Shown piece by piece: positions 1 through 64,000 of a stretch of DNA of 64,000 nucleotides. Position 1 is the stretch's first letter. Every line of letters begins with the position of its first letter. The translations under genes were made by a program, and so were the position numbers. Source of the DNA: Hymenobacter aranciens (lineage in GTDB: Bacteria; Bacteroidota; Bacteroidia; Cytophagales; Hymenobacteraceae). Under the pieces are notes generated by a model. That model ran no database searches, was not told the origin of the DNA, and saw only the letters and a list, made by a program, of their open reading frames with translations. Location: positions 62,001-126,000 of the forward strand of contig NZ_JAUQSY010000005.1 in assembly GCF_030580865.1 (NCBI RefSeq). Direction: 5' to 3'.

Positions 1-1439
1 TTCCGGACAACCCGCCCACGACCTTCGCCAACAACGACGGCTGGCACGACGACACCTCGGATGGTCCCGTGAACGCTCAGGTAACTTATCAGGGCCGCGA
101 ATTGCCCGTGCAGGGCGCGTGGGTGGTGTGCGCCCCGCCCAACTACGCGCCCGACGTCATTGGCATCCAGACGATGTACGATGTAATAGCCGATGCGCTC
201 CAGATTGTCTATATCACGCCCAAGAAGCAGCCCTCGTTTCAGGAGGACATCTACCCGCTGCTGAGCCAGTTTAGCCAGAGTCAGTGGGTGAATCAGGGCT
301 TTTATGTAGCCTTCGGGCACGGGCAGGCCTACGACTTCGCTAATCCTGAGACGCTACGGCGACTGTCCACCATCACCCGCGACCCGCAGACCAACGAGGT
401 GACGGATGACTACCGCGAATACCGCCGGCAGATTTTTAACTATTTCCGCTCGCCCACGGCTGACTACATGGACCCAACCAGTTGGCCTTGGATGTACGGC
501 GACAACATGAACCTGCCCCCAACGACGCCCAATGCCTACTTCACCCTCACCCCCACGCTCTACGGCTACCTGACGCAGTGGGCCGCCGGCGATTTTGTGG
601 CTGACTGGAACCCGGCCGCCGTGGCTGGCCCGGCCCATTTGGAAGAGGTGAGCAGCCCCCAGGAGCAGGCCGATATGCTGACCAAGGCCGCGCTCTGGTA
701 TTGCCTGGGCGGCCCCTTCCACCCGGGCTGCGAAATGACCTGGCCCATGCGCTTGAGTGGCATGTACACGGCCGCGTTCCGGGTGCGGCAGCGCTCGGCC
801 AACAACCCCGAACCGGACTTCGGCCCGCTGCTGCAACCCGCCATTTTTAGTGCCGACAACCCCGGCCCGGCCGGCGCGTTCTGGAACGGTCCCGGCGACC
901 TGACCCGCTGGATGGCCTGCCCCTGGCAGGCGGACACCGCCAGTTGCCGGGCCGGTTACGTCGATGAGTATGACCCGCTGGTGCCTACTTTTTGGCCCGC
1001 CCGCGTGCCCAACACCGTGCTGACCGAGGAAGACTACCGCATTGTGATGGATAGCAAACGCCCGCACACCGAACGCCTGGATGCCTTCAACCGTCGCGCC
1101 AGCTGGTACCGCATCCTGGGAGCGGAACACCTGGTGCAGTTGCAGAACATGGTAGCGCACTTCGGCGACATGGGCGTGGTAGAATACCGGCCCGGCCTGC
1201 CCGGCAGCGCCGACTTCCCGGCCGCGATGTACGTCGAGACGCCACCCTATGCCGCTGGGGCTGGCGATGGTACCGCACTGCGCGCCAGTCAGTCCGGAGC
1301 TACGCTCGCGGCCCGGCAACAATTAGTGGAAGCAGCCGCCCGCATCCCGCGCAATCAGGGCCTCTACGTGGGCCCCGTAGGCAAGGGGGCCCCGCGCCGC
1401 CAGCCGGCCCCGCCAGTGGTAGTGGCTGAAATTCGCTAA
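1..1439 (+). CDS. LodA-like quinoprotein amino-acid oxidase (5' end outside the window)
   Basis: The frame is open from base 3 and already in recognisable LodA sequence, so the start lies upstream; the GTG at 69 is only an internal codon. LodA-type proteins (lysine epsilon-oxidase, glycine oxidase GoxA) carry a cysteine tryptophylquinone made from one Cys and one Trp. Here the segment GGPFHPGCEMTW places a Cys codon at 729-731, and CPWQAD places a Trp codon at 924-926. They are exactly 65 residues apart, the same spacing as Cys516 and Trp581 of Marinomonas LodA. The flavoprotein gene expected to build the cofactor starts at the next base after the stop. The substrate cannot be told from the sequence. 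Oxidases of this family release ammonia and hydrogen peroxide and are often antibacterial; that role here is inference. Confidence 0.85.
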   Translation, partial: PDNPPTTFANNDGWHDDTSDGPVNAQVTYQGRELPVQGAWVVCAPPNYAPDVIGIQTMYDVIADALQIVYITPKKQPSFQEDIYPLLSQFSQSQWVNQGFYVAFGHGQAYDFANPETLRRLSTITRDPQTNEVTDDYREYRRQIFNYFRSPTADYMDPTSWPWMYGDNMNLPPTTPNAYFTLTPTLYGYLTQWAAGDFVADWNPAAVAGPAHLEEVSSPQEQADMLTKAALWYCLGGPFHPGCEMTWPMRLSGMYTAAFRVRQRSANNPEPDFGPLLQPAIFSADNPGPAGAFWNGPGDLTRWMACPWQADTASCRAGYVDEYDPLVPTFWPARVPNTVLTEEDYRIVMDSKRPHTERLDAFNRRASWYRILGAEHLVQLQNMVAHFGDMGVVEYRPGLPGSADFPAAMYVETPPYAAGAGDGTALRASQSGATLAARQQLVEAAARIPRNQGLYVGPVGKGAPRRQPAPPVVVAEIR

Positions 1440-2567
1440 TTGTCTCGCGTGGATTCCCTTCCTGATGATTCTGGCTTGATAGCCGTAGTGGGCGGTGGCC
1501 CGGCTGGAGCCGTGGCCGCCGCTACCCTGGCGCGGCAGGGTCGGCGGGTGCTGCTGCTCGATGGCGGCCCGCGCCCCGGCGCGTTTGCCGGCGGCGAGAG
1601 TCTGCCCCCGCTGGCCCCGGCCCTGCGCCACGAGTTGCGCCTGGGGCAGGTGCTGGCCGAGGGGCCGCACCTGCCCTGCTACGGCAATGCGGCCGCCTGG
1701 GGCAGCGCCACGCTGCACCACCATTCCTTCATTCGCTCACCTTACGGCGCGGGCTGGCACCTCGACCGGCCGACCTTCGATGCGGCCCTGCGCGCCCAGG
1801 CCTACGCGGCGGGAGCTATGCCGGCTACGGGGCAGCTGCGGGCGTTGCGGGCGGCACCAGCCGGCGGTTGGTGCCTGACGCTACCCGCGGCAGAACTACA
1901 AGCCGACTGGGTGCTGGACTGCTCGGGTCGGAGCCGGGTAGTGAGCCGGCTGCTGGGGCAGCCCTACCACTACGCCGACCAGTTGGTGGCCCACTACCTG
2001 CGCTACCGCCTGCCCGACGGCCAGGCGGATGCCGAGCGGCTGACGCTGGTGGAATCCAGCCCCTGGGGCTGGGGCCACTCGGCGGGCCTGCCCGGCGGCG
2101 AGCGTATCGTGACGCTCTTTACCGATGCCGGCCAGCCGATGACGCGACAGGTGAACACGCTGGCCGGGTTTGTAGCAGCTGTACAGGAACTGCCGCACCT
2201 GGCGCAGCTGCTCGCAGGCCGGGGCTATGTGCCGCTGGGCGTGCCGCGGGCCACGGACGCGCGCAGCGGCTGCCTGGCGCAGCCGGCGGGGGAGCGTTGG
2301 CTAGCGGCGGGCGACGCGGCTATGGCGTTCGACCCGTTGGGGGCGCAGGGCATCTTGGCGGCTGTGTCGTCCGGGCACCAGGCGGCGCTGGCGCTGGGGC
2401 AGGCTTTGGTGGGGGATGACAAAGCAATTGGACAGTATGCGCAGCGGGTGCAGCAGCAGTTTGCGCGCCTGCAGGCCCAGGCCCGGGAGCACTACGGGCA
2501 GGAGCGGCGGTGGGCGGAGGAGCCATTCTGGCGGGCGCGCAAGGCACCGGTAAAGGCATTTTCCTAA
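1440..2567 (+). CDS. LodB-like FAD-dependent oxidoreductase, cofactor-maturation partner of LodA
   Basis: 375 residues. The N-terminus has the FAD-binding GGGPAGA motif near residue 18, followed by an acidic-ended strand, and the C-terminal half has GDAAMAFDPLGAQGI, the second FAD-contacting motif of the halogenase/geranylgeranyl-reductase-like flavoprotein group to which LodB belongs. In the Marinomonas system LodB is needed to form the tryptophylquinone of LodA, and the tight coupling here (TTG start directly after the LodA TAA) supports the same role. A GTG three codons later is an alternative start. The stop codon touches the end of an IS3 transposase remnant on the other strand, so the extreme C-terminus may have been altered by the insertion. 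Confidence 0.8.
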   Translation: MSRVDSLPDDSGLIAVVGGGPAGAVAAATLARQGRRVLLLDGGPRPGAFAGGESLPPLAPALRHELRLGQVLAEGPHLPCYGNAAAWGSATLHHHSFIRSPYGAGWHLDRPTFDAALRAQAYAAGAMPATGQLRALRAAPAGGWCLTLPAAELQADWVLDCSGRSRVVSRLLGQPYHYADQLVAHYLRYRLPDGQADAERLTLVESSPWGWGHSAGLPGGERIVTLFTDAGQPMTRQVNTLAGFVAAVQELPHLAQLLAGRGYVPLGVPRATDARSGCLAQPAGERWLAAGDAAMAFDPLGAQGILAAVSSGHQAALALGQALVGDDKAIGQYAQRVQQQFARLQAQAREHYGQERRWAEEPFWRARKAPVKAFS

Positions 2568-2885
2568 CGGGGAGCGCAACGAACATTGTGGCGGCGAACA
2601 CAATTAGTTTCGAAGTCGTTTGGCGATTGGTAACCGAGCGAAAAATGTCGTCGTTCGGCGTTGTAATAGGCGATGTGGGGGCTGATTTCTAGTTTGGCCT
2701 CGGTCTAAGCCAGGAATGCGTTGTCGTCGACCAGTTCGGTTTTAAAGCGACTCCAAAATGATTCGGCATGGGCGTTATATAGTGGTCACCGTGCTGGCTC
2801 ATACTCTGCTGGGCGCCGTGTTTTGCAACCATGCCTTAGATGTATAGTCCCAAGGTAAACTGGGTTGGGTCACGGGTCAACGCGG
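2564..2885 (-). pseudogene. IS3-family transposase (OrfB) C-terminal remnant, frameshifted
   Basis: Read on the minus strand, three frames give consecutive blocks of an IS3-family integrase: a DYTSKA block near 2855, then MVAKHGAQQSMSQHGDHY, then after a frameshift around 2785 NAHAESFWSRFKTELVDD and finally YYNAERRHFSLGYQSPNDFE, ending at a TAG at 2564-2566. The order and content match the C-terminal catalytic region of IS3-type OrfB. No OrfA or N-terminal part is visible next to it, and no inverted repeats were found, so this is a decayed fragment rather than a mobile element. Confidence 0.8.
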
Positions 2886-2902
2886 GGTTTTGGTGCCACT
2901 TA

Positions 2903-3703
2903 GAGCCTGTTAAAGACAATAATATATTGAATGATAAAAATAAATCGACAGGGTTATAAATTCGTAAATCCGACCAAGGATGTACGAAACCGACCTGACC
3001 GATTATTCAATGGCAAGTTATACAGGAAATCCTGCCTGGTACGCACTGCCGTGAGTATTCGCATTGCCTGACAGTTAACGCTTTGTTTGGCCAAAAGTGG
3101 TTATCAGTGGTGATTATTACTATATTATTTCCGCCGTTTCCGCTGGTCTATTATTATTTCCGACGCTGGTAAGGGGATAGCCGCTGGGCCGGGTTTGACC
3201 AAGCGCTGATGCGCCGCTACATATAAGCGGCTGCGCCTTCTGGCCAGCCGAGCCTGAACGTGGCCATGCTCGACGCCCAATCGGTCAAATGTAGTGAACG
3301 CGCATGCCCGCCAAAGGCTTCGACGAGTACAAAAAAACAGCTATGCAAGCGGCAATTGCTCATCGACAGGGAGCGCTGTTGGCTGACCACGTCGGACCAG
3401 CGCACGAAAGCGACCGGACCGGTGGCAAAGCCGCGCTACAAAAGCTGTCGCAGCAAGGATTTGAGCGACTGGCTGAGTGGACCCGTGCGCACTATGGCTG
3501 GCAGTTGCAAACAATCACAGGTCTGACGGGCAGAGAGAGATTGACTACACCGCTCACCCGCTGGGTTGTAAAGCATTTTATTAGCTGGCTCCACTGGGAC
3601 CGCGGCTCAGCCGCGATTTTGAATTCGAAACCAGCAGCGCCAAGGTAACCATCTATCTGCCTATCCAGCATTAGATACATTATCTGTGAATTTTAACAGG
3701 CTC
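2903..3703 (+). mobile_element. Degenerate IS5-family insertion sequence with intact terminal repeats
   Basis: The ends are perfect inverted repeats: GAGCCTGTTAAA at 2903-2914 and TTTAACAGGCTC at 3692-3703, with one further matching base outside each end (2902 and 3704). The size, about 800 bp, and the single decayed transposase inside fit the IS427/IS1031-like part of IS5. Flanking trinucleotides are TTA on the left and TGA on the right, both matching a TNA target, but they are not identical, so the target duplication has decayed or the ends are a recombinant. The left part (2910-3180) is clearly more AT-rich than the surroundings. Confidence 0.8.
2980..3674 (+). pseudogene. IS5-family transposase, multiply frameshifted
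   Basis: The start MYETDLTD and, one frame over, QWQVIQEILP are the typical beginning of IS5-group transposases. Further pieces in changing frames read FPPFPLVYYYFRRW near 3130-3165, SVAMLDAQSVKCSERAC near 3257-3306, KGFDEYKKT near 3310-3340, GPAHESDRTGGKAALQKL near 3393-3450, HYGWQLQTITGLTGRERL near 3490-3540, RWVVKHFISWLHWDRG near 3560-3605 and finally RLSRDFEFETSSAKVTIYL ending at TAG 3672-3674. At least three frameshifts and internal stops make it non-functional. It lies wholly between the terminal repeats. Confidence 0.85.
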
Positions 3704-3710
3704 TGATAAA

Positions 3711-4019
3711 CTAACGTTGAGGCTGCTCAGAATCCTGAGCGGAGTCTCATTCTCACACCCCCCGCCACCCCCGCTCCTCCCGCCGCCGCGGCATCTACTG
3801 CTGCGGCACCAGTAGAAACAGCGCCTGGCCCTCCACCACCGTGCGCTCCCACTGCCGCCGATATTCCCGCTCCACCAACGCAAACAACCCTACCGGCAGC
3901 GACGCCAGCTCCACCAGCCTCCGGGATGACACCGCTGCCCCGTCCTACCACCAGTAGCCGGTAACGAGCGTCGCAATCCGCCACCAGAGCGTCTTGGGCT
4001 TACAGGGTTACAGGACTAC
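3711..4019. other. Non-coding gap or decayed coding sequence
   Basis: No convincing gene. On the minus strand a stretch around 3800-3930 reads RRLVELASLPVGLFALVERE and onward, which looks like natural helical protein, but it is bounded by stops on both sides and no start is present. It may be the remnant of a gene cut by the neighbouring insertion. Confidence 0.3.
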
Positions 4020-4643
4020 TCAAACCCGCGCGTAAGCAGCATCCAACGGCCGCGGACGAAAATACCCCTTCACGCAGTTGGGGTTGCGAATCGCAATCTG
4101 AATGTGGTTCTTCAGCTTAAAGCCTACCGTCGGGTACAGCTCATCACCCTCCCAGAACACCCCGCGGACAGAATCAAAGGGCTGCTCACCCTCGGAAGCC
4201 CGCGCAATATGTACCCCGTTGATGATAAGACAGTCCAATTCCCGGCGCAGCAGGTCTTCGCTCGCAACGTCTCTTCCTTTCTTATTCGACGGCAATGCAG
4301 AGCCAGTCAGTTCAGCCGCCTCTTTCAGCGTCAGGTAGCTTTCCTGCAGCAGGCCGAGGTTGTCCATGTTCACTAGGTCCAAGCAGAAGCCTAAATCCAG
4401 CACGACACCAACTACGGCAGGCGTAGTAATCAGACGCTGGGCCTGGTGCGGATTGTCGCGCAGTTCGTGCGCGTACTGCAGGGCGCGCTCCGGGCTTTGC
4501 TCCCAGAAATAGATGCCTTCGCCTAACCAGTCGTAGATATTACGACTGGCGTAGAGGTTTTCGCTCGATGCGATGACGCGGTCGGCTACCTCTGCACCAC
4601 AGCCGTGAAATCCGAGAATTAATCCTGGGCGAGTAGCGTACAC
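4020..4643 (-). CDS. Predicted ADP-ribosyltransferase-fold toxin of a toxin-antitoxin-like pair
   Basis: 207 residues from a GTG start. The N-terminus carries GFHGC (His13) and then LGEGIYFWEQSPERALQYA (Tyr45), which resemble the HG and G.GFY...A..WA motifs of the H-Y-E class of ADP-ribosyltransferases, including DUF3990-type toxins. A later FWEGDELYP with Glu165 could supply the third residue. No signal peptide or membrane segment is seen, so action in the cytoplasm is likely. The gene overlaps the end of a small upstream ORF by 25 bases, the arrangement of an antitoxin-toxin operon. The fold assignment is from short motifs only; an unrelated NAD- or nucleotide-binding fold is possible. Confidence 0.6.
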   Translation of the reverse strand: MYATRPGLILGFHGCGAEVADRVIASSENLYASRNIYDWLGEGIYFWEQSPERALQYAHELRDNPHQAQRLITTPAVVGVVLDLGFCLDLVNMDNLGLLQESYLTLKEAAELTGSALPSNKKGRDVASEDLLRRELDCLIINGVHIARASEGEQPFDSVRGVFWEGDELYPTVGFKLKNHIQIAIRNPNCVKGYFRPRPLDAAYARV

Positions 4644-4792
4644 AAAGCCTGGTGCTTTTCGTCAACCTTCCCCTTCTCGTCAAGCACGCACAGAGCGATA
4701 AGGTAGGCGCGGGCTGCTTCCGGAGTAGCCGTTACCTTTTTACGCTGCTCCTGGAGGGCTTCCAGCGTGATTTGATAGTCTTGCTGTGACAT
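4619..4792 (-). CDS. Small putative antitoxin upstream of the ADP-ribosyltransferase-like gene
   Basis: 57 residues starting at the ATG at 4790-4792; a longer open frame continues upstream but its sequence is arginine/cysteine-rich and does not look coding. The product is charged and probably all-helical (QDYQITLEALQEQRKKV, then KGKVDEKHQALCTLLAQD), with no recognised DNA-binding motif. It precedes and overlaps the putative toxin by 25 bases, so translation is probably coupled. Role as antitoxin is inferred from position and size only. Confidence 0.6.
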   Translation of the reverse strand: MSQQDYQITLEALQEQRKKVTATPEAARAYLIALCVLDEKGKVDEKHQALCTLLAQD

Positions 4793-5294
4793 GCCGGATG
4801 AGAGTAAATGATGGAAAAAGAACCGTATAGATAAAAGTAATCCTAAAATCCTTGGACTAGTGCCACGAAGTACGAAAAAGAGGGATAGCAGGTGAAAATA
4901 AACGGCGTGAGGCCGGTGTTGATGACCGGGTGAAGTTGACCACCACAGGGGCTGGCAGCAGCGGGCAGCACCGATGGGCCCGCACCACCTGCTCTTGGCA
5001 GTACTGGAAAGAACGCCCATACCACCCGCCACTCCTCCTGCACCCACCGCGCCTGCAGTGGCTGCGCACCGGAGAGTACTGTGCCTATCCAGTCCAGTCA
5101 ACCCCAACGGTCGCGGCCGTCTCTCCTCAAGTCACAAGCCTCCCTATGCGATTTGCCTACCTGCGTAGTCCGGGTGCCTGTTACCCCCTCCCATATAACA
5201 TTCTTAGATAACTCCGTCACGAAACGACCGGTACTACTCGAGGTAGCTTCGACGCGGTACCTTCCCGGTTTGGAGTATGATGCCCAATAATGCC
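4793..5294. other. Intergenic region without a recognised gene
   Basis: About 500 bases between the divergent toxin-antitoxin-like pair and the tRNA-like array. Short open frames exist on both strands but none gives protein-like composition or a known family. The part nearest the antitoxin start (4793-4860) is AT-richer and probably holds its promoter. Confidence 0.4.
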
Positions 5295-5304
5295 GATTGT
5301 TTCC

Positions 5305-5312
5305 TACTTTTA
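5305..5312 (+). promoter_or_regulatory. Probable -7 box of the first tRNA-like gene
   Basis: TACTTTTA matches the Bacteroidota -7 consensus TAnnTTTG in all but the last base and lies eight bases upstream of the tRNA 5' end, so transcription would begin at or next to the mature 5' end. No clear -33 TTG is seen at the usual distance. The equivalent position before the second tRNA-like gene is TAATTTCA at 5433-5440, a weaker match. Confidence 0.45.
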
Positions 5313-5319
5313 ACGCGCG

Positions 5320-5391
5320 TAAACTGTAGCTCAATGGAAGAGCGCCATCTTGCCAGGATGGAGGTTGCCAGTTCGAGCCTGGCCAGTTTAC
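5320..5391 (+). tRNA. tRNA-like gene, GCC (glycine) anticodon, atypical body
   Basis: A full cloverleaf folds: acceptor TAAACTG/CAGTTTA, U8-A9, D stem GCTC/GAGC with G18-G19 in the loop, anticodon stem CCATC/GATGG with loop TTGCCAG (U33, anticodon GCC, purine 37), five-base variable loop, T stem GCCAG/CTGGC with loop TTCGAGC. No CCA is encoded. The acceptor starts with a U1-A72 pair, is AU-rich and is followed by C at position 73; none of this fits a normal glycine tRNA, which has a G1-C72, GC-rich stem. It shares its body with the next tRNA-like gene. Whether it is charged with glycine is doubtful. Confidence 0.75.
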
Positions 5392-5447
5392 CGACTTTTA
5401 TACTCCAGGCGATGTCTTTGAAGATTGTTTTCTAATTTCAGTACAGG

Positions 5448-5519
5448 TAAACTGTAGCTCAAATGGAAGAGCATCCGTCTCCAAAACGGAGGTTGCCAGT
5501 TCGATTCTGGCCAGTTTAC
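5448..5519 (+). tRNA. tRNA-like gene, CCA (tryptophan) anticodon, atypical body
   Basis: The cloverleaf is as complete as in the upstream copy: acceptor TAAACTG/CAGTTTA identical to copy 1, D stem GCTC/GAGC with one extra loop base, anticodon stem TCCGT/ACGGA with loop CTCCAAA (U33, anticodon CCA, A37), four-base variable loop, T stem GCCAG/CTGGC, loop TTCGATT. No CCA tail is encoded and position 73 is C, whereas bacterial tRNA-Trp has G73. Both sides of the anticodon stem differ from copy 1 yet still pair. The 3' end lies only about 20 bases before the SDR start codon, so the tRNA sits in or directly ahead of the mRNA leader. Confidence 0.75.
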
Positions 5520-5538
5520 CACTTTTTATCTATAGGCG

Positions 5539-6909
5539 ATGTCTTTGCAGGAAGAGCCCCTTTTTTCAACGGAGGAATGGCAAGCTTGCCTGAAAGTGCT
5601 GCAAATCCTTTCCCGCAATCCCCACCTGGCCGACGACTCCCCGCAGCTCCAAGGGCTGGTGGCTAAGTTGAATCAGAAGGCCCGCAAATCGAAACGCAAA
5701 CAAACCCTCCAACAGCAGCAGGAGTCGGACCGGGCCATCAAGGAAAATACCTTCCTCTGCCGTCAGGAATCGGATACCCCCCTACTACCGGCCTTGCCGG
5801 AATTACCGGCTGTGCAGCCGGAGGGCAACCAGTATCTACACCGGGCCACCCGGTGTTATGTGTGCAAGGGACGTTATGTTGAGGTACACGCTTTTTACCA
5901 TTTGCTTTGCCCGGCTTGTGCCCGACTCAATTTTGATTGTCGCTTTCAACGGACGGAACTACGGGGCCGAATCGCCTTGCTAACGGGTGGACGCATAAAA
6001 ATTGGCTTCGAAACGGCTTTAAAACTGCTCCGGGATGGCGCTCGGGTAATCGTGACCACCCGCTTTCCGCAGGATGCCATCAGCCGATACGCCAAAGAAA
6101 CCGATTTTGAGCGCTGGAAAGACCGGCTCCAGATTTATAGCCTTGACCTTCGGGATGTCAGGGCCGTGGAGGATTTTATCGGGTACCTGAAAGGGACGTT
6201 GTCGCACCTGGACATCATCATCAACAATGCGGCGCAGACTATTCGGCGCCCGCGGGCATTTTATGAGTCCTTACTGCTAGCCGAAGGGGCGACACCAGCG
6301 AACCAAGCGTTATTGGCTACGCCCTCGCATATAAAATCCTTCGACGGGCTTTCGGAGGCCCTCCCATCCTACTTCCCCACCCACTTACTCGACCGGCACG
6401 GGCAGCAGGTCGACCTTCGTCCGCACAACAGTTGGCGGCTGCGCCTGGAGGAGGTGGAAACCGCCGAATGGCTGGAAGTACATCTGGTCAATGCCATGGC
6501 CCCCTTTCTGTTGAACAGCAAGCTGCAGCCGCTGTTGCTGAAGTCGCCGTTCGAGCGGCGGTTTATTGTGAACGTCTCGGCGATGGAGGGACAATTCAAT
6601 CGCGCCTCCAAAACCGCCTTCCATCCGCATACCAACATGGCCAAAGCGGCCTTGAATATGATGACCCGTACGTCGGCCGCTGCGTATGCCCGTGACCGCA
6701 TTTATATGAACAGCGTGGATACCGGGTGGATTACCGACGAAGACCCCCACCCCCGGAAAGCCCGCAAGCGCAGTGCCGGTTTCGTCCCGCCCCTGGATGA
6801 ACTCGACGGGGCCGCCCGGATTTACGACCCCATCGTGCGGGGAATCAACCAGCCGCAGGAACCGCTGTCGGGGTATTTCTTAAAAGATTATCAGCCGCAT
6901 CCCTGGTGA
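5539..6909 (+). CDS. Zinc-ribbon/SDR fusion protein with altered catalytic site
   Basis: 456 residues. Residues 1-75 are helical and charged; 106-127 hold two CxxC pairs (Cys106/109 and Cys124/127, with His117 and His121 between), a likely zinc ribbon. From 142 a short-chain dehydrogenase/reductase Rossmann domain follows: TGGRIKIG cofactor loop at 149-156, LDLRD near 202-206, NNAAQ at 229-233, Ser347 in NVSAM. The expected YxxxK is HTNMAK, with Lys369 kept but Thr365 where the tyrosine belongs, so ordinary SDR redox chemistry may be lost or done differently. The start ATG is part of the sequence duplicated with the tRNA-like genes. The LRR gene follows after 19 bases, presumably in one operon. 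Substrate unknown. Confidence 0.8.
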   Translation: MSLQEEPLFSTEEWQACLKVLQILSRNPHLADDSPQLQGLVAKLNQKARKSKRKQTLQQQQESDRAIKENTFLCRQESDTPLLPALPELPAVQPEGNQYLHRATRCYVCKGRYVEVHAFYHLLCPACARLNFDCRFQRTELRGRIALLTGGRIKIGFETALKLLRDGARVIVTTRFPQDAISRYAKETDFERWKDRLQIYSLDLRDVRAVEDFIGYLKGTLSHLDIIINNAAQTIRRPRAFYESLLLAEGATPANQALLATPSHIKSFDGLSEALPSYFPTHLLDRHGQQVDLRPHNSWRLRLEEVETAEWLEVHLVNAMAPFLLNSKLQPLLLKSPFERRFIVNVSAMEGQFNRASKTAFHPHTNMAKAALNMMTRTSAAAYARDRIYMNSVDTGWITDEDPHPRKARKRSAGFVPPLDELDGAARIYDPIVRGINQPQEPLSGYFLKDYQPHPW

Positions 6910-6928
6910 GGAACCCACCAATTACCCG

Positions 6929-8098
6929 ATGAAAGAAACCTCTGGCCCTATCCCTGTTCCGATTGTTTGTCCGGTGCAGGAAACCGTTCGGGAGTCCCCG
7001 GACCTGGCAGCCCAGCTGGAGCCGCTATTGGCGTATTTGTGCACCAATCAGGCTCCCGAAAACGACCAGTCCTTTCCCCGGGGCACCATCACGTCCGATG
7101 GCCGACTGGATTTGTGCAAACAGGACATTGGCCCAGCCGGGGCAAAATTAGTAACCGAGGCACTGGCGCAGAACACCTTTGTCCGGCATCTATTGATGGG
7201 CACGAACGGAATAGGTGATGAAGGAGCAGCCCACCTGGCATCGTTGCTCGAGCAGAATACGGCTCTTCAAACCATCTATTTGGGGTGCAATTATATCCAG
7301 ACGGCGGGAATGGCGGCCCTTACCGGGGCGCTTCGGGAGAATACCACCGTCGAAGGCCTATGGCTGAAGCGAAACGCCCTACATGCCCCGGGAGTGGCGC
7401 AACTAACGGACTTGCTCCGGCATAATCGTGCCCTGCGGGTAGTAGATTTAGTGAATACCAACCTGGGTGCGGAAGGCTTCCGGAGCTTCATGAAAGTGCT
7501 GATTGAAACCAACCGGACCGTAGAGCGAATCTATCTAGGCGGCAATCAGCTTGGGGAGCGGGAAGCGCCCTACCTGGCGGAGCTGCTTACGCAAAATAAG
7601 CAAATCGTATCGCTGCAGCTGAACGTCAACCATCTGGGTGACAAAGGCGCTTGCATACTGGCAGAAGCCCTCAGTAGCAATGAAACGCTGCAAGAACTAG
7701 GACTGGCCAGCAATGGCATCGCCTCGACAGGGGCCATTGCGTTGCTGCAAGCCCTTCAGCATCATCCGGCTCTTCGAGTGCTCGACCTGGGCTACAGTCC
7801 TTCCACTCAGGTTCTAGGGGCCGCCGCCAACCAGTTGGACGATGAGGTAGCCCGGGAGCTGGCGGCTTTTCTCCGTACGAACCAGCAGATTCACAGCCTG
7901 AATTTGGTCCGTCATCAGTTTACGGAAAGCGGATTTCAACACTTGCTGAATGGCTTAGAACATAACGCTTCGCTGCAACACCTGCAGTTAGACGGCAACC
8001 CGCCGGAGCCCATCAAAGAATGGCTCCGAACCAGACAACGTCCAAGCGCTTCCAACCCGAACAGTTTAGTAACCGCCATTCGCAGTGTTTACCGCTAG
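6929..8098 (+). CDS. Leucine-rich-repeat protein, ribonuclease-inhibitor type
   Basis: 389 residues. After a short N-terminal segment, about ten repeats of roughly 28 residues run from about residue 55 to 370, each with the pattern LxLxxNxIxxxGAxxLAxxL (for example LLMGTNGIGDEGAAHLASLL and LGLASNGIASTGAIALLQAL). This is the ribonuclease-inhibitor/NLR class of LRR, a horseshoe scaffold for protein binding. No signal peptide, membrane segment or enzymatic domain is visible, so it is probably a cytoplasmic binding partner. It starts 19 bases after the SDR stop and is likely co-transcribed with it. Function unknown. Confidence 0.85.
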   Translation: MKETSGPIPVPIVCPVQETVRESPDLAAQLEPLLAYLCTNQAPENDQSFPRGTITSDGRLDLCKQDIGPAGAKLVTEALAQNTFVRHLLMGTNGIGDEGAAHLASLLEQNTALQTIYLGCNYIQTAGMAALTGALRENTTVEGLWLKRNALHAPGVAQLTDLLRHNRALRVVDLVNTNLGAEGFRSFMKVLIETNRTVERIYLGGNQLGEREAPYLAELLTQNKQIVSLQLNVNHLGDKGACILAEALSSNETLQELGLASNGIASTGAIALLQALQHHPALRVLDLGYSPSTQVLGAAANQLDDEVARELAAFLRTNQQIHSLNLVRHQFTESGFQHLLNGLEHNASLQHLQLDGNPPEPIKEWLRTRQRPSASNPNSLVTAIRSVYR

Positions 8099-8106
8099 GG
8101 AAGGGG

Positions 8107-8246
8107 GCCCGCAGCCTCGGCAAGAAAACGCAGCCATCACGGCGGCGGAGGCCGCGGCGACGCGGACGCTGGCGCACGCGGCGGCTCTGCAAGCCCACCG
8201 CACGCAATTGCATATTGCCTGCGCGAAAATCGAGGCCCTGAGCTGA
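8107..8246 (+). other. Possible C-terminal fragment of a lost gene
   Basis: One plus-strand frame without a start reads an alanine-rich helical tail (QENAAITAAEAAATRTLAHA, then AALQAHRTQLHIACAKIEAL) up to TGA 8244-8246. It looks like the coiled-coil end of a protein but belongs to no family I recognise and has no upstream part. The remaining sequence to 8373 shows nothing. Confidence 0.25.
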
Positions 8247-8373
8247 GCTGTCGGCTTGGGGCAGTAGGCCGTTGTCATTGCTTCCCGTCGCAACTCAAGG
8301 CAAACCCAGCCCCGGCGTCTCGAAGCCAATGCCGGGTCTCCCCGGGCGGGCTTACTTCCCGGCTGAAGTGCAG

Positions 8374-8574
8374 CTAGACATTTTTCCAGTCAAACGACCC
8401 CGCGATGGTTTGGCAGCCGACACACAGCACGTAGAGTTCACGCGCTTCGGGGAAGCGATACATGCGCAGCACCAACCGGCGCAGCGAGGGACTGAATTTC
8501 CACAGCATCGCAGCCCAGCCCTGGTGCTCGCTCAGCAAGGCCGGCACCCGGTCCGGGTCGTCGGTGTATTCCAT
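8374..8574 (-). CDS. Small conserved-looking hypothetical protein
   Basis: 66 residues from the ATG at 8572-8574; the frame stays open further upstream, but the product from this ATG begins with the natural-looking MEYTDDPDRVPALLSEH. Content is mixed hydrophobic and basic (LRRLVLRMYRFPEARELYVL) with a CVGC pair near residue 51-54. No family is recognised and no membrane segment is evident. It lies downstream of, and on the same strand as, the LytT regulator, 79 bases from its stop. Confidence 0.5.
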   Translation of the reverse strand: MEYTDDPDRVPALLSEHQGWAAMLWKFSPSLRRLVLRMYRFPEARELYVLCVGCQTIAGSFDWKNV

Positions 8575-8653
8575 GGTGGCCGAAAGGGGAAAGGTGAAAA
8601 GGCTTGCGAAAGCTACTCCCCCATTTAAGAAACAGCAAAAAGTCAACGTTGGA

Positions 8654-9403
8654 TTAGTGGTCCAGCCAGTGCTTAAAGGCCGGCGCACGGCCGGCACTGA
8701 CAACCAGAGCCTCCCCCGCCGCCGGGGGGGCTATCTGCAGCACCAGGCGGCCCTTGAAATACGGCCGGATTTCCTGCACCGCCCCGATGCTCAGGATAAA
8801 CTGGCGGTTAATGCGAAAGAAGGTCCGGGCGTCCAGCTGGCCTTCGAGCTGGTCGAGCGTGTCGGGGATAATGAACCGCTTGCCCGCGTGAGTGACGAGG
8901 AACACCACACCTTCTTCAGCCAGAAAGTACGCCACGTCGTCCACCGGCACGGCTTTCAGAGCCTGCCCGGACTTCACTAGGAAGCGTGAGCGGGGCGTGC
9001 TGTGGACCAGGCGCTGCACGTTCGCTACGGCGGCCGGCAGCGTCGCAGGGTGCAAGGTTTCGTACTTCTGCAGGGCGCGTTCCACTTCCGCGGCTTGTAG
9101 GGGCTTGAGCAGGTAGTCCACGCTGTTCACTTGAAAGGCCTGGATGGCGTAGGCGTCGTAGGCGGTGGTGAAAATGACGGGCGCGCCCACCGCCACCTGC
9201 CGGAAGATGTCGAAGCTGTTGCCGTCCGACAAGTGGATGTCGCAGAAAAGCAAATCGGGGGCTGGCTGTTCGCGCAGCCATTCCACGGCTTCTTCCACCG
9301 AGCCCAGGGCCGCCAGAATGCGTACGGCGGGCCGGAGGCGGGTGAGCAGGGTGGCCAGCGCCTGGGCGGCCAGGGGCTCGTCTTCAATGAGTAGGACTCT
9401 CAT
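8654..9403 (-). CDS. LytTR-family response regulator
   Basis: 249 residues starting at MRVLLIEDE. Residues 1-120 are a receiver domain with the acidic pair ED, phospho-acceptor Asp in LLFCDIHL and Lys in YLLKPL. Residues about 145-245 are a LytTR DNA-binding domain (FLVKSGQALKAVPVDDVAYF, then FFRINRQFILSIGAVQEI). Its ATG overlaps the stop of the sensor kinase gene in an ATGA motif, so the two are translated together and form a LytS/LytT-type system. The target genes are unknown; the divergent DUF2339 gene is a neighbour but not a proven target. Confidence 0.9.
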   Translation of the reverse strand: MRVLLIEDEPLAAQALATLLTRLRPAVRILAALGSVEEAVEWLREQPAPDLLFCDIHLSDGNSFDIFRQVAVGAPVIFTTAYDAYAIQAFQVNSVDYLLKPLQAAEVERALQKYETLHPATLPAAVANVQRLVHSTPRSRFLVKSGQALKAVPVDDVAYFLAEEGVVFLVTHAGKRFIIPDTLDQLEGQLDARTFFRINRQFILSIGAVQEIRPYFKGRLVLQIAPPAAGEALVVSAGRAPAFKHWLDH

Positions 9404-10419
9404 ACGGCGGGGGCGGTCAGGAGCGGGAGGCGGACGATGAAGGATTCCGCCGTGGGCACGATTTCCACGGGGCGGTCGGTGAGGTGCTGGTAGCGGCGCT
9501 GGATGTTGAGCAGGCCCAGGTGGGTGGACGTTACCGCGTCGGGGCGGGGCTGCCGGTTGTTTTCGACCACCAGCCGGCCGTCGGCGGTGGATACTTTTAT
9601 AACCAGGGGCTTGCGAATGGTAGAGCCGTTGTGCTTGATGGCGTTTTCCAGCAGCATCTGCACGGCGGTGGGGGGTACCAGGGCCTGCTCGCAGGCCGGA
9701 GCCACGTCCCATTCCACGCGCAGGGCCGCGCCGAAGCGGGTTTCCATCAGGCTGGCGTAGGCGCGCACCAGGGTCATTTCGCGGTGCAGCGGTACCAGCG
9801 GTTGCGCCCCGGAATCGAGCAGGGCGCGGTAGACCTCTGAGAGTTGGCCGAGGAACTGCCCGGCCCGGTCCGGGTCAATATGAATCAAGGACCCGAGCAC
9901 GTTGAGGCTGTTGAACAGGAAGTGGGGGTCCACCTGGTTTTTCAGGGCTTCGAACTGCGCCTGGAAGGTTTCTTTCTGCAGCTGCGCCACCCGCACCACT
10001 TCCTGCGCCAGGTGTTGGCGGACATGCTCGCGCTCCACGAAGTAGTAGAAGAACAAGGACAGCACCGCGCTGACCGCCAGCGAGACGCGCAAGGCTTTGG
10101 GCGTGATTTCCGACGTGGGCACTAGGTAGTGCTGCGGGATGGTGAAGAACACCAGCCAGAAAACCAGGCTGACCAGCACCACGCAGAGCCCTTCCAGCAG
10201 GGCTTTCGCCGAGACGGGCAGCGTGGTCAGCCGATCGGCGCCAAAGAGGCGGGCAAGGGGCGCATGCACCCAGAAGGTGGGCAGTAGAAAGGCAAATACC
10301 AGCAGCAGTTGCTGATAGCCGACCAGCGCGCCCCCCCACCAGGTGCCATACTGGATGAACACCGCCACGTGAAAGACTACCGTGGCGGCCAGGGCGGCCA
10401 GCACAATTTTTCGAATCAT
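9400..10419 (-). CDS. LytS-type sensor histidine kinase
   Basis: 339 residues. The N-terminal 150 residues contain four hydrophobic segments, compatible with four transmembrane helices, and no large external sensor domain. Then comes the His_kinase domain with the phospho-acceptor His in QVDPHFLFNSLNVL and an ATP-binding N box LLENAIKHN. The gene overlaps the response regulator by four bases. The signal is not apparent. The divergent intergenic region to the DUF2339 gene (10420-10609) is short enough to hold promoters for both. Confidence 0.9.
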   Translation of the reverse strand: MIRKIVLAALAATVVFHVAVFIQYGTWWGGALVGYQQLLLVFAFLLPTFWVHAPLARLFGADRLTTLPVSAKALLEGLCVVLVSLVFWLVFFTIPQHYLVPTSEITPKALRVSLAVSAVLSLFFYYFVEREHVRQHLAQEVVRVAQLQKETFQAQFEALKNQVDPHFLFNSLNVLGSLIHIDPDRAGQFLGQLSEVYRALLDSGAQPLVPLHREMTLVRAYASLMETRFGAALRVEWDVAPACEQALVPPTAVQMLLENAIKHNGSTIRKPLVIKVSTADGRLVVENNRQPRPDAVTSTHLGLLNIQRRYQHLTDRPVEIVPTAESFIVRLPLLTAPAV

Positions 10420-10609
10420 GGGGTCGGGGGGGAGGCGACGAAGGGCGCCTCGACAAAATTACCAGCCCGCCGGGCGAAAAGCCGCATGCGGCCCGCCGAT
10501 TCACGGGGCTCCTATCCCGATTCAAGTCCCCGGAATCCGCCTTCGCCAGAAAACGCTTTCGGACGGGCGAAAAGCGCGGGAGGTTTGTCCTATTCTCCTT
10601 CTTCACCTG

Positions 10610-13600
10610 ATGCCCTCGCGTATGGATGCTTCCCTTTTAGCTTTACTTATTGCTGTAGCAGCTGCCTGGCGGGTGTGGGGCCTGCCTGGGCGTCTGCTGG
10701 CGTTGCAGGAGGAGTTAAAAATCCGCAAAGCGGAGCACAACCAGCAGCAGGCCGAACTGAAAACGGAGCTGCTCCGCTTGCGCGAACAGCTGGCCAGTCT
10801 GCTGAAGGAGGGAACGTTGCGCAAAGAGGACTCTGTCGTAGTAGCGATGGCGCCTTCGCCAGCTAGCGAGCCGATTACCCCGGTGCCGGTGGCTGTGCCA
10901 GCTACTGCCGCACTCGCGCTGATTAAGCCAGCGGTTGCGGAGCCCGTCGTAACAGCGCCAGTGCCAGAGCCTGCGCCGGTTCCATCACCGGTTGTGCCAG
11001 CGGCACCGGCTGTTCAGGCAGCACCAACGCCTGCGCCTACCCCCGCGCCGGTTACCGTTCCTCCAATGCCCGTGCCCACGCCTGTGCTGCCAGCACCACC
11101 GGTGGCTGCGCCCGTGCCACAGCCGGTTTTTACCCCGGCCCCGGTAGCCGTTCCTGCCCCCGTTCCGGCAGCCCCGCCCACGTTGGCCCCCCGGCCCGTG
11201 GCGGCGGCCGATTCCGCTTTGGCAGCTACCCCGGCCCCCTCGCCCGCGCCACTGGTCCCGCCCACGCCGCCGATTCCGCCCCGGCCACCGCGGCGCCCGC
11301 CGCCTCCGCCGGAGCCCACCGGGCCCATCTGGTGGGAGCGGGCTGCTACGCTCCTGCTCGAAAACTGGACCGGTATCCTTGGGGCCGTGGTGCTGGTCAC
11401 GGGCGTCGGCTTCCTGGGAATCTACGCGGCGCTGCGGGTGAGTGCGCCCGTGCGGTTCCTGCTGATTTGTGCGTTCGCGGCCGGCTTATTGGGGGTGCGG
11501 TTTGCGCTCCGCCAGAAAGGCTTTGCGCGGCAGCTCAACAGCTGGCTGCTGAGTAGCGCGGCGGCTATCTTTCTGTTTGCCTGCGTGGCGGCCGTGAGCA
11601 TCGAAGGCCTGCGCTGGGTTACCGCGCCCTGGGACTACCTGCTGCTGCTGGCCGGGGTGGGAGCCAACCTGCTGCTGGCCTGGCGCGCCAGCCGCGAGGA
11701 AGTGGCGACGCTGCACGGCGTACTGAGCTTAGTAGCCCTGGCGGTGTTGCCCCCCACGGTCCTCACGCTGGGGACCGCGGCGGCGGTGACGGCGTTCACC
11801 ATTGCCATCACGTATCGCCAGCTGTGGAAGTACCAGCTGCTGCTCAGCATCGCCAGCTTCTTTGCCTTCCACCTGTACTGGCATCAGCAGCTGACGGACA
11901 TCCCCAATACCCAGCGCCTGCTGGCCATGGGGTTGGTGGGGCTCGTGGGCGTAGCCGCAGCCGTGGTGCAGTACCGTAGCGTGTACGCCCAGCGGCGGTT
12001 CGAACCGCTGCTTTTTACCGCCCACCTGCTCAACTGGACCTGCCTGGGCATCAACCTGTATATGTACAGCACGGGCTCCATCTGGAAAACCATTCCGCTG
12101 GGCCTGGGTGCGTTGCTTACCTTCTGGGCCGGGCGCCAAGCTAAAAAGCTCGGCATCGGCTGGCTGTTCCAGACCGACACCATCATCGCGCTGATTCTGG
12201 CGCTGGCCACGGCCTTGTCGCTGCAGGGCTGGCACGCCACCAACTCGGTTATCCTGCTGTTTATGCTGCTCGAAGCGCTGCTGGTCGCACTGGTCATGGC
12301 CCGGCAACGCGAAGCGCTGGTGTACCGGGTGGCCCTGTCCGTGGCCGGCCTGGCGGGGGGCGGCCTGCTAGTGCTCGCGGCCCTCACCGCCGGTTCCAGC
12401 CTGCCCCCGGCCCTGTACCGCCAGGCCTTCGTGCTGGCGCTGTCGGGGTGGGCGGGGCTGGCGTTCGCCCGGCTCACGTATCAGCAGCCCCTGCTCCGGG
12501 CCGACGTGAAGGCTGGGTTGGGGGCTACCTCCACCGCCGAGTCCGCCCGCAACCTGCTGGCCGGTTTTGCCGGGTTGGCCGGCCTGTTGCAGGCCGGGGC
12601 CGGGCTGCTGCTGACGTGGGTGCTGTTTAGCTGGCCGGATGCGCCGGTGCTACCACTGGTGGGTGCCCTCCTAACCCTGGGCGGCGGCGCCCTGGCCCTG
12701 GCGGCCTGGGTACGCACGTCAGCCCACACGCCGGACTGGGTGCGGCAACAGCAGCTGCTCCTAGCGCAGTTCTTTGCGGTGTTGGCCGGGCTGGGCCTGC
12801 ACGAGCTGAACCTGAGCTGGTCGGTGGTACTGGGCATCCTCTACGCCGAGAACGTGGCCGTGGCCTTGCTGGCGGCCCGGCGGCGCGAACCCCTGCTGTC
12901 CCACATAACCCAGGCCGGGGCCCTCCTGACCGGTGGCGGGCTATTGCTAACCGCCTGGGCGAAGGTAGGTAACGCCCTACCCCATGAACTTTACCGCGAC
13001 GCCCTGGTGCTGGCCCTGACCGGCTGGCTGAGCCTGGCATTCCTGCGCCTGGCTTACCGGCAGCTCTCGGCTAATGGCTCCCCGGACGCACCCACCGAGA
13101 TTTCCGAAACCGACCAAGGCCTGCTCAGTGGCTTTGCGGGGCTGGCCGCGCTGCTGCAAGCCAGCACGGGCTTGCTGCTGGCGCGCGTGCTGTTTGGCTG
13201 GCAGCAGGCGCCGGTAATTCTGCTGCTGGCGGCGCTGCTGGTGATGGGCGGCGTCGCGCTGGGACTGGCCGCCTGGGTGCGCGCCGAGCCCCGGCTACCC
13301 GCTTGGGTGCGGCTGCTACAACTGCTGCTGGCGCAAGCCTTGGCCCTACTCACTGTATTCGGCTTGCACGAGCTGGGACTGAGCTGGCCGGTGGTGCTGG
13401 GGCTGCTCTATGCCGAAAACCTGGTCGTGGTTTTCATTGCCGCCCGGAAGCAGGAGATGCTCCTTTACCGGGTTGCCCTGGGCGGTACCGTTGCTGCCGG
13501 TTTGAGCCTGCTGCTGACGGCCGTCAGCAATGCCGACCACAGCCTGCTACCTACGCTTTACCGGGACGCCCTGGTACTGGCACTGGCTGGCTGGGCGGGC

Positions 13601-15703
13601 ATCTTAATAGGAAACGTGGCTCATCGGCAGCTGCTGTCCCCGCAGCTTGCCGAAGGTCCAGCGAGTGAGCCTGCCGACCGTGACCTGTTGGGCTCCATCG
13701 CCGGGCTGGCGGGCCTGCTGCAGGGCGGCGCCGGGCTGCTGCTGGGGCAGGCGCTGTTCGGCAGGTCGGGGGCGCCGGTGGCCCTCTTGCTGGTGGCGCT
13801 CCTGGGCCTGGGGGGCATTGCGCTGGGACTGGCGGCCTGGGTGCACGCGCAGGGCCTGCTGCCCCGTTGGGTACGGCGCCAGCAACTCGTGTTGGGGCAG
13901 GCGTTGGTGGTGCTGGCCGGGTTGGGGCTGCACGAGGCGGGCCTGAGCTGGCCCGGGGTTCTGCTGGTTTTATATGCTGAAAACCTGCTGGTCGCCCTGC
14001 TGTTAAGGGGCCGCGACGAAGACGACTTGCTGCACCTGCAGGCGTATGTAGTGGTGGTGCTGGCGGCCCTGTTGCCGGTGCTCGTGCCCTACACGTCGCC
14101 GGGCGCCTTCGGGGCCGAGGTGCGGGCGGCCTTGCTCGTCGGGGCGGCCCTGCTCACGGTGGGCTACCAGCTGCGGCACCAGCTGCTGCCGAAAGTGGAC
14201 GATGACTACGCAATGCTCCCCCTCGGCGGCATCCTGCGGCTGCCGGTGCTGGGACTGGCCGTGGGCTGGCTGTTGCTCAGCGGCGGCGCGCTGGTAGTCG
14301 ACCAGGCCTGGGCCGCCTGGGCCCTGGTCGGCTTGCTGGGCGGGCTGCTGTACCTGCGGCAGCGGGTAGCGGCGCCGGGCGTGTGGGCCGGGCTGCTGCT
14401 CACGGCCGTGGGCTACCTGGGCCTGCAGTGGCGCTACGCGCTGTGGCCCCCGGCCGGGCAGCTGGCCAGCGCGGGGGCCGTGCTACTGTACCTGCTGCCC
14501 ACGCTGGCCGTGCCGCTGGTGGGCGCCCGGGTTTCGTGGTGGGCACCGGCCCAGCGGTTCGTGCGCGGGCCGTGGCTGTACCTGCTGGGGCTGCACCTGG
14601 TGGTGGCGCTGGTGGCTGCCGTGCCCGCGGGCCACGTGGCTTACCTCTCGCTGGGCTTTACCGGACTGGCGGGGGCCGCCTTCGCCGCGGCTCAGGTGTG
14701 GCGCCGCCGCTTGCCCAACGATTCGGCCGTGTGGCGGGCCGGCCTTCCCGACCGCTACTTGCTGCACCTCAGCTACGGGCTCTTGACGGCGAGCCTGCTC
14801 ACGCACGGCTACCTCCTCACGCTCCATGAGCAGTTCTTCGGCCAGCCCGCCGAATACAGGACGGCGGCCCTGCTCTTCGCCACGCTGGCGGCCCTGGCGT
14901 TGGCCGCCCCGCCCGCTACGTACCCGGTGTACAACTCCTGGCGCCGGCTGCACCCCTGGCTGCCCGAGGCGGCGCTGCTGTTTGGCACCGCCACGCTGGG
15001 CCACCACGTGCGCACACCCTGGCTGCCGCTGCTGTGGGCGGGGGCCGCGCTGGGACTGACATTCCTGGCGGCCCGCCTTCCCGGGCGCTTGCGGCGGCTG
15101 GCCGTGTACGGCCACCTCTACTACTGGCTGGCCGCTGGCACGGCCAGTCTGGCTTGCCTGCGCTACCTCCGGCCGGAGCAGCTCCTGAGCCCCGAATGGT
15201 GGGGCCTCACCGCCGCTGTGGCCTTGCTGTTTGGCTACGTGGCCCTGGCCCTGCAGGCCAAAAACACCCCTGCTACCGACCTCTCGCCCGCCTGGGACCG
15301 GCTGGCCCGCCCGCCCCGCCGCGTGCTCGAAGCCGGGCTGCTCTACCCAGCTTTCCTGGCCCTTACGCTGCTGCTCGTGCAGTCGTTCGACCGTTCGGTG
15401 CTCACCGTGCTGCTCATGCTGGAAGTGGTGGCCGTCTTCAGCACCAGCCTGCTGCTGCGCCGGCAGGATTTGCGCTACCTCGCGCTGGCCGGGATGCTGG
15501 GCTCGCTGCTCCGGCTGGTGTTTTTCGACCTGAGCCGGAGCGGCACCATCACGCGGGCCTTCGTCTTCATCTTCATGGGCCTGCTGCTGCTGGGCATGAA
15601 TGCGCTGTACGCCCGCTTCAAAGCCCGCTTCACGCCCCAGGATTTGGGGGCCGACGACGTCGCGCCGCAAGGGCTGCCGGAGCCGGACGTTCCGGTTGGC
15701 TAA
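10610..15703 (+). CDS. Giant DUF2339-family polytopic membrane protein with internal repeats
   Basis: 1697 residues from the ATG at 10610 (a second Met follows at 10622; the frame is open further upstream but that part overlaps the divergent kinase and is not protein-like). Residues about 5-25 are hydrophobic, followed by a coiled coil (about 25-65), then a Pro/Ala/Val-rich linker to about residue 240, and from WWERAATLLLENWTGILGA onward dozens of transmembrane helices. WTGILGAVVLVTGVGFLGIY is typical of DUF2339. Three consecutive units of about 190 residues (about 564-756, 757-945, 946-1133) repeat the pattern LYRDALVLALTGW ... GLLQAGAGLLL ... ALALAAWV ... GLHELGLSWPVVLG(L/I)LYAEN. DUF2339 proteins are usually 600-1000 residues. 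Function unknown, probably envelope-related. Confidence 0.85.
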   Translation: MPSRMDASLLALLIAVAAAWRVWGLPGRLLALQEELKIRKAEHNQQQAELKTELLRLREQLASLLKEGTLRKEDSVVVAMAPSPASEPITPVPVAVPATAALALIKPAVAEPVVTAPVPEPAPVPSPVVPAAPAVQAAPTPAPTPAPVTVPPMPVPTPVLPAPPVAAPVPQPVFTPAPVAVPAPVPAAPPTLAPRPVAAADSALAATPAPSPAPLVPPTPPIPPRPPRRPPPPPEPTGPIWWERAATLLLENWTGILGAVVLVTGVGFLGIYAALRVSAPVRFLLICAFAAGLLGVRFALRQKGFARQLNSWLLSSAAAIFLFACVAAVSIEGLRWVTAPWDYLLLLAGVGANLLLAWRASREEVATLHGVLSLVALAVLPPTVLTLGTAAAVTAFTIAITYRQLWKYQLLLSIASFFAFHLYWHQQLTDIPNTQRLLAMGLVGLVGVAAAVVQYRSVYAQRRFEPLLFTAHLLNWTCLGINLYMYSTGSIWKTIPLGLGALLTFWAGRQAKKLGIGWLFQTDTIIALILALATALSLQGWHATNSVILLFMLLEALLVALVMARQREALVYRVALSVAGLAGGGLLVLAALTAGSSLPPALYRQAFVLALSGWAGLAFARLTYQQPLLRADVKAGLGATSTAESARNLLAGFAGLAGLLQAGAGLLLTWVLFSWPDAPVLPLVGALLTLGGGALALAAWVRTSAHTPDWVRQQQLLLAQFFAVLAGLGLHELNLSWSVVLGILYAENVAVALLAARRREPLLSHITQAGALLTGGGLLLTAWAKVGNALPHELYRDALVLALTGWLSLAFLRLAYRQLSANGSPDAPTEISETDQGLLSGFAGLAALLQASTGLLLARVLFGWQQAPVILLLAALLVMGGVALGLAAWVRAEPRLPAWVRLLQLLLAQALALLTVFGLHELGLSWPVVLGLLYAENLVVVFIAARKQEMLLYRVALGGTVAAGLSLLLTAVSNADHSLLPTLYRDALVLALAGWAGILIGNVAHRQLLSPQLAEGPASEPADRDLLGSIAGLAGLLQGGAGLLLGQALFGRSGAPVALLLVALLGLGGIALGLAAWVHAQGLLPRWVRRQQLVLGQALVVLAGLGLHEAGLSWPGVLLVLYAENLLVALLLRGRDEDDLLHLQAYVVVVLAALLPVLVPYTSPGAFGAEVRAALLVGAALLTVGYQLRHQLLPKVDDDYAMLPLGGILRLPVLGLAVGWLLLSGGALVVDQAWAAWALVGLLGGLLYLRQRVAAPGVWAGLLLTAVGYLGLQWRYALWPPAGQLASAGAVLLYLLPTLAVPLVGARVSWWAPAQRFVRGPWLYLLGLHLVVALVAAVPAGHVAYLSLGFTGLAGAAFAAAQVWRRRLPNDSAVWRAGLPDRYLLHLSYGLLTASLLTHGYLLTLHEQFFGQPAEYRTAALLFATLAALALAAPPATYPVYNSWRRLHPWLPEAALLFGTATLGHHVRTPWLPLLWAGAALGLTFLAARLPGRLRRLAVYGHLYYWLAAGTASLACLRYLRPEQLLSPEWWGLTAAVALLFGYVALALQAKNTPATDLSPAWDRLARPPRRVLEAGLLYPAFLALTLLLVQSFDRSVLTVLLMLEVVAVFSTSLLLRRQDLRYLALAGMLGSLLRLVFFDLSRSGTITRAFVFIFMGLLLLGMNALYARFKARFTPQDLGADDVAPQGLPEPDVPVG

Positions 15704-15780
15704 CATCCTGAATGGTAGAATGTTGTCTGTGTGACTACTCGAAGTTTGGACAGTTTATGGCGGCTATCTTATTCAATCCC

Positions 15781-16026
15781 ATGAGCCCAAAACGTACCCG
15801 TCGCCGCTTCACTGCTGAATTCAAGGCCTTGCCAACCGGCTCGCATCGGCCCTGTCCGAAGGGAGAAGGCCAACCCAACATCGTCGAAGCTCTCAATTAC
15901 TCCTTACGCCAGCGGTGCGGCGTGTTGGTGCGCAAATCCTGTTCCTTGAGCAAATCACTGCTGATGCACACGGCCCGAATCAAAATTTGCATCGACCAGC
16001 ACAATCACAGAACCATCCTCGCTTAG
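15781..16026 (+). pseudogene. Mosaic of IS3 OrfA start and IS1 transposase tail
   Basis: At 15781-15828 the sequence MSPKRTRRRFTAEFKA is the usual beginning of IS3-family OrfA. It stops matching after 16 codons, and from about 15865 the same frame reads PNIVEALNYSLRQRC, LVRKSCSLSKSL and HTARIKICIDQHN, which match the C-terminus of IS1-family transposases, ending at TAG 16024-16026. The two fragments are fused in frame by chance or by nested insertion. Neither can be functional. Confidence 0.65.
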
Positions 16027-16084
16027 ACCACCGCCCGATTTTTCGTGTAAAATGGTGCCTACATCCCAGACGGCCTCAGGAATA

Positions 16085-18127
16085 TTAAGCCGACAAAAAA
16101 GAGGTGACAACCCCCCAATACGTCAGCGTCAGCTGGTGCATGGCGCGGGTGCAGGCCACGTACAGCATGCTCTTATCAACCTCCGTCCGGTAAGTGCGGG
16201 CCGAGGCAAAGGGCACGATAACCTCATCGAATTCCAGTCCCTTCGCCAGATGGGCCGTGGTGATGATAACGCCCTCCTTAAAGGTCGTCGAATCGGCCGT
16301 GAGCAGGTGAATGCCCGGTGCCTCCAGCGCCTGATGTACCTGCGTGGCCTGCCGCCGCGTTTTGCAGATGATGCCCAGCGAATGATTGCCGGAAGCCAGG
16401 AAGACCATAATCAACTCTTTGATGCCCTGTAATTCCGCTTCCTGACTGGCAAATTGCGTGATAGCGGGTTCGGGCCCGTGTCGCTCCAGCGGCAGGATGT
16501 TCGGGTTGGGCGTGATGCGCTGGGCGAAGGCCGTAATCTCGATGGTAGAGCGGTAGCTACGGTAGAGCTTCACCACCTCGGCCTGCGGGAAGATGCGCTC
16601 GATGGTTTCGGCCGAGGAGCTGCTGTAGGGGTTCACGGTCTGGCTGACGTCGCCCAGGATGGTCTTGCGGCAGCTGAAGACGCGCGAGAGCACGGCGTAC
16701 TGCACCGGCGTGTAGTCCTGCATCTCGTCCACCAGCAGGTGCTTGACATGCTCGAAGGCGGAAATTCCTTCCAGGCGCAAACGCAGGTAAATCAGCGGGA
16801 ACACGTCGGCGTATTCCAGGCGCTGGTCCATCTTCAGCAGCTCGGGGCGGCCCAGCCAGCGGTAGAAATCGCGGTACAGCTCCGGCACCTGGTGGAACTT
16901 GAAGAGGCGCGGAACAGCCTCGCCGATAGTGCTTTTCTCGCCGTTGCTCAGCTTGCGGCCGGTGGCGTGGCGCACGTAGTCGCGCACTTCCTGGGCCACC
17001 AGCGGGAAGCGCTTCAGTAGCGGCACCCGGTGGTAGGTTTTGAACTTGGCCTGGAGGAAGGCCGACGGCACCACGGTGTTGCCCACGCGCAAGTCCTGCC
17101 AGGTGTAGTAGTTGTTCTCGATGTACACCAGGTACTGGTTGAGCTGGCTGAGAAACTCGAACGACGACTTGAACTGGATGCGCTCGATAAATGCCGGATT
17201 GTGGTGCTCCAGCAGCGCGTTCACCTGCTCGAAAAAGGTCTGGAAGGGCTGCTCGTGGTTGAGCAAATCGGCCGCCAGCTCCTCCATCACCAGCTCGGGA
17301 ATGTGGTCTTCGCCCAGCTCGGGCAGCACGTTCGAGATGTAGTCGGCAAAGACCTTGTTGGGCGAGATGATGAGCACGTCCTTCGCGGCAATCGTCTCGC
17401 GGAAACGGTAGAGCAGGAAAGCAATGCGGTGCAGGGCAATGGAGGTTTTGCCCGAGCCCGCCACGCCCTGAATGACCATCACCGGCGCCGTCTCGTTGCG
17501 AATCACCGCGTTCTGGTCGCGCTGAATGGTGGCCACGATGGTCTTCATCTTGTCGTCCGACGACTTCGCCAGTTCGCGCTGCAGCACGTCGTCGTGGATG
17601 TTGACGTCGTTTTCGAGCATGAACTCCATGCGCCCGTCGCGGATTTTGTACTGCCGCTTGCGCTCGATATTCCCCTTAATCGTGCCGTTCGGCGTGGTGT
17701 ATTCCGCCGCGCCCAGCTCAAAATCATAAAACAGCGACGAGATGGGCGCCCGCCAGTCGAAAATCAGCCCCTGCCGCCGCTGCTCATCGGTGAAGGAATA
17801 CATGCCGATGTACACCGGCCAAGGCGTTTTCTGGCCCTGCGGCGCAAAGTCGATGCGCCCGAAGTACGGCGACTGCAGCAGCTTGAACAGCTTGCGCTTC
17901 TGCCCCACGGCCAGGTCGCCCGCGAAAGCCATGCGGTTAATGGATTGCTCGGCCGCCACCATATCGGCGTCGTCGAGGCCCGACTGGTGCTCGTGCAGGT
18001 ACTCCTTTTTCTCGCGCAACTCATTAGACTGCTGCCGCACGGCCTCATCGCCGCGCCGGATGGCCAGCGTCAGCTTCTCCTTGATTACTTCCAGATATTC
18101 CTTTTCCTCTTGCTCGGTAGCGTTCAT
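16085..18127 (-). CDS. HelD-like superfamily 1 helicase/ATPase
   Basis: 680 residues from MNATEQEE (an open frame extends 12 codons upstream). The N-terminal coiled coil (about 1-60) is followed by PVYIGMYSFTDE and LIFDWRAPISSLFYDFE, the signature of HelD-type enzymes. Walker A is GVAGSGKTS, Walker B lies in HLLVDEMQDYTPVQY, and the C-terminal helicase motif is ITTAHLAKGLEFDEVI. HelD proteins bind RNA polymerase and recycle stalled complexes with ATP; this is known for Bacillus and mycobacteria and inferred here. No PD-(D/E)XK nuclease domain is present. The gene lies downstream of the HxlR regulator on the same strand, 66 bases away. Confidence 0.85.
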   Translation of the reverse strand: MNATEQEEKEYLEVIKEKLTLAIRRGDEAVRQQSNELREKKEYLHEHQSGLDDADMVAAEQSINRMAFAGDLAVGQKRKLFKLLQSPYFGRIDFAPQGQKTPWPVYIGMYSFTDEQRRQGLIFDWRAPISSLFYDFELGAAEYTTPNGTIKGNIERKRQYKIRDGRMEFMLENDVNIHDDVLQRELAKSSDDKMKTIVATIQRDQNAVIRNETAPVMVIQGVAGSGKTSIALHRIAFLLYRFRETIAAKDVLIISPNKVFADYISNVLPELGEDHIPELVMEELAADLLNHEQPFQTFFEQVNALLEHHNPAFIERIQFKSSFEFLSQLNQYLVYIENNYYTWQDLRVGNTVVPSAFLQAKFKTYHRVPLLKRFPLVAQEVRDYVRHATGRKLSNGEKSTIGEAVPRLFKFHQVPELYRDFYRWLGRPELLKMDQRLEYADVFPLIYLRLRLEGISAFEHVKHLLVDEMQDYTPVQYAVLSRVFSCRKTILGDVSQTVNPYSSSSAETIERIFPQAEVVKLYRSYRSTIEITAFAQRITPNPNILPLERHGPEPAITQFASQEAELQGIKELIMVFLASGNHSLGIICKTRRQATQVHQALEAPGIHLLTADSTTFKEGVIITTAHLAKGLEFDEVIVPFASARTYRTEVDKSMLYVACTRAMHQLTLTYWGVVTSFLSA

Positions 18128-18193
18128 GCGGCTCGTTGAAATGAACCGCAAAGGTCTTATCAAATTCTGGTCTACCGCCGCAGTTGGCCGGGT

Positions 18194-18559
18194 TTAAGCC
18201 GGCACCTGACCCGCGCCGGCCGTCTGACGCACCTCCTCCACCGGCGCCACCGGGCCGTGCCAGGCGCAGAGCTGGTCGAGAATGGGCAGCAGCGCCAGGC
18301 CGCGCTCGGTGAGCGAATAATCCACCCGGGGCGGCAGCTCGGCAAAGGCTTCGCGGCGGATAATGCCATCTTCCTCCAGCTCCTTGAGCTGCTCGGTAAG
18401 CACCTTGCGCGAGATGAGCGACAGGCGCTGCGCCAGCTGCCCGAAGCGCACCCGCCGCTGGCCCAGGTACGAAATGATAATCAGCTTCCACTTGCCGCCC
18501 AGCACTCCCATGGTGCGGGTCATGGTGCAGGAAGAGGTGCAAAAGGCGGCGTCACGCAT
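18194..18559 (-). CDS. HxlR-family winged-helix transcriptional regulator
   Basis: 121 residues. CTMTRTMGVLGGKWKLIIIS and the run RRVRFGQLAQRLSLISRKVL to LPPRVDYSLTERGLALLPIL are the HxlR winged helix-turn-helix. Two Cys near the N-terminus (Cys7 and Cys11) precede the helix; in several HxlR proteins a Cys at this position senses reactive electrophiles or oxidants. It is divergent from a short-chain dehydrogenase gene, the common arrangement in which HxlR represses its neighbour. That neighbour is now interrupted by a stop codon. Confidence 0.9.
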   Translation of the reverse strand: MRDAAFCTSSCTMTRTMGVLGGKWKLIIISYLGQRRVRFGQLAQRLSLISRKVLTEQLKELEEDGIIRREAFAELPPRVDYSLTERGLALLPILDQLCAWHGPVAPVEEVRQTAGAGQVPA

Positions 18560-18589
18560 GGCTGAGTTGGGTGAAAAATGAGCGGAAAA

Positions 18590-18652
18590 GGCCGTTAGTT
18601 ACGCGAAGGTAACCAGTTTTTGGGGCAAAACGAGTGGCGTTAGTAACTAAAA
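18590..18652. promoter_or_regulatory. Probable HxlR operator sites between divergent genes
   Basis: Two related sequences, GTTAGTTAC at 18594-18602 and GTTAGTAACTA at 18639-18649, lie 45 bases apart in the 145-base divergent gap. TTAGTAACTAA at 18640-18650 is an 11-base palindrome around a central base. Dyad sequences of this type near the promoter are what a dimeric HxlR repressor would bind. Inference from position. Confidence 0.4.
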
Positions 18653-18704
18653 GAGACTTTCGATAGTTCCTCGCCGAAACCAACAGAAAAACCTCTTTTT
18701 CCTC

Positions 18705-19463
18705 ATGACAACTTCTCAGAAATTAGCCGGCAAAATCGCTCTTGTTACCGGTGGCAACTCGGGTATCGGTCTGGCTACCGCCCAGCGCTTCGTGGCCGAA
18801 GGTGCCTTCGTATTCATCACCGGCCGGCGGCAGGATGAGCTCGACAAAGCCGTGCAACTAATTGGCAGCTCGGTCGTCGGCATCCAGGGCGACGTGAGTA
18901 AGCTCGCCGACCTCGACCGCATTATCGCTACCATCAAAGAGCAAAAAGGCCGCCTCGACGTGCTGTTTGCCAATGCGGGCGTGGCCGAATTCCTGCCCAT
19001 TGATGCCGTGACGGAGCCGCACTACGACTATCAGTTCGATATCAACGTGAAGGGCACCGTGTTCACGGTGCAGAAAGCCCTGCCGCTGCTACCCGACGGC
19101 GCCACCATCGTGCTCATGGCGTCCATCGTGGGCTCGAAGGGCTCGGCCGGCAGCAGCATCTACAGCGCCACCAAGGCGGCCATCCGCTCGCTGGCCCGCA
19201 CCTGGACCTCCGACCTCTAGGCTCGCCGCATCCGGGTGAATGCCATCAGCCCCGGCCCCGTCGAAACGCCCGGCCTCAACAACCTGGCCGGTACCCCCGA
19301 GGAACGTGCGCAGTTTAAAGCGCAGATGCTGAGCGTGATGCCGCTGGGCCGCATGGGCGAGTCCGATGAAATTGCCAAAGCCGTACTTTTCCTGGCTTCG
19401 GACGACAGCAGCTTCATCACCGGCATCGAGCTGTTCGCCGATGGCGGCATGGCCCAAGTGTAA
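18705..19463 (+). pseudogene. Short-chain dehydrogenase/reductase interrupted by one amber codon
   Basis: The open frame reads [22 protein letters not shown] (cofactor loop TGGNSGIG), FANAGVAE, the catalytic Ser in MASIVGSKG and [10 protein letters not shown], then stops at TAG 19218-19220 after WTSDL. The same frame continues at once with ARRIRVNAISPGPVETPGL and runs to the normal C-terminus (TGIELFADGGMAQV) at TAA 19461-19463. Read through, it would give a typical 252-residue classical SDR. A single base change (TAG from AAG, CAG or GAG) explains the break, so inactivation is recent or the base is a sequencing error. It is divergent from the HxlR regulator. Confidence 0.8.
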
Positions 19464-19513
19464 TTGCTTGCGAATGATTTCACTCTTTTAGAGACTTGTA
19501 GCAATTCCGGCCG

Positions 19514-19558
19514 ACGGCTGGGAGCGGTGGCAGTTAGCCTCGGCTCCCAGCCGTTTTC
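19514..19558. terminator. Rho-independent terminator
   Basis: A 12-base stem, ACGGCTGGGAGC paired with GCTCCCAGCCGT at 19543-19554, is followed by TTTT on the plus strand. It closes the SDR transcription unit and lies between convergent genes. Confidence 0.7.
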
Positions 19559-19602
19559 CGTGCTGGTAGGGATAGGTCGTCAGACCGGTAGGAGCCACCT
19601 TT

Positions 19603-22600
19603 TTAAGCCGCTGCCCCGCCGTGCTGCAGCCGGCACCAGCGGCACTCCCCGCAGCCGGGCCCAAACTGGTAGCGCCGAATAGCCGCATCCACCGCCTCAA
19701 TTTGGGCCAAAACTACCTCTTCATCTGACGGGGTCACAACCACTTTGCGGCGTACGTAGCGCGGCAGCTTGCCAGGCTCGCGCAGCGGGCGCAGGAATTC
19801 AAAGCTCACCGAGTTGGCTTCGTAGCGGCGGTCGGGGTCGTGGCTGAGCAGCAGGCGGTAGAACACAGCCTGGCGCCAGTAGTCGCCGCCGCGCAGGCGC
19901 GGGTCAGCCAGCCACTCGGGCAGCGAGGCTTCGGCGGCAATGGCGGGAGCGGGGCGCAGCTTGTCGTTGGCGGCGTCGGGGCGGCCGGTTTTGTAGTCGA
20001 GCACGTCGGCGCGGCGGCCGTCGGGGTGCAGGTCGAGGCGGTCGAGCTTGCCCACCAGGCGGGGGCCGCCGGGCAGGGTGGCGCGCACCATGTGCTCCAC
20101 CACGGCGTTGGGGCGGGCCTGGGCGGCGGCCTGCGCCCACCAGTTGCGCAGCAGGTCGGGCCCGGCGTTGGCCAGGCGCTGGAACATCGGCGCGGGCAGC
20201 TCGAAGCGGGCGCGGGCGAAGTAGCGCCGGAACAGCTCGGCCAGCTCGTCGGCCGGGCCGAAGCCGCTGGCCTCCGGCTGCTGGGCCTGCCGGAAGAAGG
20301 ATTCCAAGGCCAAATGCGCGGCCGTGCCGAAGAGCATCTTCTCGTTGCGCGGCGCTGGCGCCCGCAGAATTTGCTCGTAGTAGCAAGCCAGCGGGCAGTT
20401 CAGATAAGCATTAAGCGTGGTGGCACTCAGACTGAAATCCACCAGCAAGCCTTCCAGCAGCGTGGGGTCGGGCACCGGGGCGGGCGGCGGGGGCGGGGCC
20501 AGCTCGGCGCGGCGGGCGGCCGCCAGCACCGCCGCCGCCACCGGCGCATCGATGGAGCTCAGGCCGTCCTGCTCCAGCTCGGTCGTGAATTCGGCGGGCA
20601 GCAGCTCTTTGCCCGCGTCGTCGTGGCTGGCCCAGCAGATGGTCAGCCGGGCCTGGGCGCGGGTGAGGGCCACGAAAAACAAGCGGCGGGCCTCCTCACA
20701 ATCAGCATCCTCGCCGGGCGCCGAGGTCAGCGCGGGCGGCAGGCGGAAGCCCTGGTCGGAGGTTTTGCGGCGCCATTCCTTTTGCTGGCAGCCCAATAGC
20801 CACACCTGCTCCCACTCCAAGCCCTTGGCGCCGTGGGCAGTGAGCAGCTCCAGGCCGGCTTCGTCGCTGCCGCTGCTGTGCTCCAGCGGGAGGCCGTCGC
20901 GGGTGGCGGCCAGCACCTCCCAGGTTTGCAGCAGCGCGGCGGGGCCGGTCAGGCCCAGCGCCTGCTGGCGGCGGGCCTCGGTGCGGCCCCATTGCAAGAG
21001 CGAGCGGGCCACGGCCAGCAGGTGCTCGGTTTGCAGGGCGCCGGCCAACTGCACGGGCAGCAGGGTTTCCAATACAATACGCTCCAGCAAGCCCGGCAAC
21101 GGCAGCGCGGCGGCGGCTTGCAACCAATTATCCACCAAGATTAATGCAGCTGAAAGCGCTAGGCGCCCCGGCTTCGACAACACCGGCTGGTCCGGCCCTA
21201 TGGCAAACGATTCATCCAGCGCCTGGCCGGCCCAGGCGCGCCAGGGTAGGGCCGGCTGGGCGGCGGCGAAGGCGGCGCGGCGGTGGTGCTGGTGGCCCAC
21301 GGCCAGGCGCACCAGGTCGGCCGGTGGCACGGCCAGGGCGGGCTGGTGCAGCAGCTCAAAGAGAGCGGCGTCGGCGGCGGGCTGGTCGTCAGGCAGCAGG
21401 GCGGCGGCCAGGTAGCGCAGCACGCGGTGCAGGGCGGCGGCCAGCGGCTCGTCGAGCACGTTCACGGGGCGGCGGCGCTGGAAGGGCACGCCGGCCGCCC
21501 GCAGCAGCCGGGCCAGCCGGTCGAGCTGGTCGTGGTTGCGGGCGATGACGCCCACCCGGCCCGCCGGCCACTGCCCGGCGCGGTGCATTTCGGCCAGGTG
21601 GGCAGCCACGTCGGCGGCCTCGTGCAGGGGGCTGGCGTAGCGGTGCAGCCGGGGCGTTTCGGTGAGCCGGGCGAAGCGCGGGTGGCGGGGCAGCAGCTGC
21701 TTGGTGAGGCCGGGCAGCTGCCGCGTCAGGCGTTCCTGGTTGCGGTCGATGAGCTGCTGCGCCATCGTCAGCACCGGGCCCGAGGAGCGGTAATTCTCCT
21801 CCAGCACCACCACGGCCGCCTGCGCAAAGCGCTGCTTGAAGGCCAGCACGTTGGCAATGCTGGCGCCCTGGAAGCGGAAGATGCTCTGGTCGTCGTCGCC
21901 CACCACGGTCAGGCTGGGCTGGTCCCAGTAGTCGGCCAGCAGGTAGAGCAGCTGGCTCTGGGCACCGTTGGTGTCCTGGTATTCATCCACCAGAAAATGC
22001 TGAAAACGTTCCTGGTAGCTCAGGCGCAGGCTTTCATTTTCAACGAGCAGACGGGTAGCCCAGGCCAGCATGTCGTCGTAGTCGAAGCGGCGGCGGCTGG
22101 CCAGCCCGGCCTGGTAGATGTCGAACAAAGCCACGGCGGCGGCGGCCCGCTCGATGCGGCTTTCCTCGTCGGCCAGCTTGTGCTGGATGACGTCGCCCGC
22201 CATGATGCCCTGGGCGCGCAGGGCCGGCGGCGGGTTTTTATACAGATACGCACTGTCCAGCGGCAAACTCTGGCGGTATTCTTCCAGCTCGTGCAGCAGC
22301 CGGTCGGGCCGCCAGCCCTCGCGCTTCATCACCTGAAACAGCGTTTTGAGATGGCGCAAATCGTAGTACGCGTCGCCCAAATCGCGGCGTAGCGGGTGGC
22401 CGGTGGGCAGCTGGTCGAGCACTTCGCGCAGCACTTCCTCGGCTTCCAAATCAGAAGCCGGCTCCAAGTCGTGGCGGCCCAGAGTGGCGCCGTTTTCCTG
22501 AATAATCAGCTGGCCCAGACTGTGAAACGTATGAATGGCCACCCGGTGCGCCTCGGGCCCGATGAAGCGCAGCAGGCGCTGGCGCATGTTGCGGGCGGCC

Positions 22601-22815
22601 GCGTCGGTGTAGGTGAGGCACAGGATTTCCTGGGGCCGGGCGTCGGGCTGCTGGAGCAGCCAGGCCACGCGGGCGGCCAGCAGCTGGGTTTTGCCGGTGC
22701 CGGGGCCGGCCACCACCAGCAGCGGGCCGTCGGGGTGCTCCACGGCCTGCCGCTGGCGGGCGTTGAGGCGCGCGTATTCGGCGGCAAAAGCGGTGTGGGG
22801 GTGGAGGACGGCCAT
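19603..22815 (-). CDS. UvrD/PcrA-type helicase with C-terminal Fe-S PD-(D/E)XK nuclease domain
   Basis: About 1070 residues from MAVLHPHTAF (another ATG lies four codons upstream at 22827). The N-terminus has LNARQRQAVEHPDGPLLVVA with Walker A GPGTGKTQL; then LVDEYQDTN, VGDDDQSIFRFQGA, YRSS and the C-terminal SF1 motif LTAHGAKGLEWEQVWLLG. The last 260 residues form a RecB-like nuclease domain (LFGTAAHLALESFF, VGKLDRLDL, ADVLDYKTGRP) with a Cys in NCPLACYY and CGECRWC near the end, the arrangement of AddB-type [4Fe-4S]-stabilised nucleases. Such proteins process DNA ends or stalled forks. It is followed on the same strand by the PfkB kinase gene at a distance of only about 70-80 bases upstream. 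Confidence 0.85.
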   Translation of the reverse strand: MAVLHPHTAFAAEYARLNARQRQAVEHPDGPLLVVAGPGTGKTQLLAARVAWLLQQPDARPQEILCLTYTDAAARNMRQRLLRFIGPEAHRVAIHTFHSLGQLIIQENGATLGRHDLEPASDLEAEEVLREVLDQLPTGHPLRRDLGDAYYDLRHLKTLFQVMKREGWRPDRLLHELEEYRQSLPLDSAYLYKNPPPALRAQGIMAGDVIQHKLADEESRIERAAAAVALFDIYQAGLASRRRFDYDDMLAWATRLLVENESLRLSYQERFQHFLVDEYQDTNGAQSQLLYLLADYWDQPSLTVVGDDDQSIFRFQGASIANVLAFKQRFAQAAVVVLEENYRSSGPVLTMAQQLIDRNQERLTRQLPGLTKQLLPRHPRFARLTETPRLHRYASPLHEAADVAAHLAEMHRAGQWPAGRVGVIARNHDQLDRLARLLRAAGVPFQRRRPVNVLDEPLAAALHRVLRYLAAALLPDDQPAADAALFELLHQPALAVPPADLVRLAVGHQHHRRAAFAAAQPALPWRAWAGQALDESFAIGPDQPVLSKPGRLALSAALILVDNWLQAAAALPLPGLLERIVLETLLPVQLAGALQTEHLLAVARSLLQWGRTEARRQQALGLTGPAALLQTWEVLAATRDGLPLEHSSGSDEAGLELLTAHGAKGLEWEQVWLLGCQQKEWRRKTSDQGFRLPPALTSAPGEDADCEEARRLFFVALTRAQARLTICWASHDDAGKELLPAEFTTELEQDGLSSIDAPVAAAVLAAARRAELAPPPPPAPVPDPTLLEGLLVDFSLSATTLNAYLNCPLACYYEQILRAPAPRNEKMLFGTAAHLALESFFRQAQQPEASGFGPADELAELFRRYFARARFELPAPMFQRLANAGPDLLRNWWAQAAAQARPNAVVEHMVRATLPGGPRLVGKLDRLDLHPDGRRADVLDYKTGRPDAANDKLRPAPAIAAEASLPEWLADPRLRGGDYWRQAVFYRLLLSHDPDRRYEANSVSFEFLRPLREPGKLPRYVRRKVVVTPSDEEVVLAQIEAVDAAIRRYQFGPGCGECRWCRLQHGGAAA

Positions 22816-22896
22816 TCGGGGTAGCAAATATCGGCAAGCTACTGCGCCGGCTGCGCCAACACCATTCGGGCCCGCGCTGGTTCGGCCGCCGCGCCC

Positions 22897-23787
22897 TTAC
22901 GCGAAATGCTGCTGCCAGGCCTGCTCCAGCAGCGCGCCGCTCCGGTTGCCGATGCCCAGGCCTTTGGTTTGCACGCCCCAGCTGCCGCACAAGGCGCCGT
23001 ATTGCAGGCACTTCCGGGCCGGCTTGTGGCGCCGGAAGCCGTAGAGAAAGCCGGCGAAGAAACTGTCACCGGCGCCATTGCTGTCCACGATGGCGGGGGC
23101 GGGCACGGCGGCCTGCTCCAGCCACTGGCCGTCGGCGGTAAGCAGCGTAGCGCCGACAGCGCCGTGGGTGCAGACAACCAGTTGCTTGCCGGCGGCGCGC
23201 AGCTGCTCCATCACCGGCCGGAAATCCGGCAGGTTGTCGGAGCTGAGGTGAATATGGTCGGCCGCGTCGATGAAGGGCTGGTGGTAAGGATTGCGGCCGT
23301 CGTAGTCGTGCAAATCAGTCCAGATGGGATGCGGGTAATCGCGCAGCAAGGGGATAAACTGATGACAGTAGTCAATGATATTCAGCACCACGCAGCCGCT
23401 TGCCCGCACCAGGCCTGCCAGCTCGGCCGCCTCAAACGCTACCTGCGCCGACGACTGCGTGACGAACATCGAAATGCGCTGCCCCTGGGCATCCATGATA
23501 TTGACGTGGCGCTCGGTACCGGCCGGGTCGGTCAGGTAGCGGCCGGGCACGCCCTGCGCCGTCAGGTCGGCCACAATCTGGCGGCCGTGCCAGTCGTCGC
23601 CCACCGCCGAGTAGAGCAGCGTGGGCAAACCCAGCTGCTGCATCGTCAGGGCTTTACCCGCGCCAGTCGAGCCCGTGCCTTCGTGAAAAGGAGCTGTGTG
23701 AATGGTTTGCGGATGGGGTGCGGGCAGCTGGGGCAGGCTGACGATGTGGTCGTAAGTGGTGCCACCGAGGATTAAGGTGCGCAGCAT
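22897..23787 (-). CDS. PfkB-family carbohydrate kinase
   Basis: 296 residues. The N-terminus LILGGTTYDHIVSLPQLP and the GTGSTGAGKALTMQQLGL segment correspond to the first PfkB signature with its glycine pair, and IVDSNGAGDSFFAGFLYG is the second signature containing the catalytic Asp and the anion hole GAGD. The family phosphorylates sugars, sugar-like compounds or nucleosides with ATP; the substrate is not predictable here. It lies just downstream (21 bases) of the GH13 gene on the same strand, so a role in sugar metabolism is plausible. Confidence 0.85.
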   Translation of the reverse strand: MLRTLILGGTTYDHIVSLPQLPAPHPQTIHTAPFHEGTGSTGAGKALTMQQLGLPTLLYSAVGDDWHGRQIVADLTAQGVPGRYLTDPAGTERHVNIMDAQGQRISMFVTQSSAQVAFEAAELAGLVRASGCVVLNIIDYCHQFIPLLRDYPHPIWTDLHDYDGRNPYHQPFIDAADHIHLSSDNLPDFRPVMEQLRAAGKQLVVCTHGAVGATLLTADGQWLEQAAVPAPAIVDSNGAGDSFFAGFLYGFRRHKPARKCLQYGALCGSWGVQTKGLGIGNRSGALLEQAWQQHFA

Positions 23788-23808
23788 GAGTAGAGCCAGA
23801 AGTCAATT

Positions 23809-25695
23809 TTAGCGCAGCTCCCACACCAGCGCCGTGTGGGCCGGAATATTTGCCGTTTGCAGGTTCGGCACCGGCGCCCCGCTCAGCACATCCTGCGCCG
23901 ACTTGAAGCCCTTCAGCCGCTCCTCAAAACGGCTCAAAGCCACCTGCTTCGCCGCAGCATTGGTATTAAGCATTATCATTACGCTCTGACCTTGAGCATT
24001 GTGCCGGAAATAGGTGTACACCCCATTCTCGGGCACGAAGTGCGTGAGCTGGCCGGTTTGCAGCACTGGGTGGGTTTTGCGGTAGTTGGCCAGCCGGCGC
24101 ACGTACTCGTGCACATCCTGCTGGGCCGGGGTGCGGCCGGCGGCGGTGAAGGCATTCTGCCGGTCGCCGGGCCAGCCGCCGGGGAAGTCCTCGCGCAGCA
24201 GGCCGTCGGGGCGACTGAAGTTCTTCATCAGCACCTCGGTACCGTAATAAATCTGCGGGATGCCGCGCTCGGTGAGCAGCCAGGCCAGGGCCATTTTCTG
24301 CTTGTTCACGTCCTCGCCCAGCACCGAGAACACGCGGTCCACGTCGTGGTTATCCAGGAAAATGACGTTGCGCGAGGCGTCCTCATACATCCAGTCGCCC
24401 TGCACGGCGTAGTAGAGTTTCGAAACGCCCTCGGCAAAGCCGGCGGGCTTGGTCAGGCTTTCGAGCAGGGCCTGGCGCAGGATGAAGTCGATGGCGCCGG
24501 GCAGGTTGCTCTTGAAGCCGTTGACGGGCGGAAACACGTTGCGCGTCCAGAAGGCCTGCTGGGCCACGCCCTCGGCCTCCTGCATCCAGGTTTCGCCAAA
24601 CATGCCCAGCTGCGGGTACTCGTCGAGAATGGCCTGCCCCCAGTGCATCAGGAAGGTAGGGTCCGAATACGTGTAGGTGTCCACGCGGTAGCCGTCCACG
24701 CCGGTGTACTCCACCCACCACAGAAAGTTCTGGATGAGGTAGGTTTCCACCAGCGGGTTCTCCTGGGCCGGGTCGGGCATGGTGGTGTCAAACCAGGTGT
24801 TGCTGAACAGCTTCCGGTCGAGCGCGGCCACGTGCGGGTCGTTCACGGTGCCGTTGCGATAGTTGCCCCGCGTGAAGCTGGGCCACTGGTGAAACCAGTC
24901 CTTGGCCGGCTGGTCGAGCCAGAGGTAGTTGAAGCTGCCGATGTGGTTAAGCACCACGTCGTGAATTACTTTCAGCCCCTGCTCGTGGGCGTGCTGCACG
25001 AAGCGCACGTAGTCCTCGTTCGTGCCGTAGTGCGGGTCTACGGCGTAGTAGTCGGTGAGGGCGTAGCCGTGGTAGCCAGCCTTGGGCATGTTGTTGTCGA
25101 CTACCGGCGTGGGCCAGATAGCCGTCACGCCCAGCTCTTTGAGGTAATCGAAGTGCTGCTCGATGCCCTTCAGGTCGCCGCCGTGGCGGGCGTACATCGA
25201 GTCGCGGGCCAGGCCGGGGGGGCGGTTGCCTTTTACCACGTCGTTGGTCGGGTCGCCGTTGGCAAACCGGTCGGGCATGAGCAGGTAGATGAAGTCGGCG
25301 CTGCTGATACCCTGGACTTTGGATTTATCGCCGGGCGTGGTGCGGGCGCGCAGCTCGTAGGCGTAAGTCGTCTTTTGCTTGCCGTTGAAGGTCAGCTGCA
25401 GCTTGCCGGGCTGGGCGGTGGAGTTGATGGTAAGGTTGACGAGCAGATAGTTGGGGCTTTCCAGGCGCTGAAAGCCTTCCAGCGTTACGCCCGGGTAAGC
25501 CGCCATCGTCACGCGGCTGGTGGCCAGGCCTGGGCCGTGCACCAGTAGCTGCAGCTTCGGGTTTTTCATGCCCACCCACCAGAAAGTCGGGTCGATGCGG
25601 CTGATGGGGGCGGCTGGCTTGTTGAGGGATGTGGCACTGGCCGCCAGCTGGCACAAAGTCAGCAGCAATGCCAGCAGGGTTTGGGGGACGCGCAT
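23809..25695 (-). CDS. Secreted GH13 alpha-amylase-family enzyme, cyclomaltodextrinase/neopullulanase-like
   Basis: 628 residues with a signal peptide (about residues 1-21). An N-terminal immunoglobulin-like domain (about 25-125, FWWVGMKNPKLQLLVHGPGL) precedes the catalytic barrel, as in Bacteroidota cyclomaltodextrinases. Catalytic motifs are all present: VIHDVVLNHIG, the nucleophile Asp in DGYRVDTYTY, acid/base Glu in MFGETWMQ and the transition-state Asp in VIFLDNHDVD. It probably hydrolyses alpha-1,4-glucans or cyclodextrins in the periplasm or outside the cell. It sits between the membrane AraC regulator upstream and the sugar kinase downstream, all on the same strand. Confidence 0.9.
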   Translation of the reverse strand: MRVPQTLLALLLTLCQLAASATSLNKPAAPISRIDPTFWWVGMKNPKLQLLVHGPGLATSRVTMAAYPGVTLEGFQRLESPNYLLVNLTINSTAQPGKLQLTFNGKQKTTYAYELRARTTPGDKSKVQGISSADFIYLLMPDRFANGDPTNDVVKGNRPPGLARDSMYARHGGDLKGIEQHFDYLKELGVTAIWPTPVVDNNMPKAGYHGYALTDYYAVDPHYGTNEDYVRFVQHAHEQGLKVIHDVVLNHIGSFNYLWLDQPAKDWFHQWPSFTRGNYRNGTVNDPHVAALDRKLFSNTWFDTTMPDPAQENPLVETYLIQNFLWWVEYTGVDGYRVDTYTYSDPTFLMHWGQAILDEYPQLGMFGETWMQEAEGVAQQAFWTRNVFPPVNGFKSNLPGAIDFILRQALLESLTKPAGFAEGVSKLYYAVQGDWMYEDASRNVIFLDNHDVDRVFSVLGEDVNKQKMALAWLLTERGIPQIYYGTEVLMKNFSRPDGLLREDFPGGWPGDRQNAFTAAGRTPAQQDVHEYVRRLANYRKTHPVLQTGQLTHFVPENGVYTYFRHNAQGQSVMIMLNTNAAAKQVALSRFEERLKGFKSAQDVLSGAPVPNLQTANIPAHTALVWELR

Positions 25696-25745
25696 GGGCT
25701 AAAAGTGGTGCGGGAAGGTTGCCCGCCGGGTGGGAAAAAAGGTTG

Positions 25746-25796
25746 CGAGCCAATCCGGCGCGGCGAATGATTGCGTCGCCGGGCCGGATTGGCTCG
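25746..25796. repeat. Long perfect hairpin upstream of the GH13 gene
   Basis: CGAGCCAATCCGGC at 25746-25759 pairs perfectly with GCCGGATTGGCTCG at 25783-25796, and a second six-base stem CGGCGA/TCGCCG lies inside it. The hairpin is about 50 bases upstream of the GH13 start and 165 bases past the AraC stop, without a T-run, so it is more likely a REP-type element or leader structure than a terminator. Confidence 0.6.
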
Positions 25797-25906
25797 TCAA
25801 ACCTAGTGCGTCCCCTGGGTGCCCGGCGCCCCACTTTCCGAAAGCGGTTGCTTTTTGCCGAACCACTTTTTTAGCGTCTGAAAGATTGACGATTACACAA
25901 GAGGCA

Positions 25907-25928
25907 AACAGGTGCCTCTTTGGAAAGG
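25907..25928. terminator. Weak hairpin after the AraC-type gene
   Basis: AGAGGCA pairs with TGCCTCT around a short loop, followed by TTT on the plus strand. It lies about 35 bases past the stop of the minus-strand AraC gene. Terminator function is uncertain because no T-run follows on the minus strand. Confidence 0.3.
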
Positions 25929-25959
25929 CGGCACTCCCGAAAGCGGTTTTCCTGGCTTT

Positions 25960-27600
25960 CTATTCCTCCTTCACGCCGCTGAAATACTCGCTCGGCGTCT
26001 GGTCGGTCTGCTTTTTAAAGGCGCGGTTGAAGGCCGTTTTGGAGTTGAAGCCGACCTCCATTGCCAGCGCCAGCAGGGTGTATTGCTGGGCCCGCGGCGT
26101 CGCCATCATTGCCTTAAATTCCTCAATCCGGTAGGCGTTGATGAAGTCGAAAAAGTTCTTTTCAAAGCCTTCGTTGATGACTTTGGACAGCACATGCGGC
26201 GGCAGCTTCAGGCCGGTAGCCAACTCATTGATGGTGAGGCTGGGGCTGAGGTAGGGCCGGTGCTGCCGCATGTAACCGGCCACGGTGGCTTGCAGCGCCG
26301 ACAGGTCGGGCGCCAGCGGCAGCCGGGGCGGGCTGGGGCGCGGCCCGGCCGCCGCTGGCAGGCTGACGGGCGCCGGCACCTCCGCAGCGGGCGGCGGAAC
26401 TGGAGCAGCGGGCCCCAGCTTGAAGATTTCAGGCTGCCGGATGGCCATGTAGCCCAAAAAGTAGGGCAACGTGGAAAACGCCAGCCAAATCAGCTCCACG
26501 TTGCGGGCCGCCAGCGAATCCACGTCGAACTCAAGCCAGCGGCTCGCCAGTACCACCCCGAACAGGAAGCCCCACAAAGCCAGGCAAACCGCCTGAATGC
26601 CCAGCACCGTGTTGAGGTACTGCAGGTTTTGCTCGTAGGATACGCTGGCTTCGTACTGCCGGGTATATGTGCGCAGCGTGCGCCGGCAGGCCAGCCAGTA
26701 CGCCCCGTTGCTCAGCCAGGCCGCGACGCCAGCGGCCAGCAGCACGGCGCGCAGCGTGGCGTCGTGGCTCACCAGCTTGAGCTGGAACTCGTAGCTATCG
26801 AGCAGAAAATACGGTAGATACACCAACAGCTGCCCGGCCGCTGGCAGCAGATACAGCCATTGCCGGGCCGGTGGCGTTTCGTTGAACAACAGCCGACGCA
26901 AATAACAGTAAAACAGCGGCCCGTAGAGAAACCAGATGAAATCGGGGAGCAGCGCCAGCCGCGGGTAGGCATTGGCTACCTCGCGGTAGCTGCTCACCAC
27001 GGTAAGCAGCGTAGCCAGCGCCCCCAGGCCCAACAGCCAGATTAGCCAGCGGTTGGCCGCCCGGTTGTAGTGCTGAATGCTGGGAATGGCCACCACCAGC
27101 AGCAGCCCCTGAAAGCACGAAAACAGCAGCAGCAGGTCATAGAGCGAGTAAAACTGGAAGGTGCCGGTCAGGTCTTCCCAGCTTTGCACGCGCACCTCCA
27201 GATGGCCGGCCTGGGCCTGCTGGCGCGTGGCCACGCGGTTGGCCCGCACCTGCCCGTGCCCGCTGCCCTCGATGGCCGTCCAGCTGCCCCGCGATACCTT
27301 GTATTCAAGCTGTTGCTGAGCCGTGCGCAACGTCAGCCCCAGTAACCCGTTGGGCTGCCGCCGGAACCGGTAGCGGGCATCGGCCGGCTGCCAGCTGTTG
27401 AAGGAGCCCACCAGGAAAATCGCTGCATCGGCCGGCGTATTGGCTGGTAAGCGGGTGATGACGAAGTGGTAAGCAACCGGTTGCCGGCTGGTGTCGGCGG
27501 CTGGCGCGGCGGCGGCTGGCGTAGCCCACCAGCCTGGCCCGGCAGTAGCCATTGCCAGCGCCAGGAGCAAAAAAAAACCGAAGTGGGCGCGGAAAGGCAC
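25960..27600 (-). CDS. Membrane-bound AraC-family regulator with N-terminal carbohydrate-binding-like domain
   Basis: 546 residues from a GTG start. Signal peptide (about 1-28), then a domain of about 100 residues whose IFLVGSFNSWQPADARYRF resembles the CBM20/CBM48 or AMPK-glycogen-binding beta-sandwich; then seven or eight hydrophobic segments (about 150-390), a Pro/Ala-rich linker, and a C-terminal AraC helix-turn-helix (SLTINELATGLKLPPHVLSK ... MEVGFNSKTAFNRAFKKQTD). This predicts an outside sensor domain, membrane-embedded core and cytoplasmic DNA-binding domain in one protein. Lying between a GH13 gene and a SusR-like gene, it probably senses a glucan or its breakdown products. Domain assignment of the sandwich is by motif only. 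Confidence 0.8.
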   Translation of the reverse strand: MPFRAHFGFFLLLALAMATAGPGWWATPAAAAPAADTSRQPVAYHFVITRLPANTPADAAIFLVGSFNSWQPADARYRFRRQPNGLLGLTLRTAQQQLEYKVSRGSWTAIEGSGHGQVRANRVATRQQAQAGHLEVRVQSWEDLTGTFQFYSLYDLLLLFSCFQGLLLVVAIPSIQHYNRAANRWLIWLLGLGALATLLTVVSSYREVANAYPRLALLPDFIWFLYGPLFYCYLRRLLFNETPPARQWLYLLPAAGQLLVYLPYFLLDSYEFQLKLVSHDATLRAVLLAAGVAAWLSNGAYWLACRRTLRTYTRQYEASVSYEQNLQYLNTVLGIQAVCLALWGFLFGVVLASRWLEFDVDSLAARNVELIWLAFSTLPYFLGYMAIRQPEIFKLGPAAPVPPPAAEVPAPVSLPAAAGPRPSPPRLPLAPDLSALQATVAGYMRQHRPYLSPSLTINELATGLKLPPHVLSKVINEGFEKNFFDFINAYRIEEFKAMMATPRAQQYTLLALAMEVGFNSKTAFNRAFKKQTDQTPSEYFSGVKEE

Positions 27601-27762
27601 GGGACCGGACTATTAGAAGTTCGTGGTAAAAATACGGTGCCGGCAAGCGCGGCCGGGTAGCCCGGTACCGCAGCCTGTTTCAGTCCGGCTTTTGCTAACC
27701 GGCCCGTTGCTGCCGCCGCTGCCGTTATCTTTAGCGCTACTCCGGTTCAGTTTCTAGTTGTT

Positions 27763-29388
27763 GTGCGGCTTTTTCTGCTCGTCTCTTTTTTCTTGTTCAC
27801 CACGGTCGGGGCGGCCTCGGCCACGGCGCGGGTCGATAGCCTGCTGGCCGAGCTAAACCAGGCCCTGGCGCACCGCCAGGAGTATGATGCCCAGCGCCTC
27901 AGCCGCATTGCCTCGCTGAAAACGGCCTACGCCGCCAGCGCCGAGGCTCCGGCCACGCAGTTCCAGCTGGGCTTGCGCATTTACGATGAGTATAAGGGCT
28001 ATAAGTACGATTCGGCGTTTGCCTACAGTTTGCGCATCAACCACCTAGCCCGGCAAATGCACGACCCCGGCAAAATAGCCGTCGCCCAGCTGCGGCTGGC
28101 CTTTATCCTGCTGTCGTCGGGCATGTTCACCGAAACGTTTAATACCCTGCAGGAACTCGACGCCCGCCAGCTCGGCCCGGTCGATAAGCCCAATTATTAC
28201 TTCATCACTGCCCGCGCCTACAGCGACTTAGGAACCTTCGACCAGGACGACTACTACCGCCCCGCCAACTACGCCCGCTCGCTGGCCTACGCCGATACCG
28301 CCGCGCAGCTCTGCCCGGCCAACTCCTTCGACTGCCTGGTAATTCAGGGTTTTATCGCCCAGAAGCACCAGGACTTATCAGCTGGCCTCCGGTTTTACCA
28401 AGCCGTGCAGCGCCTGCCCGACGTGACGCCGCACCAGCTGGCCGTGAGCGCCAGTCTGCTGGCCAGCATGTACGAGCAACATCGCCAGGAGGATAAGGCT
28501 TTCGAGCTATTGCTGATAGCCGCCATTGCCGACGTAAAATCGGCCACCCGGCAAACGCTGGCCCTCTCCAAAGTATCCGATTACTGCTACCGTCGGGGCG
28601 ACTTGCAGAATGCCTACGCCTTCATCCGCGAGGCCCGCGAGGAAGCGGCCTTTTACAAAGCCCGGCAGCGTCAGGTGGAGCTTAGCCAGTCATCGTTTGT
28701 CATTGAAGGTCAGAAAGTCAGTATTATTGAGCGGCAGCGCCGCGTGCTGCGCCGCAACACCTGGGTGCTGGCTGGGTTGGCGGTATTCGGGGCTGGGTGC
28801 GCACTCATCATCCTGCTGCAGCTGCGCCGACTGCAGCGCGCCGAAAAGCTGTTGCGGCTGACCAATCAGGAACTGCAGGCGGCCATCGGGCAACTCAATC
28901 AGCTCAACCTGGGCCTCAACGAAGCCAACCGGGTGAAGGACGAATACATTGGCTACTACCTCAATTCCAATTCGCAGTCGCTTGACAAGCTCGAAAAGCT
29001 CAAGCACTCGCTGCTCGCCCTGCTGGCCAGCAAGCAGTACACCAGCCTGCAAAAGCTGCTCGACGGCATCAATATCAAGCAGGAGCGCAACGCCCTCTTC
29101 AAAGGCTTCGACCAGGTGTTTCTGAAGCTTTTTCCCAACTTCATTCCAGCCTTCAATACCCTCTTCCGCCCCGAAGACCACCTGACCCTGGCCGACGACC
29201 AACTGCTCACGGCCGAGCTGCGCATCTTCGCCCTCGTGCGCCTGGGCATCGACGACAGCGAGCGCATCAGCCGGATTCTGGGATACTCCATCAACACGAT
29301 TTACACCTACAAGACGCGAGTGAAAAGCCGGTCCATCGTGCCCAATGAGGAATTTGAGGCGCGGGTGCGGGCGCTGGCGGCGGCGTAG
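27763..29388 (+). CDS. SusR-like membrane regulator (DUF6377 type)
   Basis: 541 residues from a GTG start. Signal peptide (about 1-21), a tetratricopeptide-like helical periplasmic region to about residue 320, one transmembrane helix (NTWVLAGLAVFGAGCALIIL), then a coiled coil and the DUF6377 region (NRVKDEYIGYYLNSNSQSLD, later LTAELRIFALVRLGIDDSER) ending in a helix-turn-helix (SRILGYSINTIYTYKTRVKS). SusR of Bacteroides, which activates starch-utilisation genes in response to maltose, has this organisation. It is divergent from the AraC-type regulator; the 162-base gap contains TATCTTTA at 27727-27734, a near match to the -7 box. Confidence 0.85.
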   Translation: MRLFLLVSFFLFTTVGAASATARVDSLLAELNQALAHRQEYDAQRLSRIASLKTAYAASAEAPATQFQLGLRIYDEYKGYKYDSAFAYSLRINHLARQMHDPGKIAVAQLRLAFILLSSGMFTETFNTLQELDARQLGPVDKPNYYFITARAYSDLGTFDQDDYYRPANYARSLAYADTAAQLCPANSFDCLVIQGFIAQKHQDLSAGLRFYQAVQRLPDVTPHQLAVSASLLASMYEQHRQEDKAFELLLIAAIADVKSATRQTLALSKVSDYCYRRGDLQNAYAFIREAREEAAFYKARQRQVELSQSSFVIEGQKVSIIERQRRVLRRNTWVLAGLAVFGAGCALIILLQLRRLQRAEKLLRLTNQELQAAIGQLNQLNLGLNEANRVKDEYIGYYLNSNSQSLDKLEKLKHSLLALLASKQYTSLQKLLDGINIKQERNALFKGFDQVFLKLFPNFIPAFNTLFRPEDHLTLADDQLLTAELRIFALVRLGIDDSERISRILGYSINTIYTYKTRVKSRSIVPNEEFEARVRALAAA

Positions 29389-29721
29389 TTGAGCGCATCG
29401 TTCCGGCGGGGGCGGAGAGGTCCACACCCGCGCCGTTTGCGCAGCCGCTTAGGGGTGTGCCAAGGATTGAAGGGCTTATATCGGGTTCATATTTTGCCGG
29501 TCTTTCTGGTGGGGTTTTATGCTGTTTTTCAGTGTTATGAACCTTTGATTTGCTTATATTTTCTATACCCGAACTCAATAAGTTTTTACTGCTGGAAGGT
29601 GGGATTTCCTTTGCCTCAACATTGGCCGTTTGGCGGGCTGGTGGCTGGTCATTTTTCCGGAAAAATGCGCCAGCCAGGCAGCCTTGACCACGCCGGCAAT
29701 ACTCACTTTTTCCCACCCACT
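29389..29721. other. Intergenic region
   Basis: No gene seen. The middle (29480-29600) is AT-rich with several TTTG and TAT tracts typical of a Bacteroidota promoter zone, including ATATTTTG near 29488, but no pair of boxes fits with canonical spacing. Confidence 0.4.
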
Positions 29722-31935
29722 ATGTTCTCTTCGTTACTTCCCACCGCTGCCGGGCGGCTCACCGGCCTCGCCATTGCCCTGCTCGGCCTGAGCGCTACTG
29801 CCTCGGCCCAAACCCCGACCCGCGTGCTGTTCGTGGGCAACAGCTTTACCCACGGCCAGTACACCCCGGCGCTGAACTACAACTCGGGCGCGGTGACGGA
29901 CTTGAATTTCGGCCTGCCCGCCACCGACCCGCGCGCCCACGACCCCGGGATGCAGGCGGCGTTCGGCGGCGTGCCGGGCATCTTCAAGAAATTCACGACC
30001 CAGGCCGGCCTCAACTACGACGTGCAGTTGGAAGCCGTGAGCGGCAAGTCGTTGGAGTTTCACCACACCAGCGCCTTACCGGTGATTGCGCAGGCCGGCT
30101 GGGATAAAGTGGTGCTGCAGGAGCAAAGCACCCGCCCGACGCCCACCGCCCGCGGGGGCAATCAGGCCCTTTTCTACACGTATTCTACCCGGCTGGAGCA
30201 GGCCATTCACGCGGCCAGCCCGGGCGCGCAGGTGTACCTCTACGGCACCTGGGCCCGCCCTGATTTTACCTACCCGAGCGGCAGCCGCTACGCCGGCCTG
30301 CCCATCGACTCGATGGCGCAGGACCTGCACAAAACCTACTACGCGGCCCTCGCCACCAACGGCCGTTTCGCCGCCGTGGCCCCGGTGGGTGACGCCTTCT
30401 TGCGCGCCATCACCACCGGCGTGGCCACCCGCAACCCCTACACGCCCGACCCCGGCAAAATCAACCTCTGGGCCTCCGACCAGGTCCACGCCAGCAAATG
30501 GGGTAGTTACCTCAGTGCCTTGGTGATGTTTTACCAGCTGACCAACGTGGACCCGCGCACCCTCGGCGCGGGCGAGCTGGCGGCCGTGGACCTGGGCATC
30601 ACGCCCGCCGATGCCGTGGCTTTGCAGCAAGTGGCTTACCAGCAGGTAGCTTCGACGCCCGTGCCCTTCACGCCCGGCAACGTGGCCGTGGTGCGGGTGG
30701 GCGACGGCTCGGCCGCCCTCACCACCGCCGCCACCGCTGAGTTTGTGGATGAGTACACCCTGAGCGGCACCCGCGTGCAAAGCATTGCCCTGCCCACCGC
30801 CAACAGCGGCAACGTGCTGGCTTTCACCAATAGCGGCACCGCTACTTCCGACAACATTACCCGCTCGGCCGATGGCCGCTACCTGCTGCTGACCGGCTAC
30901 AACGCCGTGCCCGGCACCACCGGCATCGTTACCTCGACCGTAGCTAACAACAACCGCCTGGTGGCCCGCATCGGCGCCGATGGCAGCGTGAACACTAACA
31001 CCCGCATCAACGACGCCTTTTCGGGCTCGAATATCCGCTCGGTGGCCAGCCCCGACGGCAGCACATTCTACGTGTCGGGCGGCAACAGCGGCATCCGCTA
31101 TCTGCCCTTCGGCAACCCCGGCCCGACCACGGCGCTGAGCACCGGCGCGCTGGTGAACTTCCGCATCCTAGGCATTGCCGGCGGCAACCTCTACGCCTCC
31201 TCGGCCACCGGGTCAAACTACGGCCTGAATCAAATTGGCACGGGCCTGCCCACGGCTGCCGGGGCCACGGTAGCGCTGCTGCCGGGCTTCCCCACGGCCA
31301 GCGGCCCCAGCTCCTACGGTTTCTATTTTGCTGATTTAGATGCTACCGTGCCGGGCGTGGATGTGGTGTACATCGCCGACGACCGCGCTACCGCCGACGG
31401 CGGCATCCAGAAATGGAGCCTCGTGGGCGGCACTTGGACGCTCAACGGCACCATCGGCGGCTCCACTACGGCACTGCTGCGCGGCCTCACCGGTACTCGT
31501 AGCGGCACGGACATCCAGCTGGTAGCCAGCGGCGGTGGCGGCCTCTACACCGTGACGGACCAGGCTGGCTACAATGCCGCGCCCAGCACCCCGGCCCTGC
31601 CCGCGCCCTTCGTGTCCCTGGCCGCCAACACGTCGTTCCGCGGCGTGGCCCTGACGCCGGTAGCCACAGCGCTGGCTGCCGCCGCGCCCGCTGCTGCCCC
31701 CACCGTTTCAGTATTCCCCAACCCTGCTGCCGACCAGCTTACGGTGCAGCTCGGCGGGCCAGCCGGAGCCGTGCGGGCCACGCTGCTCAATGCGCTGGGC
31801 CAGGTGGTGGCCGAGCAGCGCAGCGCGGGTAGCACCCTCACGCTCAAGTTAAATGAGGTAATCAATGGCATGTACATCCTGCGCCTGCAAACGGCCGTTG
31901 GCGTGAGCAGCCGCCGCATAGAGGTGCGGCACTAA
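29722..31935 (+). CDS. Type IX-secreted DUF4886-like SGNH protein with C-terminal sorting domain
   Basis: 737 residues from the ATG at 29722, chosen because a signal peptide (about 1-30, ending ATASAQ) starts there although the frame is open further upstream. Residues 32-290 look like DUF4886/SGNH (RVLFVGNSFTHGQY with block-I Ser; VHASKWGSYLSALV with a late His). The middle 300 residues are repetitive beta-rich sequence resembling propeller blades (VAVVRVGDGSAAL onward). The last 75 residues (VSVFPNPAADQLTVQL ... NGMYILRLQT) are a type A sorting domain of the type IX secretion system. Expected location is the cell surface or medium. Substrate unknown, perhaps an acylated carbohydrate. Confidence 0.85.
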   Translation: MFSSLLPTAAGRLTGLAIALLGLSATASAQTPTRVLFVGNSFTHGQYTPALNYNSGAVTDLNFGLPATDPRAHDPGMQAAFGGVPGIFKKFTTQAGLNYDVQLEAVSGKSLEFHHTSALPVIAQAGWDKVVLQEQSTRPTPTARGGNQALFYTYSTRLEQAIHAASPGAQVYLYGTWARPDFTYPSGSRYAGLPIDSMAQDLHKTYYAALATNGRFAAVAPVGDAFLRAITTGVATRNPYTPDPGKINLWASDQVHASKWGSYLSALVMFYQLTNVDPRTLGAGELAAVDLGITPADAVALQQVAYQQVASTPVPFTPGNVAVVRVGDGSAALTTAATAEFVDEYTLSGTRVQSIALPTANSGNVLAFTNSGTATSDNITRSADGRYLLLTGYNAVPGTTGIVTSTVANNNRLVARIGADGSVNTNTRINDAFSGSNIRSVASPDGSTFYVSGGNSGIRYLPFGNPGPTTALSTGALVNFRILGIAGGNLYASSATGSNYGLNQIGTGLPTAAGATVALLPGFPTASGPSSYGFYFADLDATVPGVDVVYIADDRATADGGIQKWSLVGGTWTLNGTIGGSTTALLRGLTGTRSGTDIQLVASGGGGLYTVTDQAGYNAAPSTPALPAPFVSLAANTSFRGVALTPVATALAAAAPAAAPTVSVFPNPAADQLTVQLGGPAGAVRATLLNALGQVVAEQRSAGSTLTLKLNEVINGMYILRLQTAVGVSSRRIEVRH

Positions 31936-31965
31936 TCTGGAGAGGACTGCGGGGTTGGGATAAAC

Positions 31966-31996
31966 AAAATGGCCTGCTCGGTGAGCAGGCCATTTT
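31966..31996. terminator. Bidirectional terminator
   Basis: AAAATGGCCTGCTC pairs perfectly with GAGCAGGCCATTTT around a GGT loop, with A- and T-runs on both sides. It lies between the convergent sorting-domain protein gene and the glucuronate isomerase gene and can serve both. Confidence 0.9.
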
Positions 31997-32028
31997 GCGT
32001 TGGGAGCGTTTTAGGAGTAAATTGGTAC

Positions 32029-33507
32029 TCAATGATTCCACGGCTGTTCCAGCCTGTTACTGCCTGCCCGGCCAACCGTTCCGGCCGGAGCCGCTCCGGG
32101 AGTCTGGTAGAAGCCGAAGTAGTCGCGGGCGTTGGTGTAGCACACGTTGCGCACCAGCTGGCGCAGCAAGGCCATGTCCTGGGGTAATTCGCCGTTTTCC
32201 ACGTCGTTGCCCAGCAGGTTGCAGAGGATACGGCGGAAGTATTCGTGGCGCGGAAACGACAGGAAGCTGCGCGAATCGGTGAGCATGCCCACGAAGCGGC
32301 TCAGCAAGCCCATGCTCGACAACGTATTCAGCTGCTGCTCAATACCATCTTTCTGGTCCAGAAACCACCAGCCAGCGCCGTATTGCACTTTGCCGGCTAT
32401 CGAGCCGTCGTTGAAATTGCCGACCATCGTGGCAAACAGTGCATTATCGGCCGGGTTGAGGTTGTAGAGAATGGTTTTCGTGAGCTTGTCCGCATCATCA
32501 AGCCGGCTGAGGAAACGCGCCATTGCCCGGCCCTGCGCAAAGTCGCCGATGGAGTCAAAACCCGTATCCGGGCCCAGCTCGCGCAGGGCGCGGGCGCTGT
32601 TATTGCGCAACGGTCCCAGATGAAACTGCTGCGTCCAGCCCTTTTCCCAGTCCAGCTCGGCCAGAAACTGCAGAAGTGCCGACTTAAACTTGTTGATTTC
32701 CTGCTCTTCAAGCGCCTGTCCTTCGCGCACTTTAGCGAAAATACGGGTTGCCTCATCCTCAGTGCAGTCAGCGGCATAGAGCTGTTCCAGCCCGTGGTCC
32801 GACAGCCGGCAGCCCTGCGCGGCAAAGAAGTCGTGGCGCTGGCGAAGGGCAGCGTGCAGGTCGGTCAGGGAATTGATTTCCAGCCCGGCCGCCGTACCCA
32901 ACTGACCGAGATACTCATTGTAAACCAGTGCGTTTTCCACGCTCAGCGCCTTATCGGCCCGGAACGTCGGTAGCACCTTAGTGGCGAAGCCGCTGGCCCG
33001 GATGGCCTGGTGCGCCGCCAGCGAATCGGCCGGGTCGTCGGTGGTGCACACCACTTCCACATTCATGCGGCGCAGCAGGCCGCGCACCGAATATTCCGGC
33101 GTGGCCAGCAGCAGGTTGCATTGCTCCCAGATGCGGCGGGCGCTGTCCTTATTCAGCAGCTCGGTGATGCCGAAGTAGCGCCGCAGCTCCAAGTGCGTCC
33201 AGTGGTAGAGGGGGTTACGCAGGGTGTAGGGCACCGTCTCCGCCCATTGCTCAAACTTTTCCCAATCCAGCGCCGCGCCGGTGATGTAGTGCTCGTGCAC
33301 GCCATTGGCGCGCATGGCGCGCCACTTGTAATGGTCGCCGTTGAGCCAGAGCTCGGTCAGGTTCTTAAACTGCCGGTCTTCGGCAATCTGCTCCGGGGAA
33401 AGGTGGCAGTGGTAGTCGATAATGGGTTGCCTGGCCGCTACTTCGTGGTACAGCGTGCGGGCCGTAGCCGTTTGCAGCAAAAAGTCGTCGGATAAAAAGG
33501 GCTTCAT
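32029..33507 (-). CDS. uxaC: Glucuronate isomerase
   Basis: 492 residues, the usual length. MKPFLSDDFLLQTATARTLY, the metal-binding-type IDYHCHLSPEQIAEDR and the C-terminal RILCNLLGNDVENGELP are characteristic of UxaC, a metallo-dependent-hydrolase-fold enzyme converting D-glucuronate to D-fructuronate and D-galacturonate to D-tagaturonate. No other uronate pathway gene (uxuA, uxuB, kdgK) is adjacent. The upstream esterase and GH13 genes lie on the same strand, so it may end a polysaccharide-degradation transcription unit, although 51 bases separate it from the esterase. Confidence 0.95.
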   Translation of the reverse strand: MKPFLSDDFLLQTATARTLYHEVAARQPIIDYHCHLSPEQIAEDRQFKNLTELWLNGDHYKWRAMRANGVHEHYITGAALDWEKFEQWAETVPYTLRNPLYHWTHLELRRYFGITELLNKDSARRIWEQCNLLLATPEYSVRGLLRRMNVEVVCTTDDPADSLAAHQAIRASGFATKVLPTFRADKALSVENALVYNEYLGQLGTAAGLEINSLTDLHAALRQRHDFFAAQGCRLSDHGLEQLYAADCTEDEATRIFAKVREGQALEEQEINKFKSALLQFLAELDWEKGWTQQFHLGPLRNNSARALRELGPDTGFDSIGDFAQGRAMARFLSRLDDADKLTKTILYNLNPADNALFATMVGNFNDGSIAGKVQYGAGWWFLDQKDGIEQQLNTLSSMGLLSRFVGMLTDSRSFLSFPRHEYFRRILCNLLGNDVENGELPQDMALLRQLVRNVCYTNARDYFGFYQTPGAAPAGTVGRAGSNRLEQPWNH

Positions 33508-33558
33508 AGCGGGTAAAGTGAATTGACAATCAGAAAGTCAAGGTACTAAAGCTGCCGT

Positions 33559-34893
33559 TTAGCTCACCCGGTGCAGGCGTAGCACGCCCGGCAGCGCGGT
33601 GCGGGCGGGCAGCTCGCCGCTGCGGGCAAAATCGGCCCAGAGCTGGCGCACTGCCCGCCCGGCGGCAGCCACGTCTGCCCACCGCTCCTGGCCCAGCAGG
33701 GGCGTGGCGGCCCAGCTGGCCGGTGTGCCCAGCAGCAGCGGTAAATCAATGGTATGCGCGCCGCCGAAGTCGCTACCCAGCGGCTGGTAATCAATCGTAA
33801 AAGCATACGCCCGGCCACCCGCCCGGGCATGCCGCCGGGCAAATTCCACGGCAGGCTGCTGGTAAATCAGCCGCGAGCTCAGCCCCACCAGCAGCCGGCT
33901 CAGCAGTGGCCCGAGCAGCGGCACGCCAGGAATCCACCGAAACCTGGGCGAGGCCAGGGCAAAGAACTTCGTTTCCTGACTGGTAGCGCCAATGAGCACA
34001 TCTACCTGCGGGGCCACGGCCGCCCAGGCCGGGCCAGCCGCCGCCTCGGACGGCAGCGGATAAGCGCCGTACTGCGTGCCGAAGGGCATGCCGCTTTTCA
34101 GACCGAAACCCTGGGCGGCCTGCACTACCCGGGCCTCGCGGGCCAGCACCTCGCCGACCGGCGCATCGGCCGGAAACGTGCCGGCAGCCGCCACCATCGC
34201 CCGGCTCATGGCCTGCCGCCTGGGGGCTAAGCCTAAGGGAGAACTGTGCAGTATCGCACGCCGAAACAGGCCGGCGCTACCCTCGGCAATCATCAGGTGG
34301 GCAATGGCATCGCCGCCGGAGGAGTGCCCCAGCAGCGTGACGCCAGCCGGGTCGCCACCAAAAGCCGCGATGTTACGCTGCACCCAGCGCAGCGCCTCCC
34401 GCAGGTCGAGCAAGCCCAGATTGGGCGGCGTGCCGGCGGCCGAGCCCAGGAAACCCAGCAAACCAATGCGGTACGTGACGGCCACGAACACCACGCGCTG
34501 CTCGCGCACCAGCATCGTGGGGTCGTAGATGGGCAAATCGCCCGCGCCGGTGACGTAGGAGCCGCCGTGCACCCACACCAGCACCGGCAGCTGTTCGTCC
34601 GGCCGCACGTCGGCCGGCAGGGTTATCGAAAGGCGCAGACAGTCTTCATCATACCTGATGCCCGCGAACAGGTTGCGCAGCACTTCGTCCAGCAGCGGGT
34701 CGGCGGCCTGCGGGCAGGCGGGGGCCAGCGCCGTGGCCAGGATGGGCGCCTGGGCGACCGGCTCCGCCACCGGCGGCCGAAACCGCCCGGCGCGGGCGTA
34801 GCGGATACCGGTGGCGCGCAGCACGCCCCCCTCGGCCCGCCAGCCGATGATGGTGCCCGCCGGGGCCTGAAACTGCGGGGCAGTAGCTTCCAC
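33559..34893 (-). CDS. Type-B carboxylesterase family protein
   Basis: 444 residues, no obvious signal peptide. The nucleophile elbow GHSSGGDAIAHL lies in FGGDPAGVTLLGHSSGG, the typical carboxylesterase type-B context; LPVLVWVHGGSYVTGAGDLP is the oxyanion-hole HGG region; a late catalytic His is likely in FGGAHTIDLPLLLG. It probably cleaves esters of small acids or acylated sugars. It begins two bases after the GH13 stop, so the two genes are co-transcribed. Confidence 0.85.
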   Translation of the reverse strand: MEATAPQFQAPAGTIIGWRAEGGVLRATGIRYARAGRFRPPVAEPVAQAPILATALAPACPQAADPLLDEVLRNLFAGIRYDEDCLRLSITLPADVRPDEQLPVLVWVHGGSYVTGAGDLPIYDPTMLVREQRVVFVAVTYRIGLLGFLGSAAGTPPNLGLLDLREALRWVQRNIAAFGGDPAGVTLLGHSSGGDAIAHLMIAEGSAGLFRRAILHSSPLGLAPRRQAMSRAMVAAAGTFPADAPVGEVLAREARVVQAAQGFGLKSGMPFGTQYGAYPLPSEAAAGPAWAAVAPQVDVLIGATSQETKFFALASPRFRWIPGVPLLGPLLSRLLVGLSSRLIYQQPAVEFARRHARAGGRAYAFTIDYQPLGSDFGGAHTIDLPLLLGTPASWAATPLLGQERWADVAAAGRAVRQLWADFARSGELPARTALPGVLRLHRVS

Positions 34894-34895
34894 GG

Positions 34896-36716
34896 CTACT
34901 TGTTGCTCAGGACTACTACGTCCATTGGCTTGACGCTTACCTGCTTGATAGCTGCTTTCGTGAACACATCCCTGAACGCGCCCTTAGCCAAATCGGCGTG
35001 GGTAAACGTGGCCGGCTGGCTGCCCCGATTGATGATTACCAGCACTTCCTCCTTGCCCAGCGTGCGGCGGAAGGCGTAGAGCTTCTTAGCGTCATCGGTG
35101 GCCAGGGTGGTGAAGGTGCCCAGGCGGATGGCCGGGTAGCGCTGGCGCAGGCCGATAAACTTCTGATACCACGCAAATAGCTCGGGGTCAAACGCTACCG
35201 CGTCGGCGTCGTGCCGGGTTTGGTCGGGATTGAAGGTTTCGGAGTCGTACTTCTTATCGGCCCAGAGCATGGGCTTGCGGCAGTCGGGGTCGTTGGCGCC
35301 CCACAGGCCGGCTTCGTCGCCGTAGAAGAACATCGGCGAGCCCAGGTACAGCACCTGGAAGGCGGCAATCAGCTTCTGCCTTTGCCGCTGGGCGGGGGTG
35401 GGCTTGCGGGCGTTGTAGGTCTTGTTGTTGCCTTTCTGGCTCCAGTTGAAGTAGTCGCCCCACTTCACCATCTGCTTGCCGTCGGGGTTGGCCACGGCGC
35501 TGGCTATGCGGGTGGCGTCGTGGCTGTCCACGAGGTTCATCATGTTGAACGCCACGCCTTCACCGAAGGCTTCGCGCAGCTCCTTCAGGCGCGCGTCGAA
35601 CTGCGTGACGGTGCTGGCCGTGGCGTCCTGCACGAAGAAATCGTGCACGGCGAAGGCAAAGTTGTAATTCATGGTGGCGTCGAACTCGTCGCCGCTCAGG
35701 TAGGGGCGGGTTTTTTCGATGGGGTCCACCAACTCGGCCGTCATGTAGGCCTGGGGGTTGAGGCTGCGCACCCACTTGCGCCAGTCTTTCCAGAAAGGGT
35801 GGGCCACGTCGTAGGCCACGTCGAGCCGCCAGCCGTCGATGCCGTGGGCCGCGCCCTTGTCCATCGGGTTCATCCAGCGCTTGGTAGCGTTGAAAATGTA
35901 CTGCTTCGGCCCAGCCACCAGGCCCGCCTCGGTTTCCTTGAACTCGGGCAGGGTCTTCACGCCAAACCAGCCCTGGTAATCGAACTTAGTGCCTTTCACA
36001 TCGTCGCGCCAGCTTTTCACCGTGAACCAGTCGGCGTAGGGCGAAGCCTGCTGGTTTTTTTCTACATCGAGAAACGCGAAGCTGCGGGCGCCCATGTGGT
36101 TAAACACACCGTCGAAGATGATGTGCATCTTGCGCTTATGCACCTCGTCAATCAGCTTGAGGGCCAGCAAATCAGCCTTGGTCCAGGGCCAGGTGGCGGG
36201 GTCCAGGGGGTTTTCCTTGGCAATGAGCTTTTTGTCGCCCTCCGGGTCGGGGCCGAAGGTGGGGTCGACGTGGTGGTAGCACAGCGCGTCGTACTTGTGC
36301 GACGACGGCGACCAGAAAATCGGCGTCAGGTACAGCGAGTTAACGCCCAGCTTCTTCAGGTAGTCGAGCTTGTTGAGCACGCCCTGCAAATCGCCGCCGT
36401 AGCGCCGCCGCTGGATGTTGTACCCGATGTCCTTGCCGTTTTTCAGCTCGTAGGGCTGCAGCTGGTACCAGTCACTGCCCCAGGGATGAATCTGGAATGC
36501 CGACGAGTCATCGAAGGGGTAAGCCCCCTTCTGGTCAATTACTTTGGGGTCGTTGCCGGGGTCGCCGTTGCTGAAGCGCTCCGGAAAAATCTGATACCAC
36601 ACCACGCCCTTGCTCCACTGCGGGGTGAAATCCATCTGGGCCTGAACGGGTTGGGCAATGGCGGTTAGCGCTGGCAGGACCAGCAGCGCGAGCAAGGTTT
36701 GTTTTTGGGTCATCAT
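34896..36716 (-). CDS. Secreted GH13 alpha-amylase-family enzyme (second copy)
   Basis: 606 residues from MMTQKQ; this start gives a clean signal peptide (to about residue 27, PVQAQ) whereas the upstream extension does not. Without an N-terminal sandwich the catalytic barrel begins directly (VVWYQIFPERFSNGDPGNDP). Catalytic motifs: IIFDGVFNHMG, nucleophile in DGWRLDVAYD, acid/base in MTAELVDP, and LVDSHDATR. It is distinct from the GH13 protein at 23809-25695 in architecture and probably specificity. Substrate is likely a maltooligosaccharide. Followed without a gap by the esterase gene. Confidence 0.9.
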   Translation of the reverse strand: MMTQKQTLLALLVLPALTAIAQPVQAQMDFTPQWSKGVVWYQIFPERFSNGDPGNDPKVIDQKGAYPFDDSSAFQIHPWGSDWYQLQPYELKNGKDIGYNIQRRRYGGDLQGVLNKLDYLKKLGVNSLYLTPIFWSPSSHKYDALCYHHVDPTFGPDPEGDKKLIAKENPLDPATWPWTKADLLALKLIDEVHKRKMHIIFDGVFNHMGARSFAFLDVEKNQQASPYADWFTVKSWRDDVKGTKFDYQGWFGVKTLPEFKETEAGLVAGPKQYIFNATKRWMNPMDKGAAHGIDGWRLDVAYDVAHPFWKDWRKWVRSLNPQAYMTAELVDPIEKTRPYLSGDEFDATMNYNFAFAVHDFFVQDATASTVTQFDARLKELREAFGEGVAFNMMNLVDSHDATRIASAVANPDGKQMVKWGDYFNWSQKGNNKTYNARKPTPAQRQRQKLIAAFQVLYLGSPMFFYGDEAGLWGANDPDCRKPMLWADKKYDSETFNPDQTRHDADAVAFDPELFAWYQKFIGLRQRYPAIRLGTFTTLATDDAKKLYAFRRTLGKEEVLVIINRGSQPATFTHADLAKGAFRDVFTKAAIKQVSVKPMDVVVLSNK

Positions 36717-36802
36717 CAAAAGGGCAACAGCACTTGGGGTCGTCAAAACTACGCCCAGCGGGGCGTTTGTTTGAAATCCGACTCCCACGCGGGCACCCCA
36801 GT

Positions 36803-39247
36803 CTAGCCAGCGCGGCGCTTTTCGTCCTCGGCGCCGGTCTGGCGGCGACGGGTGGGGGCCAGCTTGTCGTTGCCGAAGCGGTAGCTGAAACTCAGCGTGG
36901 CGGCCCGCGAGTCGCGGCGCTGGTAGAAGTCTTCCACGTAGTTATCGTAGCGCGAGGTAGCCCGCGCCGGCTGGGTATAAAACAGGTCGCTGACGTTGAG
37001 TTTCAGCGTACCCCGGCGGCTCCAGAAGGTTTTTTGCACCGCCATGCTGATTTCGGCCGTTGAGCGCTGGGTGAGAAAGGCGTATACTTGGCGTGATTGG
37101 TACGTAGCGTTCAGCTCGGCGCTCCAGCTTTTGCCTAGCACCAAGCTGTGGTTCGAGCTCAGCTCCACGCTCAGGCCGCCGCGGTTGAGGGCGGTGCCGG
37201 CCAGTTCACCCTCGAAGCGCGTGTAGAAGCCCACCACGTTGGTGTAGGTTTTCCACCATTTGGTGATTTCCACCGGCGCCGTCAGGGTCAGGCTGTAGTA
37301 GTGCTGACGGCGGAGGTTGCGGGTGGTTGAGAGCACCGTGCTGTCGGTTTCGGGCTGCACCACGCCGATGAGCGGGTCGCTTATCAAACTGTAGCCCAGG
37401 CCCAGGCTGTACTGTTGCCGGAACGTGTGAGTCAAATTCAGGTTGTAGCTGGTTTGGGGCAGCAAACTGGGGTTGCCGCTGCCGAAGGTCGTTTTGTCAA
37501 TGATTTCGCGGAACGGGTTGAGCTGCGAGTACGAGGGCCGGTCGATGCGTCGGCTCAGGGCCAGACTCAGCTCGTGCTTGTCGCTGAGCGTGCGCTTGAG
37601 CGAGGCGCTGGGAAACAGCTGGAAGTAGTGGCGCGTGAAATCGGGGTATTCCAGCTGCCGGTCCTGCCGGCCCAGGGCGTTGGTTTGCTCGCCGCGCAGG
37701 CCGGCCTGCAGCGTCAGCCGGGGCTGGTTGTAGCTCAGGCTCAGGTAGCCCGCGTTGATATTTTCGTCGTAGCGGAAACGGTTGGAGCGGCTCGGGTTCA
37801 GCTGGCCGTCGGTGTAAAACCGCAGGTCGTTGTCGGCCGTCACCAGGCTGGCTTTCAGGCCCATTTCCAGCCCCAGCTGCTTGCTCAACGGGTGCGTGTA
37901 GTCGAGCTTGGCCGACTGAATAGCCAGTCGCCCGCGCTGGTCGCTGCTGCTGCTCGTCATCGACTCGCCCACCTGGAAGGTTTGCAGCAGCTGGTTGCGG
38001 CTGAGGCGGTAGCCAGCGTAGTCGAGGTCCAGGGTCATCTCGCGCTCGCCCAGCGAGTCGGCGAAGGCGTGGCGCAGGTTCAGGTTGGCGGCCGCGTTGG
38101 GTGAGTGCCCGGCGCGGTAGTTGGTTGAATTATAGGTTTGAACGCCGCCGCGCTGCTGGTCGCGCAGCACCGTCACGTTGGTGCCGTCGGCCTCGTTGCG
38201 GCTGTCGAGCCCGCTCACTACGGCGCCAATCGTGGTACGCGCCGAGAGGTTGTAGTCCAGCCCCGCCCGCCAGCTGTGCGAGCGCTGCACGTTGGGCAGG
38301 AAGTTGTCCTGGTCGGTGGTGCTGGTCAGCTCACGCCCGCCGCCAGTAAGGTTGTAAAAATCACGATGAATAGTGAGCTGGTTGAGCGAGGTACGCTCCG
38401 AATAATTGTAGGCGCCATTGATAGTCAGAGCCTTTTGCCGGTGGTTCAAGGTCAGGCCGCCGACGTAACGGTTAAACCGGCCCCGGCCGTAGCTGAGGTT
38501 GGTGGTGCCGTTGGTGCCCAGGCGCTGGTCCTTCTTCAGATTGATGGCGATGATGCCAGCCCCGCCCTGGGCGTCGTACTTAGCCGGCGGGTTGGTAATC
38601 AGCTCGATGGTGCTGAGCTGGTCGGCCGGCAGGGCGCGGAGGTAGTCGGCCAGCTCGGTGCCGGTCATGGGCTGGCGCTTGCCGTCGATGAGCACCAGCA
38701 GCCCCTGCCGGCCGCGCAAGGCCAGGTTGTCGCTGCCGTCCACCGTCACGCCCGGCGCGCGGCGCAACACGTCGAGCGAGGTGTTGCCCGCCGCCAGCGC
38801 TGAGTTCTCCACGTTCACTACCGTGCGGTCGGCAAGCCGCTCGTAAATGGGTTTTTGCCCCGTCACTTGCACTTCCTTAAGCTGCGTGGCCGCGCTGGTA
38901 GCCAGCGCCAATACCGGTAGGGCAACCGGCGCCCCCGCCACCGAAAACGCCGCCGACCAGCGCCGCTCAAACCCCACCTGCGCCGCCGACACCAGGTAGC
39001 GCCCGCCCGCCGCCCGCTCAAACTGAAACGCCCCCTTGGCGTCGCTAAACTCGGTTTTCACCACCAGCGAGTCGGCCGCCCGGTGCAGCGTCACGGTGGC
39101 GAATTCAATGGCCGCGCCGTCGGCGCTTTGCACCGTGCCGCGCACCTCGGCCGGTGCCTGGGCCCACGCCGCGGGCAGATTATTGAGAAAGCCAGTTGCT
39201 AACAGGACGCCCGAAATCAGGAGCCGCGAGTGGAGAAGTGCTTTCAT
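36803..39247 (-). CDS. TonB-dependent-receptor-like outer-membrane beta-barrel protein
   Basis: 814 residues with signal peptide (about 1-30). Residues 33-120 are a carboxypeptidase-regulatory-like domain (VRGTVQSADGAAIEFATVTL), followed by a plug domain (VVNVENSALAAGNTSLDVLR, then LRGRQGLLVLIDGKRQPM and LSTIELITNPPAKYDAQGGA) and a beta-barrel of the outer-membrane beta-barrel family 3 type ending in TLSFSYRFG. It is not a SusC-type protein, and no SusD partner is next to it. The ligand is unknown; these proteins import siderophores, peptides or sugars, or serve in surface assembly. Confidence 0.85.
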   Translation of the reverse strand: MKALLHSRLLISGVLLATGFLNNLPAAWAQAPAEVRGTVQSADGAAIEFATVTLHRAADSLVVKTEFSDAKGAFQFERAAGGRYLVSAAQVGFERRWSAAFSVAGAPVALPVLALATSAATQLKEVQVTGQKPIYERLADRTVVNVENSALAAGNTSLDVLRRAPGVTVDGSDNLALRGRQGLLVLIDGKRQPMTGTELADYLRALPADQLSTIELITNPPAKYDAQGGAGIIAINLKKDQRLGTNGTTNLSYGRGRFNRYVGGLTLNHRQKALTINGAYNYSERTSLNQLTIHRDFYNLTGGGRELTSTTDQDNFLPNVQRSHSWRAGLDYNLSARTTIGAVVSGLDSRNEADGTNVTVLRDQQRGGVQTYNSTNYRAGHSPNAAANLNLRHAFADSLGEREMTLDLDYAGYRLSRNQLLQTFQVGESMTSSSSDQRGRLAIQSAKLDYTHPLSKQLGLEMGLKASLVTADNDLRFYTDGQLNPSRSNRFRYDENINAGYLSLSYNQPRLTLQAGLRGEQTNALGRQDRQLEYPDFTRHYFQLFPSASLKRTLSDKHELSLALSRRIDRPSYSQLNPFREIIDKTTFGSGNPSLLPQTSYNLNLTHTFRQQYSLGLGYSLISDPLIGVVQPETDSTVLSTTRNLRRQHYYSLTLTAPVEITKWWKTYTNVVGFYTRFEGELAGTALNRGGLSVELSSNHSLVLGKSWSAELNATYQSRQVYAFLTQRSTAEISMAVQKTFWSRRGTLKLNVSDLFYTQPARATSRYDNYVEDFYQRRDSRAATLSFSYRFGNDKLAPTRRRQTGAEDEKRRAG

Positions 39248-39380
39248 GCTGAAAACAGGTTTTGCAGGAGGGGAAGGTCTTCCTTTTGTATGGTCTATGA
39301 TATGTCATAAAGGTTGCCTGGGTAAGAGTGTTTTTTTAATTCTAACGGGATTCAAGTAGTGGGCCAGCAGAACGGTTTTG

Positions 39381-39812
39381 CTAAACGGGTGGCGCGCAGT
39401 TGCTGGCAATACGCTCCAGCAGGCGCTGTAGCTGAGTGCGTTCCTCCGGGCTGATGCCATCGAGGGCGAGGGCGCGGTTCTGGAGCACGATGGGCTGCAC
39501 GGCGTCGAGGATGCGCTGGCCGGCGGCGGTCACGCGGAGCTGGGTGCGGCGGCCATCATGCGGCAGCGGCACGGCCGAGAGCAGACCGCGCCGGGTGAGC
39601 AGCCCGAGGATGCGTGCCACCGAGGCCTGGTCCTTAAACACCCGCTCGGCAATCTCGTGCTGGGTCAGGTCGTCGTGCTCCAGCAGCACCTGCAGCACCA
39701 GCCACTGGTCGATGGTGATGTCGAGCCCGGCCCGGTCGAGGGTGGCCTGGGCCATGCGCCGGTAGCTGCGGATGGCTTTGTCGAGCGAGTAAAAGAGGAT
39801 GGAGGACAGCAT
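39381..39812 (-). CDS. MarR-family transcriptional regulator
   Basis: 143 residues. Winged helix-turn-helix with DLTQHEIAERVFKDQASVAR as recognition region and LPHDGRRTQLRVTAAGQRIL as the wing, both typical of MarR. It starts four bases after the stop of the receiver-Crp gene, so it is in the same operon as the two-component pair. No ligand-binding cysteine is present in the DNA-binding domain. Confidence 0.9.
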   Translation of the reverse strand: MLSSILFYSLDKAIRSYRRMAQATLDRAGLDITIDQWLVLQVLLEHDDLTQHEIAERVFKDQASVARILGLLTRRGLLSAVPLPHDGRRTQLRVTAAGQRILDAVQPIVLQNRALALDGISPEERTQLQRLLERIASNCAPPV

Positions 39813-39816
39813 GTGC

Positions 39817-40875
39817 TTACCAGTTATTGCGCCGCAGCTTGTCCGGTTGCAGCACCTGCAAGGTTTTGGGCGTCAGCTCCAGCAGGCCATCCTGTCGGAA
39901 CTCGCTCAGCGTGCGGCTCAATGACTCGGGCGCGGTGCCGACGAGGGCCGCCAAATCCTCGCGGGAGAGGTGGATGAGGGGGGCGGCGGGCTGGGCGGCC
40001 ACCGCCTGGGCGTGCAGCTGCAGCAGCGCATCGGCCACGCGGCGGCGCAGCGAGTGGTAGGCCATGCTGGTGAGCTGGTCTTCGCGCTCGCGTACCCGGC
40101 CGGCCAGCAGGCGAATAAATTGCTGACTTACTTGAGTATTGCGCAGCAGCAAGTCGTTGAAATCATCGGCCGGGATGTGCAGCAGCACCGCATCGTCCAG
40201 CGCCACGGCCGACTCGGGCTGCGGAGTATTCTCCAGTAAGGCCGGGTAGCCAAAAAACTCGCCGGGCTGGTAAAAATTAGTTATCAACTCCTTGCCGTTG
40301 GCGGTGTTGCGCACGGTTTTTACGCGGCCGCTTTGCACGAAATACACGCGGTTGGCCTCGTCGCCCTCGGCGTAGATAATCTGCTTGCGCGGGGCGGGGT
40401 GGGGGCGGCGCTCGGCGGTGAGGCTGGCCAGCCCGTTGGCCTGCCGGGCATCGTGCAGAAACTGCGTGAGGCCCTCGGCGGTGGGCGCGTAGTCGGGCCG
40501 CAGCTGCTGGAAGCGGGCCAGCCGGCTGCTCACGGCGCTCAGCAACTCGCTTTCCTCGAAGGGCTTGGTGAGGTAGTCGTCGGCGCCCAGCTCCATGCCG
40601 CGGCGCAGGTCGGCGCGCTCGGTTTTGGCGGTGAGGAAGATGAAGGGGATGCCGGCCAGCTGCGGGTTCTGGTTAAAGATGTGGAGCACGCCGTAGCCGT
40701 CGAGCACCGGCATCATGATGTCGCAGATGACGAGGTCGGGGCGCTCGGTTAGGGCCTTTGCCACGCCGGTTTTGCCATTTTCGGCCGTCAGCACGCGGTA
40801 GTTGGCCAGCTCCAGGATTTCGGCGGTGTTTTCGCGGATAATCTCGTGGTCCTCAATCAGCAGGATGGTTTTCAT
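39817..40875 (-). CDS. Response regulator with receiver and Crp/Fnr-type output domain
   Basis: 352 residues from MKTILLIEDH. The receiver domain (about 1-120) has DLVICDIMMPVLDGYG with the phospho-Asp and DYLTKPFEE with the Lys. A cyclic-nucleotide-binding-like beta-roll follows (about 165-270, VYFVQSGRVKTVRNTANGKE and GEFFGYPALLEN), then a Crp-type helix-turn-helix (REDLAALVGTAPESLSRTLS). A receiver fused to a full Crp/Fnr module is unusual: phosphorylation and an effector could both control one regulator. The gene overlaps the histidine kinase by 23 bases. Confidence 0.9.
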   Translation of the reverse strand: MKTILLIEDHEIIRENTAEILELANYRVLTAENGKTGVAKALTERPDLVICDIMMPVLDGYGVLHIFNQNPQLAGIPFIFLTAKTERADLRRGMELGADDYLTKPFEESELLSAVSSRLARFQQLRPDYAPTAEGLTQFLHDARQANGLASLTAERRPHPAPRKQIIYAEGDEANRVYFVQSGRVKTVRNTANGKELITNFYQPGEFFGYPALLENTPQPESAVALDDAVLLHIPADDFNDLLLRNTQVSQQFIRLLAGRVREREDQLTSMAYHSLRRRVADALLQLHAQAVAAQPAAPLIHLSREDLAALVGTAPESLSRTLSEFRQDGLLELTPKTLQVLQPDKLRRNNW

Positions 40876-42463
40876 ACGGCACGGTGATGGTGACGGTGGT
40901 GCCCTGGCCCAGCGCACTTTGCAGGGCAATGGTGCCACCTAGCAACTCCAGGTAGCGGGCAATGATATAGAGCCCCAGCCCGGTGCCGGGGACGTTGGTA
41001 ACGCTGCGCGCCCGAAAGAAGCGCTCAAACAGATGGCCTTGGTCTTCAGGGGAAATGCCGACGCCCTGGTCCTGCACGCTGAGCGTGAGCAAGCCGTCGT
41101 GGGAGTTGGCGCGCACCGTGACGGTGGTATTTTCGGCCGAATACTTCAGCGCGTTCGAGAGCAGGTTGACCAGGATTTTGCGCAGCAGCGAGGGGTCGAG
41201 CCAGAGCGGGCCGGAGCAGTCGATGTGCTGCTCAATCACTTGCCCGGCTTTGCGCAGGCCCTGCGCGTCGATAATGGCCTCGTGGAGCAGGGTGGGGAAG
41301 TAGATACGGGCCGGGCGCGCCTCTACCTTGCCTTCCTCGATGCGGCCCACCGACAGGAATTCCTCCAGAATATCATTGAGATGCGTAACCGACGTGCGGA
41401 TGCGTTCGAGGTGGCGCACGCGCTTATCCTGCTGCTCGGCGGCGGGGTATTTTTCGATGAGCGAGGCCGAGGTGAGCACGGCGGTTAGGGGCGTGCGGAA
41501 CTCGTGTGAGGCCATGCTCACGAAGCGCGATTTCAGCTCGCCCAGCTCCTGCTCGGCGGCCAGGGCCTGGGCCAGCTCGCTCTGGCGCTGCTCCAGCTGC
41601 GCCAGGGTGCTGAGCAGGGCCTGGGTGCGGTCGGCCACCTTCTGCTCCAGCTCGGTATTGAGGGCTTCCACGCGCTGGCGCTCGGCTTGCAGGGCCTGGT
41701 CGGCGGTGCGCTTAGCGCTGATATCGAAAACGTAAGAAACAACGAATAGCTCGTCATCCAAGGTGAAGTAGCTCAGGCTGACTTCGACCGGGAACACGGA
41801 GCCGTCGCGGCGCTGGCCGGCAAGGTCGCCGCGGTGGGCGCCCATGCTGCGCACGGCCGGCTGGGTGTTGAACGACTCGCGCAGCTGCTCGTGGTGGCGC
41901 CCGGCGGCGCGGGGCACCAGCTGGTCGATGCTCAGCTGCAGCAGCTCGCCCTCGGGGTAGGCAAACTGCTGGTGGGCCATCTGATTGGCCGATACGATAA
42001 GGCCGGCCCGGTCGCAGACGATGATGCCGATGGTGGCATTGGCCACCACGGCTTCGAAGCGGCGCACGCTCTGGGCCAGGGCCCGCTCGGCTTGCTGCAG
42101 GCGGCCGGGCTGGCCCAGGCGCACCAGCAGGTAGTCAGTGTTTTCGGCCTGGAAAGAGCTCATGGTGAGGTGCACAATTAGGGGGTGGCCATCGTGCGTG
42201 ATGAGCTCCACGTCCAGCTCCTGCGGGCCAGTGTGCAGGGCGGCAGCGGTGAGCTGCACCCAGTCGGCGGCCGTGAGGGCGGGGCCCGCCAGCGGCACCT
42301 CAGCCGCCAGGAATTCTGCTTCCGAGCCGAAGCCCAGTAGCCGCGCCCCGGCCGGACTCACGCGCACGAAGCGGCTGCGCGCCACGGCGTAAAGGCCCAG
42401 AAAATCCGGCGCCTGCTCAAACAGCGTTCTGGCAATGGCGGCGGGCAGCGGGGGAGAGGGCAT
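40853..42463 (-). CDS. PAS-domain sensor histidine kinase
   Basis: 536 residues from MPSPPLPAAI (an upstream ATG at 42481 is possible). No transmembrane segment is evident. Two PAS domains (about 15-125 and 135-255, the second with ANATIGIIVCDRAGLIVSAN), a coiled coil, then the HisKA phospho-acceptor in FVSMASHEFRTPLTAVLTSA and an ATPase domain with LLSNALKYSAENTT, DQGVGI and GTGLGLYI. It overlaps the receiver-Crp gene, its evident partner. A soluble PAS kinase suggests an internal redox or metabolic signal. Confidence 0.9.
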   Translation of the reverse strand: MPSPPLPAAIARTLFEQAPDFLGLYAVARSRFVRVSPAGARLLGFGSEAEFLAAEVPLAGPALTAADWVQLTAAALHTGPQELDVELITHDGHPLIVHLTMSSFQAENTDYLLVRLGQPGRLQQAERALAQSVRRFEAVVANATIGIIVCDRAGLIVSANQMAHQQFAYPEGELLQLSIDQLVPRAAGRHHEQLRESFNTQPAVRSMGAHRGDLAGQRRDGSVFPVEVSLSYFTLDDELFVVSYVFDISAKRTADQALQAERQRVEALNTELEQKVADRTQALLSTLAQLEQRQSELAQALAAEQELGELKSRFVSMASHEFRTPLTAVLTSASLIEKYPAAEQQDKRVRHLERIRTSVTHLNDILEEFLSVGRIEEGKVEARPARIYFPTLLHEAIIDAQGLRKAGQVIEQHIDCSGPLWLDPSLLRKILVNLLSNALKYSAENTTVTVRANSHDGLLTLSVQDQGVGISPEDQGHLFERFFRARSVTNVPGTGLGLYIIARYLELLGGTIALQSALGQGTTVTITVPYENHPAD

Positions 42464-42515
42464 GAGACGAATCGCGAGCAACGGGCCCGCAAGTTCTGCC
42501 GAAATCGGCGGCCGC

Positions 42516-42632
42516 TGGTCCGGCGCCCTAGGCGTCCGACCGGTTTAGCTGTCGTAACTATTTTTTTATTAATAGGTTGGGTGTAATTGTTCTGGCGTCA
42601 ACCGGTCGGACGCCTGGGGCGTCGGACCGGTG
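42516..42632. repeat. Pair of inverted REP-like hairpins
   Basis: GCGTCCGACCGGTT at 42532-42545 is the exact reverse complement of AACCGGTCGGACGC at 42600-42613, and the similarity extends outward to about 30 bases with a few mismatches (42516-42545 against 42600-42631). The right arm is itself a near-perfect hairpin: CCGGTCGGACGCC and GGCGTCGGACCGG around TGG. An AT-rich spacer with a run of seven T separates the two arms. The layout resembles bacterial REP/BIME units. Confidence 0.75.
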
Positions 42633-42763
42633 GGCGACATCGTTCTGCCACTAGCTTCGCCCTGCCTTACACCGCCCGCGAAAAGCACTGGCAGCTGGTG
42701 CGCCGCGGCCGCTACGCCGAGTTCAACCTGGCCTGGCTGCGGCAGGGCGTGGAGTGGGTGTAG
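42632..42763 (+). pseudogene. Fragment of coproporphyrinogen III oxidase (hemF) C-terminal region
   Basis: One plus-strand frame without a start reads SFALPYTAREKHWQLVRRGR followed by YAEFNLAW and ends in LRQGVEWV and TAG. This matches the PY.ERE..QL.RRGRYVEFNLVWDRG region of HemF. The rest of the gene is missing on both sides: upstream lies the REP-like hairpin, downstream the frame leaves the HemF pattern after NLAW and stops. It is a displaced or residual gene fragment. Confidence 0.65.
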
Positions 42764-42803
42764 CAGCTGCAAATACCATAATCAGCTTGCAACCAGGTAG
42801 GTG

Positions 42804-44390
42804 TTACCAGCTGCTGCCTGCCCCGCCGCCGCCCGACGACCCGCCGCTGCTGGAGCCACTCGAGCTGCTGCCCGACGATGACGACCCACCCGACGACGAG
42901 CTGCTGGAGCTGCTCTGACGCGCAATTTCGTACCGCGCTTTCACCTCATGCTGGCAAAAACGGCAGCGCGAAATGCGCCAGCCCCAGCCGCCGGAGCTGG
43001 TGGTGGCCGCCTGCACCGTCTTGTTTTCCACGAACATGAGCGTGCGGTGCTTGCAGCTGGGGCAGGTGGTGGCTGAGCTGTGCAGGTTGGGGTACGCCAG
43101 CTGCTCGTGCGTGGCGCAGGAGGGGCACTGCCACAAATCGTAATCGATTGACTCTATGGTTTCTTCTGTTTGCTGGCCGGGCGCCAGATACGATTTTTCC
43201 TGCTCGGCCGTGAGGCGTAGCATGGGCTGGAGGCAGGTGGGACACAGGGGTGGCGTGTCGCGCAGCGCCTGCAGGCGCTGCCGGTGCCAGGGCCAGTAGA
43301 AGGCCAGCGCCAGCGGAAACAGCACCGCCGTAAAGCCCAGGTGATGATGCGACTGCGCCAGCCGCCGGTACTGCTCGTGCGGGCTCAGGGCCTGCCAGTC
43401 GGCCTGCCGGCTGCGCCGGTACAGCCAGCCAAAATAGCCGTGCAGGTACAGCAGCGCCAGTAGGTAGCCCACGCCCAGCAGCTGCCAGGTACTAATCCCT
43501 GGGTAGTTTAGCCGCACCAGCAGCGCCACCATCACCGCTACCACCCCCAGCGAATGCGGCCACCAGCTGCCGCTGCCCCGCGTGGTAAGATGAGCCAGGG
43601 CCAGGTACAGCCCCAAAAGCCCCACAATCAGCACCCAGAAGCCCACCGCCGACTCTTCCCCAGCGTCATCGCCGCCCTGCCCGACCAAGCTCACGGCGGG
43701 GTCCTCGATTTGAACTGGGACAACGTCGAGCATATGGTCCATTTGCTCCTGCTGGGCCGCCACCAGGCTATCGATGCGCGCTTTCACGCTGTCGAAGTGC
43801 GAGGCGTGGCCGGGGCCGCTGCTGCGCACCACCGCCGGCCGCAGCCGCCGGATGAGGGCGTCCACGCCCTGCTGCACGGCCACGTCGTAGCGGCCTTCGC
43901 GGGCCGGCGCAATCATGTGCTGCTGCTGAATGCGGTAGCAAATGGCGTCGGGCAGGTCGCCCTCCAGGCCGTAGCCAGTTTCGAACTCAATGCGGTGCTG
44001 GTCCTCTACCAGCAGCATCAGCAGGCCGTTGTTCGTGGCCTTGTCGCCGATTTTCCATTTGTTAAACAGCTCATAAGCTGCCGTTTTCGGCACCGCCTCG
44101 CCGATGCTGCGCACCAGCACCACGTCGATGTGGGCGCGGCCCGAGTGGTCGAGGCTGTCGAGCCGGGCATTGAGCGCGGCTACGGTGCCGAAGTCCAGCA
44201 AGCTGTCGGGGTCGCTGACGTAGCTTTCGCCCAGGGTTTTGGGGTCGGGAATGGTGGTCAGGTAGTTATCAGCCGTGATGCGGGCGGGTGGTTCTGCCTG
44301 CTGGCAGCCGCCGAGCAATACTGTGATAAATAGCGCTAGCAACCAAGGGCTTTTCAGGTTAGTAGTCAATCGGAAGGCTGATAACGTCAT
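42804..44390 (-). CDS. TPM-domain lipoprotein with zinc-ribbon-like segments and Ser/Gly-rich tail
   Basis: 528 residues from MTLSAFRL; a lipobox LLGGCQQ around residue 28 predicts a lipid-anchored protein (an ATG five codons upstream is also possible). A TPM domain follows (about 40-180, ESYVSDPDSLLDFGTVAALN ... NNGLLMLLVEDQHRIEFETG), then two or three transmembrane helices (about 245-345). The C-terminal part has four CxxC pairs (CPTCLQPM, CPSCATHE, CPSCKHR, CRFCQHE) able to form two zinc ribbons, and ends in a long Ser/Gly tract and a final Trp. TPM proteins are linked to photosystem repair in plants and envelope functions in bacteria; the role here is unknown. Confidence 0.8.
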   Translation of the reverse strand: MTLSAFRLTTNLKSPWLLALFITVLLGGCQQAEPPARITADNYLTTIPDPKTLGESYVSDPDSLLDFGTVAALNARLDSLDHSGRAHIDVVLVRSIGEAVPKTAAYELFNKWKIGDKATNNGLLMLLVEDQHRIEFETGYGLEGDLPDAICYRIQQQHMIAPAREGRYDVAVQQGVDALIRRLRPAVVRSSGPGHASHFDSVKARIDSLVAAQQEQMDHMLDVVPVQIEDPAVSLVGQGGDDAGEESAVGFWVLIVGLLGLYLALAHLTTRGSGSWWPHSLGVVAVMVALLVRLNYPGISTWQLLGVGYLLALLYLHGYFGWLYRRSRQADWQALSPHEQYRRLAQSHHHLGFTAVLFPLALAFYWPWHRQRLQALRDTPPLCPTCLQPMLRLTAEQEKSYLAPGQQTEETIESIDYDLWQCPSCATHEQLAYPNLHSSATTCPSCKHRTLMFVENKTVQAATTSSGGWGWRISRCRFCQHEVKARYEIARQSSSSSSSSGGSSSSGSSSSGSSSGGSSGGGGAGSSW

Positions 44391-44711
44391 CGCGCGGAGT
44401 TGCAAAACGGGCTAGCTGAACAGTAATTCAGTCAGCTCCTACGATAAAATGGCGGCCGGGTGTCGTTGCCAAAGCAGAGGGCAATGGCCAACCCTGGGCC
44501 TCCAATCACCGTTAGCCTACCCGAATAGGCAGCGGCCCTCCGGGCCCCCTGCCTGTTTCAGCTGCCTGGCCGCTGAAACGGGCAGCGTCGGAATGGTGCT
44601 AGGTCAAGCGCAGCTTACTTCTCTTTTTTTTGGAAAAATAGCTGCTCAATTACCTGGCTCCCGGCGCTGCCCGTCGGCTGGCGCCTCATCCGCCCTAGCC
44701 CTCGTTAGCTT
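44391..44711. other. Divergent intergenic region
   Basis: About 320 bases between the divergent TPM-domain and RING-like genes. It contains an imperfect hairpin (GCCTGTTTCAGC with GCTGAAACGGGC, about 44551-44582) and a run of eight T at 44624-44631, possibly a terminator or decayed repeat. Promoters for both genes must lie here but no clear consensus box is seen. Confidence 0.4.
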
Positions 44712-46946
44712 ATGAATGCCTCGCTCGTGAAGGTGAGCCTGCGCCAGCAGGCCGTGTACGTGGAACCCACTGCCGCCGCGCCGCAATCGACGCTGCCCGC
44801 CACCACGGCGCTGCTGGTGGCCAACCTGGCCCACCTGGGCTACGGCGTATCCGAAGACCTGCTGCACGCGCTAAGCGCCACCACGCCCGGCTTCCAAAGT
44901 CAGCTGCTCAACATGTTCCGGGAAGTAATGGGCGTGAAGAAAAACTGGACGCCGCTGGTGAAGGCCTGGGACACGCCCACCGGCGAAGGCGCACTCGACC
45001 ACCTGCTTACCTGGTTTGCCTCGGTGTTTCAGACCGAAGGCGTACGCCTGCCCTGCGGCCACGTCATCCCGCCCAACACCTTCCCGCTGGAGCGCTACAA
45101 CGGCTGCCCCTTCTGTGGCACGCCGTTTCGCCTCGAAACGCTGGCGCTCAAGGGCCAGGGCAGCAAGCTCAAGGTACTGGAGTTATGGACAAAGGCCGAC
45201 CTCGACCGGTTTCTGCGCGAGCTGCTGAGCTCCAAAACCGCCCTCGACGCCACCCAGATTGACAGCCTGACGCTGCTGCTGGAGGAGCTGCCGGTGCCCG
45301 TGGGCGTGCCCATCGCCATGAAGGAAACCCGCATGGCGGTCATCGATGCCTACGTGAGCCGCAACCGCGCTCCGAAGGCGCAGCCGTTTTTCGACTCGCC
45401 CACCGACGTGCTGCGCTACCTCTGGTACAAGCACACCGGCTTTTTGCAGCTGGTGGAGCCGCGCACTATCCGCCGTCGCAAGCAGCTGAACGGCCTGCAT
45501 TTCAGCCCGCTGCTCGACCGCAGCGCCCAGGCCAAAAAGCAGGCCCGCGCCGGCCTTAAGCTCAAGTACACCCGCCGCGAGGGCCGCATGGTGGCCGAGT
45601 GGCTCGACGCGCTGCCGCAGTCGCCCACGCAGCTCTGCGAAATCATGCACCCCAAGCGGGGCATGTGGGTGCGCTTCATCCGGGCGCTGCGGCTGGCGGA
45701 GTACAGCAAAAAGCTCAAGATGAGCAAGCTGCGCGAAACGCTGGACGAGTTTTATAACCAAACCTACGAGGTGTGGCAGGGCCGCGTGAATTACTTCCGG
45801 CTGCGCTCGGAGCCGGGGCCCACGCTGGCGCTGCTGCAACAGCGGCCGGGCTTGTTTGCCCGCTCGCTGTTTGCCAACATGCTCTGGTTCGGGTCCGCGC
45901 CGGTGGTGGCGGCCTTCGCCGAAGTCGTTGATAAAGTGCCAGCCCGGCTGGTGCTCAGCCTGGGCATGTACGCCGAAACCTACTTCACGCCCGGCGCCCG
46001 GCGGCTGGTGAAACCGCTGGGCGGCGTCAGCAAATCCATCCCGACCAACGCGCTGCTCGCTCTCTACGACGAAGCGCAAATCGGTACCATGCGGGCCGAG
46101 GTGGAGGCACTGTGCCAGCTGGCGATGCGCCGCCGCTTTGCCGCGCAGCCTACTGCCAGCCGCAGCATGTTTATTGACCCTGTGCTGTTTAAAATGCCGC
46201 TGGCCATCGGCGACCGCAGCGAAACCGTGCAGGATTTGCCCGCCGCGCTCATGGGCACGCGCTTCGCAGTGGAGGGCGGCCGGGTGCGGCTGTTTCTACA
46301 GTGGGGGGTGGGTTTGCCCGCCCAGCACCTCGACATGGATTTGAGTTGCCAAATAGCTTACGCCGAGCGGCTGGAAATCTGCTCCTACTCGAACCTGACG
46401 GCCACCGGCTGCCAGCACAGCGGCGACATTCAGCACATTCCCAACAAGGTAGGTACGGCCGAATACATCGAGCTCGACCTCGACGCGCTGCAACACGCCG
46501 GGGCGCAGTACGCGACGTTCACCTGCAATGCCTACACCGCCGGCAGCCTTTCGCCCAACCTGGTGGTGGGCTGGATGAACAGCGCCAATCCGATGAAAAT
46601 CAGCAGTAGCGGTGTAGCTTACGACCCCTCGTGCGTGCAGCACCAGGTGCGCGTGACCGGCGGCCTCACCAAAGGCCTGGTCTTTGGCGTGTTTGAGGTG
46701 GCCCGGCGCGAAATCGTGTGGCTGGAATTGCCCTTCTACGGCCAGGTGGTGCAGCAGCTCGACGTGCAGGGCGTGCGCCTGCTGTTGCGGCGGCTGGAAA
46801 GTAAGCTGACTATCGGCCAGCTGCTCACGGCCAAGGCCGAGGCTCAGCAGCTGGCGCTGGTGCCAAACGAAGCGGCGGCCGACGAAGCCTACACCGCCGC
46901 CTGGGCCCGCAACCCGGCGGCCGTGACGCAGCTGCTGCTGGACTAG
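44712..46946 (+). CDS. MXAN_6230/SCO0854-type RING-like domain protein
   Basis: 744 residues, no signal peptide or membrane segment. Near residues 112-140 the sequence LPCGHVIPPNTFPLERYNGC followed by PFCGTPF gives a Cys/His set like a RING or treble-clef zinc site. The large remainder is helical up to about residue 480 and beta-rich at the C-terminus (ELDLDALQHAGAQYATFTCN, later LVVGWMNS), resembling the stress-protein (TerD-like) fold that accompanies this family. Homologous proteins of myxobacteria and actinobacteria go by this name; their function is not established. No tellurite-resistance or TerD gene is adjacent in this window. Confidence 0.65.
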   Translation: MNASLVKVSLRQQAVYVEPTAAAPQSTLPATTALLVANLAHLGYGVSEDLLHALSATTPGFQSQLLNMFREVMGVKKNWTPLVKAWDTPTGEGALDHLLTWFASVFQTEGVRLPCGHVIPPNTFPLERYNGCPFCGTPFRLETLALKGQGSKLKVLELWTKADLDRFLRELLSSKTALDATQIDSLTLLLEELPVPVGVPIAMKETRMAVIDAYVSRNRAPKAQPFFDSPTDVLRYLWYKHTGFLQLVEPRTIRRRKQLNGLHFSPLLDRSAQAKKQARAGLKLKYTRREGRMVAEWLDALPQSPTQLCEIMHPKRGMWVRFIRALRLAEYSKKLKMSKLRETLDEFYNQTYEVWQGRVNYFRLRSEPGPTLALLQQRPGLFARSLFANMLWFGSAPVVAAFAEVVDKVPARLVLSLGMYAETYFTPGARRLVKPLGGVSKSIPTNALLALYDEAQIGTMRAEVEALCQLAMRRRFAAQPTASRSMFIDPVLFKMPLAIGDRSETVQDLPAALMGTRFAVEGGRVRLFLQWGVGLPAQHLDMDLSCQIAYAERLEICSYSNLTATGCQHSGDIQHIPNKVGTAEYIELDLDALQHAGAQYATFTCNAYTAGSLSPNLVVGWMNSANPMKISSSGVAYDPSCVQHQVRVTGGLTKGLVFGVFEVARREIVWLELPFYGQVVQQLDVQGVRLLLRRLESKLTIGQLLTAKAEAQQLALVPNEAAADEAYTAAWARNPAAVTQLLLD

Positions 46947-47030
46947 CTGCCGCACAATATTCTGCAACGGCCTATGCCGAAGCCGGGAGGGCGAGTGCCG
47001 GGTTTGGGGGCGCTACCAGGGTTGGGTGCT

Positions 47031-47038
47031 TACCTTTG
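47031..47038 (+). promoter_or_regulatory. -7 promoter box of the AraC-type gene
   Basis: TACCTTTG matches TAnnTTTG exactly, 19 bases before the start codon at 47058. No TTG stands at the standard distance upstream (nearest at 47004-47006, spacer 24). Confidence 0.5.
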
Positions 47039-47057
47039 ATTTTTACAGCTGCTCGCT

Positions 47058-47975
47058 ATGAAATCAGTCCCGCTCGACGCGCTATACACCAAGCTGGAAC
47101 CCGCCGCCGGCACGCTGCTGCCCCCGCCCATGCAGCAGGAAGTGGGGCACTTCAACGTCTTCAACGTGGCCGACCTGATGCTCAACTACCGCAGCCGGCC
47201 GCCCATGACTTTCGACCGCCGCACGTTCTATAAAATCAGCCTCATGCACGGCCGCAGTCGCATCGAGTATGCCGACCAGGTGGTTGAGGTTGAAGGCAAA
47301 GCCTTGTGGTTTGCCTCGCACCGCGTGCCCTACCGCTGGCTGCCGCACGACCTGGAGCAGGTGGGCTACTTCTGCGTTTTCACCGAAGAGTTTCTGCTGC
47401 CCGGCAAGGGTGGGGGAGGGCTGCACGAGCTGCCGATATTCCAGCCCGGCATCTGCCCGGTAATCCCCGTAAGCGCGGACGACTACGCGGCCATCAACGC
47501 GCTTTTTCAGAAGATGATGGAGGAAATTGCCTCCGGCTACGCCTACAAGTACGACCTGCTGCGCGCCTACCTGCTGGAGCTGATTCATCTGGGGCAGAAG
47601 CTGCTGCCAAGCCTGACGCCCGTGCCGGCCCACAACGCCGCCGCCCGGGTAGCCGCGCAGTTTGCCGAGCTGCTCGAACGGCAGTTTCCGCTCGAAACCC
47701 CGCAGCAGCAGCTGCGCCTGCGCACGGCTACCGACTACGCCAGCCAGCTGGCCGTGCACGTCAACCACCTCAACCGGGTGCTCAAGGAAACCACCGGCCA
47801 CACCACCACCGCCCTCATTGCCAGCCGCATGACCCAGGAGGCCAAGATGCTGCTGAAGCAAACCAGCTGGACCGTCTCGGAAATATCCGACAGCCTGGGC
47901 TTCGCCGACGTGGCGCACTTCTGCAATTTCTTTAAGCGGCAGACGGGGCTGGTGCCGGGGGCGCTGCGCGAGTAG
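47058..47975 (+). CDS. AraC-family transcriptional regulator
   Basis: 305 residues, soluble. The N-terminal half is a cupin-like effector domain (FYKISLMHGRSRIEYADQVV), the C-terminal 100 residues a double helix-turn-helix (YASQLAVHVNHLNRVLKETT ... TVSEISDSLGFADVAHFCNF). It is followed on the same strand by the NAD-dependent epimerase-like gene after 109 bases, a frequent pairing in which the AraC protein controls the neighbouring oxidoreductase. Confidence 0.9.
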   Translation: MKSVPLDALYTKLEPAAGTLLPPPMQQEVGHFNVFNVADLMLNYRSRPPMTFDRRTFYKISLMHGRSRIEYADQVVEVEGKALWFASHRVPYRWLPHDLEQVGYFCVFTEEFLLPGKGGGGLHELPIFQPGICPVIPVSADDYAAINALFQKMMEEIASGYAYKYDLLRAYLLELIHLGQKLLPSLTPVPAHNAAARVAAQFAELLERQFPLETPQQQLRLRTATDYASQLAVHVNHLNRVLKETTGHTTTALIASRMTQEAKMLLKQTSWTVSEISDSLGFADVAHFCNFFKRQTGLVPGALRE

Positions 47976-48084
47976 CGGCGTTGTTTGAATTATGCAGTAG
48001 ATGGTTTGAGCTGCGCAAACCGGCCGCTGCCGGGGCGCCGGACCTTTGCAGCGTACTTTCAACCACCTCTCATTCCATCATCAC

Positions 48085-48972
48085 ATGCGCGTTTTTGTCA
48101 CTGGCGCTACGGGCTTTGTCGGCTCGGCCGTCGTTCAGGAATTACTCGGCGCGGGCCATCAGGTGCTCGGCCTCGTGCGTTCCGAAGAATCGGCTAAGAA
48201 GCTGGCCACCGGGGCCGAAGCTCACTATGGCACTCTGGAAGACCTCGACAGCCTGCGGCGTGGCGCCGCGGCGGCCGACGGCGTCATCCACACCGCTTTC
48301 ATCCACGATTTCGTGGACTTTGCCGCCGCCTCCGAAACCGACCGGCAAGCCATCGAAGCCCTGGGCGCCGAGCTGGCGGGCTCGCAACGCCCGCTTATCG
48401 TGTGTTCGGGCCTGGCCTTCCTGCCGCAGGACCGCCTCGCCACCGAAACCGACGTGCCCCAGGTGGCCAGCGGCTACCCGCGCCGCTCCGAAGAAACCGC
48501 GCTCGACCTAGCGGCGCAGGGCGTGCGGGCGATGGCAGTGCGCCTGTCGCCCACCACGCACGGTGCCGGCGACCACGGCTTCATTCACACCCTCATCAAC
48601 ATTGCCCGCGAAAAAGGAGTGGCCGCCTACCTGGGCGACGGCCGCAACCGCTGGCCCGCCGTGCACCGGCTCGATGCGGCCCGGCTGTTTCGGCTGGCGC
48701 TGGAGCAGGGCCGCGCCGGCACCCGCTACCACGGCGTGGCCGAAGAAGGCGTGCCGATGCGCGACATTGCCGCCACCATCGGCCGCCACCTCGGCCTGCC
48801 GGTGGTGTCCAAAACCGCCGACGAGGCCGCCGCACACTTCGGCTGGATGGCCCGTTTTGTGGGGCTTAATATGGCCGCTTCCAGCGCCCTCACGCAGCAG
48901 CAGCTAGGCTGGCAGCCCAGCCACCCCACGCTGCTGGCAGATTTGGAGCAGGGGCATTATTTTGAAAACTAA
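48085..48972 (+). CDS. NAD-dependent epimerase/dehydratase-like extended SDR protein
   Basis: 295 residues from MRVFVTGATG; the glycine loop TGATGFVG gives NAD(P) binding. No clear YxxxK is visible at the usual position (RRSEETALDLAAQGVRAMAV occupies it), as in many atypical extended SDRs of the NmrA or SDR_a5 kind, so it may be a reductase with altered catalysis. A GACCTTTG box at 48041-48048 before the start is a near match to the -7 consensus. Substrate unknown. Confidence 0.8.
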   Translation: MRVFVTGATGFVGSAVVQELLGAGHQVLGLVRSEESAKKLATGAEAHYGTLEDLDSLRRGAAAADGVIHTAFIHDFVDFAAASETDRQAIEALGAELAGSQRPLIVCSGLAFLPQDRLATETDVPQVASGYPRRSEETALDLAAQGVRAMAVRLSPTTHGAGDHGFIHTLINIAREKGVAAYLGDGRNRWPAVHRLDAARLFRLALEQGRAGTRYHGVAEEGVPMRDIAATIGRHLGLPVVSKTADEAAAHFGWMARFVGLNMAASSALTQQQLGWQPSHPTLLADLEQGHYFEN

Positions 48973-48998
48973 GCCTGGAGCGTCCTGTTTGTAGCTGG

Positions 48999-49039
48999 AG
49001 TGGTAGTACGAATTCCCCGCAGGGGTTCGTACTACCACT
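48999..49039. terminator. Strong hairpin, probable terminator
   Basis: AGTGGTAGTACGAA pairs perfectly with TTCGTACTACCACT around a 13-base loop that itself contains CCCC...GGGG. Only TTT follows, so it may be a repeat element used as terminator. It lies 27 bases past the epimerase stop. Confidence 0.55.
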
Positions 49040-49114
49040 TTGTCGTTTGCGCGGTTAACATTTGCCCAACACCAACTACCCAACACCGAATACCCAATTC
49101 CTGAATCTGCCCTT

Positions 49115-50410
49115 ATGCCCGACCAAATACCTTCCTCCGACATCCTCATCATCGGAGCCGGGGCCGCCGGCCTGCTGGCCGCCCGCGACCTGGCCCGCGC
49201 CGGCCGCTCGGTAACCGTGCTGGAGGCCCGCGAACGCATCGGCGGGCGCGTGCACACGTTCACGCCGCCCGGCTTCAGCCAGCCGCTGGAGGCGGGGGCC
49301 GAGTTTCTGCACGGGGCGGTGCCGCTCAGCCGGGCGCTGCTACGCGAGGCGGGCCGCCGCTGGCAGGATGGCGAGGGCGAGATGTATGTGTTTCGCAACG
49401 GGCAATTGCAGGCCGACGCCGACTTCTTCCCGGAGCTGCCCGAGGTACTGGCCCGGCTCAACGCCCTGCCGCAGGACCTGCCGCTGGCGGAATTCCTGAA
49501 CCAGGAGTTTCCCGGTGCCGCGCACGCTGCCCTCCGCACCGCCGCCACCCAGTTTGCCGAAGGCTACGACGCCGCCGACGCCCGCCTCGTGAGTGCCTGG
49601 GCCCTGCGCGACGAGTGGGCCGGCGACGGGGCCGAAGACTCGCCGCGCCCGGTGGGCGGCTACGGCCCGCTGCTATACTGGCTGGCTGATGAAGCCCGAG
49701 ACGCCGGCGCCCGGCTGCACCTCAATACTCCTGTGCAAGCAATTCATTGGCAGGCCGGTCGGGTGGAAGTGCGAACGGCCGCCGGCCCCCGCTACCAGGC
49801 GCAGCAGCTGCTCTGCACGGTGCCGCTGGGCGTGTGGCAGTGGGCGGCCGACCAGCCCGGTGCCCTGCAGTTCGAGCCGGAGCTGCCGACGCACCGCGCG
49901 GCCGCCGCGCAGTTGGGTTTCGGGCCCGTTGTGAAAGTGGCGCTCGAATTTCGTACCGCCTTCTGGCAGGAGCAGCTGCCGGAAATGAGCTTCCTCATCT
50001 CTGACGCGCCGGTGCCCACCTGGTGGAGCCCGCTGCCCGACCGGCGCCCGCTGCTCATGGGCTGGGTGGCCGGCCCGGCCGCCGCCCGCCTGCGCGAGGC
50101 CCCGGACGAGCAGGTGCTGGAAGCTGCCCTGGCGTCGCTGGCCACGCTGCTGGCCACTTCACCCGCGGCCGTGCGGGCGCAGCTGCAAGCCAGCTACATC
50201 CATAACTGGGGCCGCGAGCCCTACACCTACGGCGCGTATTCGTACCCGACAATCGGTGCCCCGGCGGCCCGCGCCGCCCTGGCCCAGCCGGTGGCCAACA
50301 CGCTGTTTTTCGCGGGCGAAGCGGTGTACGAGGGGCCGCATGCCGGAACGGTGGAGGCAGCCCTGGTGAGCGGTCAGGCTGCCGCCCAGGCCATGCTCGG
50401 CCAAGCGTAA
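49115..50410 (+). CDS. Flavin-dependent amine oxidase family protein
   Basis: 431 residues from MPDQIPSSDIL. FAD-binding GAGAAGLLAARDLARAG, then VLEARERIGGRVHTF (the RxGGR signature of monoamine oxidases) and the C-terminal LFFAGEAVYEGPHAGTVEAA that contacts the flavin. No signal peptide. It oxidises a primary or secondary amine, producing an aldehyde, ammonia and hydrogen peroxide; the amine is not predictable. The hutG gene follows after 61 bases on the same strand. Confidence 0.85.
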   Translation: MPDQIPSSDILIIGAGAAGLLAARDLARAGRSVTVLEARERIGGRVHTFTPPGFSQPLEAGAEFLHGAVPLSRALLREAGRRWQDGEGEMYVFRNGQLQADADFFPELPEVLARLNALPQDLPLAEFLNQEFPGAAHAALRTAATQFAEGYDAADARLVSAWALRDEWAGDGAEDSPRPVGGYGPLLYWLADEARDAGARLHLNTPVQAIHWQAGRVEVRTAAGPRYQAQQLLCTVPLGVWQWAADQPGALQFEPELPTHRAAAAQLGFGPVVKVALEFRTAFWQEQLPEMSFLISDAPVPTWWSPLPDRRPLLMGWVAGPAAARLREAPDEQVLEAALASLATLLATSPAAVRAQLQASYIHNWGREPYTYGAYSYPTIGAPAARAALAQPVANTLFFAGEAVYEGPHAGTVEAALVSGQAAAQAMLGQA

Positions 50411-50471
50411 TCCCGGCGGATTTCGCCTATTTGCAGCCCGAAAATCCCACCCTCCGGCCCGACCGCTCCGC

Positions 50472-51284
50472 ATGAAGCTATTCGACCTCATCCAGCCGCC
50501 CGTTCAAAAGCTGCCCCTCGTCATCAGCGTGCCCCACGCCGGCACCGAATTCCCCGCCGAGCTGCGCGCCGAGCTCAAGCCCGGCCTGCTGCCGCCCGAC
50601 GACACCGACTGGTTTGTGCATCAGCTCTATGATTTCGTGACCGAGTTGGGCATCCCGCTGATAAAGGCCAACTACAGCCGCTGGGTAGTCGACCTCAACC
50701 GCAACCCCGACAGCAGCCCGCTCTACCACGACGGCCGCGTGCTCACCGGCCTCTGCACCACCACCACCTTCCTGGGCGAACCCATTTACCAAGACGAGCG
50801 CGCCGAAGTAGCCGCTGCCGAAGTAGCCCGTCGCAAGGCCGAATACTTTGAGCCTTATCACGAGGCCCTCAGCCAGCTGCTCGACGACACCCAGGCCCGC
50901 TTCGGTCAGGTGCTGCTCTGGGACTGCCACTCCATCCGCCGCCTGGTGCCGGCCATCAACCCGGAGCCCTTTCCCGACCTCATCCTGGGCAGCGCCGATG
51001 AGACGTCGGCCGCGCCGGAGCTCATCGCCACGGCCCTGCGCGAGCTGGCTAGCGGACATTACTCCCTGAACCACAACACGCCCTTCAAGGGCGGCTACAT
51101 CACCCGCCACCACGGCCAGCCCGGGCGGCAGCGCCACGCCCTGCAGCTGGAGATGTCGAAAGACCGCTACATGGACGACGCCGAGCAGCACTACGACCCC
51201 GCCCGGGCCGGGCAGATGCGGGTGCTGCTGCAGCAGACGCTGGAGGCGCTGGGTACTGTGCTGCTGGCACCTCAAACCCACTAG
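50472..51284 (+). CDS. hutG: N-formylglutamate amidohydrolase
   Basis: 270 residues, typical length. ISVPHAGTEFPAEL, YSRWVVDLNRNPDS and LLWDCHSIRRLVP are the metal-binding and substrate motifs of N-formylglutamate deformylase, which yields glutamate and formate in the last step of one branch of histidine degradation. Its partner HutF, which makes N-formylglutamate, is encoded 385 bases downstream on the same strand, separated by a tandem repeat and with its own promoter box. Confidence 0.93.
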   Translation: MKLFDLIQPPVQKLPLVISVPHAGTEFPAELRAELKPGLLPPDDTDWFVHQLYDFVTELGIPLIKANYSRWVVDLNRNPDSSPLYHDGRVLTGLCTTTTFLGEPIYQDERAEVAAAEVARRKAEYFEPYHEALSQLLDDTQARFGQVLLWDCHSIRRLVPAINPEPFPDLILGSADETSAAPELIATALRELASGHYSLNHNTPFKGGYITRHHGQPGRQRHALQLEMSKDRYMDDAEQHYDPARAGQMRVLLQQTLEALGTVLLAPQTH

Positions 51285-51310
51285 CTGAGGTTACCAAACC
51301 AGTAGATGAG

Positions 51311-51556
51311 CCATTCGCCTGCGCGAAACGGCCTGCCGAACGGCTACTTGAGCCATTCGGCGCAAGCGAACGTCCTACCTGACGGCTAGGTGGGCCATTC
51401 TGCGTAAGCGAACGATACACCTAGCCAATGAGTAGGTCATTCTGCGCAAGCGAACGATACACCTAATCAGTAGATGGGGCATTCTGTGCAAGCCAACGGC
51501 ACACTTGGCTAGTAGGCGAGCTGTTCGGCGCAAGCGAAAGATACCACCAGCGTCTT
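51311..51556 (+). repeat. Six-copy 42-bp tandem repeat (minisatellite)
   Basis: The motif CCATTCgGCGCAAGCGAACG recurs in degenerate form with starts at 51311, 51353, 51395, 51437, 51479 and 51521, exactly 42 bases apart; the last copy is truncated. Copies are 60-90 percent alike by eye. The plus-strand frame in phase is broken by stops, so it is not a coding repeat now. Confidence 0.9.
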
Positions 51557-51653
51557 ATTGGTACTCCGAGATAAAAAGCAGTATCATGTTCAGCAGACAA
51601 CTGGTTGTTTCGGTTTCAGTGGCGATAAAGCGCCACATGCTGACCCAGCCCCG

Positions 51654-51661
51654 TAGCTTTG
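51654..51661 (+). promoter_or_regulatory. -7 promoter box of hutF
   Basis: TAGCTTTG matches TAnnTTTG exactly and ends seven bases before the hutF start codon, so the transcript would start at or just before the AUG. Confidence 0.6.
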
Positions 51662-51668
51662 CCCCCGC

Positions 51669-52979
51669 ATGAAGTACTACGCTTTCTCCTCCCTGCTGCT
51701 GCGCGACGGCTGGCTGAGCCCGGCCTACGTGGGCGTCGATGAACAAGGTCTGATTCAATACCTGGCCGCCGAGCCGCCCGCCGCGCCCGATGCCGTGGTC
51801 GAACAAGTGCCCGGCGCGGCCCTGCCCGGCTTCCAGAATGCCCACTCCCACGCCTTTCAATACGGCATGGCGGGCCACGCCGAGCAGCACGAGCCCGGTA
51901 CCCGCGACGACTTCTGGAGCTGGCGCGAAGCCATGTACGCCTGCGCCGAAACCTTCAGCCCCGAGCAGAACGAGCAGGTAGCCACCACCCTCTATCGCCA
52001 CCTGCTGCGCAACGGCTACACCTCAGTGGTCGAGTTTCACTACCTGCACCACGACCCCACCGGCCACCCCTACGCCAACCTCGCCGAGATGGGCGAGCGG
52101 CTGGTAGCCGCCGCCCGCACGGCCGGTATCAAAATCACCCTCGTGCCGGTATTCTACCAAAAGGGAGACTTCGGCCGCGAGCCCGCGCCCCGGCAGCGCC
52201 GTTTCATCTCAAACACCACCGAGGACTACTTCAAGCTACTGGACGCCACGCGCCCGGCCGTGGCGCAGTACCACCGTGCCCGCCTGGGCTACGGCGTGCA
52301 CTCCCTGCGCGCCGTGGAGGCGGCCGACGTGCTGGCCACCTACGCCCAAGGCCCCAAAGACTTGCCTTTCCACCTGCATGCCGCCGAGCAAACCCTGGAA
52401 GTAGAGCGCAGCCTGGCCCACCTGGGCGCCCGCCCGGTGGAGTGGCTGCTCGATAATCTGCCGCTCAGCGAGCAGTTTCACCTCGTGCACTGCACCCACA
52501 TGACGGCCGACGAGACGCGCCGCCTAGCCCGGTCCGGCGCGCAGGTGGTGCTCTGCCCCGGCACCGAGGGCAACCTCGGCGACGGCATCTTCCCCCTGGT
52601 GGACTACGCCGAGGCCGGCGGCCGCTGGAGCATCGGCACCGACAGCCATATCAGCCTCAACCCCCTCGAAGACCTACGCTGGCTCGACTACGGCCAGCGC
52701 CTCATCCACCGCCGCCGCAACATCTTCGCCGACGGCGCTACCACGCTGGTCGATACCACCTTCTTCGCCGGGCAGCGCGCCGGTGGCCACCGCGTGGCCG
52801 ACTACTTCGCCCTCGGCCAGCCGCTCGATGCTGTGGTGTACGACCTCGCCCAGCCGCTGCTGGCCCAGGCCGGCCCGGCCCACCTGCTGCCCGCTATCGT
52901 GTACACGGCCGACCCTACGGCCGTCCTCGGCACGCTGGTGGATGGGGAGTGGGCCTACCGGGCCAACCTCACCCCCTGA
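51669..52979 (+). CDS. hutF: Formimidoylglutamate deiminase
   Basis: 436 residues. Amidohydrolase fold with metal-binding His pair in QNAHSHAFQYGM, the HLHAAEQ strand, the HCTHM strand and the Asp in IGTDSHISLNP. The substrate-type motif and length fit HutF, which converts N-formimino-L-glutamate to N-formyl-L-glutamate and ammonia. With HutG it gives the five-step histidine pathway branch without a formiminoglutamase. HutH, HutU and HutI genes are not in the window. Confidence 0.93.
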   Translation: MKYYAFSSLLLRDGWLSPAYVGVDEQGLIQYLAAEPPAAPDAVVEQVPGAALPGFQNAHSHAFQYGMAGHAEQHEPGTRDDFWSWREAMYACAETFSPEQNEQVATTLYRHLLRNGYTSVVEFHYLHHDPTGHPYANLAEMGERLVAAARTAGIKITLVPVFYQKGDFGREPAPRQRRFISNTTEDYFKLLDATRPAVAQYHRARLGYGVHSLRAVEAADVLATYAQGPKDLPFHLHAAEQTLEVERSLAHLGARPVEWLLDNLPLSEQFHLVHCTHMTADETRRLARSGAQVVLCPGTEGNLGDGIFPLVDYAEAGGRWSIGTDSHISLNPLEDLRWLDYGQRLIHRRRNIFADGATTLVDTTFFAGQRAGGHRVADYFALGQPLDAVVYDLAQPLLAQAGPAHLLPAIVYTADPTAVLGTLVDGEWAYRANLTP

Positions 52980-53065
52980 CCCCCTCTCCGCAGGTTTCGC
53001 GCATTAAGCGAACCGGAGGCCGGGGGGGGGAGGCTGGCCCCGCCCGCCGCCCGGCCGGCACCGGC

Positions 53066-53073
53066 TATTTTTG
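53066..53073 (+). promoter_or_regulatory. -7 promoter box of the acetylation cassette
   Basis: TATTTTTG matches TAnnTTTG exactly, 21 bases before the first SGNH gene. No TTG is found at the canonical upstream distance, the sequence there being GC-rich. Confidence 0.5.
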
Positions 53074-53094
53074 TCGCCGATTGTCGAACGATTT

Positions 53095-54609
53095 ATGACT
53101 TCAGAACGCCCGCAAAACCCTTTCCTGCTGGTTTTGCTCACGGTAGGCCTGCTGGGTCTACTCTCTTTTTTACCCGCCAGCCTCACCATCGGCAGCATGG
53201 AGCTGCGCCCCGTGCGCCTGCTGGCCGACGTGCTGCGTAAGCCTACTCCCCGGCGCGGCCTGCGCCTGCCGCCCCCCAACGGCCCGGCCGCCCCCGGCGC
53301 GCCGAAAGCCACCGCCGCAGCCGACCCCACCCAGCCCACTGACACCGCCGCCGCCCTGCCCGCTGCCCCCACCGAGCCCAACCTGCCCGGCCTGGAGAAC
53401 TTCGTGGCCGCCCTGCGCCAAACCAAAGCCACCGGCCGCCAGACGCGCATCGCCTACTTCGGCGACTCGATGATTGAGGGCGACATGATTACCGGCGAGC
53501 TCCGCAACCTGCTGCAGCGGGCCTTTGGCGGCAGCGGCGTGGGCTTTGTGCCGGTGAATTCCATCACCGCCGACTTCCGCGAGACGATTCTACAATCTTT
53601 CTCCGACACCTGGTACGAGTACAACCTGAACTCCGACAAAATCCCGGCCGCCAGCCCGCTGGGCGTATCGGGCCACGTATTTCTGCCCCGCGAGTTGCCC
53701 GCCGCCGGTTCCGATGTGGTGCCCGATACCAGCTGGGTGCAGTTCAAGGCCGGCCCGGCTTATGCCACCACCCGCCGCCTGCCGCTGGCCCGGTTGTTCT
53801 ACGGCCCCGGCAGCGCGCAGGACCAGGTAATCGTGAGCACCAACGGCCACCGCGTGCCGCACTCCCTGCCCGGCTCCGCTACCGTCAACGAGCTGGTATT
53901 GAAGCCCGGTAGCCCGGCCCGCGTCATGCGCTTCGACTTTGCCAACCACGGCCCGCGCCCGGTGTACGGCGTCAGCTTCGAGGGTGAGGGCGGCGTGGTG
54001 CTGGATAACTTCTCCTTCCGTGGCAACAGCGGCATGTCGCTCACCAAGATTCCGCCGGCGCAGCTGGCCGCCTTCGGCCGCCACCTTAATTACAACCTGG
54101 TCGTGTTGCAATATGGCGTCAACATCGCCGACGCCAAAAACAAGAGCTACGACTGGTACGCCCGCGCCATGACCCGCGTGGTCGACCGCATGCACCGGGC
54201 CTTCCCCGGCGCCAGCATCCTCATCGTGGGCATGAGCGACAAAAGCTCCCGCATCGACGGCGAATTTCAGACTGACCCCAGCGTGCCCCGTCTGCTGAAA
54301 GCCCAGCGCCAGTTGGCCGAGCGCAATAAGGCCGCGTTCTGGAATCTGTACGACGCCATGGGCGGCGAAAACTCGATGGTGCGCTGGGTGGAAGACACGC
54401 CCCCGCTGGCCAACAAAGACTACACCCACGTCAACTACCGCGGCGGCCGCAAGGTGGCCAACCTGCTCTACAACTACCTGATGGCGGAATACAACCACCC
54501 CGGCGCCGCCACCACCGAGCCCGTCGCCTCGGCCGCCACTCCCAAAGCCGACAGCGCCGAGCGCCCCGCGCCCCGCCCGGCCCTGCGCCCCGATTCGGCC
54601 AACCGCTGA
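53095..54609 (+). CDS. SGNH-fold protein, first of a two-SGNH/MBOAT cassette
   Basis: 504 residues from the ATG at 53095 (a TTG eight codons upstream lies in the promoter box). One N-terminal membrane segment (LLVLLTVGLLGLLSFL), a Pro/Ala-rich linker, then an SGNH fold from about 115: nucleophile Ser in AYFGDSMIEGD and the DxxH triad end in DYTHVNYRGG. The block-III GxND is replaced by YGVNIAD. It is probably a membrane-anchored periplasmic acetyltransferase or esterase acting with the MBOAT protein, as AlgX/AlgJ or PatB act with AlgI or PatA. Confidence 0.85.
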   Translation: MTSERPQNPFLLVLLTVGLLGLLSFLPASLTIGSMELRPVRLLADVLRKPTPRRGLRLPPPNGPAAPGAPKATAAADPTQPTDTAAALPAAPTEPNLPGLENFVAALRQTKATGRQTRIAYFGDSMIEGDMITGELRNLLQRAFGGSGVGFVPVNSITADFRETILQSFSDTWYEYNLNSDKIPAASPLGVSGHVFLPRELPAAGSDVVPDTSWVQFKAGPAYATTRRLPLARLFYGPGSAQDQVIVSTNGHRVPHSLPGSATVNELVLKPGSPARVMRFDFANHGPRPVYGVSFEGEGGVVLDNFSFRGNSGMSLTKIPPAQLAAFGRHLNYNLVVLQYGVNIADAKNKSYDWYARAMTRVVDRMHRAFPGASILIVGMSDKSSRIDGEFQTDPSVPRLLKAQRQLAERNKAAFWNLYDAMGGENSMVRWVEDTPPLANKDYTHVNYRGGRKVANLLYNYLMAEYNHPGAATTEPVASAATPKADSAERPAPRPALRPDSANR

Positions 54610-54614
54610 TTGCG

Positions 54615-54622
54615 TAGCTTTG
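54615..54622 (+). promoter_or_regulatory. -7-like box at the start of the second SGNH gene
   Basis: TAGCTTTG matches TAnnTTTG exactly and ends five bases before an ATG at 54628. It may drive an internal, nearly leaderless transcript of the last two genes. Confidence 0.45.
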
Positions 54623-54627
54623 AGGAT

Positions 54628-55884
54628 ATGCCGATGGTGTTGCGCGTGAGCTGGGGCGTTGTGTGGTTGCTGCTGTGGCCGGTGCTCGCGCCCGCCCAGC
54701 CCACCCGTGCCCTCGACAGCCTGCAAGCCCGCTACCCCTTCCTGAACACCCGGGCCAACCGCATCGAAAACGCCCAAATCGGCCTCCAGCGCTTCTACGA
54801 GCGGCTAAGCCAGCTGCCCCTGCCGCCCACGACGCTGCCCGCCCACCGCGTCAGCATCGTGCACCTCGGCGACTCGCACCTGCAGGCCGACGAGCTTACC
54901 GACGAAGTGCGCCAGCAGTTGCAGCGCCGCCACGGCAACGCCGGGCGCGGTCTCGTGTTTCCCTACCGCCTGGCCCGCACCAATGGCTCCTCTGCTTACT
55001 TCACCCGGCTGCTGGGCGGCACCTGGCGCACCCGCCGCCTTACCGGCCGCCCCGATACCGCCCGCTGGGCCGGGGTGAGCGGCCTGTCGGTAGCCACCAA
55101 TGACTCCGGCGCGGGCTTCGCTTTGCGCATTGCCCTACTGCGCCGCCCCACCGGCCAGTTCAACCAGCTCACCTTATTGCGCCAGCCCGGCCCCACGGCC
55201 TTCGACTGGCAGGTGCGCACCGCCAGCGGCCGGCTGCTCGGCACCATCCCCGGCACTGCGCCCGGCGTGGCCCAGCCGCTGCCGCTCGACTCACTGCGCA
55301 GCTACGTGGAACTGCGCACCACCCGCGCCACCGCCGCCCAAACCCGGGCCCTGCTCTACGGCCTGCTGCTCGACAACGGCCAGCCCGGCCTCATCTACCA
55401 CAGCATGGGCGTGAACGGGGCCGCCGTGCGCCACTACAACCAGACGCCCCGCTACTTCGAGCAGCTCCCTGCGCTGGACCCCGACCTGTTCATCGTCTCC
55501 CTCGGCACCAACGACGCCTACTCGGCCGGCTTTGACACCGCCATCTTCCGCCGCCAGCTCGACACGCTCGTAACCCGCCTGCGCCGCCGTTGCCCCCGCG
55601 CCGACGTGCTGCTCACCGGCCCGCCCGACTCGTTCCGCGCCCGCCGCTACCGCAACCCCGACCTCGCCCGCCTGCGCGCCGTGCTCCGCGCCTACGCCCA
55701 GGAGCACGACCTCGCCTACTGGGACGTCTCGGAGCCGCAAGGTGGCTACGGCTCCATGCGCACTTGGCTGGCCCACGGCCTCGCTGCCCCCGACCTCGTT
55801 CATTTTTCTACCGCCGGCTACCGCTTACAGGGCCACTTGCTCTACCTTGCTATTCAGGATGGATTTGCTTCGTTCACTCGTTGA
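54628..55884 (+). CDS. Second SGNH-fold protein of the cassette
   Basis: About 418 residues from the ATG at 54628 (another ATG at 54634; a TTG at 54610 also in frame). Signal peptide (WGVVWLLLWPVLAPAQP), then SGNH blocks: IVHLGDSHLQADEL, VSLGTNDAYS (complete GxND) and the triad DLVHFSTAGYRL. Unlike its neighbour all four blocks are intact. Likely exported; it may transfer or remove acetyl groups on a surface polysaccharide. Its end overlaps the MBOAT start by 26 bases. Confidence 0.85.
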   Translation: MPMVLRVSWGVVWLLLWPVLAPAQPTRALDSLQARYPFLNTRANRIENAQIGLQRFYERLSQLPLPPTTLPAHRVSIVHLGDSHLQADELTDEVRQQLQRRHGNAGRGLVFPYRLARTNGSSAYFTRLLGGTWRTRRLTGRPDTARWAGVSGLSVATNDSGAGFALRIALLRRPTGQFNQLTLLRQPGPTAFDWQVRTASGRLLGTIPGTAPGVAQPLPLDSLRSYVELRTTRATAAQTRALLYGLLLDNGQPGLIYHSMGVNGAAVRHYNQTPRYFEQLPALDPDLFIVSLGTNDAYSAGFDTAIFRRQLDTLVTRLRRRCPRADVLLTGPPDSFRARRYRNPDLARLRAVLRAYAQEHDLAYWDVSEPQGGYGSMRTWLAHGLAAPDLVHFSTAGYRLQGHLLYLAIQDGFASFTR

Positions 55885-57349
55885 TAACATAGACCTTAAC
55901 CGACTGGCCGACCAGTTCGTGTACCACCCCAAAAGCCCGCTGATTTTCAACACGGGCTTTTTCCTGCTGCTCTTCCTAGGCTTCCTGGCCATCTACCAGC
56001 TGCTGCGCAACCAGCACCGGGCGCGCCTGCTCTACGTCACGGCCTTCTCGCTGTTTTTCTACTACAAGTCCAGCGGCTGGTACTTCCTGCTGCTCGTCTT
56101 CTCCACCATCGTCGAATACAACTTCGCCCTCTGGATTGCCGACTCCCGCAGCCCCGGCCGGCGCAAGCTGCTCATGGCCCTCAGCCTGCTCGTCAATCTG
56201 GGCATGCTCTTCTACTTCAAGTACACCAACTTCTTCCTCAGCGGCTACCAGGCCCTCACGGGCCAGCCCGTGCCCGTATTACACGTCCTGCTGCCCGTCG
56301 GCATCAGCTTCTACACCTTCCAGACCCTCAGCTACACCCTCGACGTGTACCGCGAGCAAATCAAGCCCCTGCGCAACATCTGGGACTTCGCCTTCTTCGT
56401 CTCCTTCTTCCCGCAATTGGTCGCCGGTCCCATCGTCCGCGCCTCCGATTTCATCCCCCAGATTCCCCGCCCGCCCCACGTCTCGCGCTCCGATATGGGC
56501 CGCGCCGTCCTGCTCATCGCCGCCGGCCTGTTCAAAAAAGCCGTCATCTCCGACTACATCAGCCTCAACTACGTCGAGCGCATCTTCGACAACCCCACGC
56601 TCTACAGCGGCATCGAAAACCTGCTCGGCGTCTACGGCTACGCCCTGCAGATTTACTGCGACTTCTCGGGCTATTCCGACATTGCCATCGGCATTGCGCT
56701 GCTGCTCGGCTACCGCCTGCCGCCCAACTTCCTCTCGCCCTACCAAAGCACCAGCATCACCGAATTCTGGCGCCGCTGGCACATCTCCCTTTCCAGTTGG
56801 CTGCGCGACTACCTCTACATCCCCCTGGGCGGCAACCGCAAAGGCGTCGTGCGCCAATACATCAACCTCTTCCTGACCATGCTGTTGGGCGGTCTCTGGC
56901 ACGGGGCCTCGCTCACCTTCGTGGCCTGGGGGGCCCTGCACGGCGCCGCCCTGGCCGTCGATAAGCTCTTTCAGCAAGTCGTGAAGCCCGGCAACGGCCC
57001 GCTGGTCAAGTTCCTGGGCTGGGTCATCACCTTCCACTTCGTGTGCTTCTGCTGGATTTTCTTCCGCGCCGGCACCTTCGAAGTCGCCACCCAAGTCATC
57101 CACCAAATCACTCACGCCCTGCGCCCCGACTTGCTGCCCCAGGTGCTCGGCGCCTTCCGTCCGGTGTTTGCGCTCATGGCCCTGGGCTACGCCCTCCACG
57201 CCCTGCCCGACAACTGGACCCTGCGCCTCGAAGGCGTGCTGGCCCGCCGCTCAGTGGTGCTGCAGGCGGCGCTAATAGTGGTGGTTATCTGGCTGGTTAT
57301 TCAGGTAAAGTCGGCCGAAATCCAGCCGTTTATTTACTTTCAGTTTTAG
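55859..57349 (+). CDS. MBOAT-family O-acyltransferase (AlgI/DltB-like)
   Basis: 496 residues from MDLLRSLVDN, with about ten transmembrane helices. LPVGISFYTFQTLSYTLDVY, the conserved AlgI stretch FFPQLVAGPIVRASDFIPQI, ITEFWRRWHISLSSWLRDYL and the catalytic His in LLGGLWHGASLTFVAWGALH are all present. AlgI-type proteins move acyl groups across the membrane to SGNH partners, here the two proteins encoded just upstream. The accepting polymer (capsule, exopolysaccharide or peptidoglycan) is unknown. Confidence 0.92.
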   Translation: MDLLRSLVDNIDLNRLADQFVYHPKSPLIFNTGFFLLLFLGFLAIYQLLRNQHRARLLYVTAFSLFFYYKSSGWYFLLLVFSTIVEYNFALWIADSRSPGRRKLLMALSLLVNLGMLFYFKYTNFFLSGYQALTGQPVPVLHVLLPVGISFYTFQTLSYTLDVYREQIKPLRNIWDFAFFVSFFPQLVAGPIVRASDFIPQIPRPPHVSRSDMGRAVLLIAAGLFKKAVISDYISLNYVERIFDNPTLYSGIENLLGVYGYALQIYCDFSGYSDIAIGIALLLGYRLPPNFLSPYQSTSITEFWRRWHISLSSWLRDYLYIPLGGNRKGVVRQYINLFLTMLLGGLWHGASLTFVAWGALHGAALAVDKLFQQVVKPGNGPLVKFLGWVITFHFVCFCWIFFRAGTFEVATQVIHQITHALRPDLLPQVLGAFRPVFALMALGYALHALPDNWTLRLEGVLARRSVVLQAALIVVVIWLVIQVKSAEIQPFIYFQF

Positions 57350-57402
57350 AACAAGGACGCAGGTGTTGCCGGTTTTTTAGGTAGATAAATTAATTCGCTG
57401 AA

Positions 57403-57560
57403 TAGCCGCGAAGTGGCGCCACGTTGGTAGCCAGCAACAAGTTTTAGCGAACAGAGCCGCAAAGCGGCGGCACTTCTCTTGGATAAGAGTGCCGCCGCTT
57501 TGCGGCTCTGTTTACGTGAGGAAACGATTATGCTACCAACGTGGCGCCGCTTCGCGGCTA
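57403..57560. repeat. Nested double inverted repeat
   Basis: Outer arms 57403-57431 and 57532-57560 are reverse complements with one mismatch in 29 bases; inner arms 57451-57474 and 57488-57511 are perfect over 24 bases. The outer and inner arms are related to one another (GCCGCGAAGTGGCG against GCCGCAAAGCGGCG), so the element is built from four copies of one short unit. No gene lies inside. It sits between the convergent MBOAT gene and a minus-strand hypothetical gene. Confidence 0.9.
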
Positions 57561-57571
57561 GCTTATCGAGC

Positions 57572-57913
57572 TTACTTCATTTTCTTATCCAGGTTCTTGC
57601 CGAGGTCTTCCACTTTCTTCAGAAAGTCGTCGGTATCGCCATCCGCATACGTGCCATAGGCTGCTGAAATCGTGCCCTTTACTCCGTCATTCGCCTCAAT
57701 GGCATAGAGAATCGACATGTCATCGGGGTTGCTTTCGCCCTCGAAGCGGTAGAAGTCCACAATGGTCACGTCTTCGGGCGCGTAGCTCTTGGTCAGGTTG
57801 GGGTCGAGGGTGTGCAAACGGCCGTCAGTCACTTGAAAATCGTACGTGAAACCCTCTTTAGTCAGCCGGTTTTCGACGCTCACCAGGGAGCGTTCTTCTT
57901 CTTTATCCTGCAT
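57572..57913 (-). CDS. Conserved hypothetical protein
   Basis: 113 residues from MQDKEEERSLV (four codons inside the longest frame). Soluble, acidic, no signal peptide. NRLTKEGFTYDFQVTDGRLH, ITxxD-like VTIVDFYRFEG and ILYAIEANDGVKGTISAAYG are typical of a small Bacteroidota family sometimes labelled phosphoribosylpyrophosphate synthetase without basis. Function unknown. Confidence 0.7.
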   Translation of the reverse strand: MQDKEEERSLVSVENRLTKEGFTYDFQVTDGRLHTLDPNLTKSYAPEDVTIVDFYRFEGESNPDDMSILYAIEANDGVKGTISAAYGTYADGDTDDFLKKVEDLGKNLDKKMK

Positions 57914-57954
57914 GGCAGTAAGCAAATTGAGGTGAGAAAATCGGGCGGCAGCGC

Positions 57955-58006
57955 TAAAAAAGCAGCTGCCTCCGCCCCGGCTATACGCAGCCGGAGGGGA
58001 GGCAGG
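57955..58006 (-). terminator. Terminator of the small Cys-rich membrane protein gene
   Basis: On the minus strand CTGCCTCC... folds back on ...GGAGGCAG with an inner GCCGG/CCGGC stem and is followed by TTTTTT. It lies about 20 bases past the stop at 58028. Confidence 0.75.
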
Positions 58007-58027
58007 TTATACTTTCATTAAAGAGTT

Positions 58028-58225
58028 TTAAGCCACGCCGCGCCCAGCCTGCCGCGCCTCAATCGTGCGTTGCAGCTGCTCCACGTCAATCGTCGAGCAG
58101 GCGCCGCCGCAGCCCTTGTCGCAGGCGCTCTGGTTTTTGGCAAAAAACGCCCGCCACACCCGTCGGCCCATGAAGAAAGCCGCCGTCAGGAAGAGCGCCG
58201 CGATGAGGAGATATTGCGTCAGCAT
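58028..58225 (-). CDS. FeoB-associated Cys-rich membrane protein-like
   Basis: 65 residues: one N-terminal transmembrane helix (LLIAALFLTAAFFMGRRVW) and a Cys-rich tail (SACDKGCGGACSTID) with three closely spaced Cys. Such small proteins often accompany FeoB ferrous iron transporters, but no feo gene is seen in this window, so the metal link is inference. Confidence 0.65.
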   Translation of the reverse strand: MLTQYLLIAALFLTAAFFMGRRVWRAFFAKNQSACDKGCGGACSTIDVEQLQRTIEARQAGRGVA

Positions 58226-58264
58226 GATGGGTAGGTAACTGTAAGGCAGGCGGGAAAGTTTAAC

Positions 58265-59071
58265 TTACTCCCAGGCCGTGCCAATCACCGCCTGCACCTC
58301 GGTGTGCACCAACCCATTGCTAGCCACAATCTCTCGCCCAAAAATCGGGTCGCCATCCTTCAAAAACTGCGTAACGCGCCCACCCGCCTCGCGCACCAGC
58401 AGGATACCCGCCGCCACGTCATACGAGTTGATATTGAACTCAAAATAGGCATCGAATCGCCCCGCCGCCACCCAGGCCAGGTCAACCGCCGCCGAGCCCA
58501 CCCGCCGAATGCCGTGCGTGCGCTGCATAAACTGGCTCAAAATCTGCAGATATGCCTCTAGCTGGTCAAATTTGTAATAAGGAAAGCCAGTGGCAACCAA
58601 GGAGTCGCCTAGCTTGGTAGCCTCGCTCACCCGGATGGGCTGCTCGTTCAAAAAAGCGCCGCCGCCGCGCACGGTCCGGTAGCTTTCGTCGCGCGTTACC
58701 TCGTGCACCACGCCCACCACCAGCTCCTCGTAGTGCAGCAGCGCCACGCTGATGGAATACGCTGGTAGTCCGTGGATAAAGTTAGTCGTGCCGTCGAGTG
58801 GGTCAATTATCCACGTAAACTCGCCCCGGGTTTCCTGGGCTGCTTCGGTGCCTTCCTCGGCAATGAAGCCGGCCTGGGGTAGCAGCTCACGCAAGCCCGC
58901 CACCAGGCGGCGCTCGGTTTCCTGGTCCACGTAGCTCACCATGTCGTGCAGGCCCTTGTGCTGCACCGTGCTACGGTCAAAATTTGCCGCTTCCTGGTGG
59001 ATGAATTTGGCCGTTTCGCGGCACAGCGCGGCCAGGTCGTGCGAGAGTTGGGTGAAGTCGGGAGTCGTCAT
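58265..59071 (-). CDS. Inositol monophosphatase family protein
   Basis: 268 residues from MTTPDFTQLS (an adjacent TTG is read as one extra codon upstream). Metal-binding motifs are complete: FIAEEGTEAA, WIIDPLDGTTNFIHGLPAYS and the C-terminal VDLAWVAAGRFDAYFEFNIN ... YDVAAGILLVREAGG. The family dephosphorylates inositol monophosphate, fructose-1,6-bisphosphate, NADP or PAP; the choice cannot be made here. Cytoplasmic. Confidence 0.92.
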   Translation of the reverse strand: MTTPDFTQLSHDLAALCRETAKFIHQEAANFDRSTVQHKGLHDMVSYVDQETERRLVAGLRELLPQAGFIAEEGTEAAQETRGEFTWIIDPLDGTTNFIHGLPAYSISVALLHYEELVVGVVHEVTRDESYRTVRGGGAFLNEQPIRVSEATKLGDSLVATGFPYYKFDQLEAYLQILSQFMQRTHGIRRVGSAAVDLAWVAAGRFDAYFEFNINSYDVAAGILLVREAGGRVTQFLKDGDPIFGREIVASNGLVHTEVQAVIGTAWE

Positions 59072-59250
59072 CAAATGCAGGTAGAACGTTGGCGCAAAGC
59101 TCCGGCGTAAAGCGCAAACGGCGGCCGGATGTTCGTCTCTGGCCGCTGGTTTCGCCCATTTTCCGGCCCGCGCCGTATGAGGCGCTACGGGCTTTCGCCG
59201 CCCGTCGGGCAGGCTGAATGCCTGCCCCTTCCTCTTTCACTTTCTTCGTT

Positions 59251-59445
59251 ATGAATCAGAAACGCACTTTCGGCAGCATTCTCACCGTATTGGGTATCAT
59301 CGGTATTATCGTAGGGGCACTAGGTTTCCTGGGCATTGGCGGCATGGGCTTGAGCAAGCTCAATTCGGCTGTGCCTTTTGGCGTGGGCCTTATCTTCTTC
59401 TTTGCGGGCATCAATCTGGTGAAAGCCACTGGCGACCGGGCTTAG
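59251..59445 (+). CDS. Small two-helix membrane protein
   Basis: 64 residues: MNQKRTFGSIL followed by two hydrophobic helices (ILTVLGIIGIIVGALGFLGI and NSAVPFGVGLIFFFAGINLV). Similar short proteins are frequent in Cytophagales genomes; no function known. The start is the only ATG in a good context after a long 5' region. Confidence 0.65.
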   Translation: MNQKRTFGSILTVLGIIGIIVGALGFLGIGGMGLSKLNSAVPFGVGLIFFFAGINLVKATGDRA

Positions 59446-59508
59446 AAAAATTTGAGCCTGATAATTAGGCTTAAACAAGGACATGTGAGGGTTTTTAAAC
59501 CCAAAACC

Positions 59509-59538
59509 TTGCGCATTCAGATAAAAACCGTACTTTTG
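59509..59538 (+). promoter_or_regulatory. Complete Bacteroidota promoter of the initiator tRNA
   Basis: TTG at 59509-59511, a spacer of exactly 19 bases, and TACTTTTG at 59531-59538 match the TTG-N19-TAnnTTTG consensus fully. The tRNA begins 14 bases after the -7 box. Confidence 0.9.
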
Positions 59539-59551
59539 CAGAACCAAACAG

Positions 59552-59624
<73 letters not shown>

Positions 59625-59630
59625 CCCAGG

Positions 59631-59657
59631 AAAAGCCTCTGAATTTCAGAGGCTTTT
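59631..59657. terminator. Bidirectional terminator after the initiator tRNA
   Basis: AAAAGCCTCTGA pairs perfectly with TCAGAGGCTTTT around a three-base loop. It ends the tRNA transcript and, in the other direction, lies just past the stop of the hybrid kinase. Confidence 0.9.
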
Positions 59658-59663
59658 CGCATT

Positions 59664-62600
59664 TTAAGGCTGTTGGGTAGCTGGGGACGACAACATTTCA
59701 CCGGCTTGCGGTTCCGGGCGAGTTAGCAAGAGCAACAATTCGCACAAATCGGTTTCCTCATAGGGCTTGGTGAGGCAGGCATTCATGCCCGCTGCCAGAT
59801 AGATAGCGCGGTCGCTCTGGAAGGCGTTGGCAGTGAGGGCGATGACGGGTGTCCTGGCTTTTGTGGCATCGGGTAGCTGGCGCAGGGCCGTAGTCACTTC
59901 CACGCCATTCAGGCCAGGCATCCGGATGTCGAGAATGGCCGCGTCGTAGCAATTGGTGCTCAGCTCGTCCAGGGCTTCAGTGCCATTGCCGACGGCGCGT
60001 ACCTGCACGCCCCAATGCTCCAGAACCGCCTTGGCAATGAGCTGATTGACAAAGTTGTCTTCGGCCAGCAGCACGCGCAGGCCGCGTAGCTGCTCATAGT
60101 TCGTGTTGGCCGCCACCGGCAGGTGCTCGCTTGCAGTGAGTTCGGGGGCGTGGGGCAGGGCGAGTTGAAACGAAAATGTCGTGCCCACCCCCACTTCGCT
60201 GCTCAGCCGGAGCACGCCCCCCATCTGGCTGACTAGCTGCTGGCTGATGGCCAGCCCCAGCCCGGTGCCGCCAAAGCGGCGACTGGTTTCAGCGCTGGCT
60301 TGGGCAAAAGCATCAAAGATATGGACTTGCTGCTCAGGCGAAATGCCGATGCCCGTGTCGCGCACCCGGAAGCAAACCGTCAGCTCCTGAGCAGTATCCT
60401 GCAGCACTTCGGCGCTCAGGTGCACCGAGCCCTGTTCGGTGAACTTGATGGCATTGCTGAGCAGGTTGAGCAGCACCTGATGCAGGCGGTAGGCGTCACC
60501 CAGCACGCGGGGGCAACTGGCTACCAGTGGCTCAACGCAAAATCTCAACCCCTTGTGCTCGGCCAGGGCGGCCACGGTCTGGCCGGCACCGTGCAGAGCC
60601 AGGGCTAGGTCGAAGGGCGCGTGGTGCAGCTCGAGGTGGTTGGTGGTGATTTTGGCCATGTCGAGCACGTCGTTGATAAGTGCCAGCAGGTGCTGACCGG
60701 CGTGCTGCATCGTGTGCAGGTATTCTAACTGTATGGTGTTCAAGGTGGTTTTCTCAAGCAGTGAAGCCATGCCCAATACCCCATTGAGCGGGGTCCGGAT
60801 TTCGTGGCTCATGCGGGCCAGAAAGGATTCCTTGGCACGGGCATTTTCTTCGGCTTCTTGCTTAGCCTTTTGCAGTGCCTGTTGCGCCTGAATACCCGCC
60901 GTCACATCGTAGCCCGATGCCACGATATAAGGCGGATACCCTTTTTCCTCAACTTTATACGTGTAGTAATGCAGGTAGCGTACTTCGCCGTGCGCCGTGC
61001 GGATGGCTACCACCCGCGGGTCCGAGCCTGCTGGCAGTGTACCGTTGAGGTATGCCTGCATTGAAGCATGGTGTTGGGACATAACTGATTCGGCAAGGTG
61101 GTGCCCCACCAGCTTGGCGGCTGGCACGCCCATGAGTCGCTCAATGGCCGGGTTTACCGACAGTAAGCGTCCCTGCAAATCGTGGGTGCAGATAAGGGCC
61201 TGCGAATAGTAGACGAGGTCGTGGTACTGCTTCTCACGGTGCTCCAGGGCCATGCGAGCCTGCTTAATGGCCGTTACGTTTGTGCTGATAGTGAGAATGC
61301 TCAACCGGCCGTCGGCCTGGGTCATAGGCTGCTTCTGCACCTGAAAATACATCGTTTGGCCCGTGTTCAGGATAAACGGCATTTCGTGCATAATCGGCTG
61401 TTGGGTGTTGCGCACCTGCTGATTAAGCACCTGCAGATGGCGCATCTCCTGTTGAGGTGTCGGGGTAGAATCCGTAGCCGACGGTGCGCTTTGTGCGGCC
61501 AGCAGGTCGTAAGAGCGGTTGGTGAAAGTTATTTTGTCATCAGCATCTACCACGTACAGTGTATTAGGTAGGGTGTCAACAATCTGGCGAATAAATGATT
61601 GTTGGTCTTCCAGCTGCCGCTGCACCTGCCGCTGCAGCTGCTCGGCCATGTAGCGGGCCGTGATGTCGATGCCCGAGCCGACCACCATGCGCAGGCTGCC
61701 GTCGGCGTTGAACACCGGGCGCAGGTAGCGCAAAATTAGCTTGGGCCGGTGTCCGGGCCGCATTTCTTCCCAGGTTACATCGGTGCCGGTGCGCACGGCC
61801 AGCTCGAAATATTGCTGGCGCTGGGTGGCGAGCCGGGCCGGCTGCTGCGGCCGTAGGGCAAAGTAGTCGGCATTGCTCAGGCCGATGATTTGCCGGCGCA
61901 CCACCGGGTCGGCCACGCTCGACGGATTCACGAACAGAAACCGATGCTCGGGGTCGAATACGGCCACGTCTACCGGCAGCAGGTTCAGAATCGACTCATA
62001 AAATTCCTGCTGCCGGGCGGCCCGTTCCTCGGCCCGCTTGCGCTCCGTGATGTCGACCCCTGTGCTGATAATCATCAGTAAATTACCATTCAGGCCCGAT
62101 ACTGGGCGGAAACTGCGCAGCAGATGCCGTGGCTCCTGCTCGCCCCGTCGGGTTTCCTCCCAGGTCACTTCGCGCCGTTCGCGCAGGGCCCGTGCGAAGG
62201 CCGTGCGGCGCTGCCGCATGGTGGAGCGAGTACGTTTGCGCTGGCGGCTGGCTTCTTCGTCCGTCTGGCCCAGCATCCAGACGCGCACGGTAGCATCGGG
62301 TTCCACGGCCGGGTTTACAAACAGGTAGCGGTGCTCGGCATCGAATACCGCTACCGCCATAGGTAGCTGGTTGAGAATGGTTTCATAAAACCGGCGCTGC
62401 TCGGCCAAGCGCTGTTCGGCGTGCTGCCGAGCCGTAATATTGGTGAGGTATAGGGTAGCATAGGACTGTCCGGGCGTAGCCACCGCCGTAAACACGTAGT
62501 ATTGCCCGGCCACGGCCAGCGTTTGTTGGTGCTGAACGGGCCGCCGCAGCGCCGCCCGTACCAGCGACAGCAAATGGTGCCGCAGCTCGGTGCGAATATC

Positions 62601-63254
62601 GGTCATCAGCGCTTCCAGCACCGGCACGGCGGCAGGGTTGGCATAAATGGGCTCCCCGGTGGCCGACAACCGTAGAATCGGGTTCGGATTCTGGTCGGAG
62701 AGGTAAGACATGGCCTGTAGTTGCCCGTCGCGCTGGAACCGCTCAGTTACGTCGCGGTAGCAAATGAGGCGCCCGGCCTGCTCCTCATCCAGCACCAGGT
62801 AATCCAACTCGACTATGCGGCCGTTATTCAAAGTAAACTGCTCCTGTAGAACAGTTTTGCCAGCCTGGTGCAACTCCCGTGCTCGTGCCGTGAAGGCCGC
62901 CGGGTTGGCAAAAGTGTGGTCGATACTTATGGTGTGGTAGGGAATGGGGCTGTCCGGGTCGGTAGGCAAGCTCTCGCTTGAGAGGCCAAACATTTCGATA
63001 AATCGCTGGTTGACAAACCGAATCTGGCTTTCGTTATCCACCAGTATCAGGCCCAGCCGAATATTCTGCACCAGCGCAGCCAGCTGCGAATAGTGGCGTT
63101 GGGACCGGCTGGTGGCCGCCTGTAACTGCTCCTCCAATAGCGCAATGCGTGCCTGAGCCGCCGCCAGTTTGGTTTGAAGCTGCACACAGTGCGTCTGGGT
63201 TTCCGCTAGCCGGGTGCGCCAGTCCGCTTCAGCGTGGGGTAATTCTGGATTCAT
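59664..63254 (-). CDS. Hybrid multi-PAS sensor histidine kinase with receiver domain
   Basis: 1196 residues from MNPELPHAEA, which starts a clean coiled coil (about 10-50); the frame is open upstream but not protein-like. Six PAS-type domains in series follow (about 55-800; the third and fourth near AVFDAEHRYLFVNPAVE and AVFDPEHRFLFVNPSSV are near-duplicates), then HisKA (FLARMSHEIRTPLNGVLGMA), the ATPase domain (LLNLLSNAIKFTEQG, GTGLGLAI) and a C-terminal receiver (DAAILDIRMPGLNGVE, CLTKPYEE). No transmembrane helix is found, so it is a cytoplasmic sensor. No output regulator is adjacent; phosphate probably goes to a separate phosphotransfer protein. Confidence 0.92.
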   Translation of the reverse strand: MNPELPHAEADWRTRLAETQTHCVQLQTKLAAAQARIALLEEQLQAATSRSQRHYSQLAALVQNIRLGLILVDNESQIRFVNQRFIEMFGLSSESLPTDPDSPIPYHTISIDHTFANPAAFTARARELHQAGKTVLQEQFTLNNGRIVELDYLVLDEEQAGRLICYRDVTERFQRDGQLQAMSYLSDQNPNPILRLSATGEPIYANPAAVPVLEALMTDIRTELRHHLLSLVRAALRRPVQHQQTLAVAGQYYVFTAVATPGQSYATLYLTNITARQHAEQRLAEQRRFYETILNQLPMAVAVFDAEHRYLFVNPAVEPDATVRVWMLGQTDEEASRQRKRTRSTMRQRRTAFARALRERREVTWEETRRGEQEPRHLLRSFRPVSGLNGNLLMIISTGVDITERKRAEERAARQQEFYESILNLLPVDVAVFDPEHRFLFVNPSSVADPVVRRQIIGLSNADYFALRPQQPARLATQRQQYFELAVRTGTDVTWEEMRPGHRPKLILRYLRPVFNADGSLRMVVGSGIDITARYMAEQLQRQVQRQLEDQQSFIRQIVDTLPNTLYVVDADDKITFTNRSYDLLAAQSAPSATDSTPTPQQEMRHLQVLNQQVRNTQQPIMHEMPFILNTGQTMYFQVQKQPMTQADGRLSILTISTNVTAIKQARMALEHREKQYHDLVYYSQALICTHDLQGRLLSVNPAIERLMGVPAAKLVGHHLAESVMSQHHASMQAYLNGTLPAGSDPRVVAIRTAHGEVRYLHYYTYKVEEKGYPPYIVASGYDVTAGIQAQQALQKAKQEAEENARAKESFLARMSHEIRTPLNGVLGMASLLEKTTLNTIQLEYLHTMQHAGQHLLALINDVLDMAKITTNHLELHHAPFDLALALHGAGQTVAALAEHKGLRFCVEPLVASCPRVLGDAYRLHQVLLNLLSNAIKFTEQGSVHLSAEVLQDTAQELTVCFRVRDTGIGISPEQQVHIFDAFAQASAETSRRFGGTGLGLAISQQLVSQMGGVLRLSSEVGVGTTFSFQLALPHAPELTASEHLPVAANTNYEQLRGLRVLLAEDNFVNQLIAKAVLEHWGVQVRAVGNGTEALDELSTNCYDAAILDIRMPGLNGVEVTTALRQLPDATKARTPVIALTANAFQSDRAIYLAAGMNACLTKPYEETDLCELLLLLTRPEPQAGEMLSSPATQQP

Positions 63255-63508
63255 AGCGGAAACAAGGATGGGGTAGGGGAAGCAGCCATACCAGCTGGGG
63301 GGCTGTTTCGCTGCAAACTCATGACTTGTAAAAAAAAACAGAATAAACTTAATTTCCTGTTCCCACACGCTGTCAAGTCAATGTGGCTGATAACGGGTGC
63401 TTCGACGGTGTTTTTAAGGAAATGTCAGATAGCCAGCAATGCCCACGCCGTAGGCCACAGCTTTCTTTTGGCTGGTCGTAGCAAAGAGCAGTAAATAAAC
63501 GAATTTTC

Positions 63509-63544
63509 TTTCCATAGCGAAACGTATTTTTTCGCTATGGAAAG
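63509..63544. repeat. Palindrome between the hybrid kinase and glpD-like genes
   Basis: CTTTCCATAGCGAA pairs perfectly with TTCGCTATGGAAAG around an eight-base AT-rich loop. It lies about 65 bases past the stop of the downstream gene (minus strand) and 255 bases before the kinase start. It could be a terminator without T-run or an operator; the rest of 63255-63609 shows nothing else. Confidence 0.6.
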
Positions 63545-63609
63545 ACTTATTTCCGCGATAAACATAATTAATCGGCCGATAAACCGGGTATGGCCGGGTG
63601 CCTGTGCTG

Positions 63610-64000
63610 CTATCGTAGCAGATAGTGCCGGGCCACACGCTCAAAGTTGGCTAGCTGCTGCTGCTGCCAACTCACATCGTGCCCAAGTTCACCGGCCAGC
63701 AGCGCCGCTACTGTCGGCGCCATCCGGATGGCCGCCGCCGCATCCAGAAACAGCACCCGCACACGGCGCGCCAGCACGTCTTCCACGGTGCGGGCCATTT
63801 CGTGGCGGGCCGCCCACACCACCTCTGCCCGCACGAATTCAAGCTGCGGGTCAAGCTTCTCGCCTAACGCTGGCGCTGTGGCAATGAGTTGCTGTAAAGC
63901 TGCTTGGTCGCTGCCATACACGTAAAGGTGATTGCCGTAATCAGTAGTGGCCTGGGCGCCGTGGATGCGCAGCCGGGCCGTCTGGCTGGGCGCCGGGGGC
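63610..64000 (-). CDS. glpD: Glycerol-3-phosphate dehydrogenase, C-terminal part (5' end outside the window)
   Basis: The frame runs to the window edge, giving the last 129 residues. ARLRIHGAQATTDYGNHLYV, EFVRAEVVWAARHEMARTVE and DVLARRVRVLFLDAAAAI are the C-terminal helical domain of the FAD-dependent GlpD family, which oxidises glycerol-3-phosphate to dihydroxyacetone phosphate at the membrane. The flavin domain itself cannot be seen. Stop TAG at 63610-63612. Confidence 0.88.
   Translation of the reverse strand, partial: PPAPSQTARLRIHGAQATTDYGNHLYVYGSDQAALQQLIATAPALGEKLDPQLEFVRAEVVWAARHEMARTVEDVLARRVRVLFLDAAAAIRMAPTVAALLAGELGHDVSWQQQQLANFERVARHYLLR

Follow-up and report, generated by a model that had tools for sequence, protein, structure and literature searches.

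A family of tRNA-shaped RNAs, alike in body but hypervariable in the anticodon arm, is encoded beside a gene for an SDR-fold protein in Hymenobacter aranciens and in bacteria of many other phyla. The array RNAs occur almost only beside this SDR gene. The system is widespread and apparently undescribed, and it probably has to do with the damage and repair of tRNAs. It probably represents a new class of RNA-guided or RNA-baited system, in which an SDR-fold protein would act with a bank of tRNA-shaped RNAs, the loops would be diversified under selection as toxin baits or exchangeable recognition loops, and LRR or RNA-repair proteins would be accessories.

The window, i.e., the whole stretch of DNA analysed, is 64,000 nt, and the locus within it consists of two tRNA-fold genes followed by the SDR-fold gene and an LRR gene, all on the + strand. 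ARAGORN and Rfam RF00005 agree on a tRNA-Gly(GCC) at positions 5320–5392 (RNA 1) and a tRNA-Trp(CCA) at 5448–5520 (RNA 2), with Rfam scores of 58.4 and 61.7 bits (gathering threshold 29). TRF shows a tandem unit of 128 bp in two copies with 78% matches. The two tandem cloverleaf units described in a sequence-only reading of the window are thus confirmed, and that reading also gave the shared acceptor stem (TAAACTG/CAGTTTA), D stem, T stem and C73 correctly; the D-loops differ by one base and the T-loops by a few. The anticodon arms are at positions 5345–5361 (CCATC-TTGCCAG-GATGG) and 5474–5490 (TCCGT-CTCCAAA-ACGGA). They do differ, but at 8 of the 10 stem bases and not at all ten as had been stated, and at 4 of the 7 loop bases. 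Both RNAs have U33 and a purine at position 37 in a 7-base loop, again as first read.

Positions 5283–5319 (+ strand) represent a predicted promoter or leader region. This segment is nearly identical 5' of RNA 1 in a second locus of the same genome, and the sequence 5' of it diverges between the two loci. GGCGATGTCTTTG, from the initial codons of the SDR gene, is found 3' of both window RNAs. A copy of these codons, ATGTCTTTG, is at position 5412, 3' of RNA 1, as part of an SDR-start relic at 5412–5435 (+ strand; ATGTCTTTGAAGATTGTTTTCTAA) whose first codons are the same as those of the SDR gene at 5539; the relic is present 3' of RNA 1 in both loci. The presence of SDR first codons in the shared downstream flank implies that the array unit arose by duplication of the RNA together with the SDR start. 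The SDR-fold protein (456 aa, positions 5539–6909, + strand) begins 18 nt downstream of RNA 2, and the LRR protein (LRR_6, RNI-like; 389 aa, positions 6929–8098, + strand; Pfam PF13516) begins 19 nt downstream of the SDR gene.

Comparison of relatives gives decisive support to the predicted cloverleaf. In RNAfold, RNA 2 has a better fold than every one of 200 shuffled sequences (z −2.9), and RNA 1 has only a modest advantage (z −1.5). Over 39 relatives, 92.8% of stem cells are paired and the covariation score is 0.83, versus 0.27 for shuffled and ≤0.22 for slid controls; together with the Rfam and ARAGORN calls this establishes a cloverleaf with conserved tertiary bases. A family covariance model made from 39 array RNAs (R1) scores RNA 1 at 81.4 bits and RNA 2 at 78.3 bits, versus 66.8 bits for the best ordinary tRNA of the genome.

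The array RNAs share with ordinary tRNA genes (RF00005) the cloverleaf, U8, A14, G18G19, the T-loop TTCRA and detection by Rfam, but they differ in several properties. A GGAA D-loop, which includes A20, marks 138 of 153 array RNAs, and no member of the genome's set of 45 ordinary tRNAs has it. A15 is usually found with U48 in the array-RNA alignment, where G15-C48 is common in ordinary tRNAs. Half of the array RNAs are without U33 or R37: U33 is present in 67 of 125 distinct 7-base loops, versus 43 of 45 ordinary tRNAs (p 5e-8), and U33 and R37 occur together in 62 of the 125, with R37 present in 44 of the 45 ordinary tRNAs. Besides the 125 there are six loops of 6 or 8 bases. Synthetase determinants are missing for several types, with one body serving different anticodons. 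The Ser-GCT-type RNAs have a variable region of ≤5 nt and no long variable arm, and G3:U70 is found in only 2 of 25 Ala-type RNAs. The U33 and R37 gaps, the odd loop lengths and the missing Ser and Ala determinants show that the family does not consist of ordinary translation tRNAs, although some members, including the window pair, could pass as such.

A census of the genome (48 Rfam hits) shows ordinary Gly-GCC, Trp-CCA and Cys-GCA tRNAs elsewhere, so that the array is unneeded for decoding; the possibility that the window RNAs are the only Gly-GCC and Trp-CCA tRNAs of the genome, which had been raised against the cassette reading below, is rejected. The array body is found at one other place in the genome, on contig C12, where two RNAs lie 5' of an SDR-LRR pair whose SDR protein is 91% identical to that of the window. 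The first of these RNAs is again Gly-GCC and has a compensated stem change, from CCATC/GATGG to CCACC/GGTGG. The second has a Cys-GCA arm where the window has Trp-CCA; compared with RNA 2, 6 of 17 arm positions differ and about 2 of 57 body positions. A separate tRNA cluster of the genome (L042, 240–616; contig C10:33539–33914) contains Trp, Tyr, Ser and Ser tRNAs whose anticodons duplicate ones found elsewhere, and is perhaps from a mobile element.

SDR relatives were gathered from 291 genomes of the order and from a scan of genome contigs, and arrays were called with ARAGORN and R1. Arrays are found by SDR genes in Bacteroidota, Cyanobacteria, Gammaproteobacteria (Parabeggiatoa), SAR324, Armatimonadota, Desulfobacterales, Campylobacteraceae and Actinobacteria, and at all of 21 extra loci from Flavobacteriaceae and near relatives. 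RNAs of the same family are thus present at other SDR/LRR loci, where their absence would have counted against the cassette reading. Altogether array RNAs are present at 46 of 51 distinct loci of the SDR lineage, with 1–9 RNAs each (G674 and G743, apparently the same strains as L122 and L121 since their contigs are equal in length, were merged in this count), whereas the chance of a tRNA by the SDR gene is about 3% per locus. Five loci of the lineage (L081, L087, L089, L091 and L092) have no array RNAs even with filters off, and represent real exceptions or losses. Membership is least certain for the four actinobacterial RNAs, which score lower and differ in the D arm. The SDR frame is clear at 43 loci; there 140 of 141 RNAs lie on the same strand as the SDR gene, and the nearest RNA is a median of 10 nt from the frame (upstream at 17 loci, downstream at 26). 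At L095 the array is in two groups, four RNAs and two (3221–3553, 5797–5964), around proteins of 310 and 221 aa that have no Pfam match and are possible extra components.

The reciprocal searches agree with this linkage. A 19-base D-arm signature matched 13 of 329 Flavobacterium genomes, 12 of them SDR genomes, and 26 of its 27 hits are at the SDR locus; in the sole genome without the SDR, the match is to an ordinary tRNA-Arg that belongs to a tRNA cluster. Of the top R1 hits in the 291 genomes, every one bearing GGAA is in an SDR genome, and those inspected without GGAA are ordinary tRNAs (e.g., Gly-TCC, Arg-TCT) except for two truncated loci of no clear class. A chance occurrence of tRNAs beside an SDR gene is rejected by linkage, strand and reciprocal search. 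None of the 67 members of a sister SDR clade has array RNAs, and on the SDR tree (FastTree) the RNA-presence label needs 6 changes, versus 24 in shuffles. The sister clade itself (L057–L075, L097–L165) is widespread and shares the altered active site (HPHTNMxK) as well as the four cysteines. The module is present in about 4% of Flavobacterium genomes, a patchy distribution that fits a conflict system.

A comparison of 29 close orthologue pairs shows that the anticodon arm is the variable part of these RNAs. Loops differ by 18.9% (about 17% when one pair with a mis-parsed arm is left out), stems by 9.3% and bodies by 3.8% (p 7e-14), i.e., loops diverge five times faster than bodies, and the anticodon stems still pair despite the divergence. 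There are identical bodies with changed loops: ATGCCAA to ATGCTAA, and CAATCTC to CTGTCAC (L208 vs L209). Between RNAs of the same locus, bodies are 88% alike on average, stem bases 59% and loop bases 53%. The constant body and swapped arms, which recur beside SDR homologues in many phyla and at the second locus of the genome, strongly support the proposal of the sequence-only reading that the arm is exchanged like a cassette. That the arm is free to vary does not hold, since 120 of the 125 distinct 7-base loops have a C in the anticodon (26 of 45 in ordinary tRNAs, p 6e-9) and only 3 have G36 (11 of 45, p 3e-5). The loop TTGCTAA recurs ten times across loci, and 28 of the 125 loops are identical to an ordinary loop of the H. 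aranciens genome.

The SDR protein (Pfam PF00106, 5e-19) has basic N-terminal helices, a four-cysteine segment resembling a zinc ribbon (C106, C109, C124 and C127 in CxxC...CxxC; positions 5854–5919, + strand) and a Rossmann domain with TGGRIKIG. Its AlphaFold model has a pLDDT of 90, with FabG-type SDRs as its PDB matches. Across 50 SDR relatives there is no variation in the four cysteines, TGxRxKxG or HxHTNMxK. The Rossmann fold, the NNA motif and the active-site Ser and Lys are those of classical SDRs (PF00106; FabG, ElxO and others), but the window protein differs by a Lys within its glycine motif (TGGRxKIG), by extra N-terminal helices and by the four invariant cysteines. The Ser-Tyr-Lys triad with YxxxK is absent: Thr365 (HPHTNMxK) stands where the catalytic Tyr is expected, and this Tyr is absent in all 50 relatives. 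The replacement makes ordinary SDR chemistry doubtful. The cysteine segment may bind zinc, and the N-terminal part may bind the RNA body.

The genes beside the module vary with lineage. An LRR homologue is 3' of the SDR gene at 13 loci in Bacteroidota, Cyanobacteria, Armatimonadota and Actinobacteria. In Flavobacteriaceae its place is taken at 24 of 24 distinct loci by a 228-aa protein and/or a DUF434-DUF5616 protein, which by our own reading of the motifs DGFN and SD is PIN/NYN-like. (A paper considered for DUF434, PMC4431377, concerns DUF4343 and was rejected.) RNA-repair enzymes (RtcB, T4-type Rnl1, Pnkp, Pnkp ligase, RlaP) are within about 6 kb at 16 of the 24 loci. Outside Flavobacteriaceae, the window included, no RNA-repair or nuclease genes of the kinds sought are found beside the module. 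Of the earlier expectation that SDR and LRR homologues would accompany the RNAs, the SDR part therefore stands, but the LRR protein is not obligatory.

The 228-aa family (positions 5289–5975 of L117 and homologues) has no Pfam match, and its AlphaFold model is poor. Its C-terminal half is similar to a CdiA-CT tRNase: in the Flavobacterium neighbour, about 95 residues, including a KHxGR motif, match 6D7Y weakly (E 0.001 for a profile of 4 sequences, 2e-4 with 12). 6D7Y is the CdiA-CT domain of P. aeruginosa PABL017, a tRNase (PMC9086364). The match relates the family to the colicin D-like/CdiA-CT BECR tRNases, but the 228-aa protein is outside any secreted toxin and is not found at the window locus; it may represent a chromosomal tRNase tied to RNA repair. 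It is present in 10 of 150 Flavobacterium genomes, of which 8 also have the SDR. The other two, L222 and L223, keep a repair island, including Hen1, and the tRNase-like gene without the SDR or RNAs, so the island can exist on its own and the module is an optional insert. Their islands contain Pnkp, Pnkp ligase, Hen1, an Rnl1-type ligase and two RlaP; that of L222 also has an AbiEii-type ATPase, and that of L223 a SIR2-TPR protein. For a comparison with type III toxin-antitoxin systems, the tRNase-like neighbour is found only in Flavobacteriaceae and is also present without the RNAs.

YrlA and phage tRNAs are the nearest known systems in kind, and neither has the constant body, swapped arms and SDR partner. 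YrlA is a tRNA-like RNA of the rsr-yrlBA-rtcBA RNA-repair operon that has been discussed as one that might inhibit an anticodon nuclease competitively (PMC7790460). The likeness is a tRNA-like RNA encoded with RNA repair, but YrlA is a single Y RNA containing a tRNA-like domain, and its gene accompanies that of Rsr (Ro), whereas here there are whole cloverleaves in arrays, with hypervariable arms and an SDR-fold partner. No Rsr/TROVE protein is present in the subset of neighbours scanned with Pfam. Phage tRNAs have been proposed to act against the anticodon nucleases of their hosts (PMC10264068, PMC11555353). They share with the array RNAs the tRNA fold, altered anticodon loops and, as the role proposed here, a conflict over tRNA cleavage; the arrays, however, are chromosomal, with one common body, a fixed protein partner and many members that are not decodable. 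Derivation from a phage tRNA array is rejected, since none of 50,697 phage records matches the SDR and only four plasmids have an SDR relative. One viral contig has an SDR relative at its end, and array RNA is absent from the stretch examined. PADLOC defence models give no convincing match. Searches of Rfam, Pfam, NCBIfam, PADLOC and the open literature gave no tRNA-fold RNA family in which a hypervariable anticodon arm goes with a fixed protein partner. No description of the system was found in a literature search that covered mainly open papers; an earlier mention may exist in the 2016 survey of RNA-repair systems by Burroughs and Aravind.

We propose, tentatively, that the array RNAs are handled by the SDR protein and act not as adaptors of translation but as decoys or sensors whose anticodon loops are directed at tRNA-cleaving nucleases. 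A bank of RNAs would be co-transcribed with the SDR-fold protein, probably an RNA-binding protein, and an accessory, here the LRR protein. The constant body would be the handle for the SDR protein, and the variable loops would be cleavage targets for anticodon nucleases, whether the cell's own or those of phage or rival toxins. RNAs that are cut or occupied may then spare the real tRNAs or signal damage. In favour of the proposal are the observed linkage to the SDR gene, the diversified loops on a fixed body, the properties that set the RNAs apart from translation tRNAs and, in Flavobacteriaceae, the neighbouring RNA-repair and tRNase-like genes; expression, co-transcription, binding of the body, loop cleavage and protection are predicted steps. 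The proposal is held at short of even confidence because many loops are without U33, nuclease or repair genes of the kinds sought were not found in other lineages and the anticodon bias is unexplained. Half of the loops, having no U33, would be poor mimics for nucleases that require it; the presence of C and avoidance of G36 have no explanation under this model; and the repair island persists without the module (L222, L223), the tRNase likeness is weak and PADLOC offers no defence match. Of the roles first suggested for these RNAs (decoy, cofactor of the downstream protein or special tRNA), a special tRNA for decoding is the least likely.

The main rival is a guide-like role, in which the SDR protein would bind the body and leave the variable loop to pair with a target, or be read by it (mRNA, foreign RNA or another tRNA), so that a swap of arms is a swap of targets. 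A constant handle with a hypervariable 7-base loop, a frequent lack of U33 and R37, as would befit loops released from decoding, and a tight spacing on the SDR strand that suggests one RNP are all consistent with such guides or adaptors. We nevertheless consider them unlikely, since a target was not found and the loops, unlike those of free guides, are biased to natural anticodons and in some cases common to many loci. At the other extreme, the RNAs could be ordinary or decayed tRNA copies located by chance beside a recombination-prone gene; ordinary tRNA finders detect them, and tRNA genes often flank mobile regions. The linkage across phyla, the covariation that maintains all stems, the distinct D-loop and the near absence of array RNAs away from the SDR make this explanation highly improbable.

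The anticodon is among the main identity elements for Gly, Trp, Cys, Met and Asp, and glutamyl-tRNA reductase is a reductase that acts on an aminoacyl-tRNA. With the NADP-type Rossmann motif of the SDR fold, these properties would fit charged special tRNAs of a non-translational pathway, where the anticodon picks the synthetase and the SDR enzyme consumes (reduces or transfers) the aminoacyl-RNA. This is rather less likely again than guides: the frequent Ser-GCT and Ala types are without SerRS and AlaRS determinants, the catalytic Tyr is replaced family-wide, there are 6- and 8-base loops, and the neighbours in one lineage are for RNA repair and not biosynthesis. A role as spare, nuclease-resistant tRNAs that replace host tRNAs cut in an attack, as proposed for phage tRNAs (PMC10264068), would fit the mostly natural anticodons, the altered stems around a kept anticodon (Gly-GCC in both loci of the H. 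aranciens genome) and the RNA-repair context. It is improbable for RNAs of which many are not decodable, having no U33 or loops of 6 or 8 bases, and lack charging determinants.

If the RNAs are decoys, the arrays would represent a bacterial counter to tRNA-cleaving toxins and phage defences, beside CRISPR spacers or banks of immunity genes, and their loops would be a record of the tRNAs under attack. As guides, they would represent reuse of the tRNA body as a programmable scaffold. The system is present in culturable Flavobacterium, Chitinophaga and Actinomadura and is directly testable.

Two other regions of the window are of note. Positions 69–2567 encode a protein with a LodA-like lysine oxidase C-terminal domain, then a flavin-dependent halogenase-like protein, i.e., a LodA/LodB-like pair. 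An open frame of 1773 aa at positions 10382–15703 has no Pfam matches and adjoins a LytTR response regulator and histidine kinase pair (8654–10419).

Follow-up and report, generated by a model that had tools for sequence, protein, structure and literature searches.

An SDR-fold zinc-ribbon protein encoded with tRNA-like genes in Hymenobacter aranciens points to a poorly known RNA-protein module with a probable link to tRNA damage and repair

Analysis of a 64,000-nucleotide stretch of the Hymenobacter aranciens genome (hereafter the window) identified a locus in which two tRNA-like genes precede the genes for an SDR-fold protein with a zinc ribbon and for an LRR protein (Table 1). The association of this SDR protein with tRNA-like genes is strong: 64 of the 112 relatives examined carry tRNA-like genes at a distance of no more than 1.2 kb, the link recurs in six phyla (Bacteroidota, Planctomycetota, Pseudomonadota, Myxococcota, Deinococcota, and Chloroflexota), and the presence of tRNA-likes tracks the SDR tree (4 label changes, as compared with 36.2 in shuffles). 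The tRNA-likes are also unlike translation tRNAs, with a fast-evolving anticodon arm whose stems remain paired, frequent loss of U33, and a restricted anticodon set. These data point to a module of RNA and protein that is little known and probably has to do with tRNA damage and its repair.

Table 1. Features of the module, in positions of the window
Feature	Positions	Strand	Evidence and properties
tRNA-like gene 1	5320-5392	+	ARAGORN Gly GCC; Rfam RF00005, 58.4 bits; loop TTGCCAG
tRNA-like gene 2	5448-5520	+	ARAGORN Trp CCA; Rfam RF00005, 61.7 bits; loop CTCCAAA
SDR-fold zinc-ribbon protein, 456 aa	5539-6909	+	Pfam adh_short, alignment, AlphaFold2, Foldseek/VIA-align
LRR protein, 389 aa	6929-8098	+	Pfam LRR_6 repeats, alignment, distribution

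The initial annotation had described a tRNA-like array and two protein genes placed head to tail on one strand with gaps of about 20 bases; ARAGORN and Rfam (RF00005) both recover the two tRNA-like genes, and the gaps measure 18 nt between the second tRNA-like gene and the SDR ORF and 19 nt between the SDR and LRR genes. The two tRNA-likes have a common body (TAAACTG...CAGTTTA) and diverge mainly in the anticodon arm; both retain U33 and normal loops. The genome contains the module a second time, complete and on a different contig, where it encodes an SDR protein 91% identical and an LRR protein 86% identical to those of the window, with tRNA-likes bearing the anticodons GCC and GCA. This copy, together with the recurrence across phyla, places the arrangement beyond chance. 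Ordinary Gly-GCC, Trp-CCA, and Cys-GCA genes are present at other sites in the genome. Around the locus, where the initial annotation placed a putative island of IS remnants and a toxin-antitoxin-like pair, two minus-strand ORFs at 4020-5107 had no match in Pfam, the one at 4020-4643 had none in NCBIfam, and an ordinary LytTR/histidine-kinase pair lies downstream of the LRR gene (8654-10419). A search of the window with Rfam returned no match to Y RNA families.

The SDR protein consists of N-terminal helices (residues 11-76), a zinc ribbon (C106, C109, C124, and C127), and a Rossmann/SDR domain (about 139-456), and its Pfam hits are to SDR-type families only (adh_short, 5e-19). The best structural matches to its AlphaFold2 model (pLDDT 85.9) are FabG-type (Foldseek/VIA-align; Z about 22-24, rmsd about 3); among the matches listed, these span residues about 139-456 and barely cover the helices and ribbon. 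The four ribbon cysteines and an H-P-H-T-N-M-x-K motif are invariant in an alignment of 42 relatives. In place of the catalytic Tyr of YxxxK, these proteins have HTNMxK, with an invariant Thr365 at the Tyr position; the TGxxxGxG cofactor motif is likewise absent, the glycine motif being of the type TGGRxKxG, with variants, and Thr149, Gly150, Arg152, Lys154, and Gly156 are invariant. Model and alignment bear out the added helices, the CxxC-CxxC ribbon, and the Thr substitution read initially from the sequence alone. The Rossmann/SDR fold is shared with classical SDR oxidoreductases (FabG, tropinone reductase, gluconate 5-dehydrogenase), from which the module protein differs in its lack of the catalytic Tyr, its glycine motif, and its N-terminal additions. 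Mitochondrial HSD10/SDR5C1 of animal RNase P is an SDR-fold protein within a tRNA-binding complex; it shares the fold and the tRNA-binding setting, but is not known to have either the ribbon or cognate tRNA-like genes.

SDR and LRR homologs had been proposed to form one unit with the tRNA-likes, a proposal that the initial annotation would have abandoned had the two kinds of homolog always occurred apart, both from one another and from tRNA-like genes; such co-occurrence was found. The link between SDR and tRNA-likes stands, whereas the LRR protein is only an optional part. The individual roles sketched initially, with the ribbon as a binder of the tRNA-like RNA, the Rossmann fold binding or modifying a nucleotide, and the LRR as sensor or inhibitor, are putative. 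An LRR partner lies immediately 3' of the SDR gene in nine loci and is truncated in a tenth; the family, with a conserved CP near the N-terminus and IRSVYR near the C-terminus, is rare and mostly adjoins SDR genes of this kind. Flavobacteriia have a DUF434 protein and a protein of ~229 aa in its place. For a possible PIN/NYN nuclease identity of DUF434-DUF5616, Foldseek with its AlphaFold2 model (confidence 90.4) returned no match of any kind at E <= 0.001 and only weak FEN/ExoIX rows.

The main peculiarity of the tRNA-likes, one beyond the initial annotation, is their fast-changing anticodon arm. Across 102 best-partner pairs, differences per site reached 0.238 in the arm versus 0.062 elsewhere, a rate about four times faster, and the anticodon differed in 19 of the 80 pairs that were at least 95% identical elsewhere. 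Where both sides of a stem pair had been altered, 77 of 82 remained paired and 5 were unpaired, a count on which the preference of ARAGORN for paired stems bears. The restriction of the anticodon set is most apparent as a C at position 35 or 36, found in 157/167 unique mimics versus 18/39 and 16/34 ordinary tRNAs. A YpA cleavable step is unconvincing as the cause of this rule (166/184 versus 31/39 and 27/34 ordinary loops). Similarity of the whole arm to ordinary tRNAs of the same anticodon is weak (6.22/14 versus 5.66 shuffled, with 6/2000 and 27/2000 shuffles reaching the observed value and the rows related), and so does not support close mimicry of named host tRNAs; what similarity there is stems from Ser-GCT, Ala-TGC, and Asp-GTC members, and CCA members match none. 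Relaxed selection could also account for the fast arms and the loss of U33.

Genes near the SDR gene in Flavobacteriia carry the Pfam labels RtcB, HAD_PNKP, RNA_lig_T4_1, RlaP, TROVE, Band_7, and Rnl2, with at least one repair gene labeled in 14 of 16 stretches (L075-L086, L089-L092). None was labeled in the five stretches around SDR genes without tRNA-likes (L093, L094, L200-L202), around the second module copy (L087), in the Massilia stretch (L236), in L237, in the Chloroflexota stretch (L203), or in the Myxococcota stretches with mimics (L192-L197); in the Chryseobacterium set, repair genes were labeled only around G942 (L184 with L234) and in 0 of the other 7. Within the 20 kb surrounding the locus in the window (L088), no repair gene was labeled either, Band-7 and RNA ligase included. 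A connection to stress or conflict, in line with the defense or stress module initially proposed, is supported by the Flavobacteriia neighborhoods. PADLOC-DB, a set of anti-phage defense models, has no family for the SDR, LRR, DUF434, or ~229-aa proteins. Some Flavobacteriia islands also hold a separate second tRNA-like array beside Band-7/RNA ligase genes, with an ordinary anticodon spread (C35 or C36 in 20/42) unlike that of the SDR arrays. Burroughs and Aravind reportedly described SPFH/Band-7 RNA-repair systems with a "novel tRNA-like molecule" (NAR, 2016); these islands resemble them in having tRNA-likes adjacent to Band-7 and RNA ligase genes, neighbors that the window locus lacks. The combination of parts reported here was not described in any of the titles and abstract openings searched, in a literature set with few subscription papers.

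We consider it possible, if short of probable, that the locus encodes an RNA-protein module in which SDR-bound tRNA-likes act as decoys or sentinels for anticodon nucleases. The SDR-ribbon protein would bind the tRNA-shaped RNAs of its own operon at the elbow and body, which are conserved, and the RNAs would stand outside translation with the anticodon arm on display and swiftly replaced over evolution. As substrates for attackers of the anticodon loop—whether toxins of competitors or the cell's own defense nucleases—the mimics, once cut, might spare real tRNAs or signal damage. In Flavobacteriia, broken RNA would be mended by the products of adjoining genes (ligases, kinase-phosphatase, RlaP, and TROVE protein), and the LRR protein (or DUF434 with the ~229-aa protein) may act as the particle's regulatory partner. 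In favor of this reading are the conserved linkage with its constant strand and tight spacing, the fast anticodon arm with its pairing kept, the frequent loss of U33, the restricted anticodon set, the ordinary Gly-GCC, Trp-CCA, and Cys-GCA genes of the genome, and the repair genes of Flavobacteriia. Counting against it are the confinement of labeled repair genes to that class, the weak similarity of whole arms to those of ordinary tRNAs, the U33 and normal loops of the window's own pair, the alternative of relaxed selection, and the negative PADLOC result. A close parallel is YrlA, whose tRNA-like domain belongs to an RNA-repair operon that also encodes Ro60 and has been suggested to inhibit an anticodon nuclease competitively (PMC7790460). 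The likeness lies in a tRNA-like noncoding RNA gene beside a protein gene in an RNA-repair setting; the module protein differs from Ro60 in combining an SDR fold with a zinc ribbon and in having no TROVE domain (Pfam), and its RNAs differ from Y RNA in being cloverleaves with nothing added, arranged in arrays and carrying anticodon arms that change quickly. A bolder version, which we regard as doubtful, is that catalytically altered SDR-ribbon protein and mimic arrays constitute a new bacterial class of ribonucleoprotein whose arms evolve by arms race, the array being a genome-encoded bait library rapidly updated against anticodon nucleases. The second Flavobacteriia array, on the Band-7/RNA ligase side, would then make up for what the SDR array avoids, namely anticodons for Lys, His, Asn, Pro, Leu, Ile, Tyr, and others, and the two arrays would jointly mirror much of the tRNA set.

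A scaffold RNA comparable to the Ro60/Y RNA system, whose body tethers the SDR protein, perhaps together with partner ligases or nucleases, and whose arm is a nearly free, drifting spacer, is a rather unlikely alternative. Core and elbow positions indeed hardly differ between best partners, the variation lying at positions 26-44, TROVE/Ro60 and RtcB genes adjoin in some islands, and YrlA provides a precedent. However, free drift would hold neither the mimics to C35 or C36 nor their loops to 7 nt and their stems to pairing, the latter again in a set where ARAGORN favors paired stems; multiple arms per array, mostly with differing anticodons, would moreover be superfluous.

It is improbable that the tRNA genes merely hitch-hike, as an integration mark or as punctuation for operon processing, beside a metabolic SDR enzyme. 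tRNA genes are common integration sites, the many invariant SDR residues suggest an active site, and the family occurs without tRNA-likes in 48 of the 112 relatives, so that its basic role does not depend on them; a relaxed scan near ARAGORN-negative relatives (L013, L128, L130-L133, L007) found no degenerate tRNA-likes. Against this stand, besides the spread over phyla and the congruence with the tree, a constant strand (all 200 of 200 ARAGORN tRNAs within 1,150 nt of the SDR gene match its strand), tight spacing (in 37 of 47 loci with downstream arrays, the nearest tRNA-like begins 7-14 nt past the SDR match), and array sizes of one to seven copies. Depending on the lineage, arrays lie upstream or downstream of the SDR gene, a variability at odds with one fixed site of either attachment or cutting. 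Phage or plasmid cargo was rejected: no match appeared among 50,697 phage records or in viral contigs, and 4 of 72,556 plasmids had one, with a tRNA-like in a single case (Deinococcus).

Specialized functional tRNAs, which would be charged and then either used in translation under stress or made to donate their aminoacyl groups to a reaction of the SDR protein, seem about as improbable. The cloverleaf is intact, as in elongator tRNAs, with good Rfam scores, most loops have 7 nt and a readable anticodon, and the amino-acid set is restricted. As a class, though, the arrays depart from elongator tRNAs in U33 (present in 105/167 versus 72/73 ordinary tRNAs, and thus lost in 62/167) and in the constancy of the anticodon between orthologs, which here switches between near-identical genes; a pyrimidine occupies position 37 in 37/167 versus 0/73, and the SDR protein lacks the catalytic Tyr. 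Acceptor helices that extend to 12-19 bp, as compared with at most 9 in ordinary tRNAs of the window genome, occur in several Myxococcota loci and would hide the 3' end of the RNA. A sealed acceptor stem was rejected as a general trait, since those ordinary tRNAs and most tRNA-likes have mostly 7-9 bp; only the seven Myxococcota loci with mimics (L010, L125-L127, L129, L134, L135; 7-19 bp) stand out as a group. Finally, a guide or effector role, in which the anticodon loop would base-pair with a target or compete for one (for example a synthetase, ribosome, or nuclease) and the mimic itself would be the inhibitor, would suit a variable single-stranded loop and the C35/C36 rule, but is improbable with only 3-7 variable unpaired bases.

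Cleavage of tRNA is a common weapon in conflicts among phages, bacteria, and competitors. If the decoy or sentinel reading is true, the SDR protein, currently annotated as an ordinary oxidoreductase, would have a nonmetabolic role, and some annotated tRNA genes, a point for caution, would not be translation tRNAs. A conserved protein with a rapidly changing set of tRNA mimics of its own would answer directly and testably how cells sense or blunt such cleavage, and the anticodon arms would be a record of the nucleases that a lineage has met.

The tRNA-shaped genes linked to the SDR-domain protein are, judging by their sequences, not ordinary tRNAs. The initial annotation placed tRNA-like genes, an SDR protein, and an LRR protein together at one locus, and this trio is indeed present, with gaps of 18 and 19 bases. 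Both tRNA-like genes of the window share one body (TAAACTG...CAGTTTA) and the same T arm, the anticodon arm being the main difference between them. The host genome (6.0 Mb; assigned to Bacteroidota from its relatives) has the whole trio again on a different contig, where the SDR and LRR proteins are 91% and 86% identical to those of the window and the two tRNA-likes carry GCC and GCA anticodons. At other sites, the genome also encodes ordinary tRNAs for Gly-GCC, Trp-CCA, and Cys-GCA. An additional divergent tRNA-Trp (CCA) gene, beyond the ordinary Trp-CCA gene, lies in another stretch of this genome (L174:1501–1572).

Components of the window locus
Feature	Position (strand)	Placement	Identified by
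tRNA-like gene 1, anticodon GCC	5320–5392		ARAGORN + Rfam
tRNA-like gene 2, anticodon CCA	5448–5520		ARAGORN + Rfam
SDR-domain ORF, 456 aa	5539–6909 (+)	18 bases past tRNA-like gene 2	
LRR ORF, 389 aa	6929–8098 (+)	19 bases past SDR ORF	

Elsewhere in the window, a LodA-type oxidase (PF18417) and the flavoprotein ORF downstream of it (69–2567) form a lysine-oxidase-like pair, and two overlapping minus-strand ORFs (4020–4643 and 4619–5107) have no Pfam match. The ORF at 4020–4643 also has no match in NCBIfam; it contains HGCG and YDWLGEGIYFWE, and presumably resembles an ADP-ribosyltransferase.

Relatives of the SDR protein were found in GTDB contigs (13 loci), 395 Bacteroidota genomes (6 of them with a match), two Flavobacteriia genera (85/249 and 56/173), Myxococcota (104/193), the window's own genus (1/120), and plasmids (4 records); a locus from the second Flavobacteriia genus (L112) and a Chryseobacterium locus (L009) have identical SDR sequences. 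Among the matches listed, 112 loci were examined, of which 64 have tRNA genes within 1.2 kb of the SDR gene and 48 have none. Loci with tRNA-likes occur in Bacteroidota, Planctomycetota, Pseudomonadota (Massilia), Myxococcota, Deinococcota, and Chloroflexota. Each of the 200 tRNAs located within 1,150 nt shares the strand of the SDR gene, and where arrays are downstream, the first tRNA begins 7–14 nt past the SDR match in 37/47 loci. Mapped onto the SDR tree (rapidly built, with several of its branches long), tRNA presence changes 4 times, as compared with 36.2 in shuffles; one large branch, frequent among Myxococcota and in one genus of Flavobacteriia, has nearby tRNA genes in 0/36 loci (L057–L074, L136–L153).

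The departures from ordinary tRNAs are concentrated in the anticodon arm. Near-identical tRNA-likes in three Massilia species carry the anticodons TGC, GGC, and GCC, and one array member shared by two Flavobacteriaceae differs between them only in the anticodon (GCT versus GCC). Among 80 tRNA-like pairs at least 95% identical elsewhere, the anticodon differs in 19, corresponding to a per-site rate of 0.104 in the anticodon versus 0.020 outside it; for the whole anticodon arm, 0.238 of sites differ across 102 best-partner pairs, versus 0.062 outside the arm. Where stem pairs of this arm changed on both sides, 77/82 cells remain paired, a proportion inflated by ARAGORN's preference for paired stems. 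U33 is nearly universal among translation tRNAs; it is present in 105/167 unique array members versus 72/73 ordinary tRNAs from two host genomes, and a pyrimidine occupies position 37 in 37/167 versus 0/73. The acceptor helix, mostly of ordinary length elsewhere, is extended to 12–19 bp in several arrays from Myxococcota, so that the 3′ end should be buried.

The anticodons themselves form a restricted set. C is found at position 35 or 36 in 157/167 unique mimics with a 3-nt anticodon (members with ARAGORN anticodons of 2 or 4 letters being left out), which would accordingly pair with codons whose first or second base is G: Gly, Ala, Val, Asp, Glu, Ser-AGY, Cys, Trp, and Arg. The corresponding counts are 18/39 and 16/34 for ordinary tRNAs and 20/42 for a second tRNA array in the same islands (p = 3.5e-11, a nominal value only, because the rows share ancestry).

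In Flavobacteriia, the gene order is a DUF434/DUF5616 protein, an unknown protein of ~229 aa, SDR, the array, and then often a TatD gene. Pfam identifies RtcB, PNKP, T4-type RNA ligases, RlaP, and TROVE around these SDR genes, with Band-7 and Rnl2 farther away together with the second tRNA array. This second array (L075, L081, L082, L086, L092, L184 with L234, and L186; about 18 genes around G942) adjoins Band-7 and RNA ligase genes in several cases, and its tRNA types include His, Lys, Asn, Asp, Arg, Pro, Glu, Ile, Tyr, Leu, Gln, Phe, Thr, and others. At least one repair gene was labeled in 14/16 stretches (L075–L086, L089–L092) and in 1/8 Chryseobacterium loci (L184 with L234; none of L185–L191). 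No repair gene was labeled in the stretches around both copies of the window locus, around the Massilia, L237, and Chloroflexota loci, or around those Myxococcota loci that have mimics, and the count is likewise 0/5 for stretches around SDRs without tRNA-likes (L093, L094, L200–L202); at the window locus, no repair genes adjoin SDR and the two tRNA-likes have no odd loops. In three genomes (L184–L186), two SDR copies ~14 kb apart in opposite orientation enclose a gene block, which in L184 includes MoxR-vWA-beta-propeller ternary system genes.

The four ribbon cysteines, the core of the TGGRxKxG motif, and HPHTNMxK are fixed in 42 SDR relatives. The classical SDR tyrosine, reported missing in the initial annotation, is replaced by threonine four positions before the lysine in 42/42. 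A confident AlphaFold2 model (pLDDT 85.9) runs from N-terminal helices through the ribbon to an SDR fold, the latter matching FabG-type reductases. Many polar residues are invariant, which suggests that the protein may still bind a ligand or substrate.

The LRR gene directly follows SDR in 9/112 loci, from Bacteroidota, Massilia, and one myxobacterium, and a truncated form follows SDR in Deinococcus; the protein keeps a CP motif at its start and IRSVYR at its end. A tiny ORF occupies its place in a Planctomycetota locus (L002:3530–3670), retaining only the CP start and an IRSAYR end, as if the repeats had been lost. The family is rare, occurring in 1/395 Bacteroidota genomes (that of the window, where both copies adjoin SDR) and 3/193 Myxococcota, one adjoining SDR and two within a longer protein. 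In the latter two myxobacteria (L261, L262), the C-terminal part of the long protein is an LRR with an SVYR tail; at the opposite end of the L261 protein, Pfam identifies an FSH1-type serine hydrolase.

The abstract of the 2016 work by Burroughs and Aravind reportedly mentions a tRNA-like RNA associated with RNA-repair systems of the Band-7 kind. The conserved body, fast-changing arm, lost decoding marks, restricted anticodons, and, in one class, RNA-repair setting point to tRNA mimics that would face enzymes acting on anticodon loops. The main rival explanation is that the mimics serve as scaffold RNA, as in the case of Ro60 and Y RNA. We favor the reading that the mimics are decoys or sentinels, which would be held by the SDR protein.
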